Positions 1 to 64,000 of a stretch of DNA of 64,000 nucleotides are shown here, one piece after another. This DNA comes from Ichthyenterobacterium magnum (GTDB lineage: Bacteria; Bacteroidota; Bacteroidia; Flavobacteriales; Flavobacteriaceae). The stretch lies in assembly GCF_003610635.1 (NCBI RefSeq), contig NZ_RAQJ01000002.1:1-64000 (forward strand), read 5' to 3'. The translations under genes were made by a program, and so were the position numbers. Under the pieces are notes generated by a model. It was not told where the DNA came from, did no database searches, and was given only the letters and a program-made list of their open reading frames with translations. Position 1 is the stretch's first letter; each line of letters starts with the position of its first letter.

Positions 1-90
1 GATGGGGCTCACCTCTTACCATTCCGAACAGAGAAGTTAAGCCCATTTGCGCCGATGGTACTGCATTTGTGGGAGAGTAGGTCGTTGCCT
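1..90 (+). rRNA. rrf: 5S ribosomal RNA, 3' part (5' end outside window)
   Basis: The first ~90 bases carry the conserved 5S core (CCATTCCGAACAGAGAAGTT followed by AAGCCC) and the closing GGGAGAGTAGGTCG helix strand. The window begins inside the molecule, so about 20 to 25 bases of the 5' end are missing. The 3' end is placed just before the T-run at 90-95 and may be off by a few bases. This is the end of an rRNA operon transcribed left to right; 16S and 23S would lie upstream of the window. Confidence 0.93.
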
Positions 91-122
91 TTTTTGTGCC
101 GATGCAAATCGACATTTACTGA

Positions 123-151
123 AACCCTTACCATAAATTGGTAAGGGTTTT
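123..151 (+). terminator. Intrinsic terminator of the rRNA operon
   Basis: A perfect stem AAACCCTTACCA / TGGTAAGGGTTT with a short AT loop is followed by a T-rich stretch. It sits about 30 bases past the 5S rRNA and points with it, so it most likely ends the rRNA operon. The facing minus-strand operon stops at 264. Confidence 0.85.
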
Positions 152-263
152 TTGTTTTAATCTTTACATCATATGAACTATAGTAATGGGAGATCTTTTT
201 TTTAGATCTTAAAAAGTTAATAGATAAGAGCGGTTTTATCTTAGGTATAAATACGTTGTATTA

Positions 264-728
264 TTATTGAATCAATACCTTTTTAGTAACTTTTTTATTT
301 TTAGAAACTATTTTTATAAGATATAATCCAGATTGTAAATTATAAACGTTTATTGTTTTCAATTTGGTCTCAATAACTTTGCTTCCTAAAACATTATATA
401 TTTCTATAGAATCAATAGGAATATCGGATTTTATAAATATATATGCTGATGCGGGATTTGGATAAACAATTAGATTATATGTTGAATTTGTGATTGGTGT
501 TAACCCTAAGGTACTAGAATTATCTGAATTAATAAACCCACTTGATACTTGAAGATTACCCATGTTAAATTCTTGAACTATAACTTCTCCAATGGTATAT
601 AATACATGAATATTATCAATTGCAACATTATTTCCGCCACTATCGATACTAAATTTATCAATAGTTTGTGCTTGTGAAGACATGAATGCTCCGAACAAAA
701 AAAGAATGCTTTTTATTATCGTTTTCAT
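264..728 (-). CDS. Small secreted protein, mostly a T9SS sorting domain
   Basis: The 154-residue protein has a signal peptide (1-20, ending SSQA|Q), a short middle of about 60 residues and a C-terminal type A T9SS sorting domain: YPNPAS at 89-94, then the IYNVLGSKV strand at 110-118 and a lysine-rich KKVTKKVLIQ end. The sorting domain directs export through the type IX machinery and usually attachment to the cell surface. The N-terminal part matches no catalytic family I recognise. The start codon overlaps the stop of the upstream head-repeat gene (ATGA, 725-728), so the two are translationally coupled and probably form one unit. Function is unknown beyond secretion; a partner or anchor role for the adjacent fibre protein is inference. 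Confidence 0.85.
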   Translation of the reverse strand: MKTIIKSILFLFGAFMSSQAQTIDKFSIDSGGNNVAIDNIHVLYTIGEVIVQEFNMGNLQVSSGFINSDNSSTLGLTPITNSTYNLIVYPNPASAYIFIKSDIPIDSIEIYNVLGSKVIETKLKTINVYNLQSGLYLIKIVSKNKKVTKKVLIQ

Positions 729-2257
729 TTTTCTAAAGTATTAGTATTTAATGCTTCTAATTTCTTAATTCGTTGATCGAACTCTTTAAATTTTATGAGT
801 TCAGCAGATAAACCTTCAATCTGTTTTTCTTGAGTATTAATTAAAGTTTGTTGCTCTTGCATGGCTTTAATTAAAATAGGTATGAGTTCTGTATAACTTA
901 GACTTAATGTTTGATCTTTATCAATTCCAATTTTTACAATTTCTTCTATTAATGGTTGCACTTCTTGAGCAATTAAGCCAAGAGATTGTTGCGTTTCTTC
1001 TGGATAACGCTTCCAGTTATAACTTACAGGATTTAAATTTAAAATAGTTTGTAATCCATATTGAAGTTCTTTAATATTTGTTTTTAACCGTCTGTCTGAG
1101 TTTTGTGTGAGTGTACCTGCTAATGTTGCATTTCCGTTTCGATAAATTGTAAGTGCATTGCTACGTGCTATATCGCTAGATCCATTGCCAATTTCAAAAA
1201 GTGGATCGGTTGAAACCATGGTGTTAGGCGTACCACCACCAAGATTAAAGTGACCTATAGCAGTTGAGCCTAATGATTCTGCTTTAGTTCCATCACCAAT
1301 TGCAAATGAATAAAACCCAGACGCAGTTGTGGCTTGTCCCATTGAAACGGAATAGCTTCCAGAGGCTAGTGTGTTTCTGCCACTTGTAAATGAATACCAT
1401 CCTTCGGCTATTGTGCCATGACCTGTTGCTGTGGCATAAACACCAGATGCAGAAGTTTGATAACCAATCGCAGTAGCTCCTAAAGCACTTGCATTGTTTA
1501 AATAGCCAATTGCAGTAGTATGATTTTCAGCAGCAGTACTTGAGTTTCCCAAAGCGGTAGAGTAATCGCCTGAAGCAATTGTACCAGCTCCCATTGCTGT
1601 TGATCCGATTCCAGAAGAAGATGTTGCAATACCAATTGCAGTTGAAACTGCTCCAGTTGATGATACGGAATTTCCAATGGCAATTGCTCCAAACCCAGTA
1701 GCACCATTAGTTGTTGATGAATCTTCGGCAAAACTCAAGTCTATTGCGAATTCGCCAATATCGCCAAAATTATTAGGATCGCTACCTATTAATCTCCAAC
1801 CTATGCCTTCACCTTCATCTAATGCTTCTAAACCAGAAGGTTCTGTGCCAGAACCACCCCCAGAATAATTAGCATCGGCAAATTCTTTAGTGATTAGGGC
1901 TTTAGGGTTAGTAATTTCAGAAATATCAAAACTTGGGGCTGTTATGGTTCCGTTTTTTAAGATCGTAAGCGCATTTGATCTATCCAAGAATGTTCCATTT
2001 CCTATTTCAAATAGAGGGTCAGTTTCAACCCAAGAATCTAGAGTACCACCTCCTTCATTACGACGCCCAATTACAGTTGATGCATATGACTCTGCGCTAA
2101 CATTGAAGCCAATTGCGGTAGAATAATCTGCTAATGCACCAAAAACAAAAACCCCATCATTACTAAAACTTAAATCAACAGCTTGACGTCCAATATTACC
2201 ATAAAGATTTGGATTTCTTCCAATAAGCCGCCAGCCTATACCATTGCCTTCATCCAA
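725..2257 (-). CDS. Downstream part of a head-repeat / S74 tail-fibre-like protein (separated by an in-frame stop)
   Basis: The 510-residue frame begins at a TTG and has no signal peptide. It holds two copies of a GIGWRLIG-(S/R)-(D/N)PN unit, then about 12 YadA-head-like repeats of the type STAIG-x(5)-ASG, and from about residue 389 a Peptidase_S74 / endosialidase-chaperone domain (SDRRLKTNIKEL, then LNPVSYNWK and GLIAQEVQPLI). A coiled coil (residues 470-510) ends it. S74 domains trimerise fibre proteins and can cleave themselves off. The frame is the same as that of the upstream gene ending at 2282, and the codons between read STSSGLETLDEG, matching the internal SGLEALDEG repeat. So this is probably the C-terminal half of one protein rather than a gene of its own. 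Whether it is translated separately is unknown. Confidence 0.75.
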   Translation of the reverse strand: MDEGNGIGWRLIGRNPNLYGNIGRQAVDLSFSNDGVFVFGALADYSTAIGFNVSAESYASTVIGRRNEGGGTLDSWVETDPLFEIGNGTFLDRSNALTILKNGTITAPSFDISEITNPKALITKEFADANYSGGGSGTEPSGLEALDEGEGIGWRLIGSDPNNFGDIGEFAIDLSFAEDSSTTNGATGFGAIAIGNSVSSTGAVSTAIGIATSSSGIGSTAMGAGTIASGDYSTALGNSSTAAENHTTAIGYLNNASALGATAIGYQTSASGVYATATGHGTIAEGWYSFTSGRNTLASGSYSVSMGQATTASGFYSFAIGDGTKAESLGSTAIGHFNLGGGTPNTMVSTDPLFEIGNGSSDIARSNALTIYRNGNATLAGTLTQNSDRRLKTNIKELQYGLQTILNLNPVSYNWKRYPEETQQSLGLIAQEVQPLIEEIVKIGIDKDQTLSLSYTELIPILIKAMQEQQTLINTQEKQIEGLSAELIKFKEFDQRIKKLEALNTNTLEK

Positions 2258-2281
2258 AGTTTCGAGACCTGAAGAAGTACT

Positions 2282-2284
2282 TTA
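2282..2284 (-). other. In-frame TAA splitting the fibre gene
   Basis: On the minus strand the frame reads ..LTWADN, TAA, then STSSGLETLDEG.. with no shift. Removing this codon joins 451 and 518 sense codons into a 969-residue frame from 3637 to 725. It is a single nonsense change, a sequencing error, or a true gene border. Confidence 0.8.
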
Positions 2285-3637
2285 ATTATCTGCCCAAGTT
2301 AAAGTACCATTACCATCTGTTTGCAATACTTGATTCGTTGAGCCATCTGCGGTAGGAAACGCAAAACCAGTTAGTGTTGGATTACCTATTTGAAACTCAC
2401 TATTGGTTCTTAAAATATTAATACCAAAATCACCGTAAATAAGTGCACCATTAGCATCATGACTCCTATTTTCTATATAAAGTTTACCGCTACCTGTTTC
2501 TTGCGCACCTGCAAAAGATCCAATAAATACGTTTCCATCTCCTATAATATTATCACGACCAGCATTATTGCCAATGGCAGTATTTGACGTACCAGATACA
2601 TTATTTTCTAGTGTTCTATATCCAATTGCTGTATTATTAGATCCTTCATTGCTGTTAAAAAGCGATTGATAACCGATGGCTGTGTTGAAATCACCAGTAT
2701 TAATATTAAATAGTGCTTTATAACCGCTTGCAAAATTTCGATTTCCATCTGTATTATTAAAAAGAGCCTGATAACCATATGCTGTATTTTCAGACCCTGT
2801 AATATTATTGTATAATGCTTCATTACCAACAGCTGTGTTTTGAATGCCAGAAGTATTACTATAAAGTGATCTATACCCATTTCCTATATTTTTATTTCCA
2901 GTTGTATTATTAAAAAGAGAACTAGTACCAATTGCTGTATTATTAAAACCATCAATGTTATTAAATAGTGCTCCACTTCCAACAGCTACGTTTTCTGATC
3001 CGATATTATTAAAAGAAAGTGCAAAGGCTCCAATACCTGTATTACCAAAACCTAAATTATTAGATAAAGTTTGATAACCTAGAGCACTATTTTGTAGTCC
3101 CGATGTATTATTTAGAAGAGCTTCATACCCAACACCAATATTTTTATTGTCTGCAGCATTATCGTTGTAGCCTGCTCTAATACCTATAAAGACAGAGGAT
3201 CCATTATCTGTACCATCGTTGTCAGATTTCCCATCTGATAGTTCATCTATTTTACTAGCTGCATTTAAGGCATATGGCACTGCTTTAAATTCGGTAGTTC
3301 CCAAATCGGTTAAACCAGCTCCAGAATCCATTTGGACGTTTAAAAAATGAGCATCAGTAGCCCAATCAATTGCATTATAGTTACCGCTAATAATTGTGCC
3401 TTCGCCAATATTAACTATAATAATACCATTAGCTCCACTAGTTGTAGTATGAGATTCTTGGTATACAGAAGTCATTCCAGCGCCTTGAAGAATATTAAAT
3501 TCTACTGTAATTGTTGCATTTGCAAGTACGTTTCCACCAGAATCTTTAATTAAAGCCTTATAGTTTATGCCTTTACTTTGTGCAAAGGATAATGATGTCA
3601 TTAAAATAGTTAGCAGTAAAATTAATTTGGTTTTCAT
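2282..3637 (-). CDS. N-terminal part of head-repeat tail-fibre-like surface protein
   Basis: A frame opens at 3685, but the start is placed at the ATG at 3637 because it is followed at once by a signal peptide (MKTKLILLLTILMTSLSFAQ). About 120 residues of a beta-rich N-terminal domain follow (SKGINYKALIKDSGGNVLAN...AVPYALNA), as seen at the head of many flavobacterial tail-fibre-like proteins. Next come about 12 repeats of roughly 21 residues with the pattern NTAIGYxxLxNNxxGxxN, resembling YadA-type trimeric adhesin heads. The end, NQVLQTDGNGTLTWADN, is normally an internal linker in such proteins. The stop at 2282 therefore looks premature, and the trimerising S74 domain is encoded downstream in the same frame. 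The gene lies 51 bases past the DUF4412-like gene in one operon. Confidence 0.8.
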   Translation of the reverse strand: MKTKLILLLTILMTSLSFAQSKGINYKALIKDSGGNVLANATITVEFNILQGAGMTSVYQESHTTTSGANGIIIVNIGEGTIISGNYNAIDWATDAHFLNVQMDSGAGLTDLGTTEFKAVPYALNAASKIDELSDGKSDNDGTDNGSSVFIGIRAGYNDNAADNKNIGVGYEALLNNTSGLQNSALGYQTLSNNLGFGNTGIGAFALSFNNIGSENVAVGSGALFNNIDGFNNTAIGTSSLFNNTTGNKNIGNGYRSLYSNTSGIQNTAVGNEALYNNITGSENTAYGYQALFNNTDGNRNFASGYKALFNINTGDFNTAIGYQSLFNSNEGSNNTAIGYRTLENNVSGTSNTAIGNNAGRDNIIGDGNVFIGSFAGAQETGSGKLYIENRSHDANGALIYGDFGINILRTNSEFQIGNPTLTGFAFPTADGSTNQVLQTDGNGTLTWADN

Positions 3638-3688
3638 AATAAATGATATATAGATTAATAGCTTTTTTTTAATTTGCTTGTCCAATGA

Positions 3689-4417
3689 TTAAAACCCCAA
3701 ATTTGAGTATTCTTTTGTGTTTATAGTGGTTTTCTTTTTGTTAAGACTTATGGCATGCATAGTAAAACTTTGTTTCTTTTTCTTTTTATGTTTAAAATTC
3801 ATTTCCATAAGCAAAGCTTCTTCTTTTAGTACTTTTAAAAGTGCTGGGTCAAATCCTTTAGGTCCATTTTTATTATTTGCAAATGCCATGAAGGCACTAA
3901 AGTTTACTGGTGCATCTAGAGTAAAATACATGGTGCCAATGTAATTTGCATTTTCTAACTCAATACCGTAACATTCAAAGCCTAAGATGTCTTTAGTTCC
4001 AATTTCTTTATAACCGTAGCCATAATCTTCTGCCATATTATGTTTTTCTTTAGGAAGCTTAGTTATCTGAGCCATGTTTTGGTCTTGAGCATTCATAAAC
4101 ATAATCATAATTTTTGATTTTAAATCCATAACGATTCTCATTTCACCCATTTGTTTAAAGTCTTTTCCCGACATTTCCATTCCTATGTAATCTTTATCTT
4201 CTCCTATGAGGTAATTCATCTCCATAGTTTCATTTTTTGCAGATTTTATTTCGGTTTTAAACTCCCAACTAAACTCATATGTGTTAGGTAATTTTGATGC
4301 GTCTAATTTTTTGGAACCCATCATAGCTTCCATGATTTTTTTCGTTGGATTTTGTGACTTTACTGAAATGCTTATAAACAAGCATAATGTGATTAGAAGA
4401 ATAACTTTAGTTTTCAT
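3689..4417 (-). CDS. Secreted DUF4412-like protein
   Basis: The 242-residue protein has a signal peptide (1-21, ISVKSQ) and a single domain rich in methionine, lysine and acidic residues. The layout (YEFSWEFKTEI, IMIMFMNAQDQ, ILGFECYGIEL, MEMNFKHKKKKK) resembles DUF4412, a periplasmic or outer-membrane-facing family of unknown role. It has no membrane segment beyond the signal peptide and no catalytic motif I can name. It sits 6 bases after the 306-residue secreted protein and 51 bases before the fibre gene, so it belongs to the same minus-strand operon. The family assignment is moderate; secretion is clear. Confidence 0.75.
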   Translation of the reverse strand: MKTKVILLITLCLFISISVKSQNPTKKIMEAMMGSKKLDASKLPNTYEFSWEFKTEIKSAKNETMEMNYLIGEDKDYIGMEMSGKDFKQMGEMRIVMDLKSKIMIMFMNAQDQNMAQITKLPKEKHNMAEDYGYGYKEIGTKDILGFECYGIELENANYIGTMYFTLDAPVNFSAFMAFANNKNGPKGFDPALLKVLKEEALLMEMNFKHKKKKKQSFTMHAISLNKKKTTINTKEYSNLGF

Positions 4418-4423
4418 GATACT

Positions 4424-5344
4424 TTAATTTTTTTGTTTTTTTTTATCTTTCTTATTGTGTTTCCAGGGTTCTAAACCTTTTTCTAAATTGAGTATTTTAC
4501 CCAATGGACCAGGAATCATTGATTGTTCTATAGCATCTGGCAATTTTACACTGCATTCTTGATAAGAGTAAACGTATTTGCCCGAAGTAGGTTCTTGCAT
4601 ATTTGAGTTATGTGACTTATTACCAAATGCCGTGGTAGTTTTTATTTTAAGTATTACTAATCTGCCTTTATCATCAAACTGAATATAGCTTTCAGGATAT
4701 TCGGGATTATTATAGTTAAAACGAGTGCAATCACTAGATACATTACATTTCACTCTTACTGGTGTATAGTTTTCGTTATTTTTAAAGTGAATGGGTTTAT
4801 AAATAAAAGCCAACTCTAGTATCATAAAATTAAGACTAGAATCAATGTCTTCTAATGCTTGAAATGCTTCTAAATAAGGTTCTGAAGGCAAATTGTATGC
4901 TTGAGGAACCATACCAGCAAGCATAAATCCTGATAAGCTTGGCGGTAATAAGGATGCTTTCTCATAATAGTCTTCGTCTTCATTAAAAACATAAAATTTG
5001 CCTTTGTTATCATGATAGATTGGTTTAGACTTATCATTTTGTTCAGTGCGCATTGCAATGACCTCTTTGTCAAAATACATGGTTTGGATAATCATATTTT
5101 TATCATCTATCAATTTTAAGACAACATCTTTATTAAAGAAGTCTTTAGCTGAATTAAGTACTAATTCTTCTCTTTCATAAGATGTTGTTCTGTTTTTTGT
5201 GTTGCCTGTAGTATCATAAGAAACTTCTTTAGTTTCTAGCCCTTTCTCTTTTGCTCTTTTCTTTAATTTTTCTAAGAGTTGCGCTTTAGCAGTTGTACCA
5301 AATAGAAGTACTAAAAATCCTGTTAACATTAATTTTAGTTTCAT
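4424..5344 (-). CDS. Secreted hypothetical protein, first gene of the fibre operon
   Basis: The 306-residue protein has a clean signal peptide (MKLKLMLTGFLVLLFGTTAKAQ), then a basic amphipathic stretch (LLEKLKKRAKEKG) and a long beta-rich domain with two cysteines near CNVSSDC. The tail is very basic (KHNKKDKKKQKN). I do not recognise the family. The related lay-out of the next gene (signal peptide, single domain, lysine-rich end) suggests both are periplasmic or cell-surface accessories of the fibre protein. As the first gene of the operon it follows a 485-base intergenic region that holds a 28-bp dyad element at 5671-5698. Confidence 0.7.
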   Translation of the reverse strand: MKLKLMLTGFLVLLFGTTAKAQLLEKLKKRAKEKGLETKEVSYDTTGNTKNRTTSYEREELVLNSAKDFFNKDVVLKLIDDKNMIIQTMYFDKEVIAMRTEQNDKSKPIYHDNKGKFYVFNEDEDYYEKASLLPPSLSGFMLAGMVPQAYNLPSEPYLEAFQALEDIDSSLNFMILELAFIYKPIHFKNNENYTPVRVKCNVSSDCTRFNYNNPEYPESYIQFDDKGRLVILKIKTTTAFGNKSHNSNMQEPTSGKYVYSYQECSVKLPDAIEQSMIPGPLGKILNLEKGLEPWKHNKKDKKKQKN

Positions 5345-5774
5345 AATTTTTTCATCTTTAAAGTTTTAAATAAAAAGGGAAACAACTCCTTATGATTTTC
5401 ATTATTTCCCTTTCTCTCACATGATTAATAGCGTCTTCATATTTTTTTTTATAAAGCTTAACAGATTTTATTGCTTTACTCTTAAGTGTAACTTAGCTCA
5501 TAATGACCCTCTTTAAATAATCAAAACATAAATAATTTTTTTGAGGGCTTATTTTCAGTATTACCATCTGCTTTTGTAGTGCTTGGTAATTAAATTAATT
5601 AGGGATAGATTGTGTGCACTAGTTTGGTATTACAAAACTATTATAGAATCCTGATTAAGGATATTACTATTGTAACAAAGTATATAAGATATGTTACACT
5701 GTATTGTATCTGTGTGTTGTATTGTTAGTTATGTTTGTGTGAATCTGTGATTTTGCATAAATGTTGTATTATAA
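5345..5774. other. Intergenic region upstream of the fibre operon
   Basis: About 430 bases lie between the start of the minus-strand operon at 5344 and the terminator of the neighbouring operon. I see no credible gene on either strand. The region holds an AAAGGGAAA / TTTCCCTTT inverted repeat near 5377-5413 and the 28-bp dyad at 5671-5698. It is presumably the promoter and leader region of the fibre operon. Confidence 0.6.
5671..5698. promoter_or_regulatory. 28-bp dyad element, copy 1 (candidate operator)
   Basis: Perfect 7-bp arms TGTAACA and TGTTACA are separated by 14 AT-rich bases. A second copy at 9668-9695 matches it at 25 of 28 positions. On the minus strand the element contains TATACTTTG, close to the -7 box TAnnTTTG but with one extra base, so it could overlap a promoter. 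It lies about 330 bases upstream of the first gene of the fibre operon. Confidence 0.55.
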
Positions 5775-5775
5775 A

Positions 5776-5804
5776 AAAAAGGAAACATAAATTGTTTCCT
5801 TTTT
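5776..5804 (-). terminator. Intrinsic terminator of the SUMF1/NGDGF operon
   Basis: A perfect 12-bp stem (AAAAAGGAAACA / TGTTTCCTTTTT) has a 5-base loop TAAAT. It lies 26 bases past the stop of the 264-residue T9SS protein in the minus direction and is followed by a T-run on that strand. The symmetrical A and T tails could also make it work in the other direction. Confidence 0.8.
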
Positions 5805-5829
5805 CAACTAATACTATTTGAGTTTTTAT

Positions 5830-6624
5830 TTATTCTTTAATGATTTTTTTTACGGTTATTTTATCATCTATTTTTACTTTAACTAAATAAGCTCCAGAAC
5901 TTAAGCTCTTAACATCTATATGTTTTTTTGAACTACTCATAACCAATTTCCCTAATAAGTCGTAGATTTCTACATTGTCAACAGTTTTAGTAGATTGTAT
6001 CGTAATATAATCTGATGTTGGGTTAGGATAGATAGAGAATTCAATTAGTTCTGAATCATTAACGTCTAATGTACTAAAATTAAAAGAAGTCATACCAGAT
6101 AAAGCAGAAGTATTAGAATCTACCACATTTGGAAACATTGCCATGCCATCATCTACCATATCTGCCGCCATAAAACTCTTTAAAGCTGTTACTGTTGTTG
6201 CTAATGTAGAATCATTTGCTAAAATACTTATAGACCCAGTTGTAGGCGATCCATTAACTAAAACAGTTACCATAGCAGAATTAGTCCCACTAGAAGGAGC
6301 TGCCAATGATATTGGGCTTCCTAAAACCTCAGTTATTAAATAACCATCGATAGTTGGTTGAGCAACATTAGTTCCGTCGAAAAAAGTATCATTAGCTCCA
6401 TTTCCTAAAGATGATGTTATACTAGCAGTAATACCATCTGTTAAAATAATAGTAAACCCATAACTTTGAACCGATGTTGCAAAGTTTGAAGGACTTGCAT
6501 TTGGCACAGCAGAAATAGTAAAGCTATAACCACCATTATGTGATAATGTATATGTATATCCATCTTGTGCATTAAGGCTAAGACTTAAAAAGAGGATTAT
6601 AATAAGAGATATAATTTTTTTCAT
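5830..6624 (-). CDS. T9SS-sorted secreted protein
   Basis: The 264-residue protein has a signal peptide (1-19, LSLNA|Q), a beta-rich middle of about 170 residues rich in Ser, Thr and Gly, and a type A T9SS sorting domain with YPNPTSDYITI at 199-209, VEIYDLLGKLV and a KITVKKIIKE end. I recognise no catalytic motif in the middle part. It is the last gene of a three-gene minus-strand operon, 20 bases after the NGDGF-repeat protein, and is followed by a strong terminator. It is likely surface-attached or released. Its relation to the neighbouring SUMF1-fold protein is by position only. Confidence 0.85.
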   Translation of the reverse strand: MKKIISLIIILFLSLSLNAQDGYTYTLSHNGGYSFTISAVPNASPSNFATSVQSYGFTIILTDGITASITSSLGNGANDTFFDGTNVAQPTIDGYLITEVLGSPISLAAPSSGTNSAMVTVLVNGSPTTGSISILANDSTLATTVTALKSFMAADMVDDGMAMFPNVVDSNTSALSGMTSFNFSTLDVNDSELIEFSIYPNPTSDYITIQSTKTVDNVEIYDLLGKLVMSSSKKHIDVKSLSSGAYLVKVKIDDKITVKKIIKE

Positions 6625-6644
6625 GATATATAATTTTTTTTAAA

Positions 6645-8048
6645 TTAATTTTCTGGTAATTGCTCAGTTATTTTATAAGTACTCAAATTCAAGAAATTAC
6701 CTGGATGCAAGAGTACATTTTGTAAAATAAATGGTGTGTCTGGATTTAAGCCAGAATATTGTGTTGTACCATTAAGATCTAAATCATAAGTATAATAACC
6801 AGAGATAGCATGCGTAGGGAAATTTAAAAGATTGCTAGGATCATTAAGTATAAATGATAAAATACTTGGTGAATCTGGTGTGTCTCCTGCATATTGTACT
6901 ACACCATCATTATTAGCATCACCTGCCCATAGCGCTTTGGTTATCTTATTTAAAAATACTTGTGCGTTAGTACCAAAGGTTAAAGTGCTAGCGTTTGTAA
7001 AGTCTATTGAACTTGCTACTACACTTAAATTTATTGGATTACCAGTCATAACTCCTAAATGGTTTCGATGTTTTATAACAACATAATAGCTATTAGTAGT
7101 TCCTTGTAAAATTACATCTGATGTTCCATCAAGGTCTACTACATCACCATCTCGTTGTATTAATGCAGATGAACTATCTACCACAAGAGTGTTGTCTACA
7201 TTGCTTCGTATTTCTACCCATATCCAATCTACAATATCATCTGAAGTACTGCCAAGGCCACTGGTACCTCCATCATTTAAAACAGAAGTGTTAATAACAG
7301 CTAAATCTTGATAAGGACTAGTTGTTGGAAGGTCGTTGTTTGTTCTTAAAGCATCATTCATATATGCAGGGTTTGTTGGGTTTATTAATGGTCCTTGTAA
7401 AAATGCTTTTATATTCAACCTTAAATCTACTATTTGATTAGGGTCTAAGAATGTGCTTTCTTGATTTACAGAAAACCCATCACCATTTCCACCAGCGAAC
7501 ATAAACGTAATCATTTCACCTGTTAGAATGTTTTTGTTTGATTGTTCTAGAGCAAACCCATCACCATTACCACCAGCAAACATGAATGTAATCATCTCAC
7601 CAGTTAAAATGTTTTTGTTTGATTCTTCTAGAGCAAACCCATCACCATTGCCGCCATCATATAATACAGCCAATGATATATTTTCTAGTGTTGTAGCTGC
7701 TAAAATTCTATTAGAGAACCCATCACCATTTCCGCCTTCATATAATATGGTTAGTGATATATTTTCTAAAGTAGTAGCGACTAATGCTTCATTATCGAAG
7801 CCATCACCATTTCCACCTTCATATAGTACAGCTAAAGAAATATTATCTAAGGTTGTTGCTGAGATAAGTTTTCTATCGAAACCATCACCATTATTACCTT
7901 CATATAGAATAGTTAATGAAATGTTTTCGAGTGTGGTTGCAGTTTTTCTATTGTCAGCATAGCCATCGCCATTACTTCCGTTAAATTGTGCAAACAAACT
8001 GTTACTACAAAAGAGTAAAAAAGATATTATTATAAATCTTTTTTTCAT
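6645..8048 (-). CDS. Secreted protein with seven 27-residue NGDGF repeats and a dockerin-like tail
   Basis: The signal peptide (1-20, SNSLFA|Q) is followed by seven tandem units of exactly 27 residues (22-210), each with (G/N)NGDG(F/Y) near its start and most with ATTLENISL(T/A) later. Residues 215-360 form a beta-rich domain with LRLNIKAFLQGP and VWVEIR-type strands. The C-terminus has two calcium-loop-like segments, GDANNDGVVQYAGD and YDLDLNGTTQYSGL, resembling the D-x-N-x-D-G loops of dockerin-type repeats. Similar architectures in flavobacteria are often called hemagglutinin-like, but I see no direct evidence for that. It lacks a standard YPNP sorting domain, so its export route is uncertain. 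It lies 10 bases after the SUMF1-fold gene. Confidence 0.8.
   Translation of the reverse strand: MKKRFIIISFLLFCSNSLFAQFNGSNGDGYADNRKTATTLENISLTILYEGNNGDGFDRKLISATTLDNISLAVLYEGGNGDGFDNEALVATTLENISLTILYEGGNGDGFSNRILAATTLENISLAVLYDGGNGDGFALEESNKNILTGEMITFMFAGGNGDGFALEQSNKNILTGEMITFMFAGGNGDGFSVNQESTFLDPNQIVDLRLNIKAFLQGPLINPTNPAYMNDALRTNNDLPTTSPYQDLAVINTSVLNDGGTSGLGSTSDDIVDWIWVEIRSNVDNTLVVDSSSALIQRDGDVVDLDGTSDVILQGTTNSYYVVIKHRNHLGVMTGNPINLSVVASSIDFTNASTLTFGTNAQVFLNKITKALWAGDANNDGVVQYAGDTPDSPSILSFILNDPSNLLNFPTHAISGYYTYDLDLNGTTQYSGLNPDTPFILQNVLLHPGNFLNLSTYKITEQLPEN
7419..7985 (-). repeat. Seven in-frame tandem repeats of 81 bp
   Basis: Seven units of 27 codons encode the NGDGF repeats. Units 1 to 4 share ATTLENISL. 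Units 5 and 6 share SNKNILTGEMITFM and are almost identical in protein. Unit 7 is degenerate after the NGDGF core. Because the unit is a multiple of three, gain or loss of copies keeps the frame. Confidence 0.9.
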
Positions 8049-8058
8049 TGTTCAGAGA

Positions 8059-9528
8059 TTAAGGTGCTGTTCTAGCTGCTCTAAACCCTAAGCGATTGTT
8101 CCCACTAGAAATAATAGAAGCTCCATCGTACCGATCTGAAACTCTAATAAAGTCAGAACCATTTAACCAGCTTCCGCCTCTAAAACTATAGCCATCTCCT
8201 GTTGTATTATTTGGCCAATTAGACACGGTTCCATTTCCTGTAGTAGAACTTATAATTCCATTTCCATGAAGCCCAGTAAAATTTCGTCCTTGCAATGTTC
8301 CTACGGTTACACAACGTTCATATAAGTTTCCAGAAAGTTCCATGATACCATAATAACTACCACCAGTTTCTTCACGGTTATTGTTTACAGCACTAGCTGC
8401 AAAAATTCCGTTTCTTACAGGTCCGTCGATTGACCCATTTGTTAAACTATATATTGCATTTCCAGTATTAGTTTCTGGGTTAGTAATTCTCTCACTTGAA
8501 AACCCTGAATTTACTAGTGTATAATCGTTAGAAGCTATATTTGCACTTCCCCAAGCAAATTCACCAGGTTTTGGTATTATAGGACCTCTACAGGCTTTTT
8601 CATATTCTAATTCACTTAAAGGACGTAATCCTGTCCAATCCATGTATGCATTCATATCTGCAATATTTAAATAACTAATTGCTCTATCTGGTGCTGTGGT
8701 AGTAGCACTTGCGGTTCCACCAGTCCAAGCAATTGTATTTCGACTTACAACAGCATCACTATTTTTGTGATTTGCATCTGTAACATCTCTGTTCGTTTTT
8801 TGATTCTCAGTCAAGCTATTAAAGAAGCCTAACCATTGCGATTCTGTAACTTCATACTTCATAGCATAAAAATCATTAAACCCTTTAGGGTATGAAGCAC
8901 TAAGTACACCTGTTTGATCACCTCCATTTGCATTGGTAGCTGTATAGTATAAGTTTCCACTTGTATTAGCGATGGTTAATGCTGCCTCAGATGTGATTCT
9001 AAATGATGAAGATGTAGAAAAACCACCAGAGTGAAATTTATTGGCTTCATCTCCAGTAGTGCCGCCTACATAAAAAGAACCTTCAGGTACATATACCATT
9101 TCTATAGCAAATACTTGAATGTCGATAATATCGTCAGTATCTGTAGAACCAAAATTCCAACGAATTTGCATATTTTGGTAGTTTACATTACCGCTTCCGT
9201 CTGAATCTCTGTAGACAAATGCTCCAATACCATCAGAAGTAACATCTAATGTTGCTCCTGGAGAGGCTACTGAGTTGGCTTGACTTATAATACCATGTGT
9301 CCAGGTTCCATTGTTTACTCGATATTTAATAAAAACCCAAGCTGCATCCCAATTGGATGGTCCTGAACTTATTCTCCATGAATTATCCCAAGCTAAATCA
9401 AATTCAACATGTACCCAATTAGATACTTCATTTAAATTTTCTAATGAGATGTTGTTTACCCTAATATTATTGCTATGTATTGTATAGCTAAAAAGGATAA
9501 TAAATAAAAGTGTAAATTTTGTTTTCAT
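8059..9528 (-). CDS. Secreted SUMF1 / formylglycine-generating-enzyme-fold protein, likely non-catalytic
   Basis: The 489-residue protein has a signal peptide (about 1-19), an N-terminal beta domain of about 120 residues (VHVEFDLAWDNSWRI, WDAAWVFIKYRV) and then an FGE-sulfatase (SUMF1) fold: MVYVPEGSFYVGG, FYAMKYEVTESQWLGF, RPLSELEYEKACRG, MELSGNLYERCV and RGGSWLNGSDFIRVSDR. In true FGE the segment after GGS carries the two copper-binding cysteines. Here those positions are Asn and Ile, so sulfatase activation is unlikely and a binding or structural role is more probable. It is the first gene of a three-gene operon and follows the second copy of the 28-bp dyad. The fold call is firm; the function is inferred. 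Confidence 0.85.
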   Translation of the reverse strand: MKTKFTLLFIILFSYTIHSNNIRVNNISLENLNEVSNWVHVEFDLAWDNSWRISSGPSNWDAAWVFIKYRVNNGTWTHGIISQANSVASPGATLDVTSDGIGAFVYRDSDGSGNVNYQNMQIRWNFGSTDTDDIIDIQVFAIEMVYVPEGSFYVGGTTGDEANKFHSGGFSTSSSFRITSEAALTIANTSGNLYYTATNANGGDQTGVLSASYPKGFNDFYAMKYEVTESQWLGFFNSLTENQKTNRDVTDANHKNSDAVVSRNTIAWTGGTASATTTAPDRAISYLNIADMNAYMDWTGLRPLSELEYEKACRGPIIPKPGEFAWGSANIASNDYTLVNSGFSSERITNPETNTGNAIYSLTNGSIDGPVRNGIFAASAVNNNREETGGSYYGIMELSGNLYERCVTVGTLQGRNFTGLHGNGIISSTTGNGTVSNWPNNTTGDGYSFRGGSWLNGSDFIRVSDRYDGASIISSGNNRLGFRAARTAP

Positions 9529-9988
9529 AATATTGATTTTATGTTAATAGATATGTATTAGTGTTCAACAATTAAAAAAGTAAACATTGTTTAAATTTTC
9601 AATATTCATATGGTAAAAAAATTACTCTACGAAATTATATTAGCTAATGAAAACTTGATGCATGATATGTAACAAACTATATAACATATGTAACAATAGT
9701 CTATTTGTTTAATAGTGTGACGCTTTTAATAGTAGCTGATTATTAATGTTTTATAGCTTTAGTGTAAAGTTAAAAAATGCTATATTTAAAAGTTTACTAA
9801 ATGTATGAATGGTCAAAATTTGCACTTTTTTGTATACAAAAAATGTATTGGAGGAATTTTTAATTAACAGAAAAGGTTTGTTTACCGTAAAATATTTTGT
9901 TTACTGAAAGAAAATAGATAAAACTATTTAACTTTTTTGAAAGCAGATAAGTATAGTTTAATAAATAATGAAGAGAAATAAATTTTTA
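9529..9988. other. Intergenic region upstream of the SUMF1-fold operon
   Basis: About 460 very AT-rich bases lie between the operon start at 9528 and the small membrane-protein gene ending at 9989. I find no credible gene. The region holds the second 28-bp dyad (9668-9695) and, near 9877-9907, two copies of TTTGTTTAC. It is presumably the operon's promoter and leader. Confidence 0.6.
9668..9695. promoter_or_regulatory. 28-bp dyad element, copy 2 (candidate operator)
   Basis: This copy matches the 5671-5698 element at 25 of 28 bases, with arms TGTAACA and TGTAACA (one base off a perfect dyad). It lies 140 bases upstream of the SUMF1-fold gene, in the same orientation relative to the minus-strand operon as copy 1. 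The two copies suggest common control of the two surface-protein operons. Confidence 0.55.
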
Positions 9989-10219
9989 TTACTTTTTAAA
10001 CATGCTGTCCATAATAATTTTAAGACCTCTAAAGCCAAAAAAAATAGCGAGGCCACAAATGGCAATAGAAATAATTAACAGAGGTATATAAAAGGGTTTA
10101 TCATTATTACCTAAAACAATATATAATAATGTAGGACCTAGAAACATTAAAACTAAAGTTATCCCCATTGTTTTTAGTCCTTTTACTAGTAAATCTTTAT
10201 CAGTTTTATTAGTTTCCAT
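9989..10219 (-). CDS. Small two-helix membrane protein (DUF6095-like)
   Basis: The 76-residue protein has two hydrophobic helices (about 18-34 and 43-63) joined by the short polar segment GNNDKPF, with a basic C-terminal tail. I believe it belongs to the flavobacterial family DUF6095, which is often next to murQ; that name is from memory. Its start overlaps the end of murQ by 11 bases, so the two are coupled. The role is unknown, though the link to murQ hints at cell-wall recycling. Confidence 0.7.
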   Translation of the reverse strand: METNKTDKDLLVKGLKTMGITLVLMFLGPTLLYIVLGNNDKPFYIPLLIISIAICGLAIFFGFRGLKIIMDSMFKK

Positions 10220-11027
10220 TATTGTAATGTTGTATTGCTGTTCTAACGTTTTTGTATTTGTCTAGTAAGTTTTGAGCTTCTTTTTGTGAGATATTTAATT
10301 CACTCATTATCATTTTAATGCCTCTGTTAACTAATTTATTGTTACTTAGTTGCATGTCTACCATTTTGTTGCCCTTTACTTTTTCAAGTTTAATCATAGT
10401 AGTAGTGGTAATCATATTAAGCGTCATTTTTTGTGCTGTTCCTGCTTTCATTCTAGAACTGCCTGTAACAAATTCTGGACCTACAATAACTTCTACAGGA
10501 TATTGGGCAGTTTGAGAAAGCGGACTGTTATGATTTGAAGTGATACAACCTGTGATTATTTGGTTTTTATTACAGTTTTTTAAAGCCGAAATCACATAAG
10601 GTGTCGTGCCAGATGCCGCAATACCAATAACTACGTCTTTTTCTGAAATATTATAATTTTGTAGATCTTTCCAACCTTGTGTTGTAGAATCTTCAGCAAA
10701 TTCTACTGCTTTTCTAATTGCAGAATCTCCACCAGCAATTAACCCAATAACTAAGTCATAAGAAACACCAAAAGTAGGTGGACATTCACTAGCATCTAAA
10801 ATACCTAAGCGACCACTTGTTCCTGCTCCTATGTAAAAAAGGCGTCCACCTTTTTCTAGTTTTTGAACAATTTGATTGACTAAAATTTCAATTTGAGGAA
10901 TTGCTTTTTCAACAGCTAAAGCCACAGTTTTATCTTCGCTATTTATATTGGTAAGTAATTCGCTTACAGTCATTTTTTCTAAATGATTGTAGTTTGAATC
11001 TTGTTCTGTAGTTTTTGTGAAATTCAT
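10209..11027 (-). CDS. murQ: N-acetylmuramic acid 6-phosphate etherase MurQ
   Basis: MurQ cleaves the lactyl ether of N-acetylmuramic acid 6-phosphate to give GlcNAc-6-phosphate and D-lactate during cytoplasmic peptidoglycan recycling. The 272-residue protein is of slightly below-usual length and has the SIS sugar-isomerase fold, with GAGTSGRLGILDASECPPTFG-type signature split over residues 68-88, the AEDSTTQG segment carrying an acidic residue, GIAASGTTPYVI, and the SSRMKAGTAQK motif. A C-terminal helical region (ISQKEAQNLLDKY) matches the family. It overlaps the DUF6095-like gene, and icd lies upstream with its own terminator between. Confidence 0.95.
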   Translation of the reverse strand: MNFTKTTEQDSNYNHLEKMTVSELLTNINSEDKTVALAVEKAIPQIEILVNQIVQKLEKGGRLFYIGAGTSGRLGILDASECPPTFGVSYDLVIGLIAGGDSAIRKAVEFAEDSTTQGWKDLQNYNISEKDVVIGIAASGTTPYVISALKNCNKNQIITGCITSNHNSPLSQTAQYPVEVIVGPEFVTGSSRMKAGTAQKMTLNMITTTTMIKLEKVKGNKMVDMQLSNNKLVNRGIKMIMSELNISQKEAQNLLDKYKNVRTAIQHYNNGN

Positions 11028-11081
11028 ATATCAAAAGTAATGAATTCTATTGTTAGGTTCTTTAGCTGTTATTTTTAATTT

Positions 11082-11111
11082 AAAAAGCTCCTTTTAAATA
11101 AAGGAGCTTTT
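11082..11111 (-). terminator. Intrinsic terminator of icd
   Basis: The stem AAAGCTCCTTT / AAAGGAGCTTT with a 5-base loop lies 19 bases past the icd stop on the minus strand, followed by TTTTTAAA. It separates icd from murQ. Confidence 0.85.
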
Positions 11112-11129
11112 GCAATCTATAATTTAATA

Positions 11130-13370
<2,241 letters not shown>

Positions 13371-13406
13371 TTATTTTGTTGTGAACTGCTTAAATTTTAA
13401 GTTTTG

Positions 13407-13414
13407 CAAATATA
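13407..13414 (-). promoter_or_regulatory. icd promoter, -7 box
   Basis: TATATTTG on the minus strand matches the Bacteroidota -7 consensus TAnnTTTG exactly. It predicts a leader of about 45 bases before icd. No clear -33 TTG at the usual spacing is visible. Confidence 0.55.
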
Positions 13415-14220
13415 CAAAAAACCAATATCTTATTTAGTCGCGTAACTACTTAGTAGATGAGTTTTATTAGGATGGGAAATTTGAGGTTGTAAATTTGAGA
13501 AAACTATAATTTAAAGTAATTTAATTATGGATTTGAAAATGGAAATGTTAAATATATAATGAGCTAATCTCTTAAAGTTTTAAAAACAGGAAAAGGAATT
13601 AGTTAAAAAAACAAAAGCCATATCACTGTAGCTGAACTACTTTGACATGGCTTTTTTGAAATACTTCTGCATGACCTATTTAACATTGCTGTTAACTTTA
13701 ATTTGATAGCTGAATATACAATGCATATTCCCTCATCTTTTTTTCGGTTCAAGTTTCACTATTTCATAGAAATGTTTCATAACTTTCAAAATGTATTGAC
13801 CTGTTATTACTTTATTTCAGTTTAATTGTTTTTCTTGATGTTTTTTCTTTTATCATCCACTTTCGTGTTCTATACTTTCAAAAACATTGCTCTTCCTTTT
13901 CGTACTCACTTTCGTTTACACTACTTTTTCTAAGCTTTCCACTTTAATCCTTATCATCTACCTAAGCATTCAATAATTTTTAAAGCTTCATGATTTTTTC
14001 GCTTCACATGCCTACACATGCAGCTATTAAATCTCAAAAAACAATTATATAAAGAACGTTACTTTATTGCAATTTAACATTAATTTAAAACTTCTTTCAA
14101 AACCAAACTAAGTTTGTTGTTAATTGTTTAGCTAAAGTATCATTTCATTTGAAAATTCCAAATTTTATAGCTTTATAGATATTCACAATTTATGAACCGA
14201 GTTTATTAACAAAAGTTAAT
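13415..14220. other. Long gene-free interval between icd and rplS
   Basis: About 800 bases carry no plausible ORF on either strand. From about 13660 to 14060 the plus strand is strongly pyrimidine-rich, unlike nearby intergenic DNA. A strong hairpin with T-runs lies at 13613-13657, far from both flanking genes: icd starts at 13358 and rplS has its own terminator at 14222-14250. The hairpin therefore needs another transcript. A structured or regulatory RNA on the minus strand (roughly 14070 to 13613) is one reading; a decayed gene is another. Confidence 0.5.
13613..13657 (-). terminator. Orphan terminator hairpin
   Basis: The hairpin has outer arms AAAAGCCAT / ATGGCTTTTTT and an inner GTAG / CTAC stem capped by a 5-base loop, with T-runs on both strands. 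It belongs to neither icd nor rplS by position and so may end an unannotated transcript from 13660-14200 on the minus strand, or one from 13440-13610 on the plus strand. Confidence 0.75.
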
Positions 14221-14221
14221 A

Positions 14222-14250
14222 AAAAAAGCCTTGAGGTTATCAAGGCTTAA
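14222..14250 (-). terminator. Intrinsic terminator of rplS
   Basis: The stem AAGCCTTGA / TCAAGGCTT with loop TAACC is followed on the minus strand by seven T. It sits about 20 bases beyond the rplS stop. Confidence 0.9.
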
Positions 14251-14269
14251 TATTGTAGGGTTTTGAAGC

Positions 14270-14620
14270 TTATCTTCTAACTTCTTTGATTCTTGCTTTT
14301 TTACCAGTAAGACCTCTAAAGTAGTAAATTCTTGCTCTTCTAACTTTACCTTTTTTGTTTACTTCTACTTTTTGAAGTGCAGGTAAGTTAATTGGGAAAA
14401 TACGTTCTACACCAACAGTTCCAGACATTTTTCTAATTGTAAATGTTTCAGAACTACCAGATCCTTTACGTTGTAATACTACACCTTTAAAAAACTGCGT
14501 ACGTGTTTTGCTTCCCTCTTTAATTTCGTAATACACTGTTATTGTATCACCAGCTCCAAATTCTGGAAAATCTTTTGTTGTTACAAATTCGTCTTGTACA
14601 AATTTTACTAAAGAATTCAT
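14270..14620 (-). CDS. rplS: 50S ribosomal protein L19
   Basis: L19 binds at the interface of the two ribosomal subunits. The 116-residue protein has the typical family features: the N-terminal helix SLVKFVQDEFV, FGAGDTITVYYEIKEG, the RTQFFKGVVLQRKG strand pair, TIRKMSGTVGVERIFPINLP and the basic KVRRARIYYFRGLTGKKARI tail. The length is normal for the family. The gene has its own -7 box at 14694-14701, a leader of about 65 bases and a terminator, so it is probably a single-gene unit even though trmD lies just upstream. Confidence 0.98.
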   Translation of the reverse strand: MNSLVKFVQDEFVTTKDFPEFGAGDTITVYYEIKEGSKTRTQFFKGVVLQRKGSGSSETFTIRKMSGTVGVERIFPINLPALQKVEVNKKGKVRRARIYYFRGLTGKKARIKEVRR

Positions 14621-14627
14621 TTTCTTT

Positions 14628-14690
14628 TATTTATAATGGTTGTTTCAAATCAACATTCACGTATCTCGCCAGAGGTTAATCTAAAATTGA
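14628..14690 (-). promoter_or_regulatory. rplS 5' leader, candidate autoregulatory RNA
   Basis: The ~60-base leader between the -7 box and rplS is less AT-rich than the surroundings and holds CTCTGGCGAGATACGTGAAT and a GTTG / CAAC stem just before the start. I recall that an L19 leader family has been proposed for flavobacteria, but cannot check it here. The structure is not proven by the sequence alone. Confidence 0.35.
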
Positions 14691-14693
14691 GTG

Positions 14694-14701
14694 CAAAGAT
14701 A
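14694..14701 (-). promoter_or_regulatory. rplS promoter, -7 box
   Basis: TATCTTTG on the minus strand fits TAnnTTTG. It lies 74 bases upstream of the rplS start and immediately next to the AGTTAAAAAGTTAAAAGT-like stretch leading into the heptanucleotide array, so the array sits where upstream promoter elements would be. Confidence 0.55.
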
Positions 14702-14748
14702 GTTAAAAAGTTAAAAGTAGAAAGCTAAAAGTGAAAAGTTTTTAGTTT

Positions 14749-14846
14749 GTTAGGAGTTAGGAGTTAGGAGTTAGGAGTTAGGAGTTAGGAGTTAGGAGTT
14801 AGGAGTTAGGAGTTAGGAGTTAGGAGTTAGGAGTTAGGAGTTAGGA
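14749..14846. repeat. Heptanucleotide tandem array, 14 x GTTAGGA
   Basis: Fourteen uninterrupted copies of GTTAGGA (98 bp) lie between trmD and rplS, about 50 bases upstream of the rplS -7 box. Perfect identity of all copies suggests recent expansion by slippage. Confidence 0.95.
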
Positions 14847-14863
14847 GTTGCTATTATATATAT

Positions 14864-14898
14864 TTCACTATTCACTATTCACTATTCACTATTCACTA
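14864..14898. repeat. Heptanucleotide tandem array, 5 x TTCACTA
   Basis: Five perfect copies of TTCACTA (35 bp) run up to 14898. The last copy supplies the TAG stop codon of trmD (14896-14898, minus strand). It is a second, different 7-bp array within 20 bases of the GTTAGGA array. Confidence 0.95.
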
Positions 14899-15573
14899 TT
14901 CTTCTAGTAAATCTGGTCGTCTATCTTTAGTGCGTTGGTAAGCTTGTTCTTCACGCCATTTTTCAATTTCAGGAAAATTACCACTAAACAAAACCTCTGG
15001 TACTTTCATGCCTTTATACTCTCTTGGCCTCGTATAAATTGGTGGAGCTAATAGATTGTCTTGAAACGAATCTGTAAGAGCTGAAGTTTCATTACCTAAA
15101 ACTCCTGGGATTAGTCTAATTACTGCATCGCACAATACTGCTGCTCCTAATTCTCCTCCTGATAATACATAATCACCTATCGAAATTTCTTTAGTTATGA
15201 ATTTATCACGAACACGTTGGTCTACACCTTTATAATGACCGCATAAAATAATAATGTTTTCTTTTAATGAGATTTGATTGGCAATACTTTGGTTTAATTG
15301 CTCGCCATCTGGTGTCATGTATATAATCTCATTATAATCTCTTTCTGATTGTAGTTTAGAAATGCATTTATCTATTGGCTCAATCATCATAACCATACCA
15401 GCTCCACCTCCAAATTGAGTATCGTCAATAGATTTATAATTATCTGTAGTATAATCTCTTAAATTATGAAAGTGTACACTTACTAAATTTGCTTCTATTG
15501 CTCGTTTTAAAATTGAAGCTTCAAAAGGGCTTTTAAGTAATTCTGGTAAAACTGTTATGATATCTATACGCAT
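14896..15573 (-). CDS. trmD: tRNA (guanine-N1-)-methyltransferase TrmD
   Basis: TrmD methylates N1 of G37 in tRNAs with a G at position 36, using S-adenosylmethionine, which prevents frameshifting. The 225-residue protein has the SPOUT knot: [13 protein letters not shown] at the start, [28 protein letters not shown], and the knot segment [18 protein letters not shown]. The C-terminal helical part ([21 protein letters not shown]-type) is complete. Its stop codon lies within a TTCACTA repeat array. The usual trmD-rplS order is kept, but the arrays and an rplS promoter lie between the two. Confidence 0.97.
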
Positions 15574-15625
15574 TGTAATTAATTAAGTATGCAAAGATGC
15601 AAAGAATAACAAGAATAATAAAACC

Positions 15626-16069
15626 CTATACGTTTTGTTGTTTCCAAAAAAAATGTAAATCGGAATCTTTAGCAAATCCCAAACGTTGGTATAAATCTTG
15701 TGCAGGATTATCAAATGCTGTTTGTATGGCTAAACCTTTATTGTTTTTGTCAATACATAATTGCTTAGCCTTATTGATAAGAGCTTCACCAATGCCTTTT
15801 CCTCTATGATTTGCATCTACATATAAATCGTTAAGTAAGTATATAGGTTGCATAGCTACTGAAGAAAACAAAGGGTATAATTGTGTAAAACCAACTGCTG
15901 CATCATCTATATAAGCTATATAGATTACCGAATCTTTATTTTTTAAGCGTTCGAGTAAAAATGTTTTTGCTTGATTTATATTTGAATCTTGCTTGTAAAA
16001 AACACGATAGTCATCAAATAATATAGCTAAACCATTTAAGTTGTTAGTATCTGCTTGGGTAATGGTCAT
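15626..16069 (-). CDS. GNAT-family N-acetyltransferase
   Basis: The GNAT fold transfers an acetyl group from acetyl-CoA to an unknown acceptor. The acetyl-CoA loop is HRGKGIGEALI, followed by a helix and the strand GLAIQTAFDNPAQDLYQRLGF typical of the fold's second half (written here only in part). I chose the ATG at 16069 (MTITQADTNNL) rather than the in-frame ATG at 16111: the first 14 codons of the longer form read VAEHVEALI and derive from an interspersed repeat (GAGCATGTCGAAGCA). From 16069 the protein has 147 residues, normal for the family. The substrate cannot be told. Confidence 0.85.
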   Translation of the reverse strand: MTITQADTNNLNGLAILFDDYRVFYKQDSNINQAKTFLLERLKNKDSVIYIAYIDDAAVGFTQLYPLFSSVAMQPIYLLNDLYVDANHRGKGIGEALINKAKQLCIDKNNKGLAIQTAFDNPAQDLYQRLGFAKDSDLHFFWKQQNV

Positions 16070-16082
16070 AAAAAAATCTGTA

Positions 16083-16185
16083 ATCAATGCTTCGACATGC
16101 TCAGCAACCAAATTACAGATTTTTAATTTAATAGTTTATGAGGTACTGAAAAAACACTTCGACTGCGTTCAGTACGACGGCTTAT
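16083..16185. repeat. Two copies of a dispersed CTTCGAC...CTCAG repeat
   Basis: Two related motifs, CTTCGACATGCTCAG (about 16091) and CTTCGACTGCGTTCAG (about 16158), lie about 70 bases apart between the GNAT gene and the coiled-coil membrane protein. Short GC-richer elements of this kind recur between genes in many flavobacterial genomes. They stand out here from the AT-rich background. Confidence 0.6.
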
Positions 16186-16196
16186 AAAACAAAATA

Positions 16197-16805
16197 TTAA
16201 GCATTCTTTTGCTTATTGATTTCGTCTTGTAACTGACGTCTAACTTTTTGCTCGCGCTCAAGTGCATTACGTCTGTGTTCTTCAAACTCTTCTTCAGTTT
16301 CAGCTAAAGATAATTTAGCTTGTTTTGTTACAGCATTACTACTTCTAAATTTATAAATAAATAATAAAAGCAATGCAAATAAGCCACCTATAACACTCCA
16401 TAATAAAATGCCATAACTAGCCTTACTCATTTGGATTCCGAAAAGGGAAATATTATCCTTTTCAATATTGGTTTGGTCTAAAGTTGTTTGCGTATTAGTT
16501 AAATTGTTTTTTAATTCTGAAATCTCTTTGGCTTGTTTGTCTACAATAGCTTGTGTATCTGTTAAATCTTTATGAACAGCTTTTAGAGAGTCTAAAGTGT
16601 GTGCTTTAAGTTTGTAAAGCCATGTTTTTTTAACCGTTTTGTAATCTTGCCAGCTATTTGAACGCCTTATTACATAATCGAATTGATTATCAATTGTACC
16701 ACTATTTAGTGATAATTTATCTTTTTCAGGGACTTCTTGTGCGTTTGTTGTAATAAAGAATAGGAATGAAAATGCAGTAAATAATACAGTTTTAAAAGAA
16801 TTCAT
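16197..16805 (-). CDS. Membrane-anchored coiled-coil protein
   Basis: The 202-residue protein has a signal peptide (1-22, FITTNA|Q), about 45 soluble residues, a coiled coil (about 68-120: LDSLKAVHKDLTDTQ, KEISELKNNLTNTQ), one transmembrane helix (about 132-152: ILLWSVIGGLFALLLLFIY) and a second charged helix (165-202: LAETEEEFEEHRRNALER). Homologues are sometimes labelled tRNA (guanine-N1)-methyltransferase, apparently because trmD is nearby; there is no methyltransferase motif. It lies between trmD/GNAT and gap. The role is unknown, perhaps a structural envelope protein. Confidence 0.8.
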   Translation of the reverse strand: MNSFKTVLFTAFSFLFFITTNAQEVPEKDKLSLNSGTIDNQFDYVIRRSNSWQDYKTVKKTWLYKLKAHTLDSLKAVHKDLTDTQAIVDKQAKEISELKNNLTNTQTTLDQTNIEKDNISLFGIQMSKASYGILLWSVIGGLFALLLLFIYKFRSSNAVTKQAKLSLAETEEEFEEHRRNALEREQKVRRQLQDEINKQKNA

Positions 16806-16882
16806 TTGGTTGGATTATTTTTGTCTGGTTAATTATGAACAATATAATAAATTGTTTTGATGTACAATAAAATATTAAACGA

Positions 16883-16908
16883 ATAGCCTCACTATTATGT
16901 GAGGCTAT
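16883..16908 (-). terminator. Terminator-like hairpin after gap
   Basis: The stem ATAGCCTCAC / GTGAGGCTAT has a 6-base loop and lies 39 bases past the gap stop. The following minus-strand bases (TCGTTTAATATTTT) are T-rich but not a clean run, so termination may be partial. Confidence 0.65.
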
Positions 16909-16946
16909 GTTATATACGATTAAAAAACAAAATTAGATCTTACCTA

Positions 16947-18395
16947 CTAATAATAAGTATGACGTCTTACTTTTGCTATGTATTTTGCTAATCTTATTAC
17001 TTGATGGCTGTAACCATATTCGTTATCATACCATATATATAGCAATGTGTTTTTTCCGTCAGCTCTAACAATAGTTGCTTTACTATCATAAATTGAAGGC
17101 GCAGAACTACCAACAATATCACTTGATACTAGTTCGTCGCTCATTTCATATTTAATTTGCTCAACCAAATCACCTTCTAAAGCATACTTTTTCATTACTG
17201 CATTAATGCCATCAACAGAAGTTGATTTTTCTAGCTCTAAATTTAATATAGCTAGAGAACCATTAGGTACAGGAACACGAATTGCGTTTGATGTAAGTTT
17301 TCCTTCAAATGAAGGTAAAGCTTTAGATACTGCACTTCCAGCTCCAGTTTCGGTAATTACCATATTTAAACCAGCTGCACGTCCGCGTCTGTATTTTTTA
17401 TGAAAATTATCTACTAAGTTTTGATCGTTAGTATAAGCATGTATTGTTTCTAAATGACCACTAATAACTCCAAATGAATCTTCCATAGCTTTTAAAATAG
17501 GAGTGATTGCATTTGTTGTACAAGATGCAGCAGAGAAAATATCTACTTTATCAGGATTGTTTTCAAAGTGATTTACACCGTGTACAATATTTGGTACACC
17601 TTTACCTGGTGCAGTTAATAATACTTTATCAACTCCTTTAGAGGCTAAGTGCCTACTTAATGCTTCTTTATCTCTAAAAGCACCTGTATTATCAATAACT
17701 AAAGCGTTGTTAATTCCGTATTTTGTATAGTCAATATCTTCTGGCGCATTAGCCGAAATAATATTTACAGTTGTTCCGTTTATAAGAAGTGCGCTGTTGT
17801 CTATATCTGCAACTACAGTTCCTGAAAAATCACCATGAACTGAATCGTTACGTAATAGAGAAGCTCTTTTTTCTAAAACAGTTTTATCTATAGCTCCACG
17901 AGTTACAATGGCTCTTAAACGAAGTTGGCTTCCTTTACCAGTTCTAGTCATTAATTCTCTAGCCACTAAACGGCCAATTCTACCAAAACCATAAAGAATT
18001 ACATCTTTAGGCTCAATAGCTTCATCCTTATTTGCATCTTTTAGTTTGTCTGCAACAAAAGCTGTGGCATTACTATATTTTTGATCTTCTAAATGATACT
18101 CGTAAGTTAATTTACCAATGTCTAGTTTTGCAGGAGGCAAGTCAAGAGTCTTTATCGCTTGAGCAATTTCAACTGAATCAAAAATAGAAATTGGTTTTTG
18201 TACAAACTCTCCAGCATATTCATGAAGATTTAAAATTTCACTTACATTTCTGTCTATTAATTGATTTCTAAAAAGTACAAGTTCAATAGATTTGTCGTAC
18301 CAAAGGTCACTAACAATCTTTATAAACTCTACTGTTGCTCTTCTACGATCTGCTTGAAAAGCTAATTCCTTTTCATAAGTTCCGTTCAAACTCAT
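16947..18395 (-). CDS. gap: Glyceraldehyde-3-phosphate dehydrogenase, long form
   Basis: The enzyme oxidises glyceraldehyde 3-phosphate with NAD(P) and phosphate in glycolysis, or the reverse in gluconeogenesis. The 482 residues are about 145 longer than common GAPDH. The extra length is an N-terminal helical extension (1-130) before the Rossmann motif GFGRIGR at 136-142. The catalytic cysteine is Cys292 in SAASCTTNAI, and the catalytic His is in ETIHAYTNDQ. YDNEYGYSHQ near the end closes the NAD site. This long type is common in flavobacteria, often beside a short GAPDH elsewhere in the genome. A direct choice of NAD or NADP is not possible from the sequence by eye. The gene is likely monocistronic. 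Confidence 0.95.
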   Translation of the reverse strand: MSLNGTYEKELAFQADRRRATVEFIKIVSDLWYDKSIELVLFRNQLIDRNVSEILNLHEYAGEFVQKPISIFDSVEIAQAIKTLDLPPAKLDIGKLTYEYHLEDQKYSNATAFVADKLKDANKDEAIEPKDVILYGFGRIGRLVARELMTRTGKGSQLRLRAIVTRGAIDKTVLEKRASLLRNDSVHGDFSGTVVADIDNSALLINGTTVNIISANAPEDIDYTKYGINNALVIDNTGAFRDKEALSRHLASKGVDKVLLTAPGKGVPNIVHGVNHFENNPDKVDIFSAASCTTNAITPILKAMEDSFGVISGHLETIHAYTNDQNLVDNFHKKYRRGRAAGLNMVITETGAGSAVSKALPSFEGKLTSNAIRVPVPNGSLAILNLELEKSTSVDGINAVMKKYALEGDLVEQIKYEMSDELVSSDIVGSSAPSIYDSKATIVRADGKNTLLYIWYDNEYGYSHQVIRLAKYIAKVRRHTYY

Positions 18396-18484
18396 TGTGT
18401 TAAATTTTTGTGTGTTGTTGTGTTAAAATTTTTGCAAAAATAATACATTTCAAACGTTTTTTAAGTCTTTATTATAGAAAATAA

Positions 18485-18522
18485 AAACCCCTTTAATAAC
18501 ATTAGTACTAAAGGGGTTTTAT
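18485..18522 (-). terminator. Intrinsic terminator of htrA
   Basis: The stem AAAACCCCTTTA / TAAAGGGGTTTT is about 20 bases past the htrA stop in the minus direction. It separates htrA from gap. Confidence 0.85.
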
Positions 18523-18539
18523 ATATTAATATTAGATGT

Positions 18540-19955
18540 TTATCTAAAAATAAATTGTTCTCGTTTTCCTTGTCTATTGATAAGTCCAATTTTATCAATA
18601 TTATCTTCAAGTGTGTTACCGTATTTTTCTTTAATGGTTTTTAAATCCTCAACACTATTGATTTTTTTATCATTAATATCTGTAATAATATAACCTTTAG
18701 TAATCCCTAATTTTGAATATAACCAAGAGTTTTTATTCTCTTGAACAACAACACCATGGCTGATATCATTTTGTTTTTTAAAGTTATCTGGCAGATTTTT
18801 TAATTGCATGTTCATAAAATCAAAAGTTAATATTTCATTTTTTGATAATGTAACAGAAAATGTTTTTACTTTATCATCTCTTAGTAGCTCTACATTTACA
18901 ACATCATTAGGTCTTTTAGTACTTAAATAACCGCTTAAGTCTGAAAATTTTGAGATTTCTATATCATCTAATTTTTTAATAATGTCTCCACTCTGTATTC
19001 CAGCTTTTTTAGCTCCAGAGTTTTCGGTAACCTCGCTTATATAAACACCATTTATTTCGTTTAATCCTTGATCTATTGCTTCTTTTGAGTTTTTGTTAAG
19101 TATTGATACGCCTAAAATTCCTGTTTGTACATCACCAAATTCCATTATATCTTCAACTACTTTTCTAGCAATATTACTTGGCACAGCAAAGGAGTAACCA
19201 ATGTATGAACCAGTTTGAGATGAAATTGCTGTATTAATGCCAACTAATTCTCCACTAGAGTTTACCAAAGCGCCACCTGAGTTTCCTGGATTTACCGCTG
19301 CATCTGTTTGAATAAAGGATTGTGAGTTTCTTCCAGATAAATCTCTTGCTTTAGCACTAATAATACCAGCAGTAACTGTAGATGTTAAGTTAAACGGATT
19401 ACCAACTGCTAAAACCCATTCTCCAATTTTTGCAGCGTCAGAATCGCCAAATGTAACAAAAGGCAATTCGTTGTCGGCATTAACTTTTAACAATGCAATA
19501 TCTGTTTTTGCATCTGTACCAATAAGCTCAGCATCATAAATTTTATTATTGTTTAAAGTAATCGATATATTTTGAGCACCATCAATAACGTGGTTGTTTG
19601 TAATAATATAGCCATCTGGAGATATAATCACACCACTACCAGTTCCTATTTGTGGTCTTTGTGAACGTCTTCCAAAAAATAAATCTTCAAAAGTAAGTTG
19701 CCCAGAACTCATTGTGGTATTTTTAACATGTACAACAGCATGTATTGTTTTTTCTGCAGCATTAACAAAGCTTGGATGCGCCTCATCTATTAAATTTGCT
19801 GTCGATGTTTTATAATTTGTAGGAATAAAATGAGGTTGTTCCTGCTGAGATTGCATTGAAATTGATTCGTTTTTTTCAATCCATAATTTGTAGGCAGACA
19901 ATGTTATTGCTCCACCTAATACAGAAACAAACACTAAGGTTAAAATCTTCTTCAT
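18540..19955 (-). CDS. Do/HtrA-family periplasmic serine protease
   Basis: HtrA/DegP-type proteases degrade or refold damaged envelope proteins. The 471-residue protein has an N-terminal signal anchor (3-24), a trypsin-like domain with the full triad (His122 in NNHVIDG, Asp152 in TDIALLKV, Ser226 in GNSGGALV), then two PDZ domains (about 285-370 and 385-465). The GTGSGVIISPDGYIITN approach to the histidine is typical. It is transcribed away from dapF from a shared 147-base region with three TTTAACG(A/T) repeats. It has its own terminator. Assigning DegP or DegQ is not possible by eye. Confidence 0.95.
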   Translation of the reverse strand: MKKILTLVFVSVLGGAITLSAYKLWIEKNESISMQSQQEQPHFIPTNYKTSTANLIDEAHPSFVNAAEKTIHAVVHVKNTTMSSGQLTFEDLFFGRRSQRPQIGTGSGVIISPDGYIITNNHVIDGAQNISITLNNNKIYDAELIGTDAKTDIALLKVNADNELPFVTFGDSDAAKIGEWVLAVGNPFNLTSTVTAGIISAKARDLSGRNSQSFIQTDAAVNPGNSGGALVNSSGELVGINTAISSQTGSYIGYSFAVPSNIARKVVEDIMEFGDVQTGILGVSILNKNSKEAIDQGLNEINGVYISEVTENSGAKKAGIQSGDIIKKLDDIEISKFSDLSGYLSTKRPNDVVNVELLRDDKVKTFSVTLSKNEILTFDFMNMQLKNLPDNFKKQNDISHGVVVQENKNSWLYSKLGITKGYIITDINDKKINSVEDLKTIKEKYGNTLEDNIDKIGLINRQGKREQFIFR

Positions 19956-20021
19956 AGTTTTCAGTTTTAAGTAAAATTAAACAACGTTTAAAATTAATTA
20001 TTTATTGAAATGTCAATTTAA

Positions 20022-20053
20022 CTTTAACGATTTTTAACGTCAGTTTTAACGAT
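20022..20053. repeat. Direct repeats TTTAACG(A/T) in the htrA-dapF divergent region
   Basis: TTTAACGAT, TTTTAACGT and TTTTAACGAT occur one after another at 20023, 20032 and 20044. The spacing of about 10 to 11 bases puts them on one face of the helix. They lie between the diverging htrA and dapF starts, as a response-regulator operator would, but this is not shown. Confidence 0.4.
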
Positions 20054-20086
20054 GATTTAACATCAAAATAATCGATGCATTATTCC

Positions 20087-20094
20087 TATATTTG
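20087..20094 (+). promoter_or_regulatory. dapF promoter, -7 box
   Basis: TATATTTG fits TAnnTTTG exactly and ends only 8 bases before the dapF ATG. Transcription would begin at or next to the start codon, giving a leaderless or nearly leaderless mRNA. Confidence 0.6.
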
Positions 20095-20102
20095 CTCTGT
20101 AT

Positions 20103-20879
20103 ATGAAAGTGGAATTTTTTAAATATCAAGGTACCGGAAATGATTTTGTGATGATTGACAATCGTCAACATGTTTTCGATACAAATGATGTAAAGCGTAT
20201 TGCATTTATTTGTGATAGACGTTTTGGTATTGGAGCTGATGGATTGATATTAGTTGAGAATGATGATAAGGTTGATTTTAAAATGATTTATTATAATGCT
20301 GATGCTACGCAAAGCTTTTGTGGTAATGGGAGTAGATGTGCAGTAGCTTTTGCTAAATATCTTGGTATTATAGATAGCACAGCTACATTTGAGGCTATTG
20401 ATGGTATACATAAAGCAACGATTAAAGATGATGTGGTTAAGCTTCAAATACAAGATGTAAAACATGTAGAGCAACATAAAACACATGTTTTTTTAGATAC
20501 TGGTTCTCCGCATCATGTACAATTAGAAGACAATTTGAGTACTATAGATATAAAATCTGAAGGCGCAAAAATTAGATATGCTGAGCCTTATAATAAAGCA
20601 GGAAGCAATGTTAATTTTGTTACTAAAATCGCTAATGGTAGTTTTAGAGTTCGTACCTATGAAAGAGGTGTTGAAGACGAAACCTTATCTTGCGGTACAG
20701 GAGTAACGGCAGTTGCAATTGCTATGAATTATATAGGTGAAACCGAAAAAAATATAGTTGAATTAAAAACCCAAGGAGGAACGCTTCAAGTGTCTTTTGT
20801 AGAAGAAGAAAATACTTATCGAGATATATGGCTCATTGGTCCTGCAAAGCAGGTTTTTAAAGGTACTATAGAATGTTAA
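20103..20879 (+). CDS. dapF: Diaminopimelate epimerase
   Basis: DapF interconverts LL- and meso-diaminopimelate, supplying lysine and the peptidoglycan cross-link residue. The 258-residue protein has both catalytic cysteines: Cys73 in SFCGNGSRCA and Cys197 in TLSCGTGVTAVA, with the typical start FFKYQGTGNDFVMIDN. The length is slightly short but complete. The start is fixed by the family's FFKYQGTGNDF beginning. The next gene (GNAT) overlaps its end by 7 bases, and mltG follows, so this is the head of an operon for cell-envelope functions. dapA is also in this window (41769). Confidence 0.97.
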   Translation: MKVEFFKYQGTGNDFVMIDNRQHVFDTNDVKRIAFICDRRFGIGADGLILVENDDKVDFKMIYYNADATQSFCGNGSRCAVAFAKYLGIIDSTATFEAIDGIHKATIKDDVVKLQIQDVKHVEQHKTHVFLDTGSPHHVQLEDNLSTIDIKSEGAKIRYAEPYNKAGSNVNFVTKIANGSFRVRTYERGVEDETLSCGTGVTAVAIAMNYIGETEKNIVELKTQGGTLQVSFVEEENTYRDIWLIGPAKQVFKGTIEC

Positions 20880-21397
20880 CACTAAAAGGAGAGCATATAT
20901 ATTTAAGAGCTTTAGAGCCTGAAGACTTAAACTTTATTCATGATATTGAAAATGATGAATCTATTTGGGAAATTAGCAGTACAATTACACCGTATTCTAA
21001 ATTCTTAATAAAACAATATTTAGATAATGCGCATAAAGATATTTATGAAGTTAAACAACTACGATTGGTTATTTGTGATTATGATAACGTAGTCTTAGGC
21101 TTGATAGATATTTTTGATTTTGATGCTAAAAATAATAGAGCAGGCGTTGGCGTTTTAATTAAAGATAATAGTAATAGACAAAGAGGTTATGCTAAAGAAG
21201 CTTTGTCATTATTAATTGCATATAGCACAACACATTTAGGTTTGCATCAGTTATATTGTAATATTTCTGAAGATAACGTAGCAAGTTTAAAATTGTTTGA
21301 AGGTCAAGGCTTTTATAAAATTGGATTAAAAAAAGATTGGAACTACGTTAATGGTTCTTATAAAAACGAATATTTACTACAACGAATTAAAAATTAA
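20873..21397 (+). CDS. GNAT acetyltransferase, RimJ/RimL type
   Basis: The 174-residue protein has the RimJ/RimL layout: LKGEHIYLRALEPEDLNF at the N-terminus, the RLVICDYDNVVLGLIDIFDFD strand region (shown here in part), the acetyl-CoA loop RQRGYAKEALSLLI and the closing ASLKLFEGQGFYKIG. Such enzymes acetylate the N-termini of proteins or small molecules. The acceptor is unknown. It starts inside dapF and ends directly at the mltG start codon, so it is translated from the dapF operon. Confidence 0.9.
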   Translation: MLTLKGEHIYLRALEPEDLNFIHDIENDESIWEISSTITPYSKFLIKQYLDNAHKDIYEVKQLRLVICDYDNVVLGLIDIFDFDAKNNRAGVGVLIKDNSNRQRGYAKEALSLLIAYSTTHLGLHQLYCNISEDNVASLKLFEGQGFYKIGLKKDWNYVNGSYKNEYLLQRIKN

Positions 21398-22441
21398 ATG
21401 TATATAAAAAAAATACTTTGGGCTATCGCGCTTATAGGAATTGTAATCGCAGCATTTTTCGCTTATTATGTTTATAATGCAATGTTTTCACCTAATACAG
21501 CTTTCAATAATGAGGAAGCATACATTTACGTACCAACAGGGTCAAGTTATAATGATGTTAGAGAACAATTAGAACCTTTATTAAATGATATCGATGCTTT
21601 TGATGCATTAGCTGAAAGAAAAAAATATAATACAAATATTAAGGCAGGTAAGTATATCATTAAAAAAGGGATGAATAATAATGATATTATTAATTCTATA
21701 AGAAGTAAGAATACACCAATAAAAGTAGCATTTAATAATCAAGAAAGTTTAGAAAAATTAGCAGGTCGTATAGCAACACAAATTGAAGCCGATAGTACAT
21801 CGTTAATTGAAGCATTCACTAATAAAGCTTTTATGTTTTCTACTGGAATACAAGAAAAAGACTTGCTTGGCATTTTTGTTCCTAATAGTTACGAGTTTTT
21901 TTGGAATACATCTGGAGAGCAATTTAGAGATAGAATGCTCAAAGAGTATAATACGTTTTGGAATGACTCTAGAAAGAATAAAGCTAAAGCCATAGGTTTA
22001 TCTCCAAACGAAGTAATGACTTTAGCATCAATCGTGCATGAAGAATCTAAACAAGCAAGTGAACAACCTAGAATTGCTGGTGTTTATATGAACAGAATTA
22101 GAATTGGTATGCCTTTGCAGGCAGACCCAACTTTAAAATTTGCAGCATATCAATTACCAAAATATAAAAACACTGTTATAAAACGTGTTTTAAATGTGCA
22201 TAAAGAAATTGAGTCACCATATAATACATACAAGAATGCTGGTTTGCCTCCAGGTCTTATTGCTATGCCAGATATATCAGCAATAGATGCTGTTTTAAAT
22301 TATGAAAAGCACAAATACCTTTATTTTGCTGCAGATGCTAAACGTTTTGGCTTTCATAAATTTGCAAAAACACTATCTCAGCATAATGTAAATGCTAGAG
22401 AATATCAGCGTTATTTATCGTCTCAAGGAATAAACAGATAA
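21398..22441 (+). CDS. mltG: Endolytic peptidoglycan transglycosylase MltG (YceG)
   Basis: MltG cleaves nascent glycan strands in the inner membrane and sets their length. The 347-residue protein has one N-terminal membrane helix (6-28) and a YceG domain with MTLASIVHEESKQASE, where the catalytic glutamate lies at 215 or 216, then IAGVYMNRIRIGMPLQADPT and the PYNTYKNAGLPPGLI motif. All key segments are present and the length is normal. Its ATG directly follows the TAA of the GNAT gene. A lysozyme-like gene two genes downstream adds another wall-active protein. Confidence 0.96.
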   Translation: MYIKKILWAIALIGIVIAAFFAYYVYNAMFSPNTAFNNEEAYIYVPTGSSYNDVREQLEPLLNDIDAFDALAERKKYNTNIKAGKYIIKKGMNNNDIINSIRSKNTPIKVAFNNQESLEKLAGRIATQIEADSTSLIEAFTNKAFMFSTGIQEKDLLGIFVPNSYEFFWNTSGEQFRDRMLKEYNTFWNDSRKNKAKAIGLSPNEVMTLASIVHEESKQASEQPRIAGVYMNRIRIGMPLQADPTLKFAAYQLPKYKNTVIKRVLNVHKEIESPYNTYKNAGLPPGLIAMPDISAIDAVLNYEKHKYLYFAADAKRFGFHKFAKTLSQHNVNAREYQRYLSSQGINR

Positions 22442-22454
22442 TTTTTTTTTGAAA

Positions 22455-23357
22455 ATGAAAATCATATATATAGTCGTCATTTTATGTACTATATCTTCAT
22501 ACTCTCAAACTAAGTTAGACAGCTTTTTAACATCAAGTGATACACTTAATATTAAAAGACGAAATGCAGTAGCAATCACTCAATCTTCAATAGCCGCTGT
22601 AACTTTAATTGGGTTAAACCAATTGTGGTATAAAGATTATCCTAGATCTAAGTTTCATACAATAAATGATAATAGTGAATGGATGCAGATGGATAAGCTT
22701 GGTCATGTGTTTTCGTCTTATCAATTAGGTAAAGTAGGAGCAGAGCTTTTAAATTGGAGTGGCGTAAGTGAAAAAAATCAGTTAATTTATGGTTCTACTT
22801 TAGGTTTTAGTTTTTTAACTGCTGTTGAGGTTTTAGATGGTTTTTCTAGCGAATGGGGTTTTTCTTGGGGAGATATGACTGCTAACGCAGCAGGAACTGG
22901 ATTGTATGTTGGACAAGAATTACTTTGGAAAGAGCAGCGTATGACTTTAAAATATTCGTTTCATCAAACCAAGTTTGCTTCACAAAGGCCAGATAAATTA
23001 GGCGAAGGTTTTTTAGAAGAAGTACTAAAAGATTATAATGGACAAACCTATTGGTTAAGTGTTAATGTGCATTCGTTTTTTAAAGAAAGTAAAATTCCTA
23101 AATGGCTTAATGTTGCTTTTGGCTATGGAGCAGACGGAATGCTAACTGGAATAAATGAACCAGAAAGTTCACTATTTATTACTCAAAATAGAACACGACA
23201 ATATTACTTAAGTTTAGATATAGATTTAACTAGAATTAAAACAAATTCTCGCGTATTAAAATCTCTATTAAGTGTTTTTAACTTCGTTAAAGTGCCATTT
23301 CCTACTTTGGAGTTGAACGAGAAAAATGGCTTCAAGCTACATTATATCTACTTTTAA
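22455..23357 (+). CDS. DUF2279-family envelope protein
   Basis: I start this gene at the ATG at 22455, as the frame's earlier TTG (22449) adds only two codons. The signal peptide is MKIIYIVVILCTISSYSQ. The mature part has the DUF2279 hallmarks: MDKLGHVFSSYQLGKVGAELL, GFSFLTAVEVLDGFSSEWGFS and GDMTANAAGTGLYVGQELL (each cited in part), with several hydrophobic stretches that could be membrane strands or helices. The protein has about 300 residues and its function is unknown. It sits 13 bases after mltG, so it probably belongs to the same operon. A role in the cell envelope is inferred from context. Confidence 0.85.
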   Translation: MKIIYIVVILCTISSYSQTKLDSFLTSSDTLNIKRRNAVAITQSSIAAVTLIGLNQLWYKDYPRSKFHTINDNSEWMQMDKLGHVFSSYQLGKVGAELLNWSGVSEKNQLIYGSTLGFSFLTAVEVLDGFSSEWGFSWGDMTANAAGTGLYVGQELLWKEQRMTLKYSFHQTKFASQRPDKLGEGFLEEVLKDYNGQTYWLSVNVHSFFKESKIPKWLNVAFGYGADGMLTGINEPESSLFITQNRTRQYYLSLDIDLTRIKTNSRVLKSLLSVFNFVKVPFPTLELNEKNGFKLHYIYF

Positions 23358-23399
23358 CAACACTTTAACAGCTAATTTTCAGTAAATTAAAAATAAGCG

Positions 23400-23407
23400 T
23401 ATATTTG
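23400..23407 (+). promoter_or_regulatory. Promoter -7 box of the lysozyme-like gene
   Basis: TATATTTG fits TAnnTTTG. It predicts a leader of about 53 bases that includes an AAGGT...ACCTT inverted repeat (23421-23450) just before the gene at 23467. Confidence 0.5.
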
Positions 23408-23466
23408 CATGCTGAAATTGTAAGGTGATTTTTGGGGAATAAAAAACCTTACTTAAACTTAGTATT

Positions 23467-24138
23467 ATGATTAAAAATGTAATTAATTATTTTGCTATCC
23501 CTCTAGCTATTGGTGCAGTACTTTACATTGCGCTATCGACGAACGCTTCATTAGATATGAGTAGGTATTCTACTGAAGGACTTGAACTAGATTATACAGT
23601 TTCAAGAGATTTGGCTTTAAATTCAAATGAAACTAAACTTTCCAATTCATTAAATGCTCAAGACCATTTTTTCCCTTTTTTAGGTAAAAGCTACATTGGC
23701 TTTAAAGAAGCTTTGGCTTTTAAAGAGTCTCGTGGTGATTATTTTACTGTAAATACTTTAGGATATTTAGGTAAATATCAATTTGGAAAAGAAACATTAA
23801 AAATGATAGGTATTTACAATCCTAATCAGTTTTTATACAACCCACAATTACAAGAAAAAGCTTTTTTGGCAAATGCTGAGCGTAATAAGTGGATATTAAG
23901 AAAAGATATTAAGAGGTTTACAGGAAAAAGCATTCATGGTGTTTTAGTTACTGAATCAGGAATTTTAGCAGCAGCACATTTAGGTGGACCTGGTAACGTA
24001 AAAAAGTTTTTACGAAGCTATGGTGCTAACAATTTTTCTGATGCTTATGGTGCATCTGTTAAATATTATATGAAAAAGTTTTCAGGTTATGATACATCTT
24101 CAATCATACCAGATAAAAGAGCAAAGGCTACGTTATAA
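23467..24138 (+). CDS. Secreted lysozyme-like (transglycosylase-fold) protein
   Basis: The 223-residue protein has an N-terminal signal anchor (7-25) and a lysozyme-like domain from about residue 75. The segment EALAFKESRGDYFTV contains the likely catalytic glutamate (E in KESRGD). It is followed by TLGYLGKYQFGKETLKMIG and the helix SGILAAAHLGGPGNVKKFL, both typical of the fold. It probably cleaves peptidoglycan in the periplasm. It has its own promoter and is not coupled to the upstream gene. The exact family (soluble lytic type or a bacteriophage-like type) is not clear by eye. Confidence 0.8.
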   Translation: MIKNVINYFAIPLAIGAVLYIALSTNASLDMSRYSTEGLELDYTVSRDLALNSNETKLSNSLNAQDHFFPFLGKSYIGFKEALAFKESRGDYFTVNTLGYLGKYQFGKETLKMIGIYNPNQFLYNPQLQEKAFLANAERNKWILRKDIKRFTGKSIHGVLVTESGILAAAHLGGPGNVKKFLRSYGANNFSDAYGASVKYYMKKFSGYDTSSIIPDKRAKATL

Positions 24139-24144
24139 AATTAG

Positions 24145-24861
24145 TTAGTCTCTGTGTATAATAAAGATTGATGGACGTTTATGTAAATCAATCTTTATTT
24201 TTTTCCATTCATTTACAGTCATCGTTTTAATAAATTCGCTAGGCAGTGTTATATCACAAGCAACACAAACTCTAGTTTGTGGATGCAATGTTTTACAGAT
24301 GTCTTCAAGAATTTGATTATTTCTATAAGGCGTTTCAATAAAGAGTTGTGTTTGATTTTGTTCTAATGAGATACGCTCAAGTCTTTTTAGTGTTGCTTTA
24401 CGTTCACCTTTGTCAATAGGAATATATCCATTAAAAGCAAAACTTTGGCCATTCATTCCAGAGCTCATTAAAGCTAAAACTATAGATGAAGGTCCAACTA
24501 ATGGTACTACTTGGATATTGTTTTGATGTGCTAATTTTACTATATCTGCTCCAGGATCTGCAATGCCTGGACAGCCAGCTTCTGAGAGCAATCCCATAGG
24601 TTTGCCATTTTTACATGCATCTAAAAAACTAGGTAACTCTTCTTCTAAGGTGAATTTGTTTAATAGTTTTAATTTTAATGAAGATTGAGGTTTTCTAGAA
24701 CTTATTTTTTTTATAAAACGTCTTGCTGTTTTTTCGTTTTCAACGATATAATCATCTACCAATTCAATAATTTTTTTTACTGATATTGGTAGAACTTCTA
24801 AAGGTGGATTGTCTCCAAGACGCGTTGGAATTAAATATAGTTTACCATAATTTGAATTCAT
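24145..24861 (-). CDS. SAM-dependent methyltransferase, tetrapyrrole-methylase / RsmI-like
   Basis: The 238-residue protein has the tetrapyrrole-methylase fold used by RsmI, which 2'-O-methylates C1402 of 16S rRNA. Visible motifs are GKLYLIPTRLGD at the start, GLLSEAGCPGIADPGADIVKLA, VPLVGPSSIVLALMSSG, FNGYIPIDKGER and FIETPYRNN (each cited in short). It is shorter than E. coli RsmI (about 286) and lacks its C-terminal domain, as is common in a second flavobacterial paralogue. It ends convergently 6 bases from the lysozyme-like gene. The substrate is not certain. Confidence 0.88.
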   Translation of the reverse strand: MNSNYGKLYLIPTRLGDNPPLEVLPISVKKIIELVDDYIVENEKTARRFIKKISSRKPQSSLKLKLLNKFTLEEELPSFLDACKNGKPMGLLSEAGCPGIADPGADIVKLAHQNNIQVVPLVGPSSIVLALMSSGMNGQSFAFNGYIPIDKGERKATLKRLERISLEQNQTQLFIETPYRNNQILEDICKTLHPQTRVCVACDITLPSEFIKTMTVNEWKKIKIDLHKRPSIFIIHRD

Positions 24862-24866
24862 ACAAT

Positions 24867-26285
24867 CTATTCTATAATAAGTTTACGAATGTTTTTTAAT
24901 CCGTTATTGTCTATAATTTCTACCAAATATAAGCCATTAGAAATAGTATTCATTGGCAATTTTATTATTTGCTCATTAAAATTTGTTACAGATTTTATAA
25001 GCTTTCCTTGAATATCATAGATGTTGATTGTTTGTAATTGGTTACTCAGGTTAGAAAAATCAATGGTTAAAAATTCATTTGCAGGATTAGGGTGCATTTT
25101 TATTTTGTTTAATTGATTTTCATCAACACTTAAATTAGCATCAACTATTTTAAAAATTGAACCCGAATTTATGCCAGCTATATAAAGTTCTTTATTTGCA
25201 TCTTCGCCAAAAGCTACCCATCCATTTCCAGAAAATTGCTGTGTAAAAGACATGTTCCAATTACTACCAGAAGATTCCAAAGTTCCAATTTCATTACTAC
25301 AATAATCTGCAAAAAAGTAAAGCCCTTGTAAGTTTGGATACATTGTACCTCTATATCTAAATCCACCAGAAATAGAACATTTAAAAGGACCGTTACCAGA
25401 ATGATTATACTGAGCTACAGGGAATGTAAGCGTACTTGAAGCTGGACAATCTGTAGAATTAAATATGCTGTTTCCTTCATAGCATCTCCATCCATAGTTT
25501 ATGTTTGGAGTAGATTCAGATACCATATTAATTTCTTCGATACTGTATTGTCCTACATCTGCTATCCATAGTTCATTAGTTTGTGTGTCGAAAGAAAATT
25601 TCCAAGGGTTTCTCAGTCCATATGCCCAAATTTCAGGGCGTGGATCATTAGCACCATCAGCTGAGGTAGCATATGGATTGTCATTTGGGATTGCATAGTT
25701 TTTCCCCGTACTTGTGTTATCAACATCAATACGTAACATTTTCCCAAGGAGTAGTGTTATGTTTTGCGACCTGTCTCCAGGATCTTCTGCAGATCCACCA
25801 TCTCCAGTTGCTATAAATAAATAACCGTTTGAATCAAAAGCTAAATCTCCACCATTATGATTTGCAAAGGGTTGGTTTATGGTCATTAAAATTAATTCTG
25901 AATTGACATCTGCTTCGTTTACTGTGTTTCTTGTGAATCTAGAGATAATAGTATTTCCGCTATTATTAATATAATTTACATAAAAGTGACCGTTAGTAAC
26001 GTAGTTTGGATGAAATGTGAGGCCAAGTAGTCCTCTTTCGTCATTTGGGTCAGTAATATCAACAACTAAATTATCTATGTTTAAAAATGGAGTAGCTTCT
26101 ACAGAACCATCATCATTTAAAATCTTTATAAGTCCTTGTTTTTCAACTACAAAAAGTCTACTGTCTCCAGCATTTTTTATGCTAACCGGCATGTTAAAAC
26201 CAGTTGCAAATGATTCAATTTGTATGTCTTGAGCATTACAAAAAAGCCCAATTAAGGACATAAGTACTAAGGTTAAATTTTTCAT
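24867..26285 (-). CDS. Secreted PQQ-type sugar (glucose/sorbosone) dehydrogenase with T9SS domain
   Basis: The start is placed at the ATG at 26285, where a signal peptide begins (MKNLTLVLMSLIGLFCNAQ); the frame reaches back to 26333. The six-bladed propeller fold of the GSDH family shows ERGLLGLTFHPNYVTNGHFY-type blades (cited in part), NHNGGDLAFDSNGYLFIATGDGG, and EIWAYGLRNPWKFSFD. These proteins oxidise sugars using PQQ and calcium. A T9SS sorting domain ends the protein (MHPNPANEFLTIDF, INIYDIQGKLI), so it is exported to the surface or medium. It follows the phosphatase/dnaA pair but is separated by an AT-rich hairpin. Confidence 0.88.
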   Translation of the reverse strand: MKNLTLVLMSLIGLFCNAQDIQIESFATGFNMPVSIKNAGDSRLFVVEKQGLIKILNDDGSVEATPFLNIDNLVVDITDPNDERGLLGLTFHPNYVTNGHFYVNYINNSGNTIISRFTRNTVNEADVNSELILMTINQPFANHNGGDLAFDSNGYLFIATGDGGSAEDPGDRSQNITLLLGKMLRIDVDNTSTGKNYAIPNDNPYATSADGANDPRPEIWAYGLRNPWKFSFDTQTNELWIADVGQYSIEEINMVSESTPNINYGWRCYEGNSIFNSTDCPASSTLTFPVAQYNHSGNGPFKCSISGGFRYRGTMYPNLQGLYFFADYCSNEIGTLESSGSNWNMSFTQQFSGNGWVAFGEDANKELYIAGINSGSIFKIVDANLSVDENQLNKIKMHPNPANEFLTIDFSNLSNQLQTINIYDIQGKLIKSVTNFNEQIIKLPMNTISNGLYLVEIIDNNGLKNIRKLIIE

Positions 26286-26302
26286 TTTTCTGCTATTTTG
26301 GG

Positions 26303-26334
26303 AGTGTTTTTTTACAAAATACAAAAAAAACACT
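26303..26334 (-). terminator. AT-rich terminator-like hairpin after the phosphatase gene
   Basis: AGTGTTTTTTT pairs with AAAAAAAACACT across a 9-base loop. The stem has few GC pairs, so it is weaker than the other terminators in the window. It lies 30 bases past the LMW phosphatase and just before the dehydrogenase start. Confidence 0.5.
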
Positions 26335-26363
26335 AGTTGTATAAAATATATGTAATAAAGGGC

Positions 26364-26816
26364 TTACATAATTTTTTTAGAAATCACTTCACAGGCAGAA
26401 TTTAAAATGGCAAATACATGTTCAAAATTTGTAATATCACCATAATATGGGTCAGGAACATTTTTGTTAGAAACACTATCATCTTCTTCTAAAATGAGCT
26501 TTACTTTCTCTATATCATTTGTGTTTCTGGCTAATCTCGCTATGTTGTTAAAGTTTGATTGATCCATAGCGTAAATTAAATCGAAGGTATTGAAGTCTGA
26601 AACCTTAAATTGTCTTGCCTTTTGATGAGAAATATCTATCCCATTTGTATTAGCAACTTTTATGGAGCGACTATCTGGTTGTTTGCCAATATGATAATTT
26701 GCAGTTCCTGCAGAATCTACATAAAAAGTATCTAAAGGTAATTTAGATTGAAGAATACCATGGGCTAGTGGAGAGCGGCAAATATTACCTAAGCAAACCA
26801 TGAGTATTTTGGTCAT
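26364..26816 (-). CDS. Low-molecular-weight protein tyrosine phosphatase
   Basis: The 150-residue protein has the full LMW-PTP signature at its start: CLGNICRSP, with Cys8 and Arg14 forming the phosphate loop, and the general-acid aspartate in VPDPYYGDITNF. The length is normal. It removes phosphate from tyrosine residues of unknown partners, in Bacteroidota often linked to polysaccharide export or arginine dephosphorylation, but nothing here shows which. It lies 9 bases after dnaA on the same strand and is probably cotranscribed with it. Confidence 0.93.
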   Translation of the reverse strand: MTKILMVCLGNICRSPLAHGILQSKLPLDTFYVDSAGTANYHIGKQPDSRSIKVANTNGIDISHQKARQFKVSDFNTFDLIYAMDQSNFNNIARLARNTNDIEKVKLILEEDDSVSNKNVPDPYYGDITNFEHVFAILNSACEVISKKIM

Positions 26817-26825
26817 CTTATGTTT

Positions 26826-28253
26826 TTAAAGAGCTAATTTTTTTGCTAAATCTTCAACATACTTTCTAAATTGCTTGTCGGTAGAAGAAAGATTATCAAC
26901 TGTTTTGCAGGCATGAAGTACAGTAGCGTGATCGCGTTTTCCAATTTGAGAACCAATACTTGCAAGAGATGCTTTTGTGTATTTTTTTGCAAAAAACATA
27001 GCGAGTTGTCTAGCCTGTACAATGTGTCTTTTTCTAGTTTTAGATTGTAGTGTGCTTACATCCATTTGAAAGTAATCTGAAACTACTTTTTGTATGTAAT
27101 CTATGGATACTTCACGCTTAGTATTTTTGACAAACTTCTCGACAATTTCTTTTGCAAGATTAATAGTAATCTCTTTTTTGTTGAAAGATGATTGCGCAAT
27201 TAAAGAAATGATAGCACCTTCAAGCTCACGAACATTAGTTTTAATATGCTTTGCAACATACTCAATAATATCTTCTGGCATTTCAACTCCATCACGATAC
27301 AATTTGTTTTTTAGTATAGAAACACGTGTCTCAAAATCTGGACTTTGTAACTCAGCAGAAAGTCCCCATTTAAATCGAGATAGTAAACGTTGTTCGATAT
27401 CTTGCATATCTACAGGAGCTTTATCACTAGTTAAAATAACTTGTTTCCCGTTTTGGTGCAGGTGATTAAAAATATGAAAAAACACATCTTGTGTTCCAGT
27501 TTTTCCAGATAAGAACTGAACATCATCAATGATTAAAACATCAATAATTTGGTAGAAGTGAATAAAATCATTTCTATTATTCTTTTTTACAGAGTCAATA
27601 TATTGTTGTGTAAATTTTTCAGCTGAAATATATAAAACTGTTTTTTCAGGATACTTATCTTTAATGTCAATACCAATAGCATGCGCTAAATGGGTTTTTC
27701 CTAAACCAACACCTCCAAAAATTAATAAAGGATTAAATGATGTGCCTCCTGGTTTATTTGCAACTGCAATACCTGCATTTCTTGCTAAGCGATTAGAATC
27801 GCCTTCTAAAAAATTCTCGAAATTATAATTTGGATTGAGTTGAGATTCAATTTTTACATTTCTAATTCCTGGAATTACAAAAGGATTTTTGAGTTCTGGG
27901 TTTTTGTTGTTTAATGGAATATCAACATCTTGAGATTTAACAGCACTTCTATTTGAACTCGGTATTTTTTCTGTAAATGGTTGCTTATTTCCATAAGTGT
28001 TTTCCATCTTAATAACATAAACCAGCTTTGCAGATTCTCCTAGTTCTTTAGTAAGTGCAACTTTTAATATTTTTACATAATGTTCTTCAAGCCATTCGTA
28101 AAAGAATTTACTAGGTACTTGAATGCTTAATGCGTTGTCAGAAAATTTTACTGCGATTATGGGTTCAAACCAAGTTTTGTATGCTTGAGGTTGTATATTA
28201 TCTTTTATAAATGACAGACAATTATCCCAAACCGATTGCGCAGTTATATCCAT
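26826..28253 (-). CDS. dnaA: Chromosomal replication initiator DnaA
   Basis: DnaA binds 9-bp boxes at oriC, opens the duplex and loads the helicase. The 475-residue protein has domain I (1-85), a variable linker (86-140), the AAA+ domain with Walker A GGVGLGKT at 180-187 and Walker B VLIIDDVQFLSG, arginine-finger region LLSRFKWGL, and the domain IV helix-turn-helix with GKRDHATVLHACKT. The length is normal. The gene is followed after 9 bases by the LMW phosphatase. I see no cluster of DnaA boxes in the 190 bases upstream, so oriC is not evidently here. A terminator-like hairpin lies in its leader (28288-28314). Confidence 0.98.
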   Translation of the reverse strand: MDITAQSVWDNCLSFIKDNIQPQAYKTWFEPIIAVKFSDNALSIQVPSKFFYEWLEEHYVKILKVALTKELGESAKLVYVIKMENTYGNKQPFTEKIPSSNRSAVKSQDVDIPLNNKNPELKNPFVIPGIRNVKIESQLNPNYNFENFLEGDSNRLARNAGIAVANKPGGTSFNPLLIFGGVGLGKTHLAHAIGIDIKDKYPEKTVLYISAEKFTQQYIDSVKKNNRNDFIHFYQIIDVLIIDDVQFLSGKTGTQDVFFHIFNHLHQNGKQVILTSDKAPVDMQDIEQRLLSRFKWGLSAELQSPDFETRVSILKNKLYRDGVEMPEDIIEYVAKHIKTNVRELEGAIISLIAQSSFNKKEITINLAKEIVEKFVKNTKREVSIDYIQKVVSDYFQMDVSTLQSKTRKRHIVQARQLAMFFAKKYTKASLASIGSQIGKRDHATVLHACKTVDNLSSTDKQFRKYVEDLAKKLAL

Positions 28254-28287
28254 TCTCTAAGTTTAATTTTTGTTGTTAGTTTGTTAG

Positions 28288-28314
28288 CAAAAAAAAGAGA
28301 AATTCGAGTTTCTC
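28288..28314 (-). terminator. Terminator-like hairpin in the dnaA leader
   Basis: On the minus strand GAGAAA / TTTCTC with a 6-base loop is followed by eight T. It lies 35 bases before the dnaA start. It could stop read-through from the ribD operon, which has no terminator of its own at 28851, or act as an attenuator of dnaA. Confidence 0.6.
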
Positions 28315-28334
28315 CTGAATAATTTTTAGCATGA

Positions 28335-28342
28335 CAAATATG
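28335..28342 (-). promoter_or_regulatory. Possible dnaA promoter, -7 box variant
   Basis: CATATTTG on the minus strand differs from TAnnTTTG at the first base. If used, the transcript would cross the hairpin at 28288-28314 before dnaA. Confidence 0.3.
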
Positions 28343-28443
28343 TGAACAAATTTCTTAAAAAAAAAATCAAAAAGGGTTGAATTTTTAGAAATTTTTCCTC
28401 ATGTTTAATTCTCGTTGAAATTACAAAAAAAAATCTAAAGTTT

Positions 28444-28854
28444 ATGCCAAATCTATTAAAACACGATGAAATAAATATTCGTATACGTTATGGAGAAACA
28501 GACCAGATGGGAATTGTATATCATGGCAATTATGTGCAGTATTTTGAAATAGGAAGGACTGAGTGGCTGCGTAAAATGGGCTTGTCTTATAAAGAAATGG
28601 AAAATCAAGGTATTATGTTGCCAGTAATTTCTCTTCTTATAAATTACAAAAAGTCAGCACGTTATGATGATCTTATTAAAGTAAAAACCCAATTAAAAAA
28701 AATGCCTTCTGCAAGAATTGAATTTGATTATGAAATCACGAATGAAAATGATGAAATTTTAACGACCGGAAATTCAGTTTTGGTATTTATGGATGTTAAT
28801 AAGAATAGGCCTACAAGATGCCCACAATATATTTTAGATAAACTACAAGATTAA
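28444..28854 (+). CDS. Acyl-CoA thioesterase, YbgC/4HBT hotdog family
   Basis: The 136-residue protein has the single-hotdog layout: RIRYGETDQMGIVYHGNYVQYFE (cited in part) holds the family's aspartate and the VYHGNYxxYFExGR motif. The rest, EIGRTEWLRKMG and SARIEFDYEI, follows the same family. Such enzymes hydrolyse short- or medium-chain acyl-CoA. The length is normal. It converges with the YigZ gene, and the two stop codons overlap in the bases TTAA at 28851-28854. No substrate can be assigned. Confidence 0.92.
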   Translation: MPNLLKHDEINIRIRYGETDQMGIVYHGNYVQYFEIGRTEWLRKMGLSYKEMENQGIMLPVISLLINYKKSARYDDLIKVKTQLKKMPSARIEFDYEITNENDEILTTGNSVLVFMDVNKNRPTRCPQYILDKLQD

Positions 28855-29471
28855 TCGTTTAACTTCTTAATGTCAATTTCGTAAAGTGTATTAAATGTTT
28901 CAAAAATCGCTTCAGCAATTTTTAAACGTACAGAAATAATAATTTTACAATCTAATTCTAAAACTTGATTTACAATTTTTAATTGCTTCTCTTTTATTAT
29001 TCGCATCACTTTGTTCATGTTTTTATAATCAAAAGTGATTTGATATTCAATATTTACCGTTTTTTCAATAATGTTAGATTGCTCTAGAGCCATTTGGGCT
29101 CCAGTTTTATAGGCGTTAATTAATCCGCCAACGCCTAATTTAACACCTCCAAAATAGCGAACAACTACTATTAATATATTAGTAACATCAAAAGACTGTA
29201 TTTGTCCGTAAATTGGCATTCCTGCACTATTGTTTGGTTCGCCATCATCATTAGCTCTAAAATTATAGTTTGCTTCTTGGGTTCCTAATTGATAAGCATA
29301 ACACCAATGACGAGCAGCATGGTGTTGTTTTTTTAAAGCTTCGATATGTGTTTTAATGTCTGTTTCATTTAAAACAGGAAAAGCATAACCAAAAAACTTA
29401 CTGTTTTTGTCTTTAAAAAGCACTTCTTTTGATGCTTTTGTTATGGTTTTATATGTGTCTTTTATTTCCAT
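28851..29471 (-). CDS. YigZ / IMPACT family protein (UPF0029)
   Basis: The 206-residue protein has the UPF0029 N-terminal domain: AARHWCYAYQLG, NDDGEPNNSAGMPIYGQIQS (cited in part), and VVVRYFGGVKLGVGGLI. A smaller C-terminal domain of the YigZ type follows. Its eukaryotic relative IMPACT regulates the kinase GCN2; the bacterial role is not settled. It is the last gene of an operon with EamA, HAD and ribD, and its ATG directly abuts the EamA stop. Confidence 0.93.
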   Translation of the reverse strand: MEIKDTYKTITKASKEVLFKDKNSKFFGYAFPVLNETDIKTHIEALKKQHHAARHWCYAYQLGTQEANYNFRANDDGEPNNSAGMPIYGQIQSFDVTNILIVVVRYFGGVKLGVGGLINAYKTGAQMALEQSNIIEKTVNIEYQITFDYKNMNKVMRIIKEKQLKIVNQVLELDCKIIISVRLKIAEAIFETFNTLYEIDIKKLND

Positions 29472-30335
29472 TTATGCCAATGTTACTAAAAAAATGGATA
29501 CAATTGCTAATCCAATTCCGAGCCAATTCTTTTTTGTGATGCGTTCTTTAAAAAAGAATAAGCCCAAAAGACAAGATAACATTACTATTGCTACGTTATT
29601 TACTGTAAAAATTGAGGAGCTTTCTGCACCTTCAAAATTTAAAGCTTTTAGTAAAAAAATAATTGAGTAGTAATTAACAATGCCTAAAATGATTCCGCCA
29701 TAAATATTTTTTGACTCAAAACGGAAGTCTCTTTTGGCTATTTTAAAAATGAGAATACTTAGACCAATTATTCCTGCAAAAGCAAAAATGGTTGCAGAAA
29801 AAAGAGGTACACCATTTTCTGCTACATATGTTGTTTCTAAATATTTTATTGATGTATCTATAGTTCCGGCTCCTATAAAAAGCAGTAAAGGAAAACGTAA
29901 GTTCTTTTTAAAATTTATTTTTGTTTTAGATTTTACTGAAGCTAAATACACGGCGATTAGTGCTAGTAAAATCCCTAATATTTTTTGTGTTCCAACACTT
30001 TCATTGTAAACATATATGCCAAAAATTATAGGAATAATAACACTCATTTTTGAAGCTACAGACGCTACTGATAATCCGTTACGTTGTGCTGTTAAGGCCA
30101 TGATGTTGAATACAAAAATAAAGAGAAACCCTAAGGCAAATGCACCATAAAACCATTTAGCATTTGCTATTTCGGTTAGTTGTATTGAAGCATCACAACT
30201 CAGTAAGCCGTAAATGCAAGCAATTATGTAGTTTGTAACAATAGCTTGGAGTGTGTCTATTTTGTAATAATTAAAGAGCTTAAATATTATAAAAATTAAG
30301 GTTGAAGCGGTAATGCTTAAAAGAAGATAAATCAA
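29472..30335 (-). CDS. EamA-type (DMT) membrane transporter
   Basis: The 287-residue protein is a ten-helix membrane protein in two halves of five helices (about 1-140 and 145-287), as in drug/metabolite transporters. SVASVASKMSVIIPIIFGIY and AESSSIFTVNNVAIVMLS (in part) are EamA-like helices with conserved small residues. The substrate is unknown. It overlaps the HAD gene by four bases (ATGA) and is followed directly by yigZ, so it is translated as part of the ribD operon. Confidence 0.88.
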   Translation of the reverse strand: MIYLLLSITASTLIFIIFKLFNYYKIDTLQAIVTNYIIACIYGLLSCDASIQLTEIANAKWFYGAFALGFLFIFVFNIMALTAQRNGLSVASVASKMSVIIPIIFGIYVYNESVGTQKILGILLALIAVYLASVKSKTKINFKKNLRFPLLLFIGAGTIDTSIKYLETTYVAENGVPLFSATIFAFAGIIGLSILIFKIAKRDFRFESKNIYGGIILGIVNYYSIIFLLKALNFEGAESSSIFTVNNVAIVMLSCLLGLFFFKERITKKNWLGIGLAIVSIFLVTLA

Positions 30336-30943
30336 AAGAAATCTTTTTTAATGATAAATAAGTTTGTTACATCTTCTGTTTTAGGGTTGATAAGCCAAGT
30401 ATTGATGTTTAGTTGATTTGCGGCTTCGGTATTTTCTTGAGTGTCGTCAATAAACAAAGATTCTTTTGCTAATATATTGTTTTCGTTTAAAACAAATTGA
30501 TAAATATCTGCATTCGGTTTTCTTAATTTAATTTCGTGAGATAAGTAAAATGCATCAAAACAGTTTTTAAATGCTTCATAGAATGACACGTTTTCCTTTA
30601 TCCAATCAATATGCATTTCATTAGTGTTGCTTAATAAAATAAGCTTATACTTTTTTTCTTTTTTGAGTTGCTTAATGAAGTCTAAGCGATGTTTAGGGAA
30701 ATCTTTCAGAATAAAATTCCAAGCGTTGATAATCTCATTTTTTGATACTCCTGGAAAATTTTCTATATAGAATTCTAGAAACTCATTGGTAGAAATTAAA
30801 CCTTGTTCATATAAGCTGTTAATGGCTAGTAGTTCTTCAGGAAATTCATTTAATTTAAATAAATCTAGAGCATTTTGCATAGCGCCTTCTTTATCTAAAT
30901 TTATAAAAACATCACCAAAATCGAATATTAAGGTTTTAATCAT
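30332..30943 (-). CDS. HAD-superfamily hydrolase
   Basis: The 203-residue protein has the four HAD motifs: LIFDFGDVFINLD (motif I, catalytic Asp pair), LILLSNTNE (II), a lysine in LRKPNADIYQF (III) and FIDDTQENTEAA (IV). The helical cap lies between motifs I and II, which fits phosphatases of small phospho-metabolites. Its place right after ribD suggests it could be the phosphatase missing from riboflavin synthesis (5-amino-6-ribitylamino-uracil phosphate phosphatase), but this is only contextual. The start overlaps the ribD end by 8 bases. Confidence 0.9.
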   Translation of the reverse strand: MIKTLIFDFGDVFINLDKEGAMQNALDLFKLNEFPEELLAINSLYEQGLISTNEFLEFYIENFPGVSKNEIINAWNFILKDFPKHRLDFIKQLKKEKKYKLILLSNTNEMHIDWIKENVSFYEAFKNCFDAFYLSHEIKLRKPNADIYQFVLNENNILAKESLFIDDTQENTEAANQLNINTWLINPKTEDVTNLFIIKKDFF

Positions 30944-31940
30944 TTACATATATTTTAAGGTTATCCTCTAAAAGGTTTTGCTCTGATGTTAAGCAACCTG
31001 CTATTTTTGGAGCTTTTGTACCAAAGTTAAATTTTGTGTTTCCGGTGAATATACGAGCTTCGTCCCAAAGATTTTCATCTATAAAAGTTTGTAGTGTTTG
31101 TGCGCCACCTTCAATAATGATAGAGGTGATGTTTTTTTGATGTAAAGTGTTACAAACTTGTTTAGCTATTGGTTTGTTATAGTCAATAGTTTCTTTTGAA
31201 ATTATTATAGTTTCAGCTTCATCATCAAATATCTGCAGCGTTTTATCTAATTTTAATTTCTTATCTAAAACGACACGAATAGGGTTTTTCCCTGTCCAAG
31301 TTCTTATTGTTAGTGATGGATTATCTTCAGTTACAGTATTTGTACCAACCAAAATTGCTTGTTCTTCTGCTCTCCATTTATGGACTAATTGTCTAGAAAT
31401 GGCATTAGTAATCCAAACAGGTTTTTGTTCATCTCTAGATTTAGGAGCTATAAATCCATCTTTAGTTTCTGCCCATTTCAAAATAATATATGGGCGCTTT
31501 TTATTATGGAATGTAAAAAAACGTTTATGATGTGCTTTGCATTGATTTTCTAAAACACCAACCGTAACATTGCATCCAGATGCTTTTAGTTTTTTGATGC
31601 CTTTTCCATAAACCTTACTGTTTGTGTCTGTAGTACCAATAACGACATTTGGAATTTTATACTTTATTATTAAATCACTGCAAGGTGGAGTTTTTCCAAA
31701 ATGAGAACATGGCTCAAGCGTGACATAAAGTGTTGATTTTTTTAATAAATCTTTATTTTTTACTTTTTGAATTGCATTAACTTCAGCATGATTGCCACCA
31801 TAAGCACTTGTGTAGCCTTCTGCAATTATCTTGCTATCATAAACTATAACGCAACCAACCATTGGGTTTGGAGCAGTTACTCCTAAACCATTTTTTGCGA
31901 TTGTAATGCAGCGCTGTATATATGTTTCGTGCTTAGTCAA
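30936..31940 (-). CDS. ribD: Bifunctional riboflavin biosynthesis protein RibD
   Basis: RibD deaminates diaminohydroxyphosphoribosylaminopyrimidine and then reduces its sugar to the ribityl side chain. The 334-residue protein has the zinc deaminase domain (HAEVNAI and PCSHFGKTPPCSDLI at about 51-90) and the C-terminal reductase domain (RPYIILKWAETKDGFIA, QAILVGTNTVTEDNPSLTIR, IIIEGGAQTLQTFI, in part). The length is slightly short but complete. It begins 2 bases past the LEA-type lipoprotein and leads the HAD/EamA/YigZ operon. Confidence 0.96.
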   Translation of the reverse strand: MTKHETYIQRCITIAKNGLGVTAPNPMVGCVIVYDSKIIAEGYTSAYGGNHAEVNAIQKVKNKDLLKKSTLYVTLEPCSHFGKTPPCSDLIIKYKIPNVVIGTTDTNSKVYGKGIKKLKASGCNVTVGVLENQCKAHHKRFFTFHNKKRPYIILKWAETKDGFIAPKSRDEQKPVWITNAISRQLVHKWRAEEQAILVGTNTVTEDNPSLTIRTWTGKNPIRVVLDKKLKLDKTLQIFDDEAETIIISKETIDYNKPIAKQVCNTLHQKNITSIIIEGGAQTLQTFIDENLWDEARIFTGNTKFNFGTKAPKIAGCLTSEQNLLEDNLKIYVND

Positions 31941-31942
31941 TA

Positions 31943-32398
31943 TTAAAGCTTAATCTTTACTTGTTCTGTTTTGTCAATAGTATAAGTATGTGAAAAGCCT
32001 AAAATTTTATATTTAATATCACCTACATATTGTACTTTAAGTTTTTGACTAATTAAACTTCCAATTAAGCCACTAATACTTTTACCACTAAAAATGCTAT
32101 CTGCTGGAATATTTGCTTTTAAAGGAATAGAAAATTCTTTTTTAGCAGGTACTTTAAAACTTTCTGTACTTACAGATGCCATTTCATTATCGTTAACAAA
32201 AACTTTAATACCATCAGTTTTTAGTTGGCCACTAATATCATTTGGGTTTATAAATAATGCATCTGCCGTTAGTGTTACATAGTCTTTTGTAGACTCTAAT
32301 ACTTTTATGTTTTCAACTCTTAAAAATTCTGGTTTTTCATTTACTGAACAGGCAAAAAAAACCAAAGCTATTGTTGATAAGATTATAAGCTTCTTCAT
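31943..32398 (-). CDS. LEA type 2 family lipoprotein
   Basis: The 151-residue protein has a lipoprotein signal (MKKLIILSTIALVFFAC, lipobox ending at Cys17) and one beta-sandwich domain of LEA14/WHy type: LTADALFINPNDISG with the characteristic NPN core, then VPAKKEFSIPLKANIPADSI. Such domains bind or coat hydrophobic surfaces and their bacterial role is unknown. It should sit in the periplasmic face of a membrane. A TATTTTTG -7 box at 32434-32441 may drive it and the following ribD operon. Confidence 0.85.
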   Translation of the reverse strand: MKKLIILSTIALVFFACSVNEKPEFLRVENIKVLESTKDYVTLTADALFINPNDISGQLKTDGIKVFVNDNEMASVSTESFKVPAKKEFSIPLKANIPADSIFSGKSISGLIGSLISQKLKVQYVGDIKYKILGFSHTYTIDKTEQVKIKL

Positions 32399-32433
32399 TA
32401 TATTTTTTTTAGAATTAGTGTATCTTCACAACA

Positions 32434-32441
32434 CAAAAATA
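32434..32441 (-). promoter_or_regulatory. Promoter -7 box of the LEA/ribD operon
   Basis: TATTTTTG on the minus strand fits TAnnTTTG. It is 36 bases upstream of the LEA-type gene and could serve the five-gene operon through yigZ. Confidence 0.4.
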
Positions 32442-32451
32442 GTATAATAAA

Positions 32452-32946
32452 GTGAGCAAAGAGCATATAGTTATAAGAGAAATTGAGCATAAAGACAATG
32501 CGCAAATTGAAGCTATTATCAAAGCTTGTTTTCATGAGTTTAATATCCCTTTAGAAGGTACGGCTTATGAAGATGCTGAAACACCATTAATGTATGAGTC
32601 TAATCAAGGAGATAAAGAAGTGTACTTTGTTATAGCTAATGAAAATGAGGTTTTTGGCGGCGGCGGAATTAAGCATTTAAAAGCTAATGATGATAATGTG
32701 TGTGAGCTTCAAAAAATGTATTTTTCACCTAAAATTAGAGGTCAGGGATTTGGTAAAACAATGTTTGAAAAGTGTATGCAAGCCGCAAAAACTTTTGGTT
32801 ATGAAACCTGTTATTTAGAGTCTGCTTCTCAGCTAAAAGCAGCAATACATATTTATGAATCGTCTGGGTTTAAACACTTAGATAGACCTCTTGGCAATAC
32901 AGGGCATTATGCTTGTGGTGTTTGGATGATAAAAACACTACTATGA
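32452..32946 (+). CDS. GNAT-family acetyltransferase
   Basis: The 164-residue frame starts with GTG; no ATG lies close by that would keep the N-terminal beta strand (HIVIREIEHKDNAQ). The fold shows VFGGGGIKHL, LQKMYFSPKIRGQGFGKTMF with the acetyl-CoA loop, and LKAAIHIYESSGFKHLDRP. The length is normal. The acceptor is not known. Its stop overlaps the prmC start (ATGA), so the two are coupled. Confidence 0.88.
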   Translation: MSKEHIVIREIEHKDNAQIEAIIKACFHEFNIPLEGTAYEDAETPLMYESNQGDKEVYFVIANENEVFGGGGIKHLKANDDNVCELQKMYFSPKIRGQGFGKTMFEKCMQAAKTFGYETCYLESASQLKAAIHIYESSGFKHLDRPLGNTGHYACGVWMIKTLL

Positions 32947-33790
32947 TTTTAAAATCTTTAAGAACTTATTTTAATAACGAACTATTGGGTTATTATCCAG
33001 AAACAGAGATCCAATCCTTTTTTAATTTGTTGACTGAGCATATTTTAAAAATGAAACGTATAGACGTTTCATTAAATTTATACATGTTGGTTTCAGGGAA
33101 GAAGTATGATAAATATCAAAATGCTATTAATGGTTTGCAAGCATATAAACCAATACAGTACATATTAGGGGAAACAGAATTTTATGGATTGCCTTTTAAA
33201 GTTGATAACTCTGTGTTGATTCCTAGACCAGAAACCGAAGAACTTGTAGATTGGATTATTAAGGAAAATAAATTAAAAGAGAATATTTCTATTTTAGATA
33301 TTGGTACAGGAAGTGGTTGTATTGCTATTACATTAGCAAAGCATTTGCCTCATGCAAAAATCTATGCATTAGATATTAGTAAAGAAGCTTTAAAAACAGC
33401 TAATAGTAATGCTAAGTTAAATAAAGTAGACGTTGAATTTATTGAAGCCGATGCCCTCGATTTTATTATTGAAAATATTGAGTTTGATATCATAGTATCT
33501 AATCCACCTTATGTAAGAGAAAAGGAAAAGAGTGCAATGAAACCAAATGTGTTACAACATGAACCTCATTTAGCTTTATTTGTAGAAGATGATGATGCGT
33601 TAGTGTTTTATAGAAAAATTGCAGAACAATCTCATAATTTATTAAAGCCTAACGGACAATTATATTTTGAGATTAATCAATATTTAGCAAATGATATAAA
33701 ACTTCTATTGGAGAAGCAACATTTCAAAGCTATAGAATTAAAGCAAGATATTTTTGGTAATGATAGAATGGTAAAAGGAATAAAGAGTTA

Positions 33791-33791
<1 letters not shown>
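32943..33791 (+). CDS. prmC: Peptide chain release factor N5-glutamine methyltransferase
   Basis: PrmC methylates the glutamine of the GGQ motif in release factors RF1 and RF2. I place the start at 32943, overlapping the GNAT stop; the frame reaches back to 32913 but those ten codons do not match the family. The 282-residue protein has the SAM motif ILDIGTGSGCIAITLA, the NPPY active-site motif in VSNPPYVREKEK, and FYGLPFKVDNSVLIPRPETE at the domain junction (in part). The C-terminal QLYFEINQYLA is typical. The next gene starts on the A of its TAA stop. Confidence 0.95.
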
Positions 33792-37386
<3,595 letters not shown>

Positions 37387-37452
37387 ATTCCTACTTTTTA
37401 TATTATTTTATCGATTAAATGCAATTTTATACGTTTAATTGTAAAATTATTA

Positions 37453-37460
37453 TATATTTG
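37453..37460 (+). promoter_or_regulatory. Promoter -7 box of the first YhhN-like gene
   Basis: TATATTTG fits TAnnTTTG exactly and gives a leader of about 20 bases before the ATG at 37484. Confidence 0.55.
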
Positions 37461-37483
37461 TCTCAGATATAATAGTTTAACAA

Positions 37484-38218
37484 ATGCAAACAAAGCAAAT
37501 TTTAATTCCCTTTTTAGTTGTTCTAAGTGTAGTTTTTTTGGGATTTCAATTTTTTGAATATGAAGTTGAAGCTTCAGGAGTACGTACATTGGCATTACTT
37601 ACACTAACTGCTTTGTATGTTAATACTGTAAGGCATAAACGTTTTTTCTTTTTTATGTTTTTAATCTTTTTTACTCTAGCAGAAATTCTAGGGTTTATTT
37701 CTTGGTATGTTTTAATTGATTATGATGCATCTATAGATTATTTTTATTACGCTAGTAATATTTTGTATATAATGTCTTATATATTCCTTATAATTAGAGT
37801 TATTAAAGACATGAATTTTAGAGCAGTAGTCTCTAAGTTACCAATTCAAATATTGTTATTATTAATACTAGATGTGTTTTGTGTATTAATTGTAACAGGT
37901 ACTACTAAAGGACAATTGAGTTTTTATGAGTATTCTTTAGAGTTTGTATATAATACAGTAATAATGGTGCTATTATCTTTGGCACTAATAAGTTACATGT
38001 ATAGAGATGATAAAAAATCTATGAACTTATTAATTGGATCAATCTTTATTGTTTTTTCTGAAGTTATTCAGCTTGCCTATTTTTATGTATCAGACAGTAT
38101 TATGCTTAATGTTATTTGTTCGGTTTGCTTTGTATTTGCATTTTTGTTTTTTTACTTGCAATCAATACTTGTGCATACAGAACAATTTGAACCTATTAGA
38201 GAAAAATTAAAAGTTTAG
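37484..38218 (+). CDS. Multi-helix membrane protein, divergent YhhN/TMEM86-like (paralogue 1)
   Basis: The 244-residue protein has about eight transmembrane helices and almost no soluble part. It shares a pattern with the gene at 38736: FFFFMFLIFFTLAEILGF then ASNILYIMSYIFLIIRVI, and in the second half FIVFSEVIQLAYFYVSD. YhhN/TMEM86 proteins (lysoplasmalogenase-like) show acidic residues at matching places in two half-repeats, so I propose a divergent relative. The evidence is pattern-level only. It has its own promoter and overlaps the 3' end of the convergent DoxX gene by 12 bases. Confidence 0.6.
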   Translation: MQTKQILIPFLVVLSVVFLGFQFFEYEVEASGVRTLALLTLTALYVNTVRHKRFFFFMFLIFFTLAEILGFISWYVLIDYDASIDYFYYASNILYIMSYIFLIIRVIKDMNFRAVVSKLPIQILLLLILDVFCVLIVTGTTKGQLSFYEYSLEFVYNTVIMVLLSLALISYMYRDDKKSMNLLIGSIFIVFSEVIQLAYFYVSDSIMLNVICSVCFVFAFLFFYLQSILVHTEQFEPIREKLKV

Positions 38219-38596
38219 TTTTTTGCCAATAAACGGAATGGTCTTTCTGTAAATAAATAGCAGTATTAAAGCTAATAAAAATGTAATTACAGCAGTTATA
38301 AATAATACGCCTCCATCATTGTTTACTTCAATACCTAATTGTGTTAAGTGCATCATAATTGCTCCACCAATAATACCAATAGTTAAAACTGCTCCAGACC
38401 AAACAGTTTTAGGAATTAATAATAAAATTCCTGCGATAAGTTCTAAAACCCCAATGCCAATTCTTCCGTAAGGTTCTAAGCCTACTTGTGTGAAAATGTA
38501 AACACTATCTGGGTGAGCAGAAAATTTAAAACGTAAGGTTTGAATTAAAATAACCGCTACTATAATTCGTAAAGCCAAAGGAATATGTTTTTTCAT
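38207..38596 (-). CDS. DoxX-family membrane protein
   Basis: The 129-residue protein has four membrane helices typical of DoxX/TQO-subunit-like proteins: ALRIIVAVILIQTLRFKF, GIGVLELIAGILLLIP, LTIGIIGGAIMMHLTQLGIE (in part) and FLLALILLFIYRK. DoxX members are small quinone-related or redox-linked membrane proteins; no role is known here. It lies between the two YhhN-like paralogues on the opposite strand, with its end overlapping the first by 12 bases. Confidence 0.85.
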   Translation of the reverse strand: MKKHIPLALRIIVAVILIQTLRFKFSAHPDSVYIFTQVGLEPYGRIGIGVLELIAGILLLIPKTVWSGAVLTIGIIGGAIMMHLTQLGIEVNNDGGVLFITAVITFLLALILLFIYRKTIPFIGKKLNF

Positions 38597-38715
38597 TTAT
38601 TTGAATTTAATAATGCTTTAGACGAAACTATTAAGTTAAACTATTTATGCAATCAAATTTTAACAAAATAATCGATGAAACGCATTGATTAATCGTTTAA
38701 ACTCGTATTTTTTTA

Positions 38716-38723
38716 TATATTTG
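38716..38723 (+). promoter_or_regulatory. Promoter -7 box of the second YhhN-like gene
   Basis: TATATTTG fits TAnnTTTG. The sequence AAAATAATCGATG, which also occurs upstream of dapF, lies about 50 bases further upstream (38665). Confidence 0.5.
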
Positions 38724-38735
38724 TAATACCTACTT

Positions 38736-39509
38736 ATGAATTCTACCATGAAAAAATTGGTTACAATAGCACCAAATAGAGTTTTGGTTGTTGTACTATT
38801 TGCTATGATAATTTTATCATTTTATGCTTCTTATTATGAAAGCATTATGATACCAAAAGTCATTAAGCTTATAACAACTACTTTATTACTTACATTTTTC
38901 TTTTGTCAAAAGAATAGAATTGCAAATGTATTTTTTACAATATTTATACTCTTTTTTTTAGGAGATGTTTTTTCGGTGTTTAATTTTGGGCTTTTGGCTT
39001 TAAAATTATCTAATGCATTTTATATAGGTAGTTATTTACTACTCGTTTTTATTTTATTTGGTAGATTAAAACACGTTAAGTTTGAAGGTTTAGTATCTGT
39101 TTATTTAGTGTTAGTTTTAACATTAAACACTTATTTTTTATATGTATTGTATAATATTGCTAAGGAGAGTTTGGTTGATGATGTTAGTATAGTGTTATAT
39201 GTGCTTAGTGGTATTGCATTAATTGGTTTGGTGTTTTTTGCATTTGCTGTGTATTTAAGTAGAGAGACATCGCAATCAATTATATTTTTGATAATGGCAT
39301 TCTGTTTAGCCTTTTCTGATGTGCTTGGTTATGTTTGCGATATGTATGTGTATTACTGGCTTTTTGAAACCTTTGAGAGAGTGCTTCATATTATTGGGCT
39401 ATACTTATTTTATATTTATGTATTTAATCATCATTCTAGGTTAATAAATAGTGAACATACTAATGCTAGTGTATTAAATAAATCTGGTGGAGATAGTTTA
39501 GCCTATTAA
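38736..39509 (+). CDS. Multi-helix membrane protein, divergent YhhN/TMEM86-like (paralogue 2)
   Basis: The 257-residue protein has about eight transmembrane helices. It matches the YhhN plan better than its paralogue: FILFFLGDVFSVFNFGLLAL, then LSNAFYIGSYLLLVFIL in the first half, and MAFCLAFSDVLGYVCDMY with HIIGLYLFYIYVFN in the second (quoted in parts). The two acidic residues in GDV and SDV occupy matching places. The start could be the first ATG (38736) or the next at 38748; both give the same membrane protein. It converges with the metallophosphatase gene, overlapping its stop by 4 bases. Confidence 0.6.
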   Translation: MNSTMKKLVTIAPNRVLVVVLFAMIILSFYASYYESIMIPKVIKLITTTLLLTFFFCQKNRIANVFFTIFILFFLGDVFSVFNFGLLALKLSNAFYIGSYLLLVFILFGRLKHVKFEGLVSVYLVLVLTLNTYFLYVLYNIAKESLVDDVSIVLYVLSGIALIGLVFFAFAVYLSRETSQSIIFLIMAFCLAFSDVLGYVCDMYVYYWLFETFERVLHIIGLYLFYIYVFNHHSRLINSEHTNASVLNKSGGDSLAY

Positions 39510-40417
39510 ACAATTATAGACGTTCCGTTTGCAGCTTTGTTTTTGTCTGCATCAAAATGAAAATCTATTCTTCCTAAATTTATTCCGTAACATCCAACTT
39601 GATTTACCAACGTGTTTTTGCCTTCTAAGTTTTTAACTACAGTTGGTTTCTTTAAAAATGTATGTGTATGTCCGCCAATAAATAAATCTATATCTTTAGT
39701 TTTTCCTGCGAGCTTTAAATCACTAATTTTTTCTGGTCTATTTCTGTAGTTATACCCTAAATGAGATAAGCAAATTATAAGGTCGCATTTTTCATCTTCT
39801 TTTAATATTCTACTCATTTCTTGAGCAGTTTCAGTAGGATCTAGATAAACAGTTTCTTTATACATTTTTTTATCTACTAAGCCATGCAATTCTATGCCTA
39901 AACCAAATACGCCAATTTTTATTCCGCCTTTAATAAATGTCTTATATGGTTTTACATGCGTATCTAAAATAGTATTTGTGAAGTCATAATTTGCAGAAAC
40001 AAAATCAAATTTTGCATGTGGTAATTGTGCATATAAACCATCAATACCATTATCGAAATCATGGTTGCCTATTGTTGCTAAATCATATTTAAGCATACTC
40101 ATGAGTTTAAATTCTAACTCACCACCATAATAATTAAAATATGGAGTACCTTGAAAAATATCACCAGCATCTAAAAGAAGTGTATTAGGATTGTTTTTTC
40201 TTATTGATTCAATTAACGTTGCACGTCTAGCAACACCACCTTGATTGGGGTTTCTGCCATCATTTGGGCCAAAAGAATCTATATGACTATGTACATCATT
40301 AGTATGTAAAATTGTAATTGTTTTCGATGTAGTAGAAAAGGATTGTAACCCAATTCCGCTTAGACCAATTAAAGCTGAAGCAGCTGCTGTTTGTTGTATA
40401 AACTCTCTTCTTTTCAT
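39506..40417 (-). CDS. Metallophosphatase half of a split 5'-nucleotidase
   Basis: The 303-residue protein has a twin-arginine signal (MKRREFIQQTAAASALIGLSG) and a calcineurin-like metallophosphatase domain with all metal-ligand motifs: LHTNDVHSHID, LLDAGDIFQGT, GNHDFDNG, CLSHLG and GGHTHTFLKKP. It corresponds to the N-terminal half of UshA-like 5'-nucleotidases. The C-terminal half is encoded by the upstream gene at 40421, 3 bases away. Together they would hydrolyse nucleotides in the periplasm, with this part exported folded by Tat. Confidence 0.9.
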   Translation of the reverse strand: MKRREFIQQTAAASALIGLSGIGLQSFSTTSKTITILHTNDVHSHIDSFGPNDGRNPNQGGVARRATLIESIRKNNPNTLLLDAGDIFQGTPYFNYYGGELEFKLMSMLKYDLATIGNHDFDNGIDGLYAQLPHAKFDFVSANYDFTNTILDTHVKPYKTFIKGGIKIGVFGLGIELHGLVDKKMYKETVYLDPTETAQEMSRILKEDEKCDLIICLSHLGYNYRNRPEKISDLKLAGKTKDIDLFIGGHTHTFLKKPTVVKNLEGKNTLVNQVGCYGINLGRIDFHFDADKNKAANGTSIIV

Positions 40418-40420
40418 GGC

Positions 40421-41179
40421 TTAGTTTTTTAACTGGATAAAGCGATTGTCAATAACTGGTCTTAAAGTATCAGTTTCTGAGAAATAATCAATAAGTACAT
40501 TTCTAATTTTATAATCTAATACGTAAAGACTATCATTAGTTTTAAAGAAATTCATTCGGTCTCCGCCATTATATAAATAATCGTTAGTGGCAACAAAATA
40601 TGTTTTATTTACATCTATAGGTTTATCATTAACAAAAGCAGATTGTAAAAGCGTGTCTTTATCGAGCGTAATTTTTAATTTAGAAATTGGATGTGCGCGT
40701 TTTGCTTTAACAAGATAGTTTACTAATTCTTTTACTTGTTGTCCTTTAAGCTCTACAACAACAACAGAATTGTCAAAAGGCATAACTTCGTAAGCGGTTC
40801 GTTTGCTAATATTACCTTTAGAAATAATAGCTCTAATACCACCATGATTAAGTAATACCATATCTATATCTTTACCAGTTCTAGATTTGAAAATTGGATT
40901 AGACTCTTGGTAAACTGCATCTGCCATCATATTACCAATGGCTGTATTATACTCGCCATCAGTTTTTGAGTAGGTATCAACAGCATAAGCAAGTATGCTA
41001 TCGAGGTTGTTATTAACATGTTCTCTATAAGGCTTTATAAATGCTTCAATTTCTGTACTCTGTTTAATGCTATCACTTATATTTATTTGTTTGCCTTCAA
41101 CTTTATGAAGATACATATCTTGCTTGCAAGAACTTAAAAAAGCAATGCAAAGTATTACGATAAGAAATTTAAAATTCAT
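40421..41179 (-). CDS. 5'-nucleotidase C-terminal domain lipoprotein
   Basis: The start is placed at 41179, where a lipoprotein signal begins (MNFKFLIVILCIAFLSSC); the frame reaches to 41242 but would run through the divergent promoter. The 252-residue protein matches the 5'-nucleotidase C-terminal domain: VLLNHGGIRAIISKGNISKR (in part), VMPFDNSVVVVELKG and GGDRMNFF. This domain binds the nucleotide base in UshA. The catalytic metallophosphatase domain is in the next gene. The N-half uses the Tat signal and this half a lipobox, so they use different export routes and would have to meet in the periplasm. Confidence 0.88.
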   Translation of the reverse strand: MNFKFLIVILCIAFLSSCKQDMYLHKVEGKQINISDSIKQSTEIEAFIKPYREHVNNNLDSILAYAVDTYSKTDGEYNTAIGNMMADAVYQESNPIFKSRTGKDIDMVLLNHGGIRAIISKGNISKRTAYEVMPFDNSVVVVELKGQQVKELVNYLVKAKRAHPISKLKITLDKDTLLQSAFVNDKPIDVNKTYFVATNDYLYNGGDRMNFFKTNDSLYVLDYKIRNVLIDYFSETDTLRPVIDNRFIQLKN

Positions 41180-41224
41180 TAGATTATTATAAGGTGTTAA
41201 CAAAAACTTGAAGTCACTTTTTAC

Positions 41225-41232
41225 TACATTTG
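41225..41232 (+). promoter_or_regulatory. Promoter -7 box of the DUF6913-like/dapA operon
   Basis: TACATTTG fits TAnnTTTG and lies 18 bases before the ATG at 41251. Confidence 0.5.
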
Positions 41233-41250
41233 TATAAAGCATAAATATAA

Positions 41251-41769
41251 ATGATTTTTAAGGCATTTAAAGAAAAATCAAATCAAAAATATATCAATAA
41301 ATTGTTAAATGCTCGAAGAGTAGCAGTTAGTAATACTAAAATTGATTCTGTTGGTGTAATTTTGCATCTGAGTGAGTTTTCAGATTTTGAAGCTTTTAGA
41401 GCTTACTTTAAATCCTTAAATATTCAACATGCAAAGCTTAAAATTATTGCTTTTGTTGAAGATAGTAAAGACGCAAACCTGCTTTGGGATACTTATTTTA
41501 ACCCTAAAGATTTTGGTTGGAAAGGCAAAGTCAATAATATAGATTTACAAACATTTATAGATACTAAGTTTGATGCCCTAATTAGTTATTATAAAGATGA
41601 TGTATTAGAACTTAATCTAATAACGGCACTATCAAAAGCTAATTTTAAAGTAGGGTTAACAACTAAAGATGATAGATTATACGATTTAATGATAGATGTT
41701 AGCCCTAAAAATTTTAAGCTTTTTAAAACAGAATTAACAAAATACTTAACAGTACTAAATAAAATATAA
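41251..41769 (+). CDS. Flavobacterial conserved protein next to dapA (DUF6913-like)
   Basis: The 172-residue protein has no signal peptide and reads as a single alpha/beta domain (IDSVGVILHLSEFSDFEAF, KLKIIAFVEDSKDANLL, LISYYKDDVLELNLI). I believe it is the family DUF6913, from memory of its usual place beside dapA. Its stop shares one base with the dapA start, so they are coupled. The function is unknown. Confidence 0.65.
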   Translation: MIFKAFKEKSNQKYINKLLNARRVAVSNTKIDSVGVILHLSEFSDFEAFRAYFKSLNIQHAKLKIIAFVEDSKDANLLWDTYFNPKDFGWKGKVNNIDLQTFIDTKFDALISYYKDDVLELNLITALSKANFKVGLTTKDDRLYDLMIDVSPKNFKLFKTELTKYLTVLNKI

Positions 41770-42647
41770 TGACAAAATTTCGAGGCACTGGAGTTGCCAT
41801 AATTACACCATTTAATGATGATTTAACAGTAGATTACAAAGCGTTATCTAACTTAGTTAATTATAATATTGAAAACGGAATAGATTATATTGTAATAAGT
41901 GGTACTACAGGAGAAAGTGTAACAATAACGAGCCAAGAAAAGAAAACTATAGTTGCTACTATTATTGAAACAAATAACGGCAGAGTGCCATTGGTTTTAG
42001 GAATTGGGGGCAACAATACTGCACAGGTAATAGAAGAGATAAAAGCTACAGATTTTACTGGTATTGACGCTATTTTATCTGTATCTCCTTATTATAGTAA
42101 ACCTACGCAAGAAGGCATTTACCAACATTTCAAAGCAATTTCTCAAGCTTCGCCTGTTTCAATAATATTATATAATGTTCCTGGACGCACGTCGTCTAAT
42201 ATGTTACCAGAAACAACACTACGATTAGCTAAAGATTTCCAAAACATTATAGCAGTAAAAGAAGCTGGAAATAATGTGCATCAATATTTAAAATTACTTC
42301 GTGATAAGCCAGATGATTTTTTAGTGATTTCTGGAGATGATGATTTGGTACTTGGTGTGGTTTTAGCTGGAGGATCAGGTGTGATTTCTGTTTTGGGTCA
42401 AGCATTGCCAAAACAATTTACTAAAATGATAAATCTTGGGTTAGAAGGTAAAGCCAAAGAAGCGTATGATATACACTTTAATTTAATGGACATAACAAGT
42501 CTTATTTTTAAAGAAAATAATCCGGCCGGAATTAAAGCAACTCTTGAAGCTTTAGGGTTGTCAAAATCTACTGTTAGATTACCTTTAGTTTCTGCAACTA
42601 ATGATTTAAAACTAGAGATAAAAGAAGCCTTACAAAAACTTAATTAA
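41769..42647 (+). CDS. dapA: 4-hydroxy-tetrahydrodipicolinate synthase
   Basis: DapA condenses aspartate semialdehyde with pyruvate, the first step of lysine/DAP synthesis. The 292-residue TIM-barrel protein has the Schiff-base lysine Lys164 in IAVKEAGNN, Tyr135 in ILYNVPGRT and the TT pair at 46-47 in SGTTGES. All catalytic residues are in place and the length is normal. It is the second gene of a two-gene unit. Confidence 0.97.
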   Translation: MTKFRGTGVAIITPFNDDLTVDYKALSNLVNYNIENGIDYIVISGTTGESVTITSQEKKTIVATIIETNNGRVPLVLGIGGNNTAQVIEEIKATDFTGIDAILSVSPYYSKPTQEGIYQHFKAISQASPVSIILYNVPGRTSSNMLPETTLRLAKDFQNIIAVKEAGNNVHQYLKLLRDKPDDFLVISGDDDLVLGVVLAGGSGVISVLGQALPKQFTKMINLGLEGKAKEAYDIHFNLMDITSLIFKENNPAGIKATLEALGLSKSTVRLPLVSATNDLKLEIKEALQKLN

Positions 42648-42745
42648 AAGGCTAAAAGTTAAATATTACTTAAACATACTTATAGCCTAAAATCAACTGT
42701 TATTTTAGCATCAAATTTTTGTTTTTATAATACGTTATAAATACG

Positions 42746-42753
42746 TACTTTTG
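42746..42753 (+). promoter_or_regulatory. bamD promoter, -7 box
   Basis: TACTTTTG fits TAnnTTTG and lies 18 bases before the bamD ATG. Confidence 0.55.
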
Positions 42754-42770
42754 CAATCTGTTTTTTATTT

Positions 42771-43586
42771 ATGAAGAATTTAATTTATATACTTTTAATA
42801 GCTGTTGTTTTTTCATCGTGTAGTGAGTTTCAAAAAGCACTAAAATCTGAAGATACAGCAACCAAATTTAAGTTAGGAACTGAACTTTACGAGCAAGGAA
42901 AATATAGTAAGGCTCATCGCTTGTTTGCTCAAATAGTACCTAATTATGCAGGTAAACCTCAAGCAGAAAAGTTAATGTTTATGTATGCTAATTCATCATA
43001 TATGATGAAAGATTACTATATATCTGGGCATCAATTTGAACGCTTTGAAAACAGATATTCTAAAAGTGAAAAGGTAGAAGAAGCTTCTTTTTTATCGGCA
43101 AAGAGTTATTATCACTTATCACCAGTTTATAGTAAAGAACAACAAGAAACTAAAGAAGCTTTAGAGAAATTGCAGCTGTTTATAAACAAATATCCAGACT
43201 CTAAACTTTTACCAGAAGCGAACAAGCTTATAAAAGAGTTAGACTATAAATTAGAAAAGAAAGCTTTTGAAATAGCAAAGCAGTATAATAAAATAGCCTA
43301 CTTTGAATCTTCAGATTATGAAGCAGCAATAAAAGCATTCGATAATTTTTTAGCAGATTACCCAGGAACTAGCTTTAGAGAACAAGCTATGTTTTATAGA
43401 TTAGATTCTGCTTATAGATTAGGTATTAATAGCATAGAGTCTAAAAAGCAAAAAAGACTTGATATAGCTTTAGGTTATTTTAATGCTTTTAAAAGATATT
43501 ATGGCGAATCTGAATTAATTGAAGATGCCGAAAAAATGAACCAAGACATGCTATCAGCATTAGAAAAATACAATACAAAAAGTTAA
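42771..43586 (+). CDS. bamD: Outer membrane assembly lipoprotein BamD
   Basis: BamD is the essential lipoprotein partner of BamA in outer-membrane protein insertion. The 271-residue protein has a lipoprotein signal (LLIAVVFSSC) and tetratricopeptide-type helix pairs: LYEQGKYSKAHRLFAQIVPNY, ASFLSAKSYYHLSP and ALEKLQLFINKYPDSKLLPEA (in part). The length is normal. It begins a plus-strand run with rpoZ, coaBC, porD and recN. This gene order is frequent in Bacteroidota. Confidence 0.94.
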   Translation: MKNLIYILLIAVVFSSCSEFQKALKSEDTATKFKLGTELYEQGKYSKAHRLFAQIVPNYAGKPQAEKLMFMYANSSYMMKDYYISGHQFERFENRYSKSEKVEEASFLSAKSYYHLSPVYSKEQQETKEALEKLQLFINKYPDSKLLPEANKLIKELDYKLEKKAFEIAKQYNKIAYFESSDYEAAIKAFDNFLADYPGTSFREQAMFYRLDSAYRLGINSIESKKQKRLDIALGYFNAFKRYYGESELIEDAEKMNQDMLSALEKYNTKS

Positions 43587-43599
43587 TTATATACCAATT

Positions 43600-43932
43600 A
43601 TGGATTTAAAAAAGACAAACGCTCCAGTAACTTCTTTAACATACGACAGAAATGTAATTGATGCGCCAACAGATAATATCTATGAGGCTATCTCTGTAAT
43701 TTCAAAAAGAGCAGAGCAGATTAATACAGATATCCGTAGAGAGTTAGTTGATAAGTTAGAAGAATTTGCAACTTACAATGACAGTCTAGAAGAAATTTTT
43801 GAAAACAAAGAGCAAATAGAAGTGTCTAAGTTTTACGAAAAATTACCAAAACCACATGCACTTGCAGTACAAGAGTGGTTAGACGATAAAATCTATTACA
43901 GAAATACAGACGACGACGTTAAGGAACAATAA
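43600..43932 (+). CDS. rpoZ: RNA polymerase omega subunit
   Basis: Omega stabilises the beta' subunit. The 110-residue protein is the Bacteroidota form of the RpoZ/RPB6 family: NIYEAISVISKRAEQINTDI with the conserved helix pattern, followed by an acidic tail (EWLDDKIYYRNTDDDVKEQ). It is longer than the E. coli protein and matches by helix pattern and gene order between bamD and coaBC. It lies 13 bases past bamD. Confidence 0.85.
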   Translation: MDLKKTNAPVTSLTYDRNVIDAPTDNIYEAISVISKRAEQINTDIRRELVDKLEEFATYNDSLEEIFENKEQIEVSKFYEKLPKPHALAVQEWLDDKIYYRNTDDDVKEQ

Positions 43933-43936
43933 TAAG

Positions 43937-45148
43937 ATGTCAATATTAAGCGGCAAAAATATACTCTTAGGCATCACTGCTGGTATTGCTGCTTACAAGA
44001 CAGCTAGTCTCGTTAGACTATTTATAAAAGCAGGCGCAAACGTAAAGGTAGTTATGACGCCTGCTTCAAAAGACTTCATTACACCTTTAACGCTTTCAAC
44101 ACTTTCTAAAAACCCAGTTCATTCTTTATTTACAAATGAAGATGATGATAACGCTGTTTGGAATAACCATGTAGAATTAGGGCTTTGGGCAGATGTATTT
44201 GTTATAGCTCCAGCAACAGCAAATACCATGTCTAAAATGGCAAACGGAACGTGTGATAATTTGTTGTTAGCTACATATCTATCTGCAAAATGTCCTGTGT
44301 ATTTTGCTCCAGCAATGGATTTAGATATGTATAAGCATCCATCTACTTTAAGTTCTTTTAAAAAACTAAATGCATTTGGTAATGTTATGATTCCTGCAAC
44401 CAGTGGAGAATTAGCAAGTGGTTTAGTAGGCGAAGGCAGAATGGCTGAGCCTGAAGATATCGTAGTATTTATAGAAAATGATATTTTAGATAAACTTCCG
44501 TTACGCGGAAAAAAGATACTAATTACAGCTGGACCAACATACGAAGCCATAGATCCAGTACGATTTATAGGTAATCATTCTAGTGGTAAAATGGGGTTTG
44601 AAATAGCAAAAGCATCAGCAAATTTAGGTGCTGAGGTTATTTTGGTTTCTGGACCAACACATCAAACAGTTTCGCATAGTTTAATTAATGTTATTAAGGT
44701 TACCAGTGCTTCAGAAATGTATGATGAAGCTCATAAATACTTTAATGCAGTAGATATTGCTATCCTTTCTGCAGCAGTAGCAGATTATAGACCAAAAAAT
44801 GTTTCAGATAAAAAAATAAAAAAGAAGGAAACAACGTTTACTATTGAGTTAGAGAAAACCAAAGATATTTTAAAATCATTGGGAGCAATTAAAAAACAAC
44901 AGTTTCTTGTTGGTTTTGCGTTAGAAACTAATAATGAATTAGAACATGCTAAAGGTAAACTAGAATCTAAAAATTTAAATTTAATTGTATTAAATTCTTT
45001 AAACGATAAAGGAGCAGGTTTTGGTGGTTCGACAAATAAAGTTACTTTTATAACAGATACTAAAGATGTTATTGAACATCAATTAAAATCTAAAGCAGAA
45101 GTTGCTTCAGATGTATTGCAACAAATATTAAAACAAATAGATGCGTAA
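43937..45148 (+). CDS. coaBC: Bifunctional phosphopantothenoylcysteine decarboxylase/synthase
   Basis: CoaBC performs two steps of coenzyme A synthesis. The 403-residue protein has an N-terminal flavin-decarboxylase domain (GITAGIAAYKTASLVR, His78 in NNHVELGLWAD, PAMDLDMYKHP) and a C-terminal synthetase domain (ILITAGPTYEAIDPVRFIGN, SSGKMGFEIA, AAVADYRP, LVGFALET). The length is normal. It starts 4 bases after rpoZ and overlaps porD by 8 bases. The other CoA gene in the window is coaE (58710). Confidence 0.97.
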   Translation: MSILSGKNILLGITAGIAAYKTASLVRLFIKAGANVKVVMTPASKDFITPLTLSTLSKNPVHSLFTNEDDDNAVWNNHVELGLWADVFVIAPATANTMSKMANGTCDNLLLATYLSAKCPVYFAPAMDLDMYKHPSTLSSFKKLNAFGNVMIPATSGELASGLVGEGRMAEPEDIVVFIENDILDKLPLRGKKILITAGPTYEAIDPVRFIGNHSSGKMGFEIAKASANLGAEVILVSGPTHQTVSHSLINVIKVTSASEMYDEAHKYFNAVDIAILSAAVADYRPKNVSDKKIKKKETTFTIELEKTKDILKSLGAIKKQQFLVGFALETNNELEHAKGKLESKNLNLIVLNSLNDKGAGFGGSTNKVTFITDTKDVIEHQLKSKAEVASDVLQQILKQIDA

Positions 45149-46028
45149 TAGTATAATTTTTATAGCACTTTTATTTTTAACTAATGCTTTTGCTCAAGAG
45201 CTCAACTGCAATGTTGTAGTAAATGCACAGCAAACTGGTAATGAGAATGTGCAAGTTTTTAAAACGTTAGAACGTCAATTACAAGAATTTGTAAGTAATA
45301 CTAAATGGACAGATAATACCTATAAACCACAAGAGCGCATTGACTGTAATATTATTATAAATGTAAGTGATTATAGTGGCGATAATTTTAAAGCTGAGCT
45401 TCAAGTACAATCGTCTCGACCAGTTTATAACTCTTCATACGAAACACCTATTTATAATTTTAGTGATGAGAATTTTTCTTTTAAATATTTAGAGTTTCAG
45501 AATCTAGTATTTAATTCAGCACAGTTTGAATCTAATTTAGTTTCAGTTTTAGCATTTCATATTTATATGATTTTTGGCTTAGATGCCGATACATTTTCTC
45601 TTAAAGGTGGAGATAAGTACTTAAAGCAAGCACAAACAATTTTAAATTACTCACAACAAGGAAACTATAAAGGTTGGAAATTAGAAGATGGTAACAGAAC
45701 ACGATTTACACTTATAGATAACATATTATCACCAACGTTTAAAGAGTATAGAAGTGCTATGTATAATTACCATAGAAATGGGTTAGATGTAATGAATAGT
45801 GATGCTAAAGAAGGAAAACAGCAAATAGCATCAACTATATTAAGTCTTGTTGATATGAACAGAAGACGACCTAACTCTCTTATGATGCGAGTGTTTTTTG
45901 ATGCAAAAGCAGAAGAAATAGAAAGCGTTTTTAGTGATGGACCAAGTGTGAACATTTCTGAGGTAATAGATGTACTTAATAAAGTGGCTCCAACACATGC
46001 TTCTAAATGGAGAACAATAAATTACTAA
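45141..46028 (+). CDS. porD: PorD-like T9SS protein (DUF4835)
   Basis: The 295-residue protein has a signal peptide (1-18, TNAFA|Q) and matches DUF4835: LNCNVVVNAQQTGNENVQVFK (in part), ECNIIINVSDY-type strands written here as DCNIIINVSDY, YEFLEFQNLVF-type segments (LEFQNLVFNSAQFESNL) and the closing MNRRRPNSLMMRVFFDAKAEE (in part). PorD in Porphyromonas is required for type IX secretion. It lies between coaBC and recN, as is usual in this phylum. Given the many T9SS cargos in this window, a role in export is expected. Confidence 0.88.
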   Translation: MRNSIIFIALLFLTNAFAQELNCNVVVNAQQTGNENVQVFKTLERQLQEFVSNTKWTDNTYKPQERIDCNIIINVSDYSGDNFKAELQVQSSRPVYNSSYETPIYNFSDENFSFKYLEFQNLVFNSAQFESNLVSVLAFHIYMIFGLDADTFSLKGGDKYLKQAQTILNYSQQGNYKGWKLEDGNRTRFTLIDNILSPTFKEYRSAMYNYHRNGLDVMNSDAKEGKQQIASTILSLVDMNRRRPNSLMMRVFFDAKAEEIESVFSDGPSVNISEVIDVLNKVAPTHASKWRTINY

Positions 46029-46071
46029 GATTTTTACTGTAATAGTTTAAAAGCAGAATACTGCCAACATT

Positions 46072-47724
46072 ATGTTGACAACACTTACCATAAAAAACTA
46101 CGCTCTTATTGATGACTTACAAGTTAGTTTCAATAACGGTCTTACTATAATTACAGGAGAAACTGGTGCAGGAAAATCAATTCTTTTAGGAGGTTTATCA
46201 CTTATTTTAGGAAAGCGTGCAGACTTAAGTACAATAAAAGACACCTCGAAAAAATGTGTAATAGAAGCTACTTTTGATATTGCAAATTATAATTTGAAGT
46301 CTTTATTTAAAACAGAAGATTTAGATTATGAAGCACTAACTATAATTAGAAGAGAAATTTTACCATCAGGTAAGTCTCGAGCATTTATAAATGATACACC
46401 TGTTAATTTAAACAGTTTGCAAGTTTTAGGAGAACACCTTTTAGATATACATTCACAACATCAAACACTACAATTAACAAATGATATTTTTCAGTTTCAA
46501 GTTATAGATGCTTTAGCAAAAAATGAAACCGTATTAGAAAGCTATTCAGCAAAACTTTCACAATTTAAAACTCTTAAATCTGAATTGGTCATGCTTCAAA
46601 ATATAAAAGCTGAAGCAATTAAAGAATTAGATTATAATACTTTTTTATTAAAAGAATTAGAAGACGCTAAATTGATTGATGGAGACTTAGAAGTCTTAGA
46701 AGCAGAATATGAAACTTTAAATAATATTGAAGAAATTAAAGACAAACTTTCTGCATCTCACCAGTTATTAAGTAGTGATGATATAGGTGTAATTACTAGT
46801 TTAACCGAAATTAAAAACCAACTCTCCAAACTAACTAGTTATGCACCACATTACAATTCAATCTATGAGCGTGTAAATAGTAGTTTAATTGAGTTGGACG
46901 ATATTTTTGCAGATATAGAAAACCTTCAATCGCAATTAGAAGCAGACCCTAATCGATTAGATGTTGTTAATAGTAAACTTCAAGTATTACACAATCTTTT
47001 TCAGAAACATCAAGTATCTGTTATAGCAGAGCTTATAAGCATTAGAGACACATTAAGTAATAAAGTATTTGAAACAGAGAATTTAGATGCAACACTTTCT
47101 AAAAAAGAGACAGAACTAGAATCTTTAAAAAAGCAATTGGAGAAAGATGCTTTTAAATTAAATACCAATAGAGTAAAAATAATTCCGCAATTAATTGTGC
47201 AGTTAAAAGAGATACTTTCAACGTTGGGAATGCCCAATGCTAATTTTAAAATAGAACTTAAACCATCAGATGCATTTTTATTTAATGGTACAGATGAGTT
47301 ACAATTTTTGTTTTCGGCAAATAAAGGAGGTTCATTTAACGAATTGAAAAAAGCAGCTTCTGGAGGCGAGCTGTCAAGAATTATGTTGGCAATTAAATTA
47401 ATACTTTCAAAATACATACAATTACCAACAATTATGTTTGATGAAATCGACACAGGAGTTTCTGGTGAGGTTTCAAATAAGATGGCAGCAACAATGCAGC
47501 AAATGAGTAAGACCATGCAAGTATTTACTATTACGCATTTACCACAAATTGCAGCTAAAGGCGATACACATTACAAAGTGTATAAAGAAGATGTTGATAA
47601 TCGAACACATACACAACTTAAGCAGTTAACATCTGAAGAACGTATTGTTGAAATTGCACAAATGCTTGGTGGTGTAAATATTTCAACATCTGCAATTGCA
47701 CATGCAAAGCAATTACTAAATTAA
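46072..47724 (+). CDS. recN: DNA repair protein RecN
   Basis: RecN is an SMC-like ATPase in double-strand-break repair. The 550-residue protein has the Walker A at 29-36 (GETGAGKS), long coiled coils (about 155-380), the ABC signature ASGGELSRIMLAIKL and Walker B LPTIMFDEIDTGVSGE, followed by FTITHLPQIAAKGD. The length is normal. It lies 43 bases past porD. Confidence 0.97.
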   Translation: MLTTLTIKNYALIDDLQVSFNNGLTIITGETGAGKSILLGGLSLILGKRADLSTIKDTSKKCVIEATFDIANYNLKSLFKTEDLDYEALTIIRREILPSGKSRAFINDTPVNLNSLQVLGEHLLDIHSQHQTLQLTNDIFQFQVIDALAKNETVLESYSAKLSQFKTLKSELVMLQNIKAEAIKELDYNTFLLKELEDAKLIDGDLEVLEAEYETLNNIEEIKDKLSASHQLLSSDDIGVITSLTEIKNQLSKLTSYAPHYNSIYERVNSSLIELDDIFADIENLQSQLEADPNRLDVVNSKLQVLHNLFQKHQVSVIAELISIRDTLSNKVFETENLDATLSKKETELESLKKQLEKDAFKLNTNRVKIIPQLIVQLKEILSTLGMPNANFKIELKPSDAFLFNGTDELQFLFSANKGGSFNELKKAASGGELSRIMLAIKLILSKYIQLPTIMFDEIDTGVSGEVSNKMAATMQQMSKTMQVFTITHLPQIAAKGDTHYKVYKEDVDNRTHTQLKQLTSEERIVEIAQMLGGVNISTSAIAHAKQLLN

Positions 47725-47761
47725 AAAATAACTTCTCAATATTAATTATCGAGATATCATA

Positions 47762-47794
47762 TAAACTGTCATTCCTACTTTTGTTGGAATCTAA
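47762..47794. repeat. Fragment of a dispersed GTCATTCCT...GGAATCT repeat
   Basis: The sequence ACTGTCATTCCTACTTTTG continues as TTGGAATCT. It resembles the GTCATTCC...GGAATC elements that recur between genes in many bacterial genomes. Only one copy lies in this window. It sits between recN and fabI and its short stem (ATTCC / GGAAT) could act as a weak hairpin. Confidence 0.4.
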
Positions 47795-47831
47795 AAAAAA
47801 TAGAAATTCATTAGAATTTTTAATTTAATAC

Positions 47832-47839
47832 TATCTTTG
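47832..47839 (+). promoter_or_regulatory. fabI promoter, -7 box
   Basis: TATCTTTG fits TAnnTTTG and lies 38 bases before the fabI ATG. Confidence 0.55.
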
Positions 47840-47877
47840 CTAAACTTTTAAAACTAATCAACTTATACACATATAAT

Positions 47878-48693
47878 ATGTCATACAACTTACTAAAAGG
47901 AAAACGAGGAATTATATTCGGAGCATTAGATGCTAATTCAATTGCATGGAAAACAGCCGAACGCGTTCATGAAGAAGGCGGAACATTTGTATTAACTAAT
48001 GCACCAGTTGCTATGCGAATGGGACAAATTAATAAACTTGCAGAACAAACAGGTTCGCAAATTATTCCTGCCGATGCAACATCAGAAGAAGACCTTAAAA
48101 ACCTTGTAGAGCAATCTATGGAAATACTTGGTGGTAAAATAGACTTTGTATTACATTCTATAGGCATGTCAATAAATGTTAGAAAAGGAAAGCATTATAC
48201 AGACCAAAATTATGCTTGGACTCAAAAAGGAACAGATGTATCTGCAATGTCGTTTCATAAAGTAATGCAAACACTTTATAAAGCAGATGCTATGAACGAA
48301 TGGGGAAGCATAGTTGCTTTAACTTACATGGCAGCACAACGTGTATTTCCAGATTATAATGATATGGCAGATAATAAAGCGTATTTAGAAAGTATTGCGC
48401 GTAGCTTTGGCTATTTCTTTGGTAGAGATAAAAAAGTGAGAGTAAATACCATTTCACAATCACCAACGCCAACAACAGCTGGTAGCGGCGTAAAAGGGTT
48501 TGATGGGTTTATAGCTTATGCCGAAAAAATGTCGCCATTAGGTAACGCAACAGCTTTAGACTGTGCTAATTATACAGTATCCTTGTTTAGTGACCTTACC
48601 AAACGTGTAACATTACAAAATTTATTTCATGATGGAGGTTTTAGTAATATGGGCGTTAGTGATGCAGTTATGGACACCTTTATAGAAGAGTAA
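47878..48693 (+). CDS. fabI: Enoyl-[acyl-carrier-protein] reductase FabI
   Basis: FabI makes the last reduction in each round of fatty acid elongation. The 271-residue short-chain dehydrogenase fold has RGIIFGALDANSIAWKTAER (in part) at the NAD site, VLHSIGMS, and the Tyr160-x6-Lys167 pair (DYNDMADNK) that distinguishes FabI. The C-terminal LFSDLTKRVTLQNLFHDGG is typical. The length is normal. It has its own promoter and terminator. Confidence 0.97.
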   Translation: MSYNLLKGKRGIIFGALDANSIAWKTAERVHEEGGTFVLTNAPVAMRMGQINKLAEQTGSQIIPADATSEEDLKNLVEQSMEILGGKIDFVLHSIGMSINVRKGKHYTDQNYAWTQKGTDVSAMSFHKVMQTLYKADAMNEWGSIVALTYMAAQRVFPDYNDMADNKAYLESIARSFGYFFGRDKKVRVNTISQSPTPTTAGSGVKGFDGFIAYAEKMSPLGNATALDCANYTVSLFSDLTKRVTLQNLFHDGGFSNMGVSDAVMDTFIEE

Positions 48694-48721
48694 ATACTCC
48701 TTAATCTGTAAGATAAATAAG

Positions 48722-48752
48722 AACTCGTTAAGTAATTTAGCGAGTTTTTTTT
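48722..48752 (+). terminator. Intrinsic terminator of fabI
   Basis: AACTCGTTAA pairs with TTAGCGAGTT (one G-T pair), and an eight-T run follows. The FG-GAP pseudogene fragment begins directly after the T-run. A decayed copy of this sequence occurs at about 49901-49952. Confidence 0.85.
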
Positions 48753-49856
48753 GATTATAATAATGATGGTTTTCAGGACATTTACCTTACAAACGATATA
48801 GCAAATGCAAATATTCTGTACCATAATAATGGAGATGGTACTTTTTCTAATACAGCACAACAAGCTAATGCAGATAGTATTATTGATGCCATGTCGACCA
48901 CTATTGGCGATTTTAATAATGACGGTTGGTTTGATATTTATGTAACAAATACACCTAGCGGAAATGTACTTTTAAAGAATACACAAAACGGAACATTTAC
49001 AGATATAGCAGATGGTTCTGGTACAGCTTTTACCAGTGTTGGTTGGGGCGCTGCATTTTTAGATGCCGAAAATGATATGAACTTAGATTTATATGTAAGT
49101 GGAGAATTAAATATCCAAGGTCTTAGTCAGTTACTAGCAGCATTTTATGAGCAAGTATCTAATGAAACCTTTTTAATGTCTAGTGATAATGGGTTTTTAA
49201 ATGATGCCTATAAAAGTTATTCAAACGCAATTGGAGATACAGATAATGATGGCTATCCAGAAATTGTTGTAAATAATTCTAATAATGAGTCCCTTTCTCT
49301 TTGGAAAAATAATTCTAATACTACCAATAATTGACTTAAGATAAGATTAGAAGGTACGGTGAGTAATAAAGATTGTATAGGTTCACTAATAGAAGTTTCT
49401 GTTAATAACAGCAGTCAGCATAGATACACACTTTGTGGAGAAGGATATATAGCGCAAAATTCCTTAACAGAGTTTTTTGGATTGGCACAAAACACAGAAG
49501 TCGATTATGTTAAAGTTACTTGGTTAAGTGGGATTGAAGATTATTTTTATAATATACAAGCTAATCAAGTATTTAATATAATAGAGGGTAATGGTACATT
49601 ATCAATAAATAGTTTAAATAAGCAGTCAACTTCAGTTTTTCCAAATCCAGTGAAAGATAAACTGATTTTAAAGTCAAAAAAACAAATTACAAAAGTTCAA
49701 ATAATTAGCCAGTTAGGTGAGATAGTTTTCTCAATGTCTAGTATTAATGATGAAACTGTAGAAATTTATGATTTAAATAAACATGAATCAGGAATAAACT
49801 TCTTAAAAGTTTTTTTTGATACAGACACTTATATACATAAGTTTATTAAGGATTAA
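48753..49856 (+). pseudogene. Truncated and interrupted FG-GAP / ASPIC-UnbV T9SS protein gene
   Basis: The fragment opens at DYNNDGFQDIYLTND and runs in one frame to a T9SS domain (FPNPVKDKLIL, VQIISQLGEI), aligning with the intact neighbour (50001-51731) from its residue 206 on. So about 205 N-terminal residues, including the signal peptide, are missing. A TGA at 49332-49334 interrupts NNSNTTNN / LKIRLEGTVSNKD. The neighbour has NNYLAIKLEG there, and the family commonly has Trp at that place, so TGG to TGA is likely. Without a start, a signal or an open frame, no exported product is expected. It retains FG-GAP calcium loops (DFNNDGWFDIY) and an ASPIC/UnbV domain (VKVTWLSG). Confidence 0.88.
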
Positions 49857-49900
49857 ATAATAATTTAATAATATACTTTAATTTCAGAAATGAACCTCTT

Positions 49901-49952
49901 ATAAGATAGATGCGAAATAATTAAGTAATTTACTCAGTTTTTTTCTATAATA
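49901..49952 (+). repeat. Decayed duplicate of the fabI terminator region
   Basis: TTAAGTAATTTA, the following AGTTTTTTT and then TATAATAA match the fabI terminator region (48711-48763) with the same order and spacing, and TAAGATA(G/A)AT precedes both. The hairpin arms have decayed in this copy. The pair suggests that a unit of terminator plus FG-GAP gene was duplicated in tandem. Confidence 0.55.
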
Positions 49953-49960
49953 ACATTTCT

Positions 49961-49968
49961 TAACTTTG
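49961..49968 (+). promoter_or_regulatory. Promoter -7 box of the intact FG-GAP gene
   Basis: TAACTTTG fits TAnnTTTG and lies 32 bases before the ATG at 50001. Confidence 0.5.
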
Positions 49969-50000
49969 ATTATATTTAATTTTAATAATTATATTTTTAA

Positions 50001-51731
50001 ATGAAACGCGTCTTATTTATTATTTTATTTTTTGTTGCATTATTTGCTAATTCACAAATATTTTTCGAAGATAAGTCTTCAAATTTAGGTTTAATTGATG
50101 GTGGAGGAATTACAGATTTAGGAAATGGAATAAGCTTTGTTGATTTTGATAATGACGGATGGGATGATATAACAATAGCATCTGGGAATAATGAGCCGCT
50201 TAGGTTCTATAAAAATAATCAAGGAACTTTTGTTGAAGTAAATTTACTTGTGCCATCAATCAACTACCAAACTAGAGCAACTAATTGGGTAGATATTGAT
50301 AATGATGGAGATAAAGATTTATACGTTACTAGTGATACAAATGGGAACAGGTTATATGAAAATACTGGAAATTTAACGTTTATTGATATTACACAAAACT
50401 CTGGTTTGCCTCAAAGCAATATACTTACATATGGAACTTCTTGGGGAGATATCAATAATGATGGCTATTTAGATATATATATATCTAATAGAACATTTAA
50501 TACAGATATAATTAATCATTTATTTAAAAACGATGGGGATGGAACATTTACAGATGTAACCATATCTTCAGGGTTAAATACGGATCACGAGTTAACTTTC
50601 TGTTCTGGTTTTTTTGATTTTAATAATGATGGTTGGCAAGATTTATACATAGCTAATGATAAAACCGATTCTAATTTACTCTATAAGAATAATGGTGATG
50701 GAACTTTTTCAGATGTAAGTCTATCATCTGGAACTGATATTGTAATTGACGCTATGTCTGTTACTGTTGATGATTTTAATAATGACGGTTTCTTTGATAT
50801 TTATATCACTAATACACCACATAGCGAAACTGCACCAAATGGGGGAAATGTTTTTTTGAGAAATAACGGAGATGAAACCTTTACAAATATTGCAATAGCA
50901 TCAGGAACTTTTTTTGATAGCTTTGCTTGGGGAGCAGTTTTTTTTGATGCCGACAATGATATGGATTTAGATTTATATGTTAGTGGGATGCTAGATGGGT
51001 CGGTTGCTGGATTCTTGCCAGCTGCATTTTATCAAAATGAAGGAAATGAGACTTTTATTCAACCCACAAATATTGGATTTGTAGGCGATACAAAAAGTAG
51101 TTTTTCAAATGCAATTGGAGACGTCAATAATGACGGCAAAACAGATGTCGTTGTTTTCAATAATAATGATACACCATTTGTTTGGATGAATCAAACCACA
51201 ACATCAAATAATTATTTGGCAATTAAACTTGAAGGCGTTAGTAGTAATGAAGATGGTATTGGTTCTGTTATTGAAGTTGGTGTTAATGGAGGGAAGCAGT
51301 ATAGATATACAATGTGTGGAGAAGGTTATTTGTCCCAAAATTCTTCAAAAGAAATATTTGGGCTAGGTAATAATACAATAGTAGACTATGTTAAGGTAAC
51401 ATGGTTAAGTGGTACTGTAGATGTGTTATATAATATATCTGCAAATCAAGTATTAAATATTGTAGAAGGATCACATTTACTTTCTAACTCAGAAGATGAT
51501 TTATCTATTGTAACAATTTTTCCAAACCCAGTTAAAGAATCTTTATTATTTAAATCTCTTAATTTAATTGATAGGATTTATATTTATAATATGTTAGGCC
51601 AAGAGTTAATAAGAGTAAATAATGATAAAAATAATTACCTTCTTAGTTTATTAGATTTACAAACCGGAACTTATATAGCAAAAGTTATTGTTAATAATAA
51701 AACTAAAATAATTAGATTTATTAAAGAGTAA
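50001..51731 (+). CDS. FG-GAP / VCBS repeat protein with ASPIC/UnbV and T9SS domains
   Basis: The 576-residue protein has a signal peptide (1-18, FANSQ), about seven FG-GAP/VCBS blades with calcium loops of the type DFDNDGWDD, DIDNDGDKD, DINNDGYLD, DFNNDGWQD, DFNNDGFFD, DADNDMDLD and DVNNDGKTD, then an ASPIC/UnbV domain (GSVIEVGVNGGKQYRYTMCG, VDYVKVTWLSG; in part) and a T9SS sorting domain (FPNPVKESLLF, IYIYNMLGQEL). This architecture resembles CRTAC1-like secreted proteins. FG-GAP blades form a beta-propeller that binds ligands or surfaces. It is the intact paralogue of the fragment just upstream. Confidence 0.92.
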   Translation: MKRVLFIILFFVALFANSQIFFEDKSSNLGLIDGGGITDLGNGISFVDFDNDGWDDITIASGNNEPLRFYKNNQGTFVEVNLLVPSINYQTRATNWVDIDNDGDKDLYVTSDTNGNRLYENTGNLTFIDITQNSGLPQSNILTYGTSWGDINNDGYLDIYISNRTFNTDIINHLFKNDGDGTFTDVTISSGLNTDHELTFCSGFFDFNNDGWQDLYIANDKTDSNLLYKNNGDGTFSDVSLSSGTDIVIDAMSVTVDDFNNDGFFDIYITNTPHSETAPNGGNVFLRNNGDETFTNIAIASGTFFDSFAWGAVFFDADNDMDLDLYVSGMLDGSVAGFLPAAFYQNEGNETFIQPTNIGFVGDTKSSFSNAIGDVNNDGKTDVVVFNNNDTPFVWMNQTTTSNNYLAIKLEGVSSNEDGIGSVIEVGVNGGKQYRYTMCGEGYLSQNSSKEIFGLGNNTIVDYVKVTWLSGTVDVLYNISANQVLNIVEGSHLLSNSEDDLSIVTIFPNPVKESLLFKSLNLIDRIYIYNMLGQELIRVNNDKNNYLLSLLDLQTGTYIAKVIVNNKTKIIRFIKE

Positions 51732-51991
51732 GTTTAGCCAACATAATATGATTATTCATAATAAAAGGTCAGTTTTGTTTAGGATGACTTAGTAACTAAT
51801 TTGTTTTGAGTAACTTAATTGATCTTTTAGTTTGCCTAATAATAAAAATGTTAGTTTAACTTAATATCTTTTGTTCTTACCGTGTATTTCATCCTTATTA
51901 ATTGCATTTAAGCGATTAGATGAAAATCATAACTTTTTCTTAAATAAATATTAATATTTTTATACGATAACTAATTAAATACCATTTTAAT

Positions 51992-54835
51992 ATGAAAAAA
52001 ATTACATTGTTACTTTTTTTAACGTTTTGTTTTACCTTAAATGCTCAGGTATTAACAGAAGATTTTGAAGCGGCAGGAGTTCCTGCTGGTTGGACATCAA
52101 CACCAACTTCAGGAGCAACAAATTGGACTTCTGCAGCAGCTAATAATAGTGGAAATGTTACACCAAGAACTGGTACTGGTATGGGATTTTACTATTCTGG
52201 TAACTATAATGGAGATATGGCAACATTAGAATCTCCAGCAATGGATTTATCTGCGGTTGCTTCTCAACAACTAACATTTTACTACACTCAAGAAGATTGG
52301 GGTGGTGATCAAGATGAATTAAGAGTATACTATAAAACTTCTGCAGCTGGAGCACTTGTAGAGTTGGCAGCTTATACAACTAGTGTTAGTACATGGACTG
52401 AGGTGAATTTGGTTTTACCAAATCCAAGTGCAGATTATTATGTGGTTTTTGAGGCAACTTCTGGCTACGGCTATGGAGTAGGTATTGATGATCTTGTTAT
52501 TGATGATGCACCTTCTTGTTTAACTCCAGGAAGTTTAAGTGTATTTGCAACATCAACAACAACAGCTGATTTAAGCTGGATTCCAGGTGGTACAGAAACA
52601 GACTTTACTTTTGAGTTTGGAGCTCCTGGTTTTACACAAGGAACCGGAACAATAGATACGGTTACAGGAACTACAGGTTCAATTTCGGGATTAACAGCTG
52701 GAAATTCATATGATTTTTATGTTACAGCAAATTGTGCTGGTGGAGATAGTTCTCCTGCTGGGCCTTTTAATTGGCTTCAACCTGACTCGGGAGATTCTTG
52801 TGGTACAGCATATGTAGCTGCTTTAGAAGCAGATTGTGGCACAGCAACACCTACTACTTTAGATTTTACAGGAGCACCAAGTAATGTTTCAACTTCTTGT
52901 GATACATTTAATAATTATGGACTGTGGATTACAACAACAACTGATGCTGCTGGTGGTTTAACTGTTAATGCTTCTGGAACATTAGGAGGTATGGCTATTT
53001 ATGATGCTTGTGGAGGAACTGAAGTTTTTTGTGATGGAGGTGATATAAGTCCTTCAACAGACGTTGTTTTATCGCCAAGCACACAATATTATTTATTTTT
53101 CTGGCAAGAAGGAACTGCTTCTACAGCAATGGTAGATATTTGTTTGTCTTCTTATACTCCAGCTCCAGCACCTGACTGTGCTGATGGAGTAAACTTCCCT
53201 GCAGATGATGCTACAGATATTGATGCTTTTGGAACAATTACATTAGATTGGGATGCACCTTCTGGAGGAGAAACGCCAACAGCATATAACATTTATAGCG
53301 GTACAACTTCAGGAGCTTTAACTTTATTGGCAACTGTAGATGCACCAGCAACAACGTATGATACAACCGTAGGAGCTTATAGTACTGAGATATTTTGGTC
53401 TGTAGTTCCTGTCAATGGAGCTACTGAAGCTGTTGGACCATGTGCGGAGTGGAGTTTTACATCTGCAGATGCACCACCACCACCAGGTAACGATTTATGT
53501 GATAACGCAACACCTATTACTTGTGGAGCTACATTAACGGCACAATCAACTGTTAATGCAACAGGCGGTAGTGCTACGTCTTGTGACGGTACTATAGGTG
53601 ATGATGTTTGGTATCAATTTACTGGTAATGATATGGATGTAACAATTACGGTTAATGCATCAGTTGAAGAAGCACAAATCGGAGTTTTTGAAAGCGCAGA
53701 TTGTGCAGGTATAACTGATTTAGCGGCATGTTTTGCTTCTGCTGCTGGAAGTGGAAGTAACCCTGTAGAAGTTACTTTTGCTGCTGCTGCAGGTAATGAA
53801 TACTTTATTCAAGTTGGTAATTGGATTAATGGAGATCCTGGGCTTACATTTGAAATTAGTGCAACGTGTACACCATTCCCTACGTGTGGAGAACCAAGTA
53901 ATTTAGATGCATCACCAACAGATGTTACAGCCGATTTATCTTGGGATGCTGCTGTTATAGGTACACCTATTGGTTACAATTGGGAGATTCAACCAGATGG
54001 CGTAGCACAAGGTACAGCAACACCTTTTACAGGCAATACTGTTGGTTTAACCGATACAGCTACTGGATTAACAGCTGAAACAGCCTATGACTTATATGTG
54101 CAAACAGATTGTGATGCTGACGGAACTTCTCTGTGGACTGGACCTTTTTCTTTCACTACAACTATTGCTCCACCAGCATGTGGAGGTAATTTCTATGATA
54201 CAGGTGGAAATGCAGGAGTACACAGTGCTAATGAAAATTATACTATAACTATTTGCCCAGATACTCCTGGCGATGCTGTAAGTGTTGCTTTTACTAGCTT
54301 TTTAGTGGAAGGTAACGGTGATGGTGACTGTTGGGATGAATTATTGATATTTGATGGAGCCGATAATACAGGAACACCAATTACACCAGTAAGTTTAGGG
54401 TTAAATCCAGCTGCTGCAACTGATGGATTCTGCTGGCAAGCTGCTGGTGATGGTACTGCTGATTTAACAGGTCAAACAATAGTATCTTCTGATGCATCTG
54501 GTTGTTTAACGTTCACGTTTACTTCTGATGGTTCTGGACAGTTTGATGGTTGGGAAGCAACTGTAGGTTGCGCACCATTATCTTCTGCAGATATTGATAG
54601 AGCTAATGCATTTACGTATTACCCTAATCCAGTTAAGAGTACATTATCTTTAACTGCTAGAAATAATGATATACAAAATGTAGCTGTGTATAATATGCTA
54701 GGTCAAGAAGTATTACGTACTTCTCCTAATTCATTGCATACTAATGTAGATACATCTGCATTACAAACAGGAGCATATTTTGTAAAAGTTACAATTAATA
54801 ATGTAACAGAAACAATACGAGTTATTAAGCAATAA
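51992..54835 (+). CDS. Large multidomain T9SS cargo (anchor-J/MAM-like, FN3, CUB-like)
   Basis: The 947-residue protein has a signal peptide (1-18, TLNAQ), a MAM-like 'choice-of-anchor J' domain (TEDFEAAGVPAGW to GIDDLVIDD, about 21-177), fibronectin-III domains (ADLSWIPGG near 193; ADLSWDAAV near 650), two pre-peptidase-like domains (CGTAYVAALEADCG, NDLCDNATPITCG), a CUB-like domain (NFYDTGGNAGVHSANENYTI, in part) and a T9SS sorting domain (YYPNPVKSTLSL, AVYNMLGQEVL). No catalytic motif is visible, so it is probably an adhesive or carbohydrate-binding surface protein. It is strongly acidic with few lysines, typical of secreted proteins. It is followed by a strong terminator. Confidence 0.9.
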   Translation: MKKITLLLFLTFCFTLNAQVLTEDFEAAGVPAGWTSTPTSGATNWTSAAANNSGNVTPRTGTGMGFYYSGNYNGDMATLESPAMDLSAVASQQLTFYYTQEDWGGDQDELRVYYKTSAAGALVELAAYTTSVSTWTEVNLVLPNPSADYYVVFEATSGYGYGVGIDDLVIDDAPSCLTPGSLSVFATSTTTADLSWIPGGTETDFTFEFGAPGFTQGTGTIDTVTGTTGSISGLTAGNSYDFYVTANCAGGDSSPAGPFNWLQPDSGDSCGTAYVAALEADCGTATPTTLDFTGAPSNVSTSCDTFNNYGLWITTTTDAAGGLTVNASGTLGGMAIYDACGGTEVFCDGGDISPSTDVVLSPSTQYYLFFWQEGTASTAMVDICLSSYTPAPAPDCADGVNFPADDATDIDAFGTITLDWDAPSGGETPTAYNIYSGTTSGALTLLATVDAPATTYDTTVGAYSTEIFWSVVPVNGATEAVGPCAEWSFTSADAPPPPGNDLCDNATPITCGATLTAQSTVNATGGSATSCDGTIGDDVWYQFTGNDMDVTITVNASVEEAQIGVFESADCAGITDLAACFASAAGSGSNPVEVTFAAAAGNEYFIQVGNWINGDPGLTFEISATCTPFPTCGEPSNLDASPTDVTADLSWDAAVIGTPIGYNWEIQPDGVAQGTATPFTGNTVGLTDTATGLTAETAYDLYVQTDCDADGTSLWTGPFSFTTTIAPPACGGNFYDTGGNAGVHSANENYTITICPDTPGDAVSVAFTSFLVEGNGDGDCWDELLIFDGADNTGTPITPVSLGLNPAAATDGFCWQAAGDGTADLTGQTIVSSDASGCLTFTFTSDGSGQFDGWEATVGCAPLSSADIDRANAFTYYPNPVKSTLSLTARNNDIQNVAVYNMLGQEVLRTSPNSLHTNVDTSALQTGAYFVKVTINNVTETIRVIKQ

Positions 54836-54860
54836 GCTAATAGATAACCATAAAATATTA

Positions 54861-54890
54861 AAAGCCTTGCTAGTTTAGCAAGGCTTTTTT
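54861..54890 (+). terminator. Intrinsic terminator of the 947-residue cargo gene
   Basis: AAAGCCTTGCTA pairs with TAGCAAGGCTTT and a T-run follows. It begins 25 bases past the stop codon. Confidence 0.92.
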
Positions 54891-55105
54891 TATGCTAAGT
54901 TTTTTTGTAATTACATGATAATCAGATTGTAATAATATTTTTTTAAGAAAAAAATGAATGATAATTAAAAAATATGTGGTATAATTGTTAATTACTGTTA
55001 AACGATTATAATGGTTTTGTATCGGTTAACTTATATGTAATCATGATATTATATATTATTTTAGTGTTTAATAAATTAAAGAATAACCCAAAAATACCAT
55101 TTACT

Positions 55106-56662
55106 ATGAAGAAAATTACTTATTTATTTATTACATTTTTAATGGTTTCTATGACCTCAAATGCTCAGCTTACTGAGGGTTTTGAGTCTGGAATTCCTGT
55201 AGATTGGGCAACATTTAGAGGAGCCAATAATTTAGGAACAAGTTTTGATTGGACAGCAAGCACAGCAAATCCTTATGCAGGAAGCAATTCCGCTTTTGTT
55301 AGATATGAAAATGTATCTGGTGGATTAGCTGAAGATTGGATGGTTACTAGCCAAGTTGATTTAACATCATTAAATAATGCCCAATTGCGTTTTTTTACTA
55401 GACAAGGAGGTACAACTGATTATGGTTCTACATTTCAGATTATGATTTCTACTGGAACATCTCAAACTACGATGGGAGATTTTGTATCACTTGGAAGCAT
55501 AACTGAAACAGAATTAAATGTAGTTGGTAATGTATACGAAGAAAAAATAATAGATTTAAGTGCGTATGATGGTGATATGATATATATTGCTTTTGTAATG
55601 ACAAATGATAATGGAGATAGTTGGTATATTGATGACGTATCTGTAGATAATGGACCTCAATGTGATGCTGTTACTAATGTATCTATAACAAACCTATTAG
55701 ATACTTCTGTTGATTTTGGATGGGATGCACCTTTAACAGGTATTCCAGCGACTTATGATTGGGAAGTTGTTCCTGATGGAAACGCTCCTGGTGTTGGAAC
55801 TGTAGATTCTGGTGTAGAAAATCATCCAGATACTTCTGCTACAGCAACTGGTTTAACAGCAAATACTGCTTACGATATATATATAAGCTCTAATTGTGGT
55901 GTTAATGGTTTAGAAACTTTTGGTCCACTATCTTTTACAACACTTTTAGGGCCACCGCCAGCAAATGATTTACCAACCGGAGCTTTAACAGCAACTCAAG
56001 AAACAAGCATACCAAATGTAGCAGCAGCAACAGCAGTAGGCTCATCGATTGCTTTTGCTATTCAGTCTGGAGATTTATATGATTGTTTTGTTGGGGGAAT
56101 TGTACCAGAAAATATTACAGCAGATGATGTTTGGTTTAAGTATACAGCACTTACCGCAGATGTAACCTTAACAGTAACATCTCAGTTTGATGCAGCTCTA
56201 TCTTTATATTCTTCACCAGATGATACAGGAAATAGTATAACTAGAACACATTGTGTGGATGCTAATACATTTACACCACAAAATGAGGAGATAATGATAT
56301 TATCTGGGTTAACCATAGGAGAAACATATTTCTTTAGAGTGTATCAGCCTAATGGTAGCATTCCTGCTGATCCAACGTTTACTTATAAATTATGGTCATC
56401 TACTACATTAGGAGTAGAAAATGTTCAAGAAAATGATTTGTTTACATATTACCCTAACCCTGTTAAAGATTATTTAAATGTTAAAGGAGAACATAATATT
56501 TTAAATGTGAGTATTTTTAATATGTTAGGTCAAGAGGTTGCTAGAGTACAACCAAATAAAGTTGAAGACAGAATTAACATGTCTAACTTGCAAGCAGGAA
56601 CTTATATTGTTAAGGTTAGTACTAACAATACAACTAAAACATTACGTATATTGAAGCAATAG
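55106..56662 (+). CDS. Multidomain T9SS cargo (anchor-J/MAM-like and FN3)
   Basis: I start at the ATG at 55106 (MKKITYLFITFLMVSMTSNAQ is the signal peptide, here 21 residues); the frame reaches back to 55043 without family support. The 518-residue protein has a MAM-like 'choice-of-anchor J' domain (TEGFESGIPVDWATFRG to WYIDDVSVDNG), an FN3 domain (VDFGWDAPLTGIPATYDWEV; in part), a pre-peptidase-like domain (ADDVWFKYTALTADVTLTV; in part) and a T9SS sorting domain (YYPNPVKDYLNV, SIFNMLGQEVA). It is a paralogue of the preceding large cargo and shares its sorting domain. Its function is unknown; surface adhesion is plausible. Confidence 0.9.
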   Translation: MKKITYLFITFLMVSMTSNAQLTEGFESGIPVDWATFRGANNLGTSFDWTASTANPYAGSNSAFVRYENVSGGLAEDWMVTSQVDLTSLNNAQLRFFTRQGGTTDYGSTFQIMISTGTSQTTMGDFVSLGSITETELNVVGNVYEEKIIDLSAYDGDMIYIAFVMTNDNGDSWYIDDVSVDNGPQCDAVTNVSITNLLDTSVDFGWDAPLTGIPATYDWEVVPDGNAPGVGTVDSGVENHPDTSATATGLTANTAYDIYISSNCGVNGLETFGPLSFTTLLGPPPANDLPTGALTATQETSIPNVAAATAVGSSIAFAIQSGDLYDCFVGGIVPENITADDVWFKYTALTADVTLTVTSQFDAALSLYSSPDDTGNSITRTHCVDANTFTPQNEEIMILSGLTIGETYFFRVYQPNGSIPADPTFTYKLWSSTTLGVENVQENDLFTYYPNPVKDYLNVKGEHNILNVSIFNMLGQEVARVQPNKVEDRINMSNLQAGTYIVKVSTNNTTKTLRILKQ

Positions 56663-56686
56663 ATTTTAATACTATTATAAATTTTC

Positions 56687-56711
56687 AAAAGCCACCAATT
56701 AGGTGGCTTTT
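56687..56711 (+). terminator. Intrinsic terminator of the 518-residue cargo gene
   Basis: AAAAGCCACC pairs with GGTGGCTTTT across the loop AATTA, 24 bases past the stop. It ends just before the glycosyltransferase promoter. Confidence 0.9.
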
Positions 56712-56725
56712 GTGTTTTCTTTAAT

Positions 56726-56733
56726 TACCTTTG
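56726..56733 (+). promoter_or_regulatory. Promoter -7 box of the glycosyltransferase operon
   Basis: TACCTTTG fits TAnnTTTG and lies 8 bases before the ATG at 56742, which predicts a very short leader. Confidence 0.5.
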
Positions 56734-56741
56734 TATTTAGT

Positions 56742-57755
56742 ATGAATACATTCTATTTTTCATTTATAATCCCTGTTTACAATCGTCCAGATGAGATTGA
56801 AGAGCTTGTAAGAAGTATAACTCAATTAAATGGAGGTTATAAATTTGAAATCGTTATTGTAGAAGATGGATCTACTATTCCTTCAAAATCGATTATTAAA
56901 ACATATCAGACACAGCTAGACATTTCTTATTATTTCAAAAATAATACAGGGCCTGGAGATTCTCGTAATTATGGTATGAAAAAAGCAAAAGGCAATTATT
57001 TTATAATACTAGATAGCGACTGTATTTTACCCAAAGAATACTTAATAGAAGTAAATAAGAGTTTAAATATAAATTATGTAGATTGTTTTGGAGGGCCAGA
57101 TAATGCACATCATACATTTACTAACCTACAAAAGGCAATTAATTTTGCAATGACTTCTTTTATTACTACAGGAGGAATTAGAGGAGGGAAAACAAAAGTG
57201 GATAAGTTTCAGCCAAGAAGTTTTAATATGGGACTTTCTAAAAAAGCATTTGAAGCTTCAGGAGGTTTTGGAAGTATACATCCTGGAGAAGATCCAGACT
57301 TATCTATAAGGCTAAATAAATTAGGTTTTAAAACAAAGCTAATTAGTAATGCTTATGTATATCATAAAAGACGTATCTCATGGTCTAAATTTTATATGCA
57401 GGTCAATAAGTTTGGTATGGTGCGACCAATTTTAAATCAATGGCACCCAGAAACTAAGCGTTTTGTTTATTGGTTACCATCATTATTTAGTATAGGTTTT
57501 ATTTTTGCCGTAATTTCTTTTCTTTTAGGGGTAAAACTTTTTTTGTTAGCTTATGGGTTTTATTTTTTATTGGCTTTTAGCATAGCTTTTTTCTCTACTA
57601 AAAGTTTAATAATAGCTTTGCAGTCAATTATAGCAATAACTATTCAGTTTTTTGGTTACGGTTACGGCTTTTTAAAATCTACAATTGCTTTAACAATTTT
57701 TGGGCAAGAACCAGAACAACAGTTTCCATATTTATTTTTTAAGCATGGCAAATAG
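56742..57755 (+). CDS. Family 2 glycosyltransferase
   Basis: The start is at 56742 (MNTFYFSFIIPVYNRPDE); the longer frame from 56703 begins inside the terminator stem. The 337-residue protein has the GT-A fold: IVIVEDGS, LDSDCIL (metal-binding DxD-type) and GEDPDLSIRL near the C-terminal side of the domain, then two or three membrane helices (about 240-320). It transfers a sugar to an unknown acceptor, likely for surface polysaccharide or lipid. The next gene overlaps its end by 11 bases. Confidence 0.9.
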   Translation: MNTFYFSFIIPVYNRPDEIEELVRSITQLNGGYKFEIVIVEDGSTIPSKSIIKTYQTQLDISYYFKNNTGPGDSRNYGMKKAKGNYFIILDSDCILPKEYLIEVNKSLNINYVDCFGGPDNAHHTFTNLQKAINFAMTSFITTGGIRGGKTKVDKFQPRSFNMGLSKKAFEASGGFGSIHPGEDPDLSIRLNKLGFKTKLISNAYVYHKRRISWSKFYMQVNKFGMVRPILNQWHPETKRFVYWLPSLFSIGFIFAVISFLLGVKLFLLAYGFYFLLAFSIAFFSTKSLIIALQSIIAITIQFFGYGYGFLKSTIALTIFGQEPEQQFPYLFFKHGK

Positions 57756-58713
57756 ATTAAAAATAAAGTTTATAAAAGCATTAAAGAATAAAAAGCTAAA
57801 TGTATTTGGCGTATTCTTTTTGTTAGCCTTTTTGTTTTTGATACTAACTAAGCTATCAAAGAGCTATACAGAAACTATAAATTTTGACCTTAACTATAAA
57901 AATGTACCAGAAAACGTAATAATAACATCGAAAGAGCAACCAACTCTTTCTGTTGAAGTTTCAGCATTAGGGTTTAGATTAATGCCTTATTTTTTTCGTA
58001 AACGGACGTTTGATATAGATTTTAAAAAAGATGTTTATAAAACTAAGAATAAGTATTATTTAACAAGATCTAAATCTATTCAAAAGCTAAAGTCAACCTT
58101 TGGTGCATCTATTGAGGTGATATCTGTGCATCCAGATACAATTCAATTCCCTTTTGAGAGCTTATCGATGAAGACAGTTCCTGTTGTCTTAGATGAAAAC
58201 ATATCTTTTGCTTCTGGATATAATAGTTTAGAAGACTTCGTAATTATACCAGATTCTGTTAAAGTAATAGGCGGAATAGACAAAATTTCTGAAATAGATT
58301 TTATTTTAACCGAAGAGTTAAAAATTAAAAATTTGAAAGATAGCCTTAATCAAAACTTGAAATTGAAGCCTTTTAACGAAAACCAAAAAATAAAACTATC
58401 TCATCAAAGTGTTTTGGTAACCGGTAATGTTGAGAAGTTTACTGAGGGAAAATTAGAGATTCCAATTACAATTATTAATTTACCTTCAGATTCTAAAGTA
58501 AATTATTTTCCAAAAAAAGTTACAGTTTCTTACTATGTAAGTTTAAAAAACTTTAAGACTATTAAGCCGCAAGATTTTAAAGTTGTGTGTGATTATTTAG
58601 AAATTTCAGAAACAAACAATGCATATTTTACTCCTAAATTGATTAAAACGCATAACTTGGTAAAGCATGCTAAATTAAAGCACAATAAAATAGATTATAT
58701 TTTAAAGCAATGA
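57745..58713 (+). CDS. YbbR-domain membrane-anchored protein
   Basis: The start is placed at 57745 (MANRLKIKFIKAL), overlapping the glycosyltransferase end. The 322-residue protein has one N-terminal membrane helix (about 22-40) and beta-rich YbbR-like repeats: YKNVPENVIITSKEQPTLSVE, then FVIIPDSVKVIGGIDKISEI and KVTVSYYVSLKNF (in parts). YbbR-domain proteins are linked to the c-di-AMP cyclase CdaA in Firmicutes; no such partner is visible here. It is coupled to coaE by an ATGA overlap. Confidence 0.8.
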   Translation: MANRLKIKFIKALKNKKLNVFGVFFLLAFLFLILTKLSKSYTETINFDLNYKNVPENVIITSKEQPTLSVEVSALGFRLMPYFFRKRTFDIDFKKDVYKTKNKYYLTRSKSIQKLKSTFGASIEVISVHPDTIQFPFESLSMKTVPVVLDENISFASGYNSLEDFVIIPDSVKVIGGIDKISEIDFILTEELKIKNLKDSLNQNLKLKPFNENQKIKLSHQSVLVTGNVEKFTEGKLEIPITIINLPSDSKVNYFPKKVTVSYYVSLKNFKTIKPQDFKVVCDYLEISETNNAYFTPKLIKTHNLVKHAKLKHNKIDYILKQ

Positions 58714-59297
58714 TAATAGTTGGTCTAACTGGAGGTATTGGTAGTGGTAAAACCACAGTCGCAAATATGTTTGAAGAACTTCAAATCCCAGTTTACATTG
58801 CAGACAATGAGGCTAAATTATTAATGAATAGGTCTAAAGTTATTAGGAGAAAGCTAATAGCTTTGTTTGGAGACGAGGCATATATCTTAAAGGAGTTAAA
58901 TAAACCATTTATAGCTTCAAAAATTTTTTCTAATAAGGCATATTTAGAAAAGATGAATGCTATTGTACATCCAAAAGTAGCTTCGCATTTTAAGCGTTGG
59001 TTTAAAAAACAAACGTCTCCTTATATAATAAAAGAAGCTGCAATAATTTTCGAACAAAATAAAGATAGTCAGTATGATTATATTATCACTGTAATTGCAA
59101 ATAAAGAAGAGCGGATAAATCGCGTATTAAAGAGAGACAATACAAGCAGAAAAAAAATAGAAGCTATATTAAAAAATCAACTTAGCGATAAAGAAAAGAT
59201 AAAGCGTTCAGATTTTGTGATTATAAATAATAACTTAGAAGAAACTAAAAATCAAGTATTAAAACTTCATAAAAAACTACTACGCTTACACAATTAA
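58710..59297 (+). CDS. coaE: Dephospho-CoA kinase
   Basis: CoaE phosphorylates dephospho-CoA, the last step of coenzyme A synthesis. The 195-residue protein has the P-loop GLTGGIGSGKTTVA at 5-18, the segment IYIADNEAK-type (VYIADNEAKLLM), PYIIKEAAIIFE and RINRVLKRDNTSRKKIE. The length is normal. Its start overlaps the YbbR stop by four bases. Confidence 0.96.
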   Translation: MIIVGLTGGIGSGKTTVANMFEELQIPVYIADNEAKLLMNRSKVIRRKLIALFGDEAYILKELNKPFIASKIFSNKAYLEKMNAIVHPKVASHFKRWFKKQTSPYIIKEAAIIFEQNKDSQYDYIITVIANKEERINRVLKRDNTSRKKIEAILKNQLSDKEKIKRSDFVIINNNLEETKNQVLKLHKKLLRLHN

Positions 59298-59362
59298 TCT
59301 TCAAGTTTTAACATTTGTGTTAATGTAAGGTTAAAGACTAACTTTCGTAAATGTTAAAATGT

Positions 59363-59370
59363 TAAATTTG
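59363..59370 (+). promoter_or_regulatory. Promoter -7 box of the two-component operon
   Basis: TAAATTTG fits TAnnTTTG and ends 4 bases before the sensor-kinase ATG. Transcription would begin at the start codon, which predicts a leaderless mRNA. Confidence 0.5.
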
Positions 59371-59374
59371 ACCG

Positions 59375-60949
59375 ATGGGCAAAAAGCTATTCGTTTTATT
59401 GGTAGTATTAATGAGTTTATCACTCATTGGCATTATTTTCGTTCAGGCATTCTTTATTAATAATACCTTAGAGAACGAAGAGAAGAATTTTACATCAAAC
59501 GTAATACGATCATTAAGTTCTGTATCTAAAGCAATAGAAAAAGTAGAGTTATTAGGCTATAATAAACTCTACCAAGAAATAATAGAAAGCGGTAAAAAAC
59601 CCGATACTACAGAGCTAAAGGCATCTATTGTATTTGATACTTTTGATGAAGAAAATAATAGATACATAAGAAATAGAAATGCTATTTCTGAAGAAAGTTT
59701 TAAAGTCCCATCACAGTTCTTTGACATTGATTTTGACACCATTAGTATTAGTAAATTTACTAATATTAGAGAACGTAAAGTATTTGAAAGAACTGAAGTA
59801 GATGGAAAAGTTTCTATAAAACCAATAGAAACCATTAAAAATTTTAGCGCTATGGATGAAATTGATAGAGCTATTTATAAATCATCATACAGAGAGTTTT
59901 TTAAAGATTATCCAGTTTACAAGCGAATTTCATCCGAAGAAGTTTTTAATTTATTAGAGAAACAATTAGAAGCCAATAACGTTAAAACAAATTTTGAGTT
60001 TGCCATTTACGATGAAGATTTAGCAACTAAAGTGCAATCAGATAATTTCGAAAAAACACCAAACTCCACTATAGGAGTTCCTGTTTTTTTAGATAATAAT
60101 AATGAAAGTGATTTTATATTATATGTAGATTTTCCGCAACGTAGAAAATTTTTACTCTCATCAGTATTAGGAATGATAGCATTATCTATAATTTTCACCT
60201 CAATTATAATATTGGCTTACTCTAGCGCTATCTATCAGTTAATAAAGCAGAGGCAGATATCTCAAATAAAAACAGATTTTATTAATAACATGACGCATGA
60301 GTTTAAAACACCAATTGCAACAATTAATTTAGCTTTAGACTCGATTAAAAACCCAAAAATTATTGGAGACCAAGATAAAGTTAAGCGTTATCTTAAAATG
60401 ATAAAAGATGAAAACAAACGCATGCATGCGCAAGTTGAAAATGTGTTGAGAATATCTAAGCTTGAAAAAAATGAATTAAATATTAGTAAGGAAAGAGTTA
60501 AGCTACACGACTTATTAGAAGATGCTTTAACGCATGTAGAGTTAATTGTTGAAGATAGAAAAGGGTATATTAAAACCCATTTTAATGCAGAAAAAACTTC
60601 AGTTTTAGCTAATGAAACACATTTTACTAATGTTATAGTAAATATTTTAGATAATGCAATTAAATATAGTGATGACGAACCTAAAATAGATGTTTATACA
60701 GAGAATGCAGGAACAAATGTTTTATTAAAAATTGCTGATCAAGGTAACGGAATGTCAAAACAAGTACAAAGACGTGTTTTCGAAAAATTTTATAGAGAAC
60801 ACACAGGTAATGTGCACAATGTTAAAGGTCATGGATTAGGTTTGGCTTATGTTAAACGTATAGTTGATGATCATCAAGGTTATATAACAGTAGAAAGTGA
60901 AAAAGGAAAAGGTAGTGTGTTTACAATTAAGCTACCATTAATATCTTAA
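59375..60949 (+). CDS. Sensor histidine kinase (RprX-like)
   Basis: The 524-residue protein has two membrane helices (about 5-27 and 260-282) with a periplasmic sensor region of about 230 residues between them, then HisKA with the phospho-accepting His308 (NNMTHEFKTPIAT) and HATPase_c with N-box NVIVNILDNAIKYS, G1 IADQGNGM and G2 GHGLGLAYVKRIV. The layout resembles the Bacteroidota RprX kinases. The signal is unknown. It forms a pair with the response regulator 4 bases downstream. Confidence 0.93.
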   Translation: MGKKLFVLLVVLMSLSLIGIIFVQAFFINNTLENEEKNFTSNVIRSLSSVSKAIEKVELLGYNKLYQEIIESGKKPDTTELKASIVFDTFDEENNRYIRNRNAISEESFKVPSQFFDIDFDTISISKFTNIRERKVFERTEVDGKVSIKPIETIKNFSAMDEIDRAIYKSSYREFFKDYPVYKRISSEEVFNLLEKQLEANNVKTNFEFAIYDEDLATKVQSDNFEKTPNSTIGVPVFLDNNNESDFILYVDFPQRRKFLLSSVLGMIALSIIFTSIIILAYSSAIYQLIKQRQISQIKTDFINNMTHEFKTPIATINLALDSIKNPKIIGDQDKVKRYLKMIKDENKRMHAQVENVLRISKLEKNELNISKERVKLHDLLEDALTHVELIVEDRKGYIKTHFNAEKTSVLANETHFTNVIVNILDNAIKYSDDEPKIDVYTENAGTNVLLKIADQGNGMSKQVQRRVFEKFYREHTGNVHNVKGHGLGLAYVKRIVDDHQGYITVESEKGKGSVFTIKLPLIS

Positions 60950-60953
60950 AATT

Positions 60954-61664
60954 ATGGAAGAAATAAATAAAAAAATACTCTTAGTTGAGGATGATCCAAA
61001 TTTTGGAACAGTATTAAAAGATTATTTAACGATGAATGACTATGATGTTGTTCATGCAAAAAATGGAATGGAAGGCTTTGAAAAGTTTAAAAAGGACGAT
61101 TATGATTTATGCATTTTAGATGTTATGATGCCTTATAAAGACGGTTTCACTTTGGCTAAAGAGATTAGAGAAAAAAACACAGATGTCCCTATCATTTTTC
61201 TTACAGCAAAGGCAATGAAAGAAGATGTTTTAAAAGGATATAAAGTAGGAGCAGACGATTACTTAAATAAACCTTTTGATAGCGAAGTATTATTAATGAA
61301 AATTAAGGCTATCATACAGCGTAAAGCGACAGATAGTATAGCAGACAGTAAACAGTTCGAATTTAAAATTGGTAAGTTTGATTTAAATTCTAAACTACGT
61401 TTTTTAAAGTTTAATGGAGAAAATCCAGTAAAACTATCACCAAAGGAGAATGAATTGCTACGTATGTTAGCACTTCATGAAAATGATTTAATGCCAAGAG
61501 AGTTGGCATTAACTAAAATTTGGAGAGATGATAATTATTTTACATCAAGAAGTATGGATGTATATATAGCTAAGCTTCGTAAGTATTTAAAATTAGATGA
61601 GAATGTAGAAATTTTAAATATTCATGGTGAAGGATTTAGGTTAGTAATTAACCAAAATGCATAA
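60954..61664 (+). CDS. OmpR-family response regulator (RprY-like)
   Basis: The 236-residue protein has a receiver domain with the phosphorylation site Asp56 (LCILDVMMP), acidic pocket residues in LLVEDDPN and Lys106 (LNKPF), followed by a winged-helix DNA-binding domain (about 138-232: LSPKENELLRMLALHENDL and SMDVYIAKLRKYL). The length is normal. Its start is 4 bases after the kinase stop. The targets are not known; it is paired by position with the RprX-like kinase. Confidence 0.95.
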   Translation: MEEINKKILLVEDDPNFGTVLKDYLTMNDYDVVHAKNGMEGFEKFKKDDYDLCILDVMMPYKDGFTLAKEIREKNTDVPIIFLTAKAMKEDVLKGYKVGADDYLNKPFDSEVLLMKIKAIIQRKATDSIADSKQFEFKIGKFDLNSKLRFLKFNGENPVKLSPKENELLRMLALHENDLMPRELALTKIWRDDNYFTSRSMDVYIAKLRKYLKLDENVEILNIHGEGFRLVINQNA

Positions 61665-61689
61665 TATAAAAATTTTAAGATATAAAAAA

Positions 61690-61714
61690 AAAGCCTATCA
61701 TTATGATAGGCTTT
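61690..61714. terminator. Bidirectional terminator between the response regulator and the cold-shock gene
   Basis: AAAGCCTATCA pairs with TGATAGGCTTT across a 3-base loop, with A-runs on one side and T-rich sequence on the other. It can serve both the two-component operon on the plus strand and the cold-shock gene on the minus strand. Confidence 0.9.
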
Positions 61715-61736
61715 ACTTTTTAAGATAATCGAAATA

Positions 61737-61928
61737 TTAGATAACTTTTACGTTTACTGCGTTCAATCCTTTTCTTCCTTCTGTTAAATCGAATTCTACT
61801 TCATCACCTTCACGAATCTCATCGATTAAGCCAGAAATGTGTACAAAATGTTCTTTGTTGTTTTCTTCTTCTGTAATGAATCCAAAACCTTTAGAATCAT
61901 TGAAAAATTTTACGGTACCTTTACTCAT
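61737..61928 (-). CDS. Cold-shock domain protein
   Basis: The 63-residue protein is a single cold-shock domain that binds single-stranded RNA or DNA. It has both RNA-binding motifs, SKGFGFIT (RNP1) and HFVHIS (RNP2), within MSKGTVKFFNDSKGFGFI. The length is normal. A well-formed promoter lies at 61952-61980 and a strong terminator at 61690-61714, so it is a single-gene unit, as is usual for CspA-type genes. Confidence 0.97.
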   Translation of the reverse strand: MSKGTVKFFNDSKGFGFITEEENNKEHFVHISGLIDEIREGDEVEFDLTEGRKGLNAVNVKVI

Positions 61929-61951
61929 AATATGATTTTATTAATAAGGCA

Positions 61952-61980
61952 CAAAGGTAGTGTTAATTAATTGAAAACAA
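61952..61980 (-). promoter_or_regulatory. Cold-shock gene promoter with -33 and -7 boxes
   Basis: On the minus strand a TTG (61978-61980) and TACCTTTG (61952-61959) are separated by 18 bases, the best full match to the Bacteroidota promoter consensus that I saw in the window. The leader to the ATG is about 20 bases. Confidence 0.65.
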
Positions 61981-62000
61981 GTTGTTTTATTTTTTATTTA

Positions 62001-62921
62001 CTAAGACTCTTTTTTAGGAAAATTATTTTTTTCTAAATCTTCTACAATTTTGCTAAATGCTGTATCATATTGATACCAAAACGTGTCTTTATTTTTCTTA
62101 AACCATGTGAGTTGACGTTTAGCAAAACGCCTCGTATTTTTTTTAATTTCAGATATAGCAAAATCTAAGGTCCAATGGTCATTGTAATAATTGAATAACT
62201 CTTTATAACCTACAGTATTTAATGCGTTTAAGTTTTGCTTAGAAACTAAACTTTTTACTTCATCAAGTAGGCCTTCTTTTATCATTATATCAACACGAGT
62301 ATTAATTCTGTCGTAAATGATGTCTCTGTCTGCAGTTAAACCAATAGTTATAGTTTTAAAATTGCGTTGCTCTTTATTTTTATTTAAAAAAGATGAATAC
62401 GGTTGATTGGTACCAATACAAATTTCTAAAGCTCTAATAACGCGATGCGGATTATCGATGGCAATAGATTGAAAAGCTTTACTATCTAACTTTTTTAACT
62501 CTAGTTGTAATACTTCTAAACCTTCTTCTTCTAGCTGTTTGTTTAACTGTGTTCTAATGCTTGAGTCTACTTCTGGAAAATAATCAAAACCTTTTGTTAC
62601 AGCATCTACATACAAACCAGAACCTCCAACCATAATTACAACAGTATGTTTTTGAAAGAGGTTATTTAAAAGATGTATGGCATCTTTTTCAAAAGTACCT
62701 ACATTATAATTATCTTCTATAGATTTATGATGAATAAAATGATGCTTTGCAGAAGCTAATTCTGTTAGAGTAGGAGCAGCAGTTCCTATTTGCATTTCTT
62801 TGTAGAACTGTCTAGAATCTGCAGAAATAATTTCGGTATTAAAATGTTGCGCTAATTTTATACTTAATGAAGTTTTTCCAATAGCTGTTGGACCAATAAT
62901 GGATATTAAATGATTAGTCAT
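62001..62921 (-). CDS. miaA: tRNA dimethylallyltransferase
   Basis: MiaA adds a dimethylallyl group to A37 of tRNAs that read codons starting with U. I start at the ATG at 62921 (MTNHLISIIGPTAIGKT); the frame reaches to 62963 but that stretch lies inside the channel gene. The 306-residue protein has the P-loop GPTAIGKTSLS, ISADSRQFYKEMQIGTA, AGGSGLYVDAV-type (VGGSGLYVDAV), NPHRVIRALEI and the tail KKNTRRFAKRQLTWFKKN. The length is normal. It overlaps the end of the channel gene by 8 bases. Confidence 0.96.
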   Translation of the reverse strand: MTNHLISIIGPTAIGKTSLSIKLAQHFNTEIISADSRQFYKEMQIGTAAPTLTELASAKHHFIHHKSIEDNYNVGTFEKDAIHLLNNLFQKHTVVIMVGGSGLYVDAVTKGFDYFPEVDSSIRTQLNKQLEEEGLEVLQLELKKLDSKAFQSIAIDNPHRVIRALEICIGTNQPYSSFLNKNKEQRNFKTITIGLTADRDIIYDRINTRVDIMIKEGLLDEVKSLVSKQNLNALNTVGYKELFNYYNDHWTLDFAISEIKKNTRRFAKRQLTWFKKNKDTFWYQYDTAFSKIVEDLEKNNFPKKES

Positions 62922-63771
62922 GGTGTAATTCATTACCGCATTTGAGACAAAAATCTGCACCATCTTGATGTTTTTCGTTCAAACAATTAGAGCAAGATTG
63001 AGAGTTTAAGTGTACGGTTTTGTCATCATCTGCATCTTTATCAGATTTATGTTGCATTGTGTATTCTGCCGAAACAATACCTGTTGGTACAGCAATAATA
63101 CCATATCCTAAAATCATAACTATTGAAGCAATAAATTGACCTAAAGGTGTTTGTGGAGCAATATCACCATAACCAACTGTGGTAAGCGTTACAATACACC
63201 AATATACACTTTTTGGGATGTTATCAAACCCATGTTCTTCACCTTCAATAAGATACATGATTGTACCTAATATGACTGATAAAATAATCACAGCAAATAA
63301 AAATACTGCTATTTTAGCACGGCTGGATTTTAAAGCTTGAACCAAAGTGTTAGATGCACCTAGATAACGGGCGAGTTTTAAAATTCTAAAAATACGCAAT
63401 AATCGCAATGCTCTTAAAGCAACTAAGGCGTGAGTACCTGCAAATAAGATTGAAATGTATTTTGGTATCGTTGAAAGCAAATCTATTATACCATAAAAGC
63501 TAGTAATATATTTTAGTGGCTTTTTTACGGTTATTATTCTTGCTATATACTCAATTGAAAAAAGTATAGTTATAACCCATTCGGAGATATTAAGAAAATC
63601 ATGATATTTTTTATCAATCCACTCTACACTTTCTAGCATTACAAGAATAATACTAGCAATAATTACGATGAGTAAAACAATATCAAACAACTTACCAGAA
63701 GGCGTATCTGCTTCATATATAATTTCATGAAGTTTCGTTTTCCAACTTTTATTTGATTTTTGCGTACTCAT
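62914..63771 (-). CDS. Voltage-gated potassium channel with a C-terminal zinc ribbon
   Basis: The 285-residue protein has six membrane segments: S1 to S4 (about 30-135, with an arginine-rich S4 of the pattern RALRLLRIFRILKLARYLG), S5, a pore loop with the potassium selectivity filter TTVGYGD at 197-203, and S6. This is the KvAP/ion-transport family. The end is unusual: a four-cysteine zinc ribbon (Cys260, 263, 275, 278, in CSNC...FCLKC) follows a short polar linker. The ribbon is cytoplasmic and may regulate gating or bind a partner. The gene overlaps miaA by 8 bases. Confidence 0.9.
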   Translation of the reverse strand: MSTQKSNKSWKTKLHEIIYEADTPSGKLFDIVLLIVIIASIILVMLESVEWIDKKYHDFLNISEWVITILFSIEYIARIITVKKPLKYITSFYGIIDLLSTIPKYISILFAGTHALVALRALRLLRIFRILKLARYLGASNTLVQALKSSRAKIAVFLFAVIILSVILGTIMYLIEGEEHGFDNIPKSVYWCIVTLTTVGYGDIAPQTPLGQFIASIVMILGYGIIAVPTGIVSAEYTMQHKSDKDADDDKTVHLNSQSCSNCLNEKHQDGADFCLKCGNELHHD

Positions 63772-63800
63772 TAAGCCAAATGTACTAAAAAAGATTAGTT

Positions 63801-64000
63801 TTATGTAGATGTGTTAATTTGAACGATTTTAAGATTTTTATTGCGTCTTAAATAGTTTTGTATAATATGCTGAGCATCTCTATTGTTTTCCATTGGAGTG
63901 ATAATAGATTTTAAGACCTCTACATTATTAATTTGGTAATTGAGGTCAAAAAAACCAAGACCTTTAAAAACACCATCTTCAATATAAATTGCGCTTCGTT
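63801..64000 (-). CDS. C-terminal end of an exonuclease-domain (DnaQ/GIY-YIG-like) protein, partial
   Basis: The last 66 codons of a minus-strand gene lie here and the rest is outside the window. The readable end, RSAIYIEDGVFKGLGFFDLN then IITPMENNRDAQHIIQNYLR, resembles the C-terminus of the flavobacterial proteins that join a DnaQ-like exonuclease to a GIY-YIG nuclease. This match is from memory of the family's C-terminal pattern, so the call is modest. It ends about 30 bases from the channel gene. Confidence 0.55.
   Translation of the reverse strand, partial: RSAIYIEDGVFKGLGFFDLNYQINNVEVLKSIITPMENNRDAQHIIQNYLRRNKNLKIVQINTST

Follow-up and report, generated by a model that had tools for sequence, protein, structure and literature searches.

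The first 64,000 nucleotides of contig NZ_RAQJ01000002.1 from Ichthyenterobacterium magnum (hereafter the window) hold, at the very start of the contig, two consecutive reading frames that appear to be the halves of a single gene for a long fibre protein, together with a small partner gene downstream. The first frame begins at an ATG at 3637 on the minus strand and is ended after 451 residues by a TAA at 2284-2282. Immediately after this stop, 518 stop-free codons follow in the same frame up to a TGA at 727-725, and the ATG of the partner gene overlaps this last stop by 4 nt. The features of the locus are the following:

2282-3637, minus strand: first half of the fibre gene, 451 residues, with signal peptide, N domain, head repeats and linker, ending in TAA (translation; match to NCBIfam NF053851, Bdello_MAT_N)
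3581-3637, minus strand: Sec signal peptide, MKTKLILLLTILMTSLSFA/Q (read by eye)
3251-3580, minus strand: N domain of about 110 residues, predicted beta-sandwich (alignment of 61 sequences and AlphaFold model)
2450-3202, minus strand: first head-repeat block, limits approximate (PHROGs virion and tail spike matches; matches to relatives)
2285-2464, minus strand: linker, LIYGDF...QVLQTDGNGTLTWADN (pattern, and continuation of other linkers in frame)
2282-2284, minus strand: in-frame TAA (sequence)
725-2281, minus strand: second half, 518 codons, then TGA (sequence and base shuffles)
2246-2272, minus strand: bridge motif SGLETLDEG, opening GLE/GWR module 1 (sequence)
1811-1837, minus strand: internal copy SGLEALDEG, opening GLE/GWR module 2 (DNA 71% alike over 35 nt)
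1502-1576, minus strand: best of four YadA_head stretches (PF05658, 2.6e-19)
935-1099, minus strand: S74 chaperone/peptidase domain, with SDRRLK (SDxxxK) at 1099-1082 (PF13884, 63.2 bits)
264-728, minus strand: downstream protein of 154 residues, with a D domain (about residues 19-70) and a Por_Secre_tail (PF18962, 3e-13)

A preliminary description of this DNA had given the coordinates of both halves, the stop, the shared frame and the sum of 451 + 518 = 969 residues, and all of them were found again. The same holds for the bridge motif and its internal match, for the S74 domain inside the second half, and for the start of the second half, which has no signal peptide that could be seen by eye and whose sole early start among ATG, GTG and TTG is the TTG at 2257; the candidates that follow are TTG codons at 1987 and 1738 and then the first ATG, at 1594 (codon 230).

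An open frame as long as that of the second half is far beyond chance, the longest one-frame open stretch in 1000 base shuffles being 132 codons. The shared frame of the two halves, taken alone, is weak evidence for one gene, and the window holds nine pairs of neighbouring frames of at least 120 codons that share a frame. That the halves are chance neighbours of this kind was nevertheless rejected, because in seven of the nine pairs the second frame has an ATG inside its first 27 codons, whereas the second half of the fibre gene has none for 229 codons. The G+C content by codon position is similar in both halves (0.428/0.428/0.155 in the first and 0.465/0.488/0.181 in the second).

The ninth of these pairs, with its stop at 49332, is another disrupted gene. 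It lies at 48744-49856 on the plus strand and is a remnant of a surface-protein gene that lacks its 5' part, has an in-frame TGA at that position and ends in a T9SS tail. It looks like a member of the FG-GAP/ASPIC kind, the scan having covered its tail, and the missing 5' part is present, as read by eye, in a whole tandem paralog next to it (50001-51731). This remnant suggests that redundant copies are genuinely decaying in the genome, although it does not prove this for the fibre gene.

The first half is matched by NF053851 with an E value of 6.5e-11 and 42.3 bits, and its first 132 residues alone reach 55.3 bits, against a curated cut-off of 60; a Pfam scan of this half at E 0.1 gave no match. 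The same NCBIfam model recognised 60 of the 61 aligned N domains, that of I. magnum included, at E<=0.01 (best 6.4e-15). The AlphaFold model of the N domain has a pLDDT of 85-97, in blocks of ten, over residues 21-110. With this model as query, the best Foldseek match has an E value of 6.9e-3, none being at or below 0.001, and the best VIA-align match has a Z of 7.2 with an rmsd of 3.8 over 93 residues, a score at which many unrelated beta-sandwich domains are tied. These two structure comparisons support only a common beta-sandwich arrangement. The sequence profile of the domain found seven PDB chains with E values of 0.24 to 0.99, whose names point to antibodies or cytokines. In the second half, the Pfam scan (E<=0.1) found YadA_head, in four stretches, and S74 only, so that no type Vc YadA-like membrane anchor was detected there, and the Pfam scan found no T9SS tail on the fibre. 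The S74 domain of the interrupted gene scores 63.2 bits, compared with 59.7 and 57.5 bits for the other two S74 copies in the genome.

For a comparison with relatives, all frames of at least 60 codons in the fetched loci were scanned, after removal of contained copies, with one profile for the N domain and another for the S74 region. The N domain stands in the same frame in 78 of the 132 distinct S74 frames. The other 54 comprise nine that are cut at the start of their locus and 45 that are not; a crude leader pattern is passed by 36 of these 45 (one of them, in locus L080, probably by chance), many of which have other N-termini when read by eye. Conversely, the N domain occurs without S74 in 35 distinct frames, among them that of I. 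magnum, several of which hold other tips and some of which lie at locus ends; an N-domain frame without S74 is by itself not abnormal. A split was found in three of the 81 genes that hold both the N domain and S74. Besides I. magnum, these are two of the 45, L080 (Formosa maritima) and L108 (a MAG of Algicola), where the N-domain frame is directly upstream of the S74 frame in another phase and which look frameshifted.

The linker ahead of the stop is a common module. By pattern, 20 distinct linkers were found in the loci, 18 of which continue in frame for at least 75 codons, eight of them up to the end of the locus. The two that do not run on are that of I. magnum and that of L153, which is itself broken: it has a TAG within the linker, and the text upstream looks like a frame break. 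Judged from these sequences, a linker such as that in front of the stop does not form a natural C-terminus. Of the 71 frames in which the GLE..GWR motif was detected, two are spurious, and only in the I. magnum gene does a stop lie four codons ahead of the motif. In L140, from a MAG of Chitinophagaceae, the linker continues in frame into SGLEAIDEGNGIGWRIKGR, the counterpart of the I. magnum text past the stop, and a frame of 850 residues in L084 is open from the last part of a linker to GLE. No relative was seen with exactly this succession of modules between N domain and S74: L140 reaches the end of its contig without an S74, and the frame in L084 has another tip. A search of 397 Flavobacteriaceae genomes with the junction, its stop read as X, gave matches in 76, the own genome included, where a match to any part of the query was counted and not only one to the whole junction.

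According to these comparisons, it is well supported that the two halves are one gene. It would encode a MAT-like fibre that begins with a signal peptide and the N domain, continues through head repeats, linker and YadA-type heads, and ends in the S74 chaperone. The preliminary description had read the locus as a single gene in which a nonsense mutation truncates the protein before its folding domain, or else as a gene with switched expression. The architecture of relatives, with both domains in one frame in the 78 cases mentioned above, bears out the former part, while nothing was found for the latter.

We consider it probable that a single in-frame nonsense mutation has arisen at the border of two modules of this gene of about 970 codons, and most likely the split is simply a gene copy that was lost recently and in an ordinary way. 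The event is taken to be recent because no other lesion was seen across the roughly 970 codons and because S74 scores as well as in the two intact paralogs. Translation would then end at 2282, and the product of 451 residues would be exported without the S74 domain, would not be guided into a mature trimer and would be lost. The remaining 518 codons would not be produced as a secreted protein, and the partner gene, by its overlap of 4 nt with the fibre stop, may also be less translated.

An absence of further lesions fits a young mutation and a sequencing error alike, and a base-call, consensus or assembly error at the TAA, in a gene that is in fact whole, keeps an appreciable though minor share of the probability. 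It would explain a sole lesion in 970 codons with S74 and YadA heads intact, at the start of a contig (C2), where assemblies are weaker. However, lone substitutions are a rarer kind of consensus error than indels, which speaks weakly against it, and so does the second disrupted surface-protein gene of the window, also without its 5' part, since it suggests real decay of redundant genes. A programmed read-through or a reversible switch, yielding a short and a long form, would account for two halves that are otherwise intact, for a stop placed at a module border and for a short form that still holds the N domain, but it is very unlikely. TAA is the usual stop, ending 36 of the 45 long frames of the window, 13 of them as the TAAA found at the fibre stop; the RNA 3' of the stop folds like its shuffles (z 0.39), and no relative in the sets examined has a stop at the same place. 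A suppressor tRNA was rejected, since 33 of the 34 listed tRNA genes, from 150 scored out of 307 candidates, have no stop-reading anticodon, the exception (C7:4457) not having been read. A switch driven by repeats was likewise discarded: 15 inverted pairs occur in 1-9600, and the four that straddle the stop have short, imperfect arms (20-27 nt, 70-80% complementary) at least 3.4 kb apart. No simple-sequence tract was seen by eye at the stop.

The locus might also make two polypeptides, with a short form that works without S74, as NS74 MAT proteins do, and a second half that starts at TTG 2257. Proteins with the N domain and other tips are indeed common in the loci (the 35 N-only frames, some of them cut by locus ends). 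Still, a linker closes the first half, and linkers are the tip in no other unbroken case seen; the second half lacks a signal peptide by eye and any ATG until codon 230, so that the probability of this arrangement is slighter still. Slightest of all is that of a module swap between fibre genes that carried the stop in with the junction. Such a swap would suit a mosaic family and a stop between modules, but no donor was seen in the three other N-domain genes of the genome: two of them, on contig C4, resemble the linker only at its beginning (LIYGEF/LIYGDF) and lack the TDG part, and the third, on C3, shows no linker by eye.

A recent nonsense mutation thus remains the preferred reading of the fibre gene, which as a broken copy is ordinary, and the lead worth following is the partner gene, since genes of this type recur next to MAT-like fibre genes in Flavobacteriaceae. 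Only for the sorting tail is the model of its protein a confident one; the pLDDT is below 50 over residues 1-82, with 11 sequences in the alignment. In the fetched loci, 28 of the 32 distinct D-domain frames follow a fibre frame within 400 nt, two precede one and two have none detected, in a set that is biased because nearly all of the loci were fetched for the fibre. A search with the partner protein itself matched 366 of the 397 genomes, mostly via the sorting tail. The best-ranked 30 loci from this query, some in genomes used before, include 25 with a D-domain frame, and in 22 of these, the own locus included, a fibre frame lies at most about 500 nt upstream. In the other three, L177 has a sub-threshold fibre score only, L198 has the fibre downstream and L202 has none.

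A further sample was drawn from the MAT_N search, consisting of 20 of the 25 top-ranked genomes, picked by hand with one place each, five being left out, the own one among them. A frame with a D domain or a T9SS tail, the latter by a home-made profile of 11 sequences, was directly beside the N-domain frame in 12 of these 20 genomes and within one gene in two more, and six had none so placed. Among 14 neighbour frames listed, three do not encode partners and another is truncated ahead of the motif; '(I/V)G(E/Q)' was seen by eye in nine of the remaining ten, L285 being the exception, and four of the 14 passed the inclusion threshold of the D profile. For comparison, 59 sorting tails occur in the 3.0 Mb of the own genome, four of them in frames of at most 200 residues.

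Other arrangements were observed as well. Longer D-domain frames, of about 300-330 residues, lie beside fibre frames in L192, L194, L195, L197 and L200. At 5830-9528 of the window, on the minus strand, an FGE-sulfatase-like protein, a protein of 81-nt repeats (GGNGDGF) and a T9SS-tailed protein are encoded in a row, and L201 holds a GGAGDGF frame followed by another exported-looking frame.

It is tentatively proposed, as a possibility that we rate below even, that fibre and partner form a two-gene system of the Flavobacteriaceae, in which the partner with its short '(I/V)G(E/Q)' domain, delivered to the surface by the T9SS, would bind the conserved N domain and hold the fibre on the cell, and in which the stop would also uncouple partner translation. 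The neighbourhood offers, in the partner, a concrete candidate for the means by which MAT-like fibres are retained on the surface in this family. The locus also serves as a warning that such fibre genes may get annotated as two hypothetical proteins. In open PMC text, no matching paper was found that links S74 or tail fibre proteins with Flavobacteria, Bacteroidetes or T9SS, a result that does not make the pair of fibre and partner an unpublished one.

Among the known systems, phage tail fibres and spikes with S74 (PF13884) share this domain and the head repeats with the I. magnum fibre, which has tail fibre matches in PHROGs and matches the long tail fiber distal subunit in PDB chain 6f45_A (3.1e-6). 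In contrast to them, it has a signal peptide and a MAT-like N domain in its first half. A phage origin was rejected, the phage matches being only partial and below 60% identity: no more than 43% of the second half is covered by any of the 20 records listed out of 362, and in none of the 362 is 80% covered in one place. Trimeric autotransporters such as YadA and BpaC have the YadA_head repeats in common with the fibre (PDB 7o23, BpaC, 1.2e-14; NCBIfam Ata, 8.5e-6 and 23.3 bits against a cut-off of 2500), whereas the C-terminus of the I. magnum fibre is S74.

The closest resemblance is to the MAT fibres of Bdellovibrio bacteriovorus, which are described (PMC10769870) as mosaic proteins of about 1000 residues with a signal peptide, directly after it a conserved beta-rich N domain of about 130 residues, and an S74 end. 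The I. magnum gene has a signal peptide, an N domain that may correspond to this one, a long fibre and a C-terminal S74 with SDxxxK, the latter, a trait of the MAT S74 group, being present in its second frame, and is likewise mosaic and of about 1000 residues. It differs in an N domain that scores under the NCBIfam cut-off, in its YadA-type heads, in its Flavobacteriaceae host, in the adjoining gene for a small T9SS-sorted protein and in the interruption by a stop. In the MAT_N search, 125 of the 397 Flavobacteriaceae genomes gave a match and one exceeded the cut-off, scores being lower in that search than in a direct scan (39.5 instead of 55.3 bits for I. magnum). Both MAT ends are found in one polypeptide in 78 related frames but, with the TAA as sequenced, not in I. 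magnum, and because its N domain and S74 are not in one polypeptide the gene is called MAT-like, a broken relative. According to the Discussion of the Bdellovibrio study (PMC10769870), the MAT N domain presumably attaches to some element of the surface, which has yet to be identified. By analogy, the partner described here is a candidate for such an N-domain-binding surface element in Flavobacteriaceae, and it makes this question testable.
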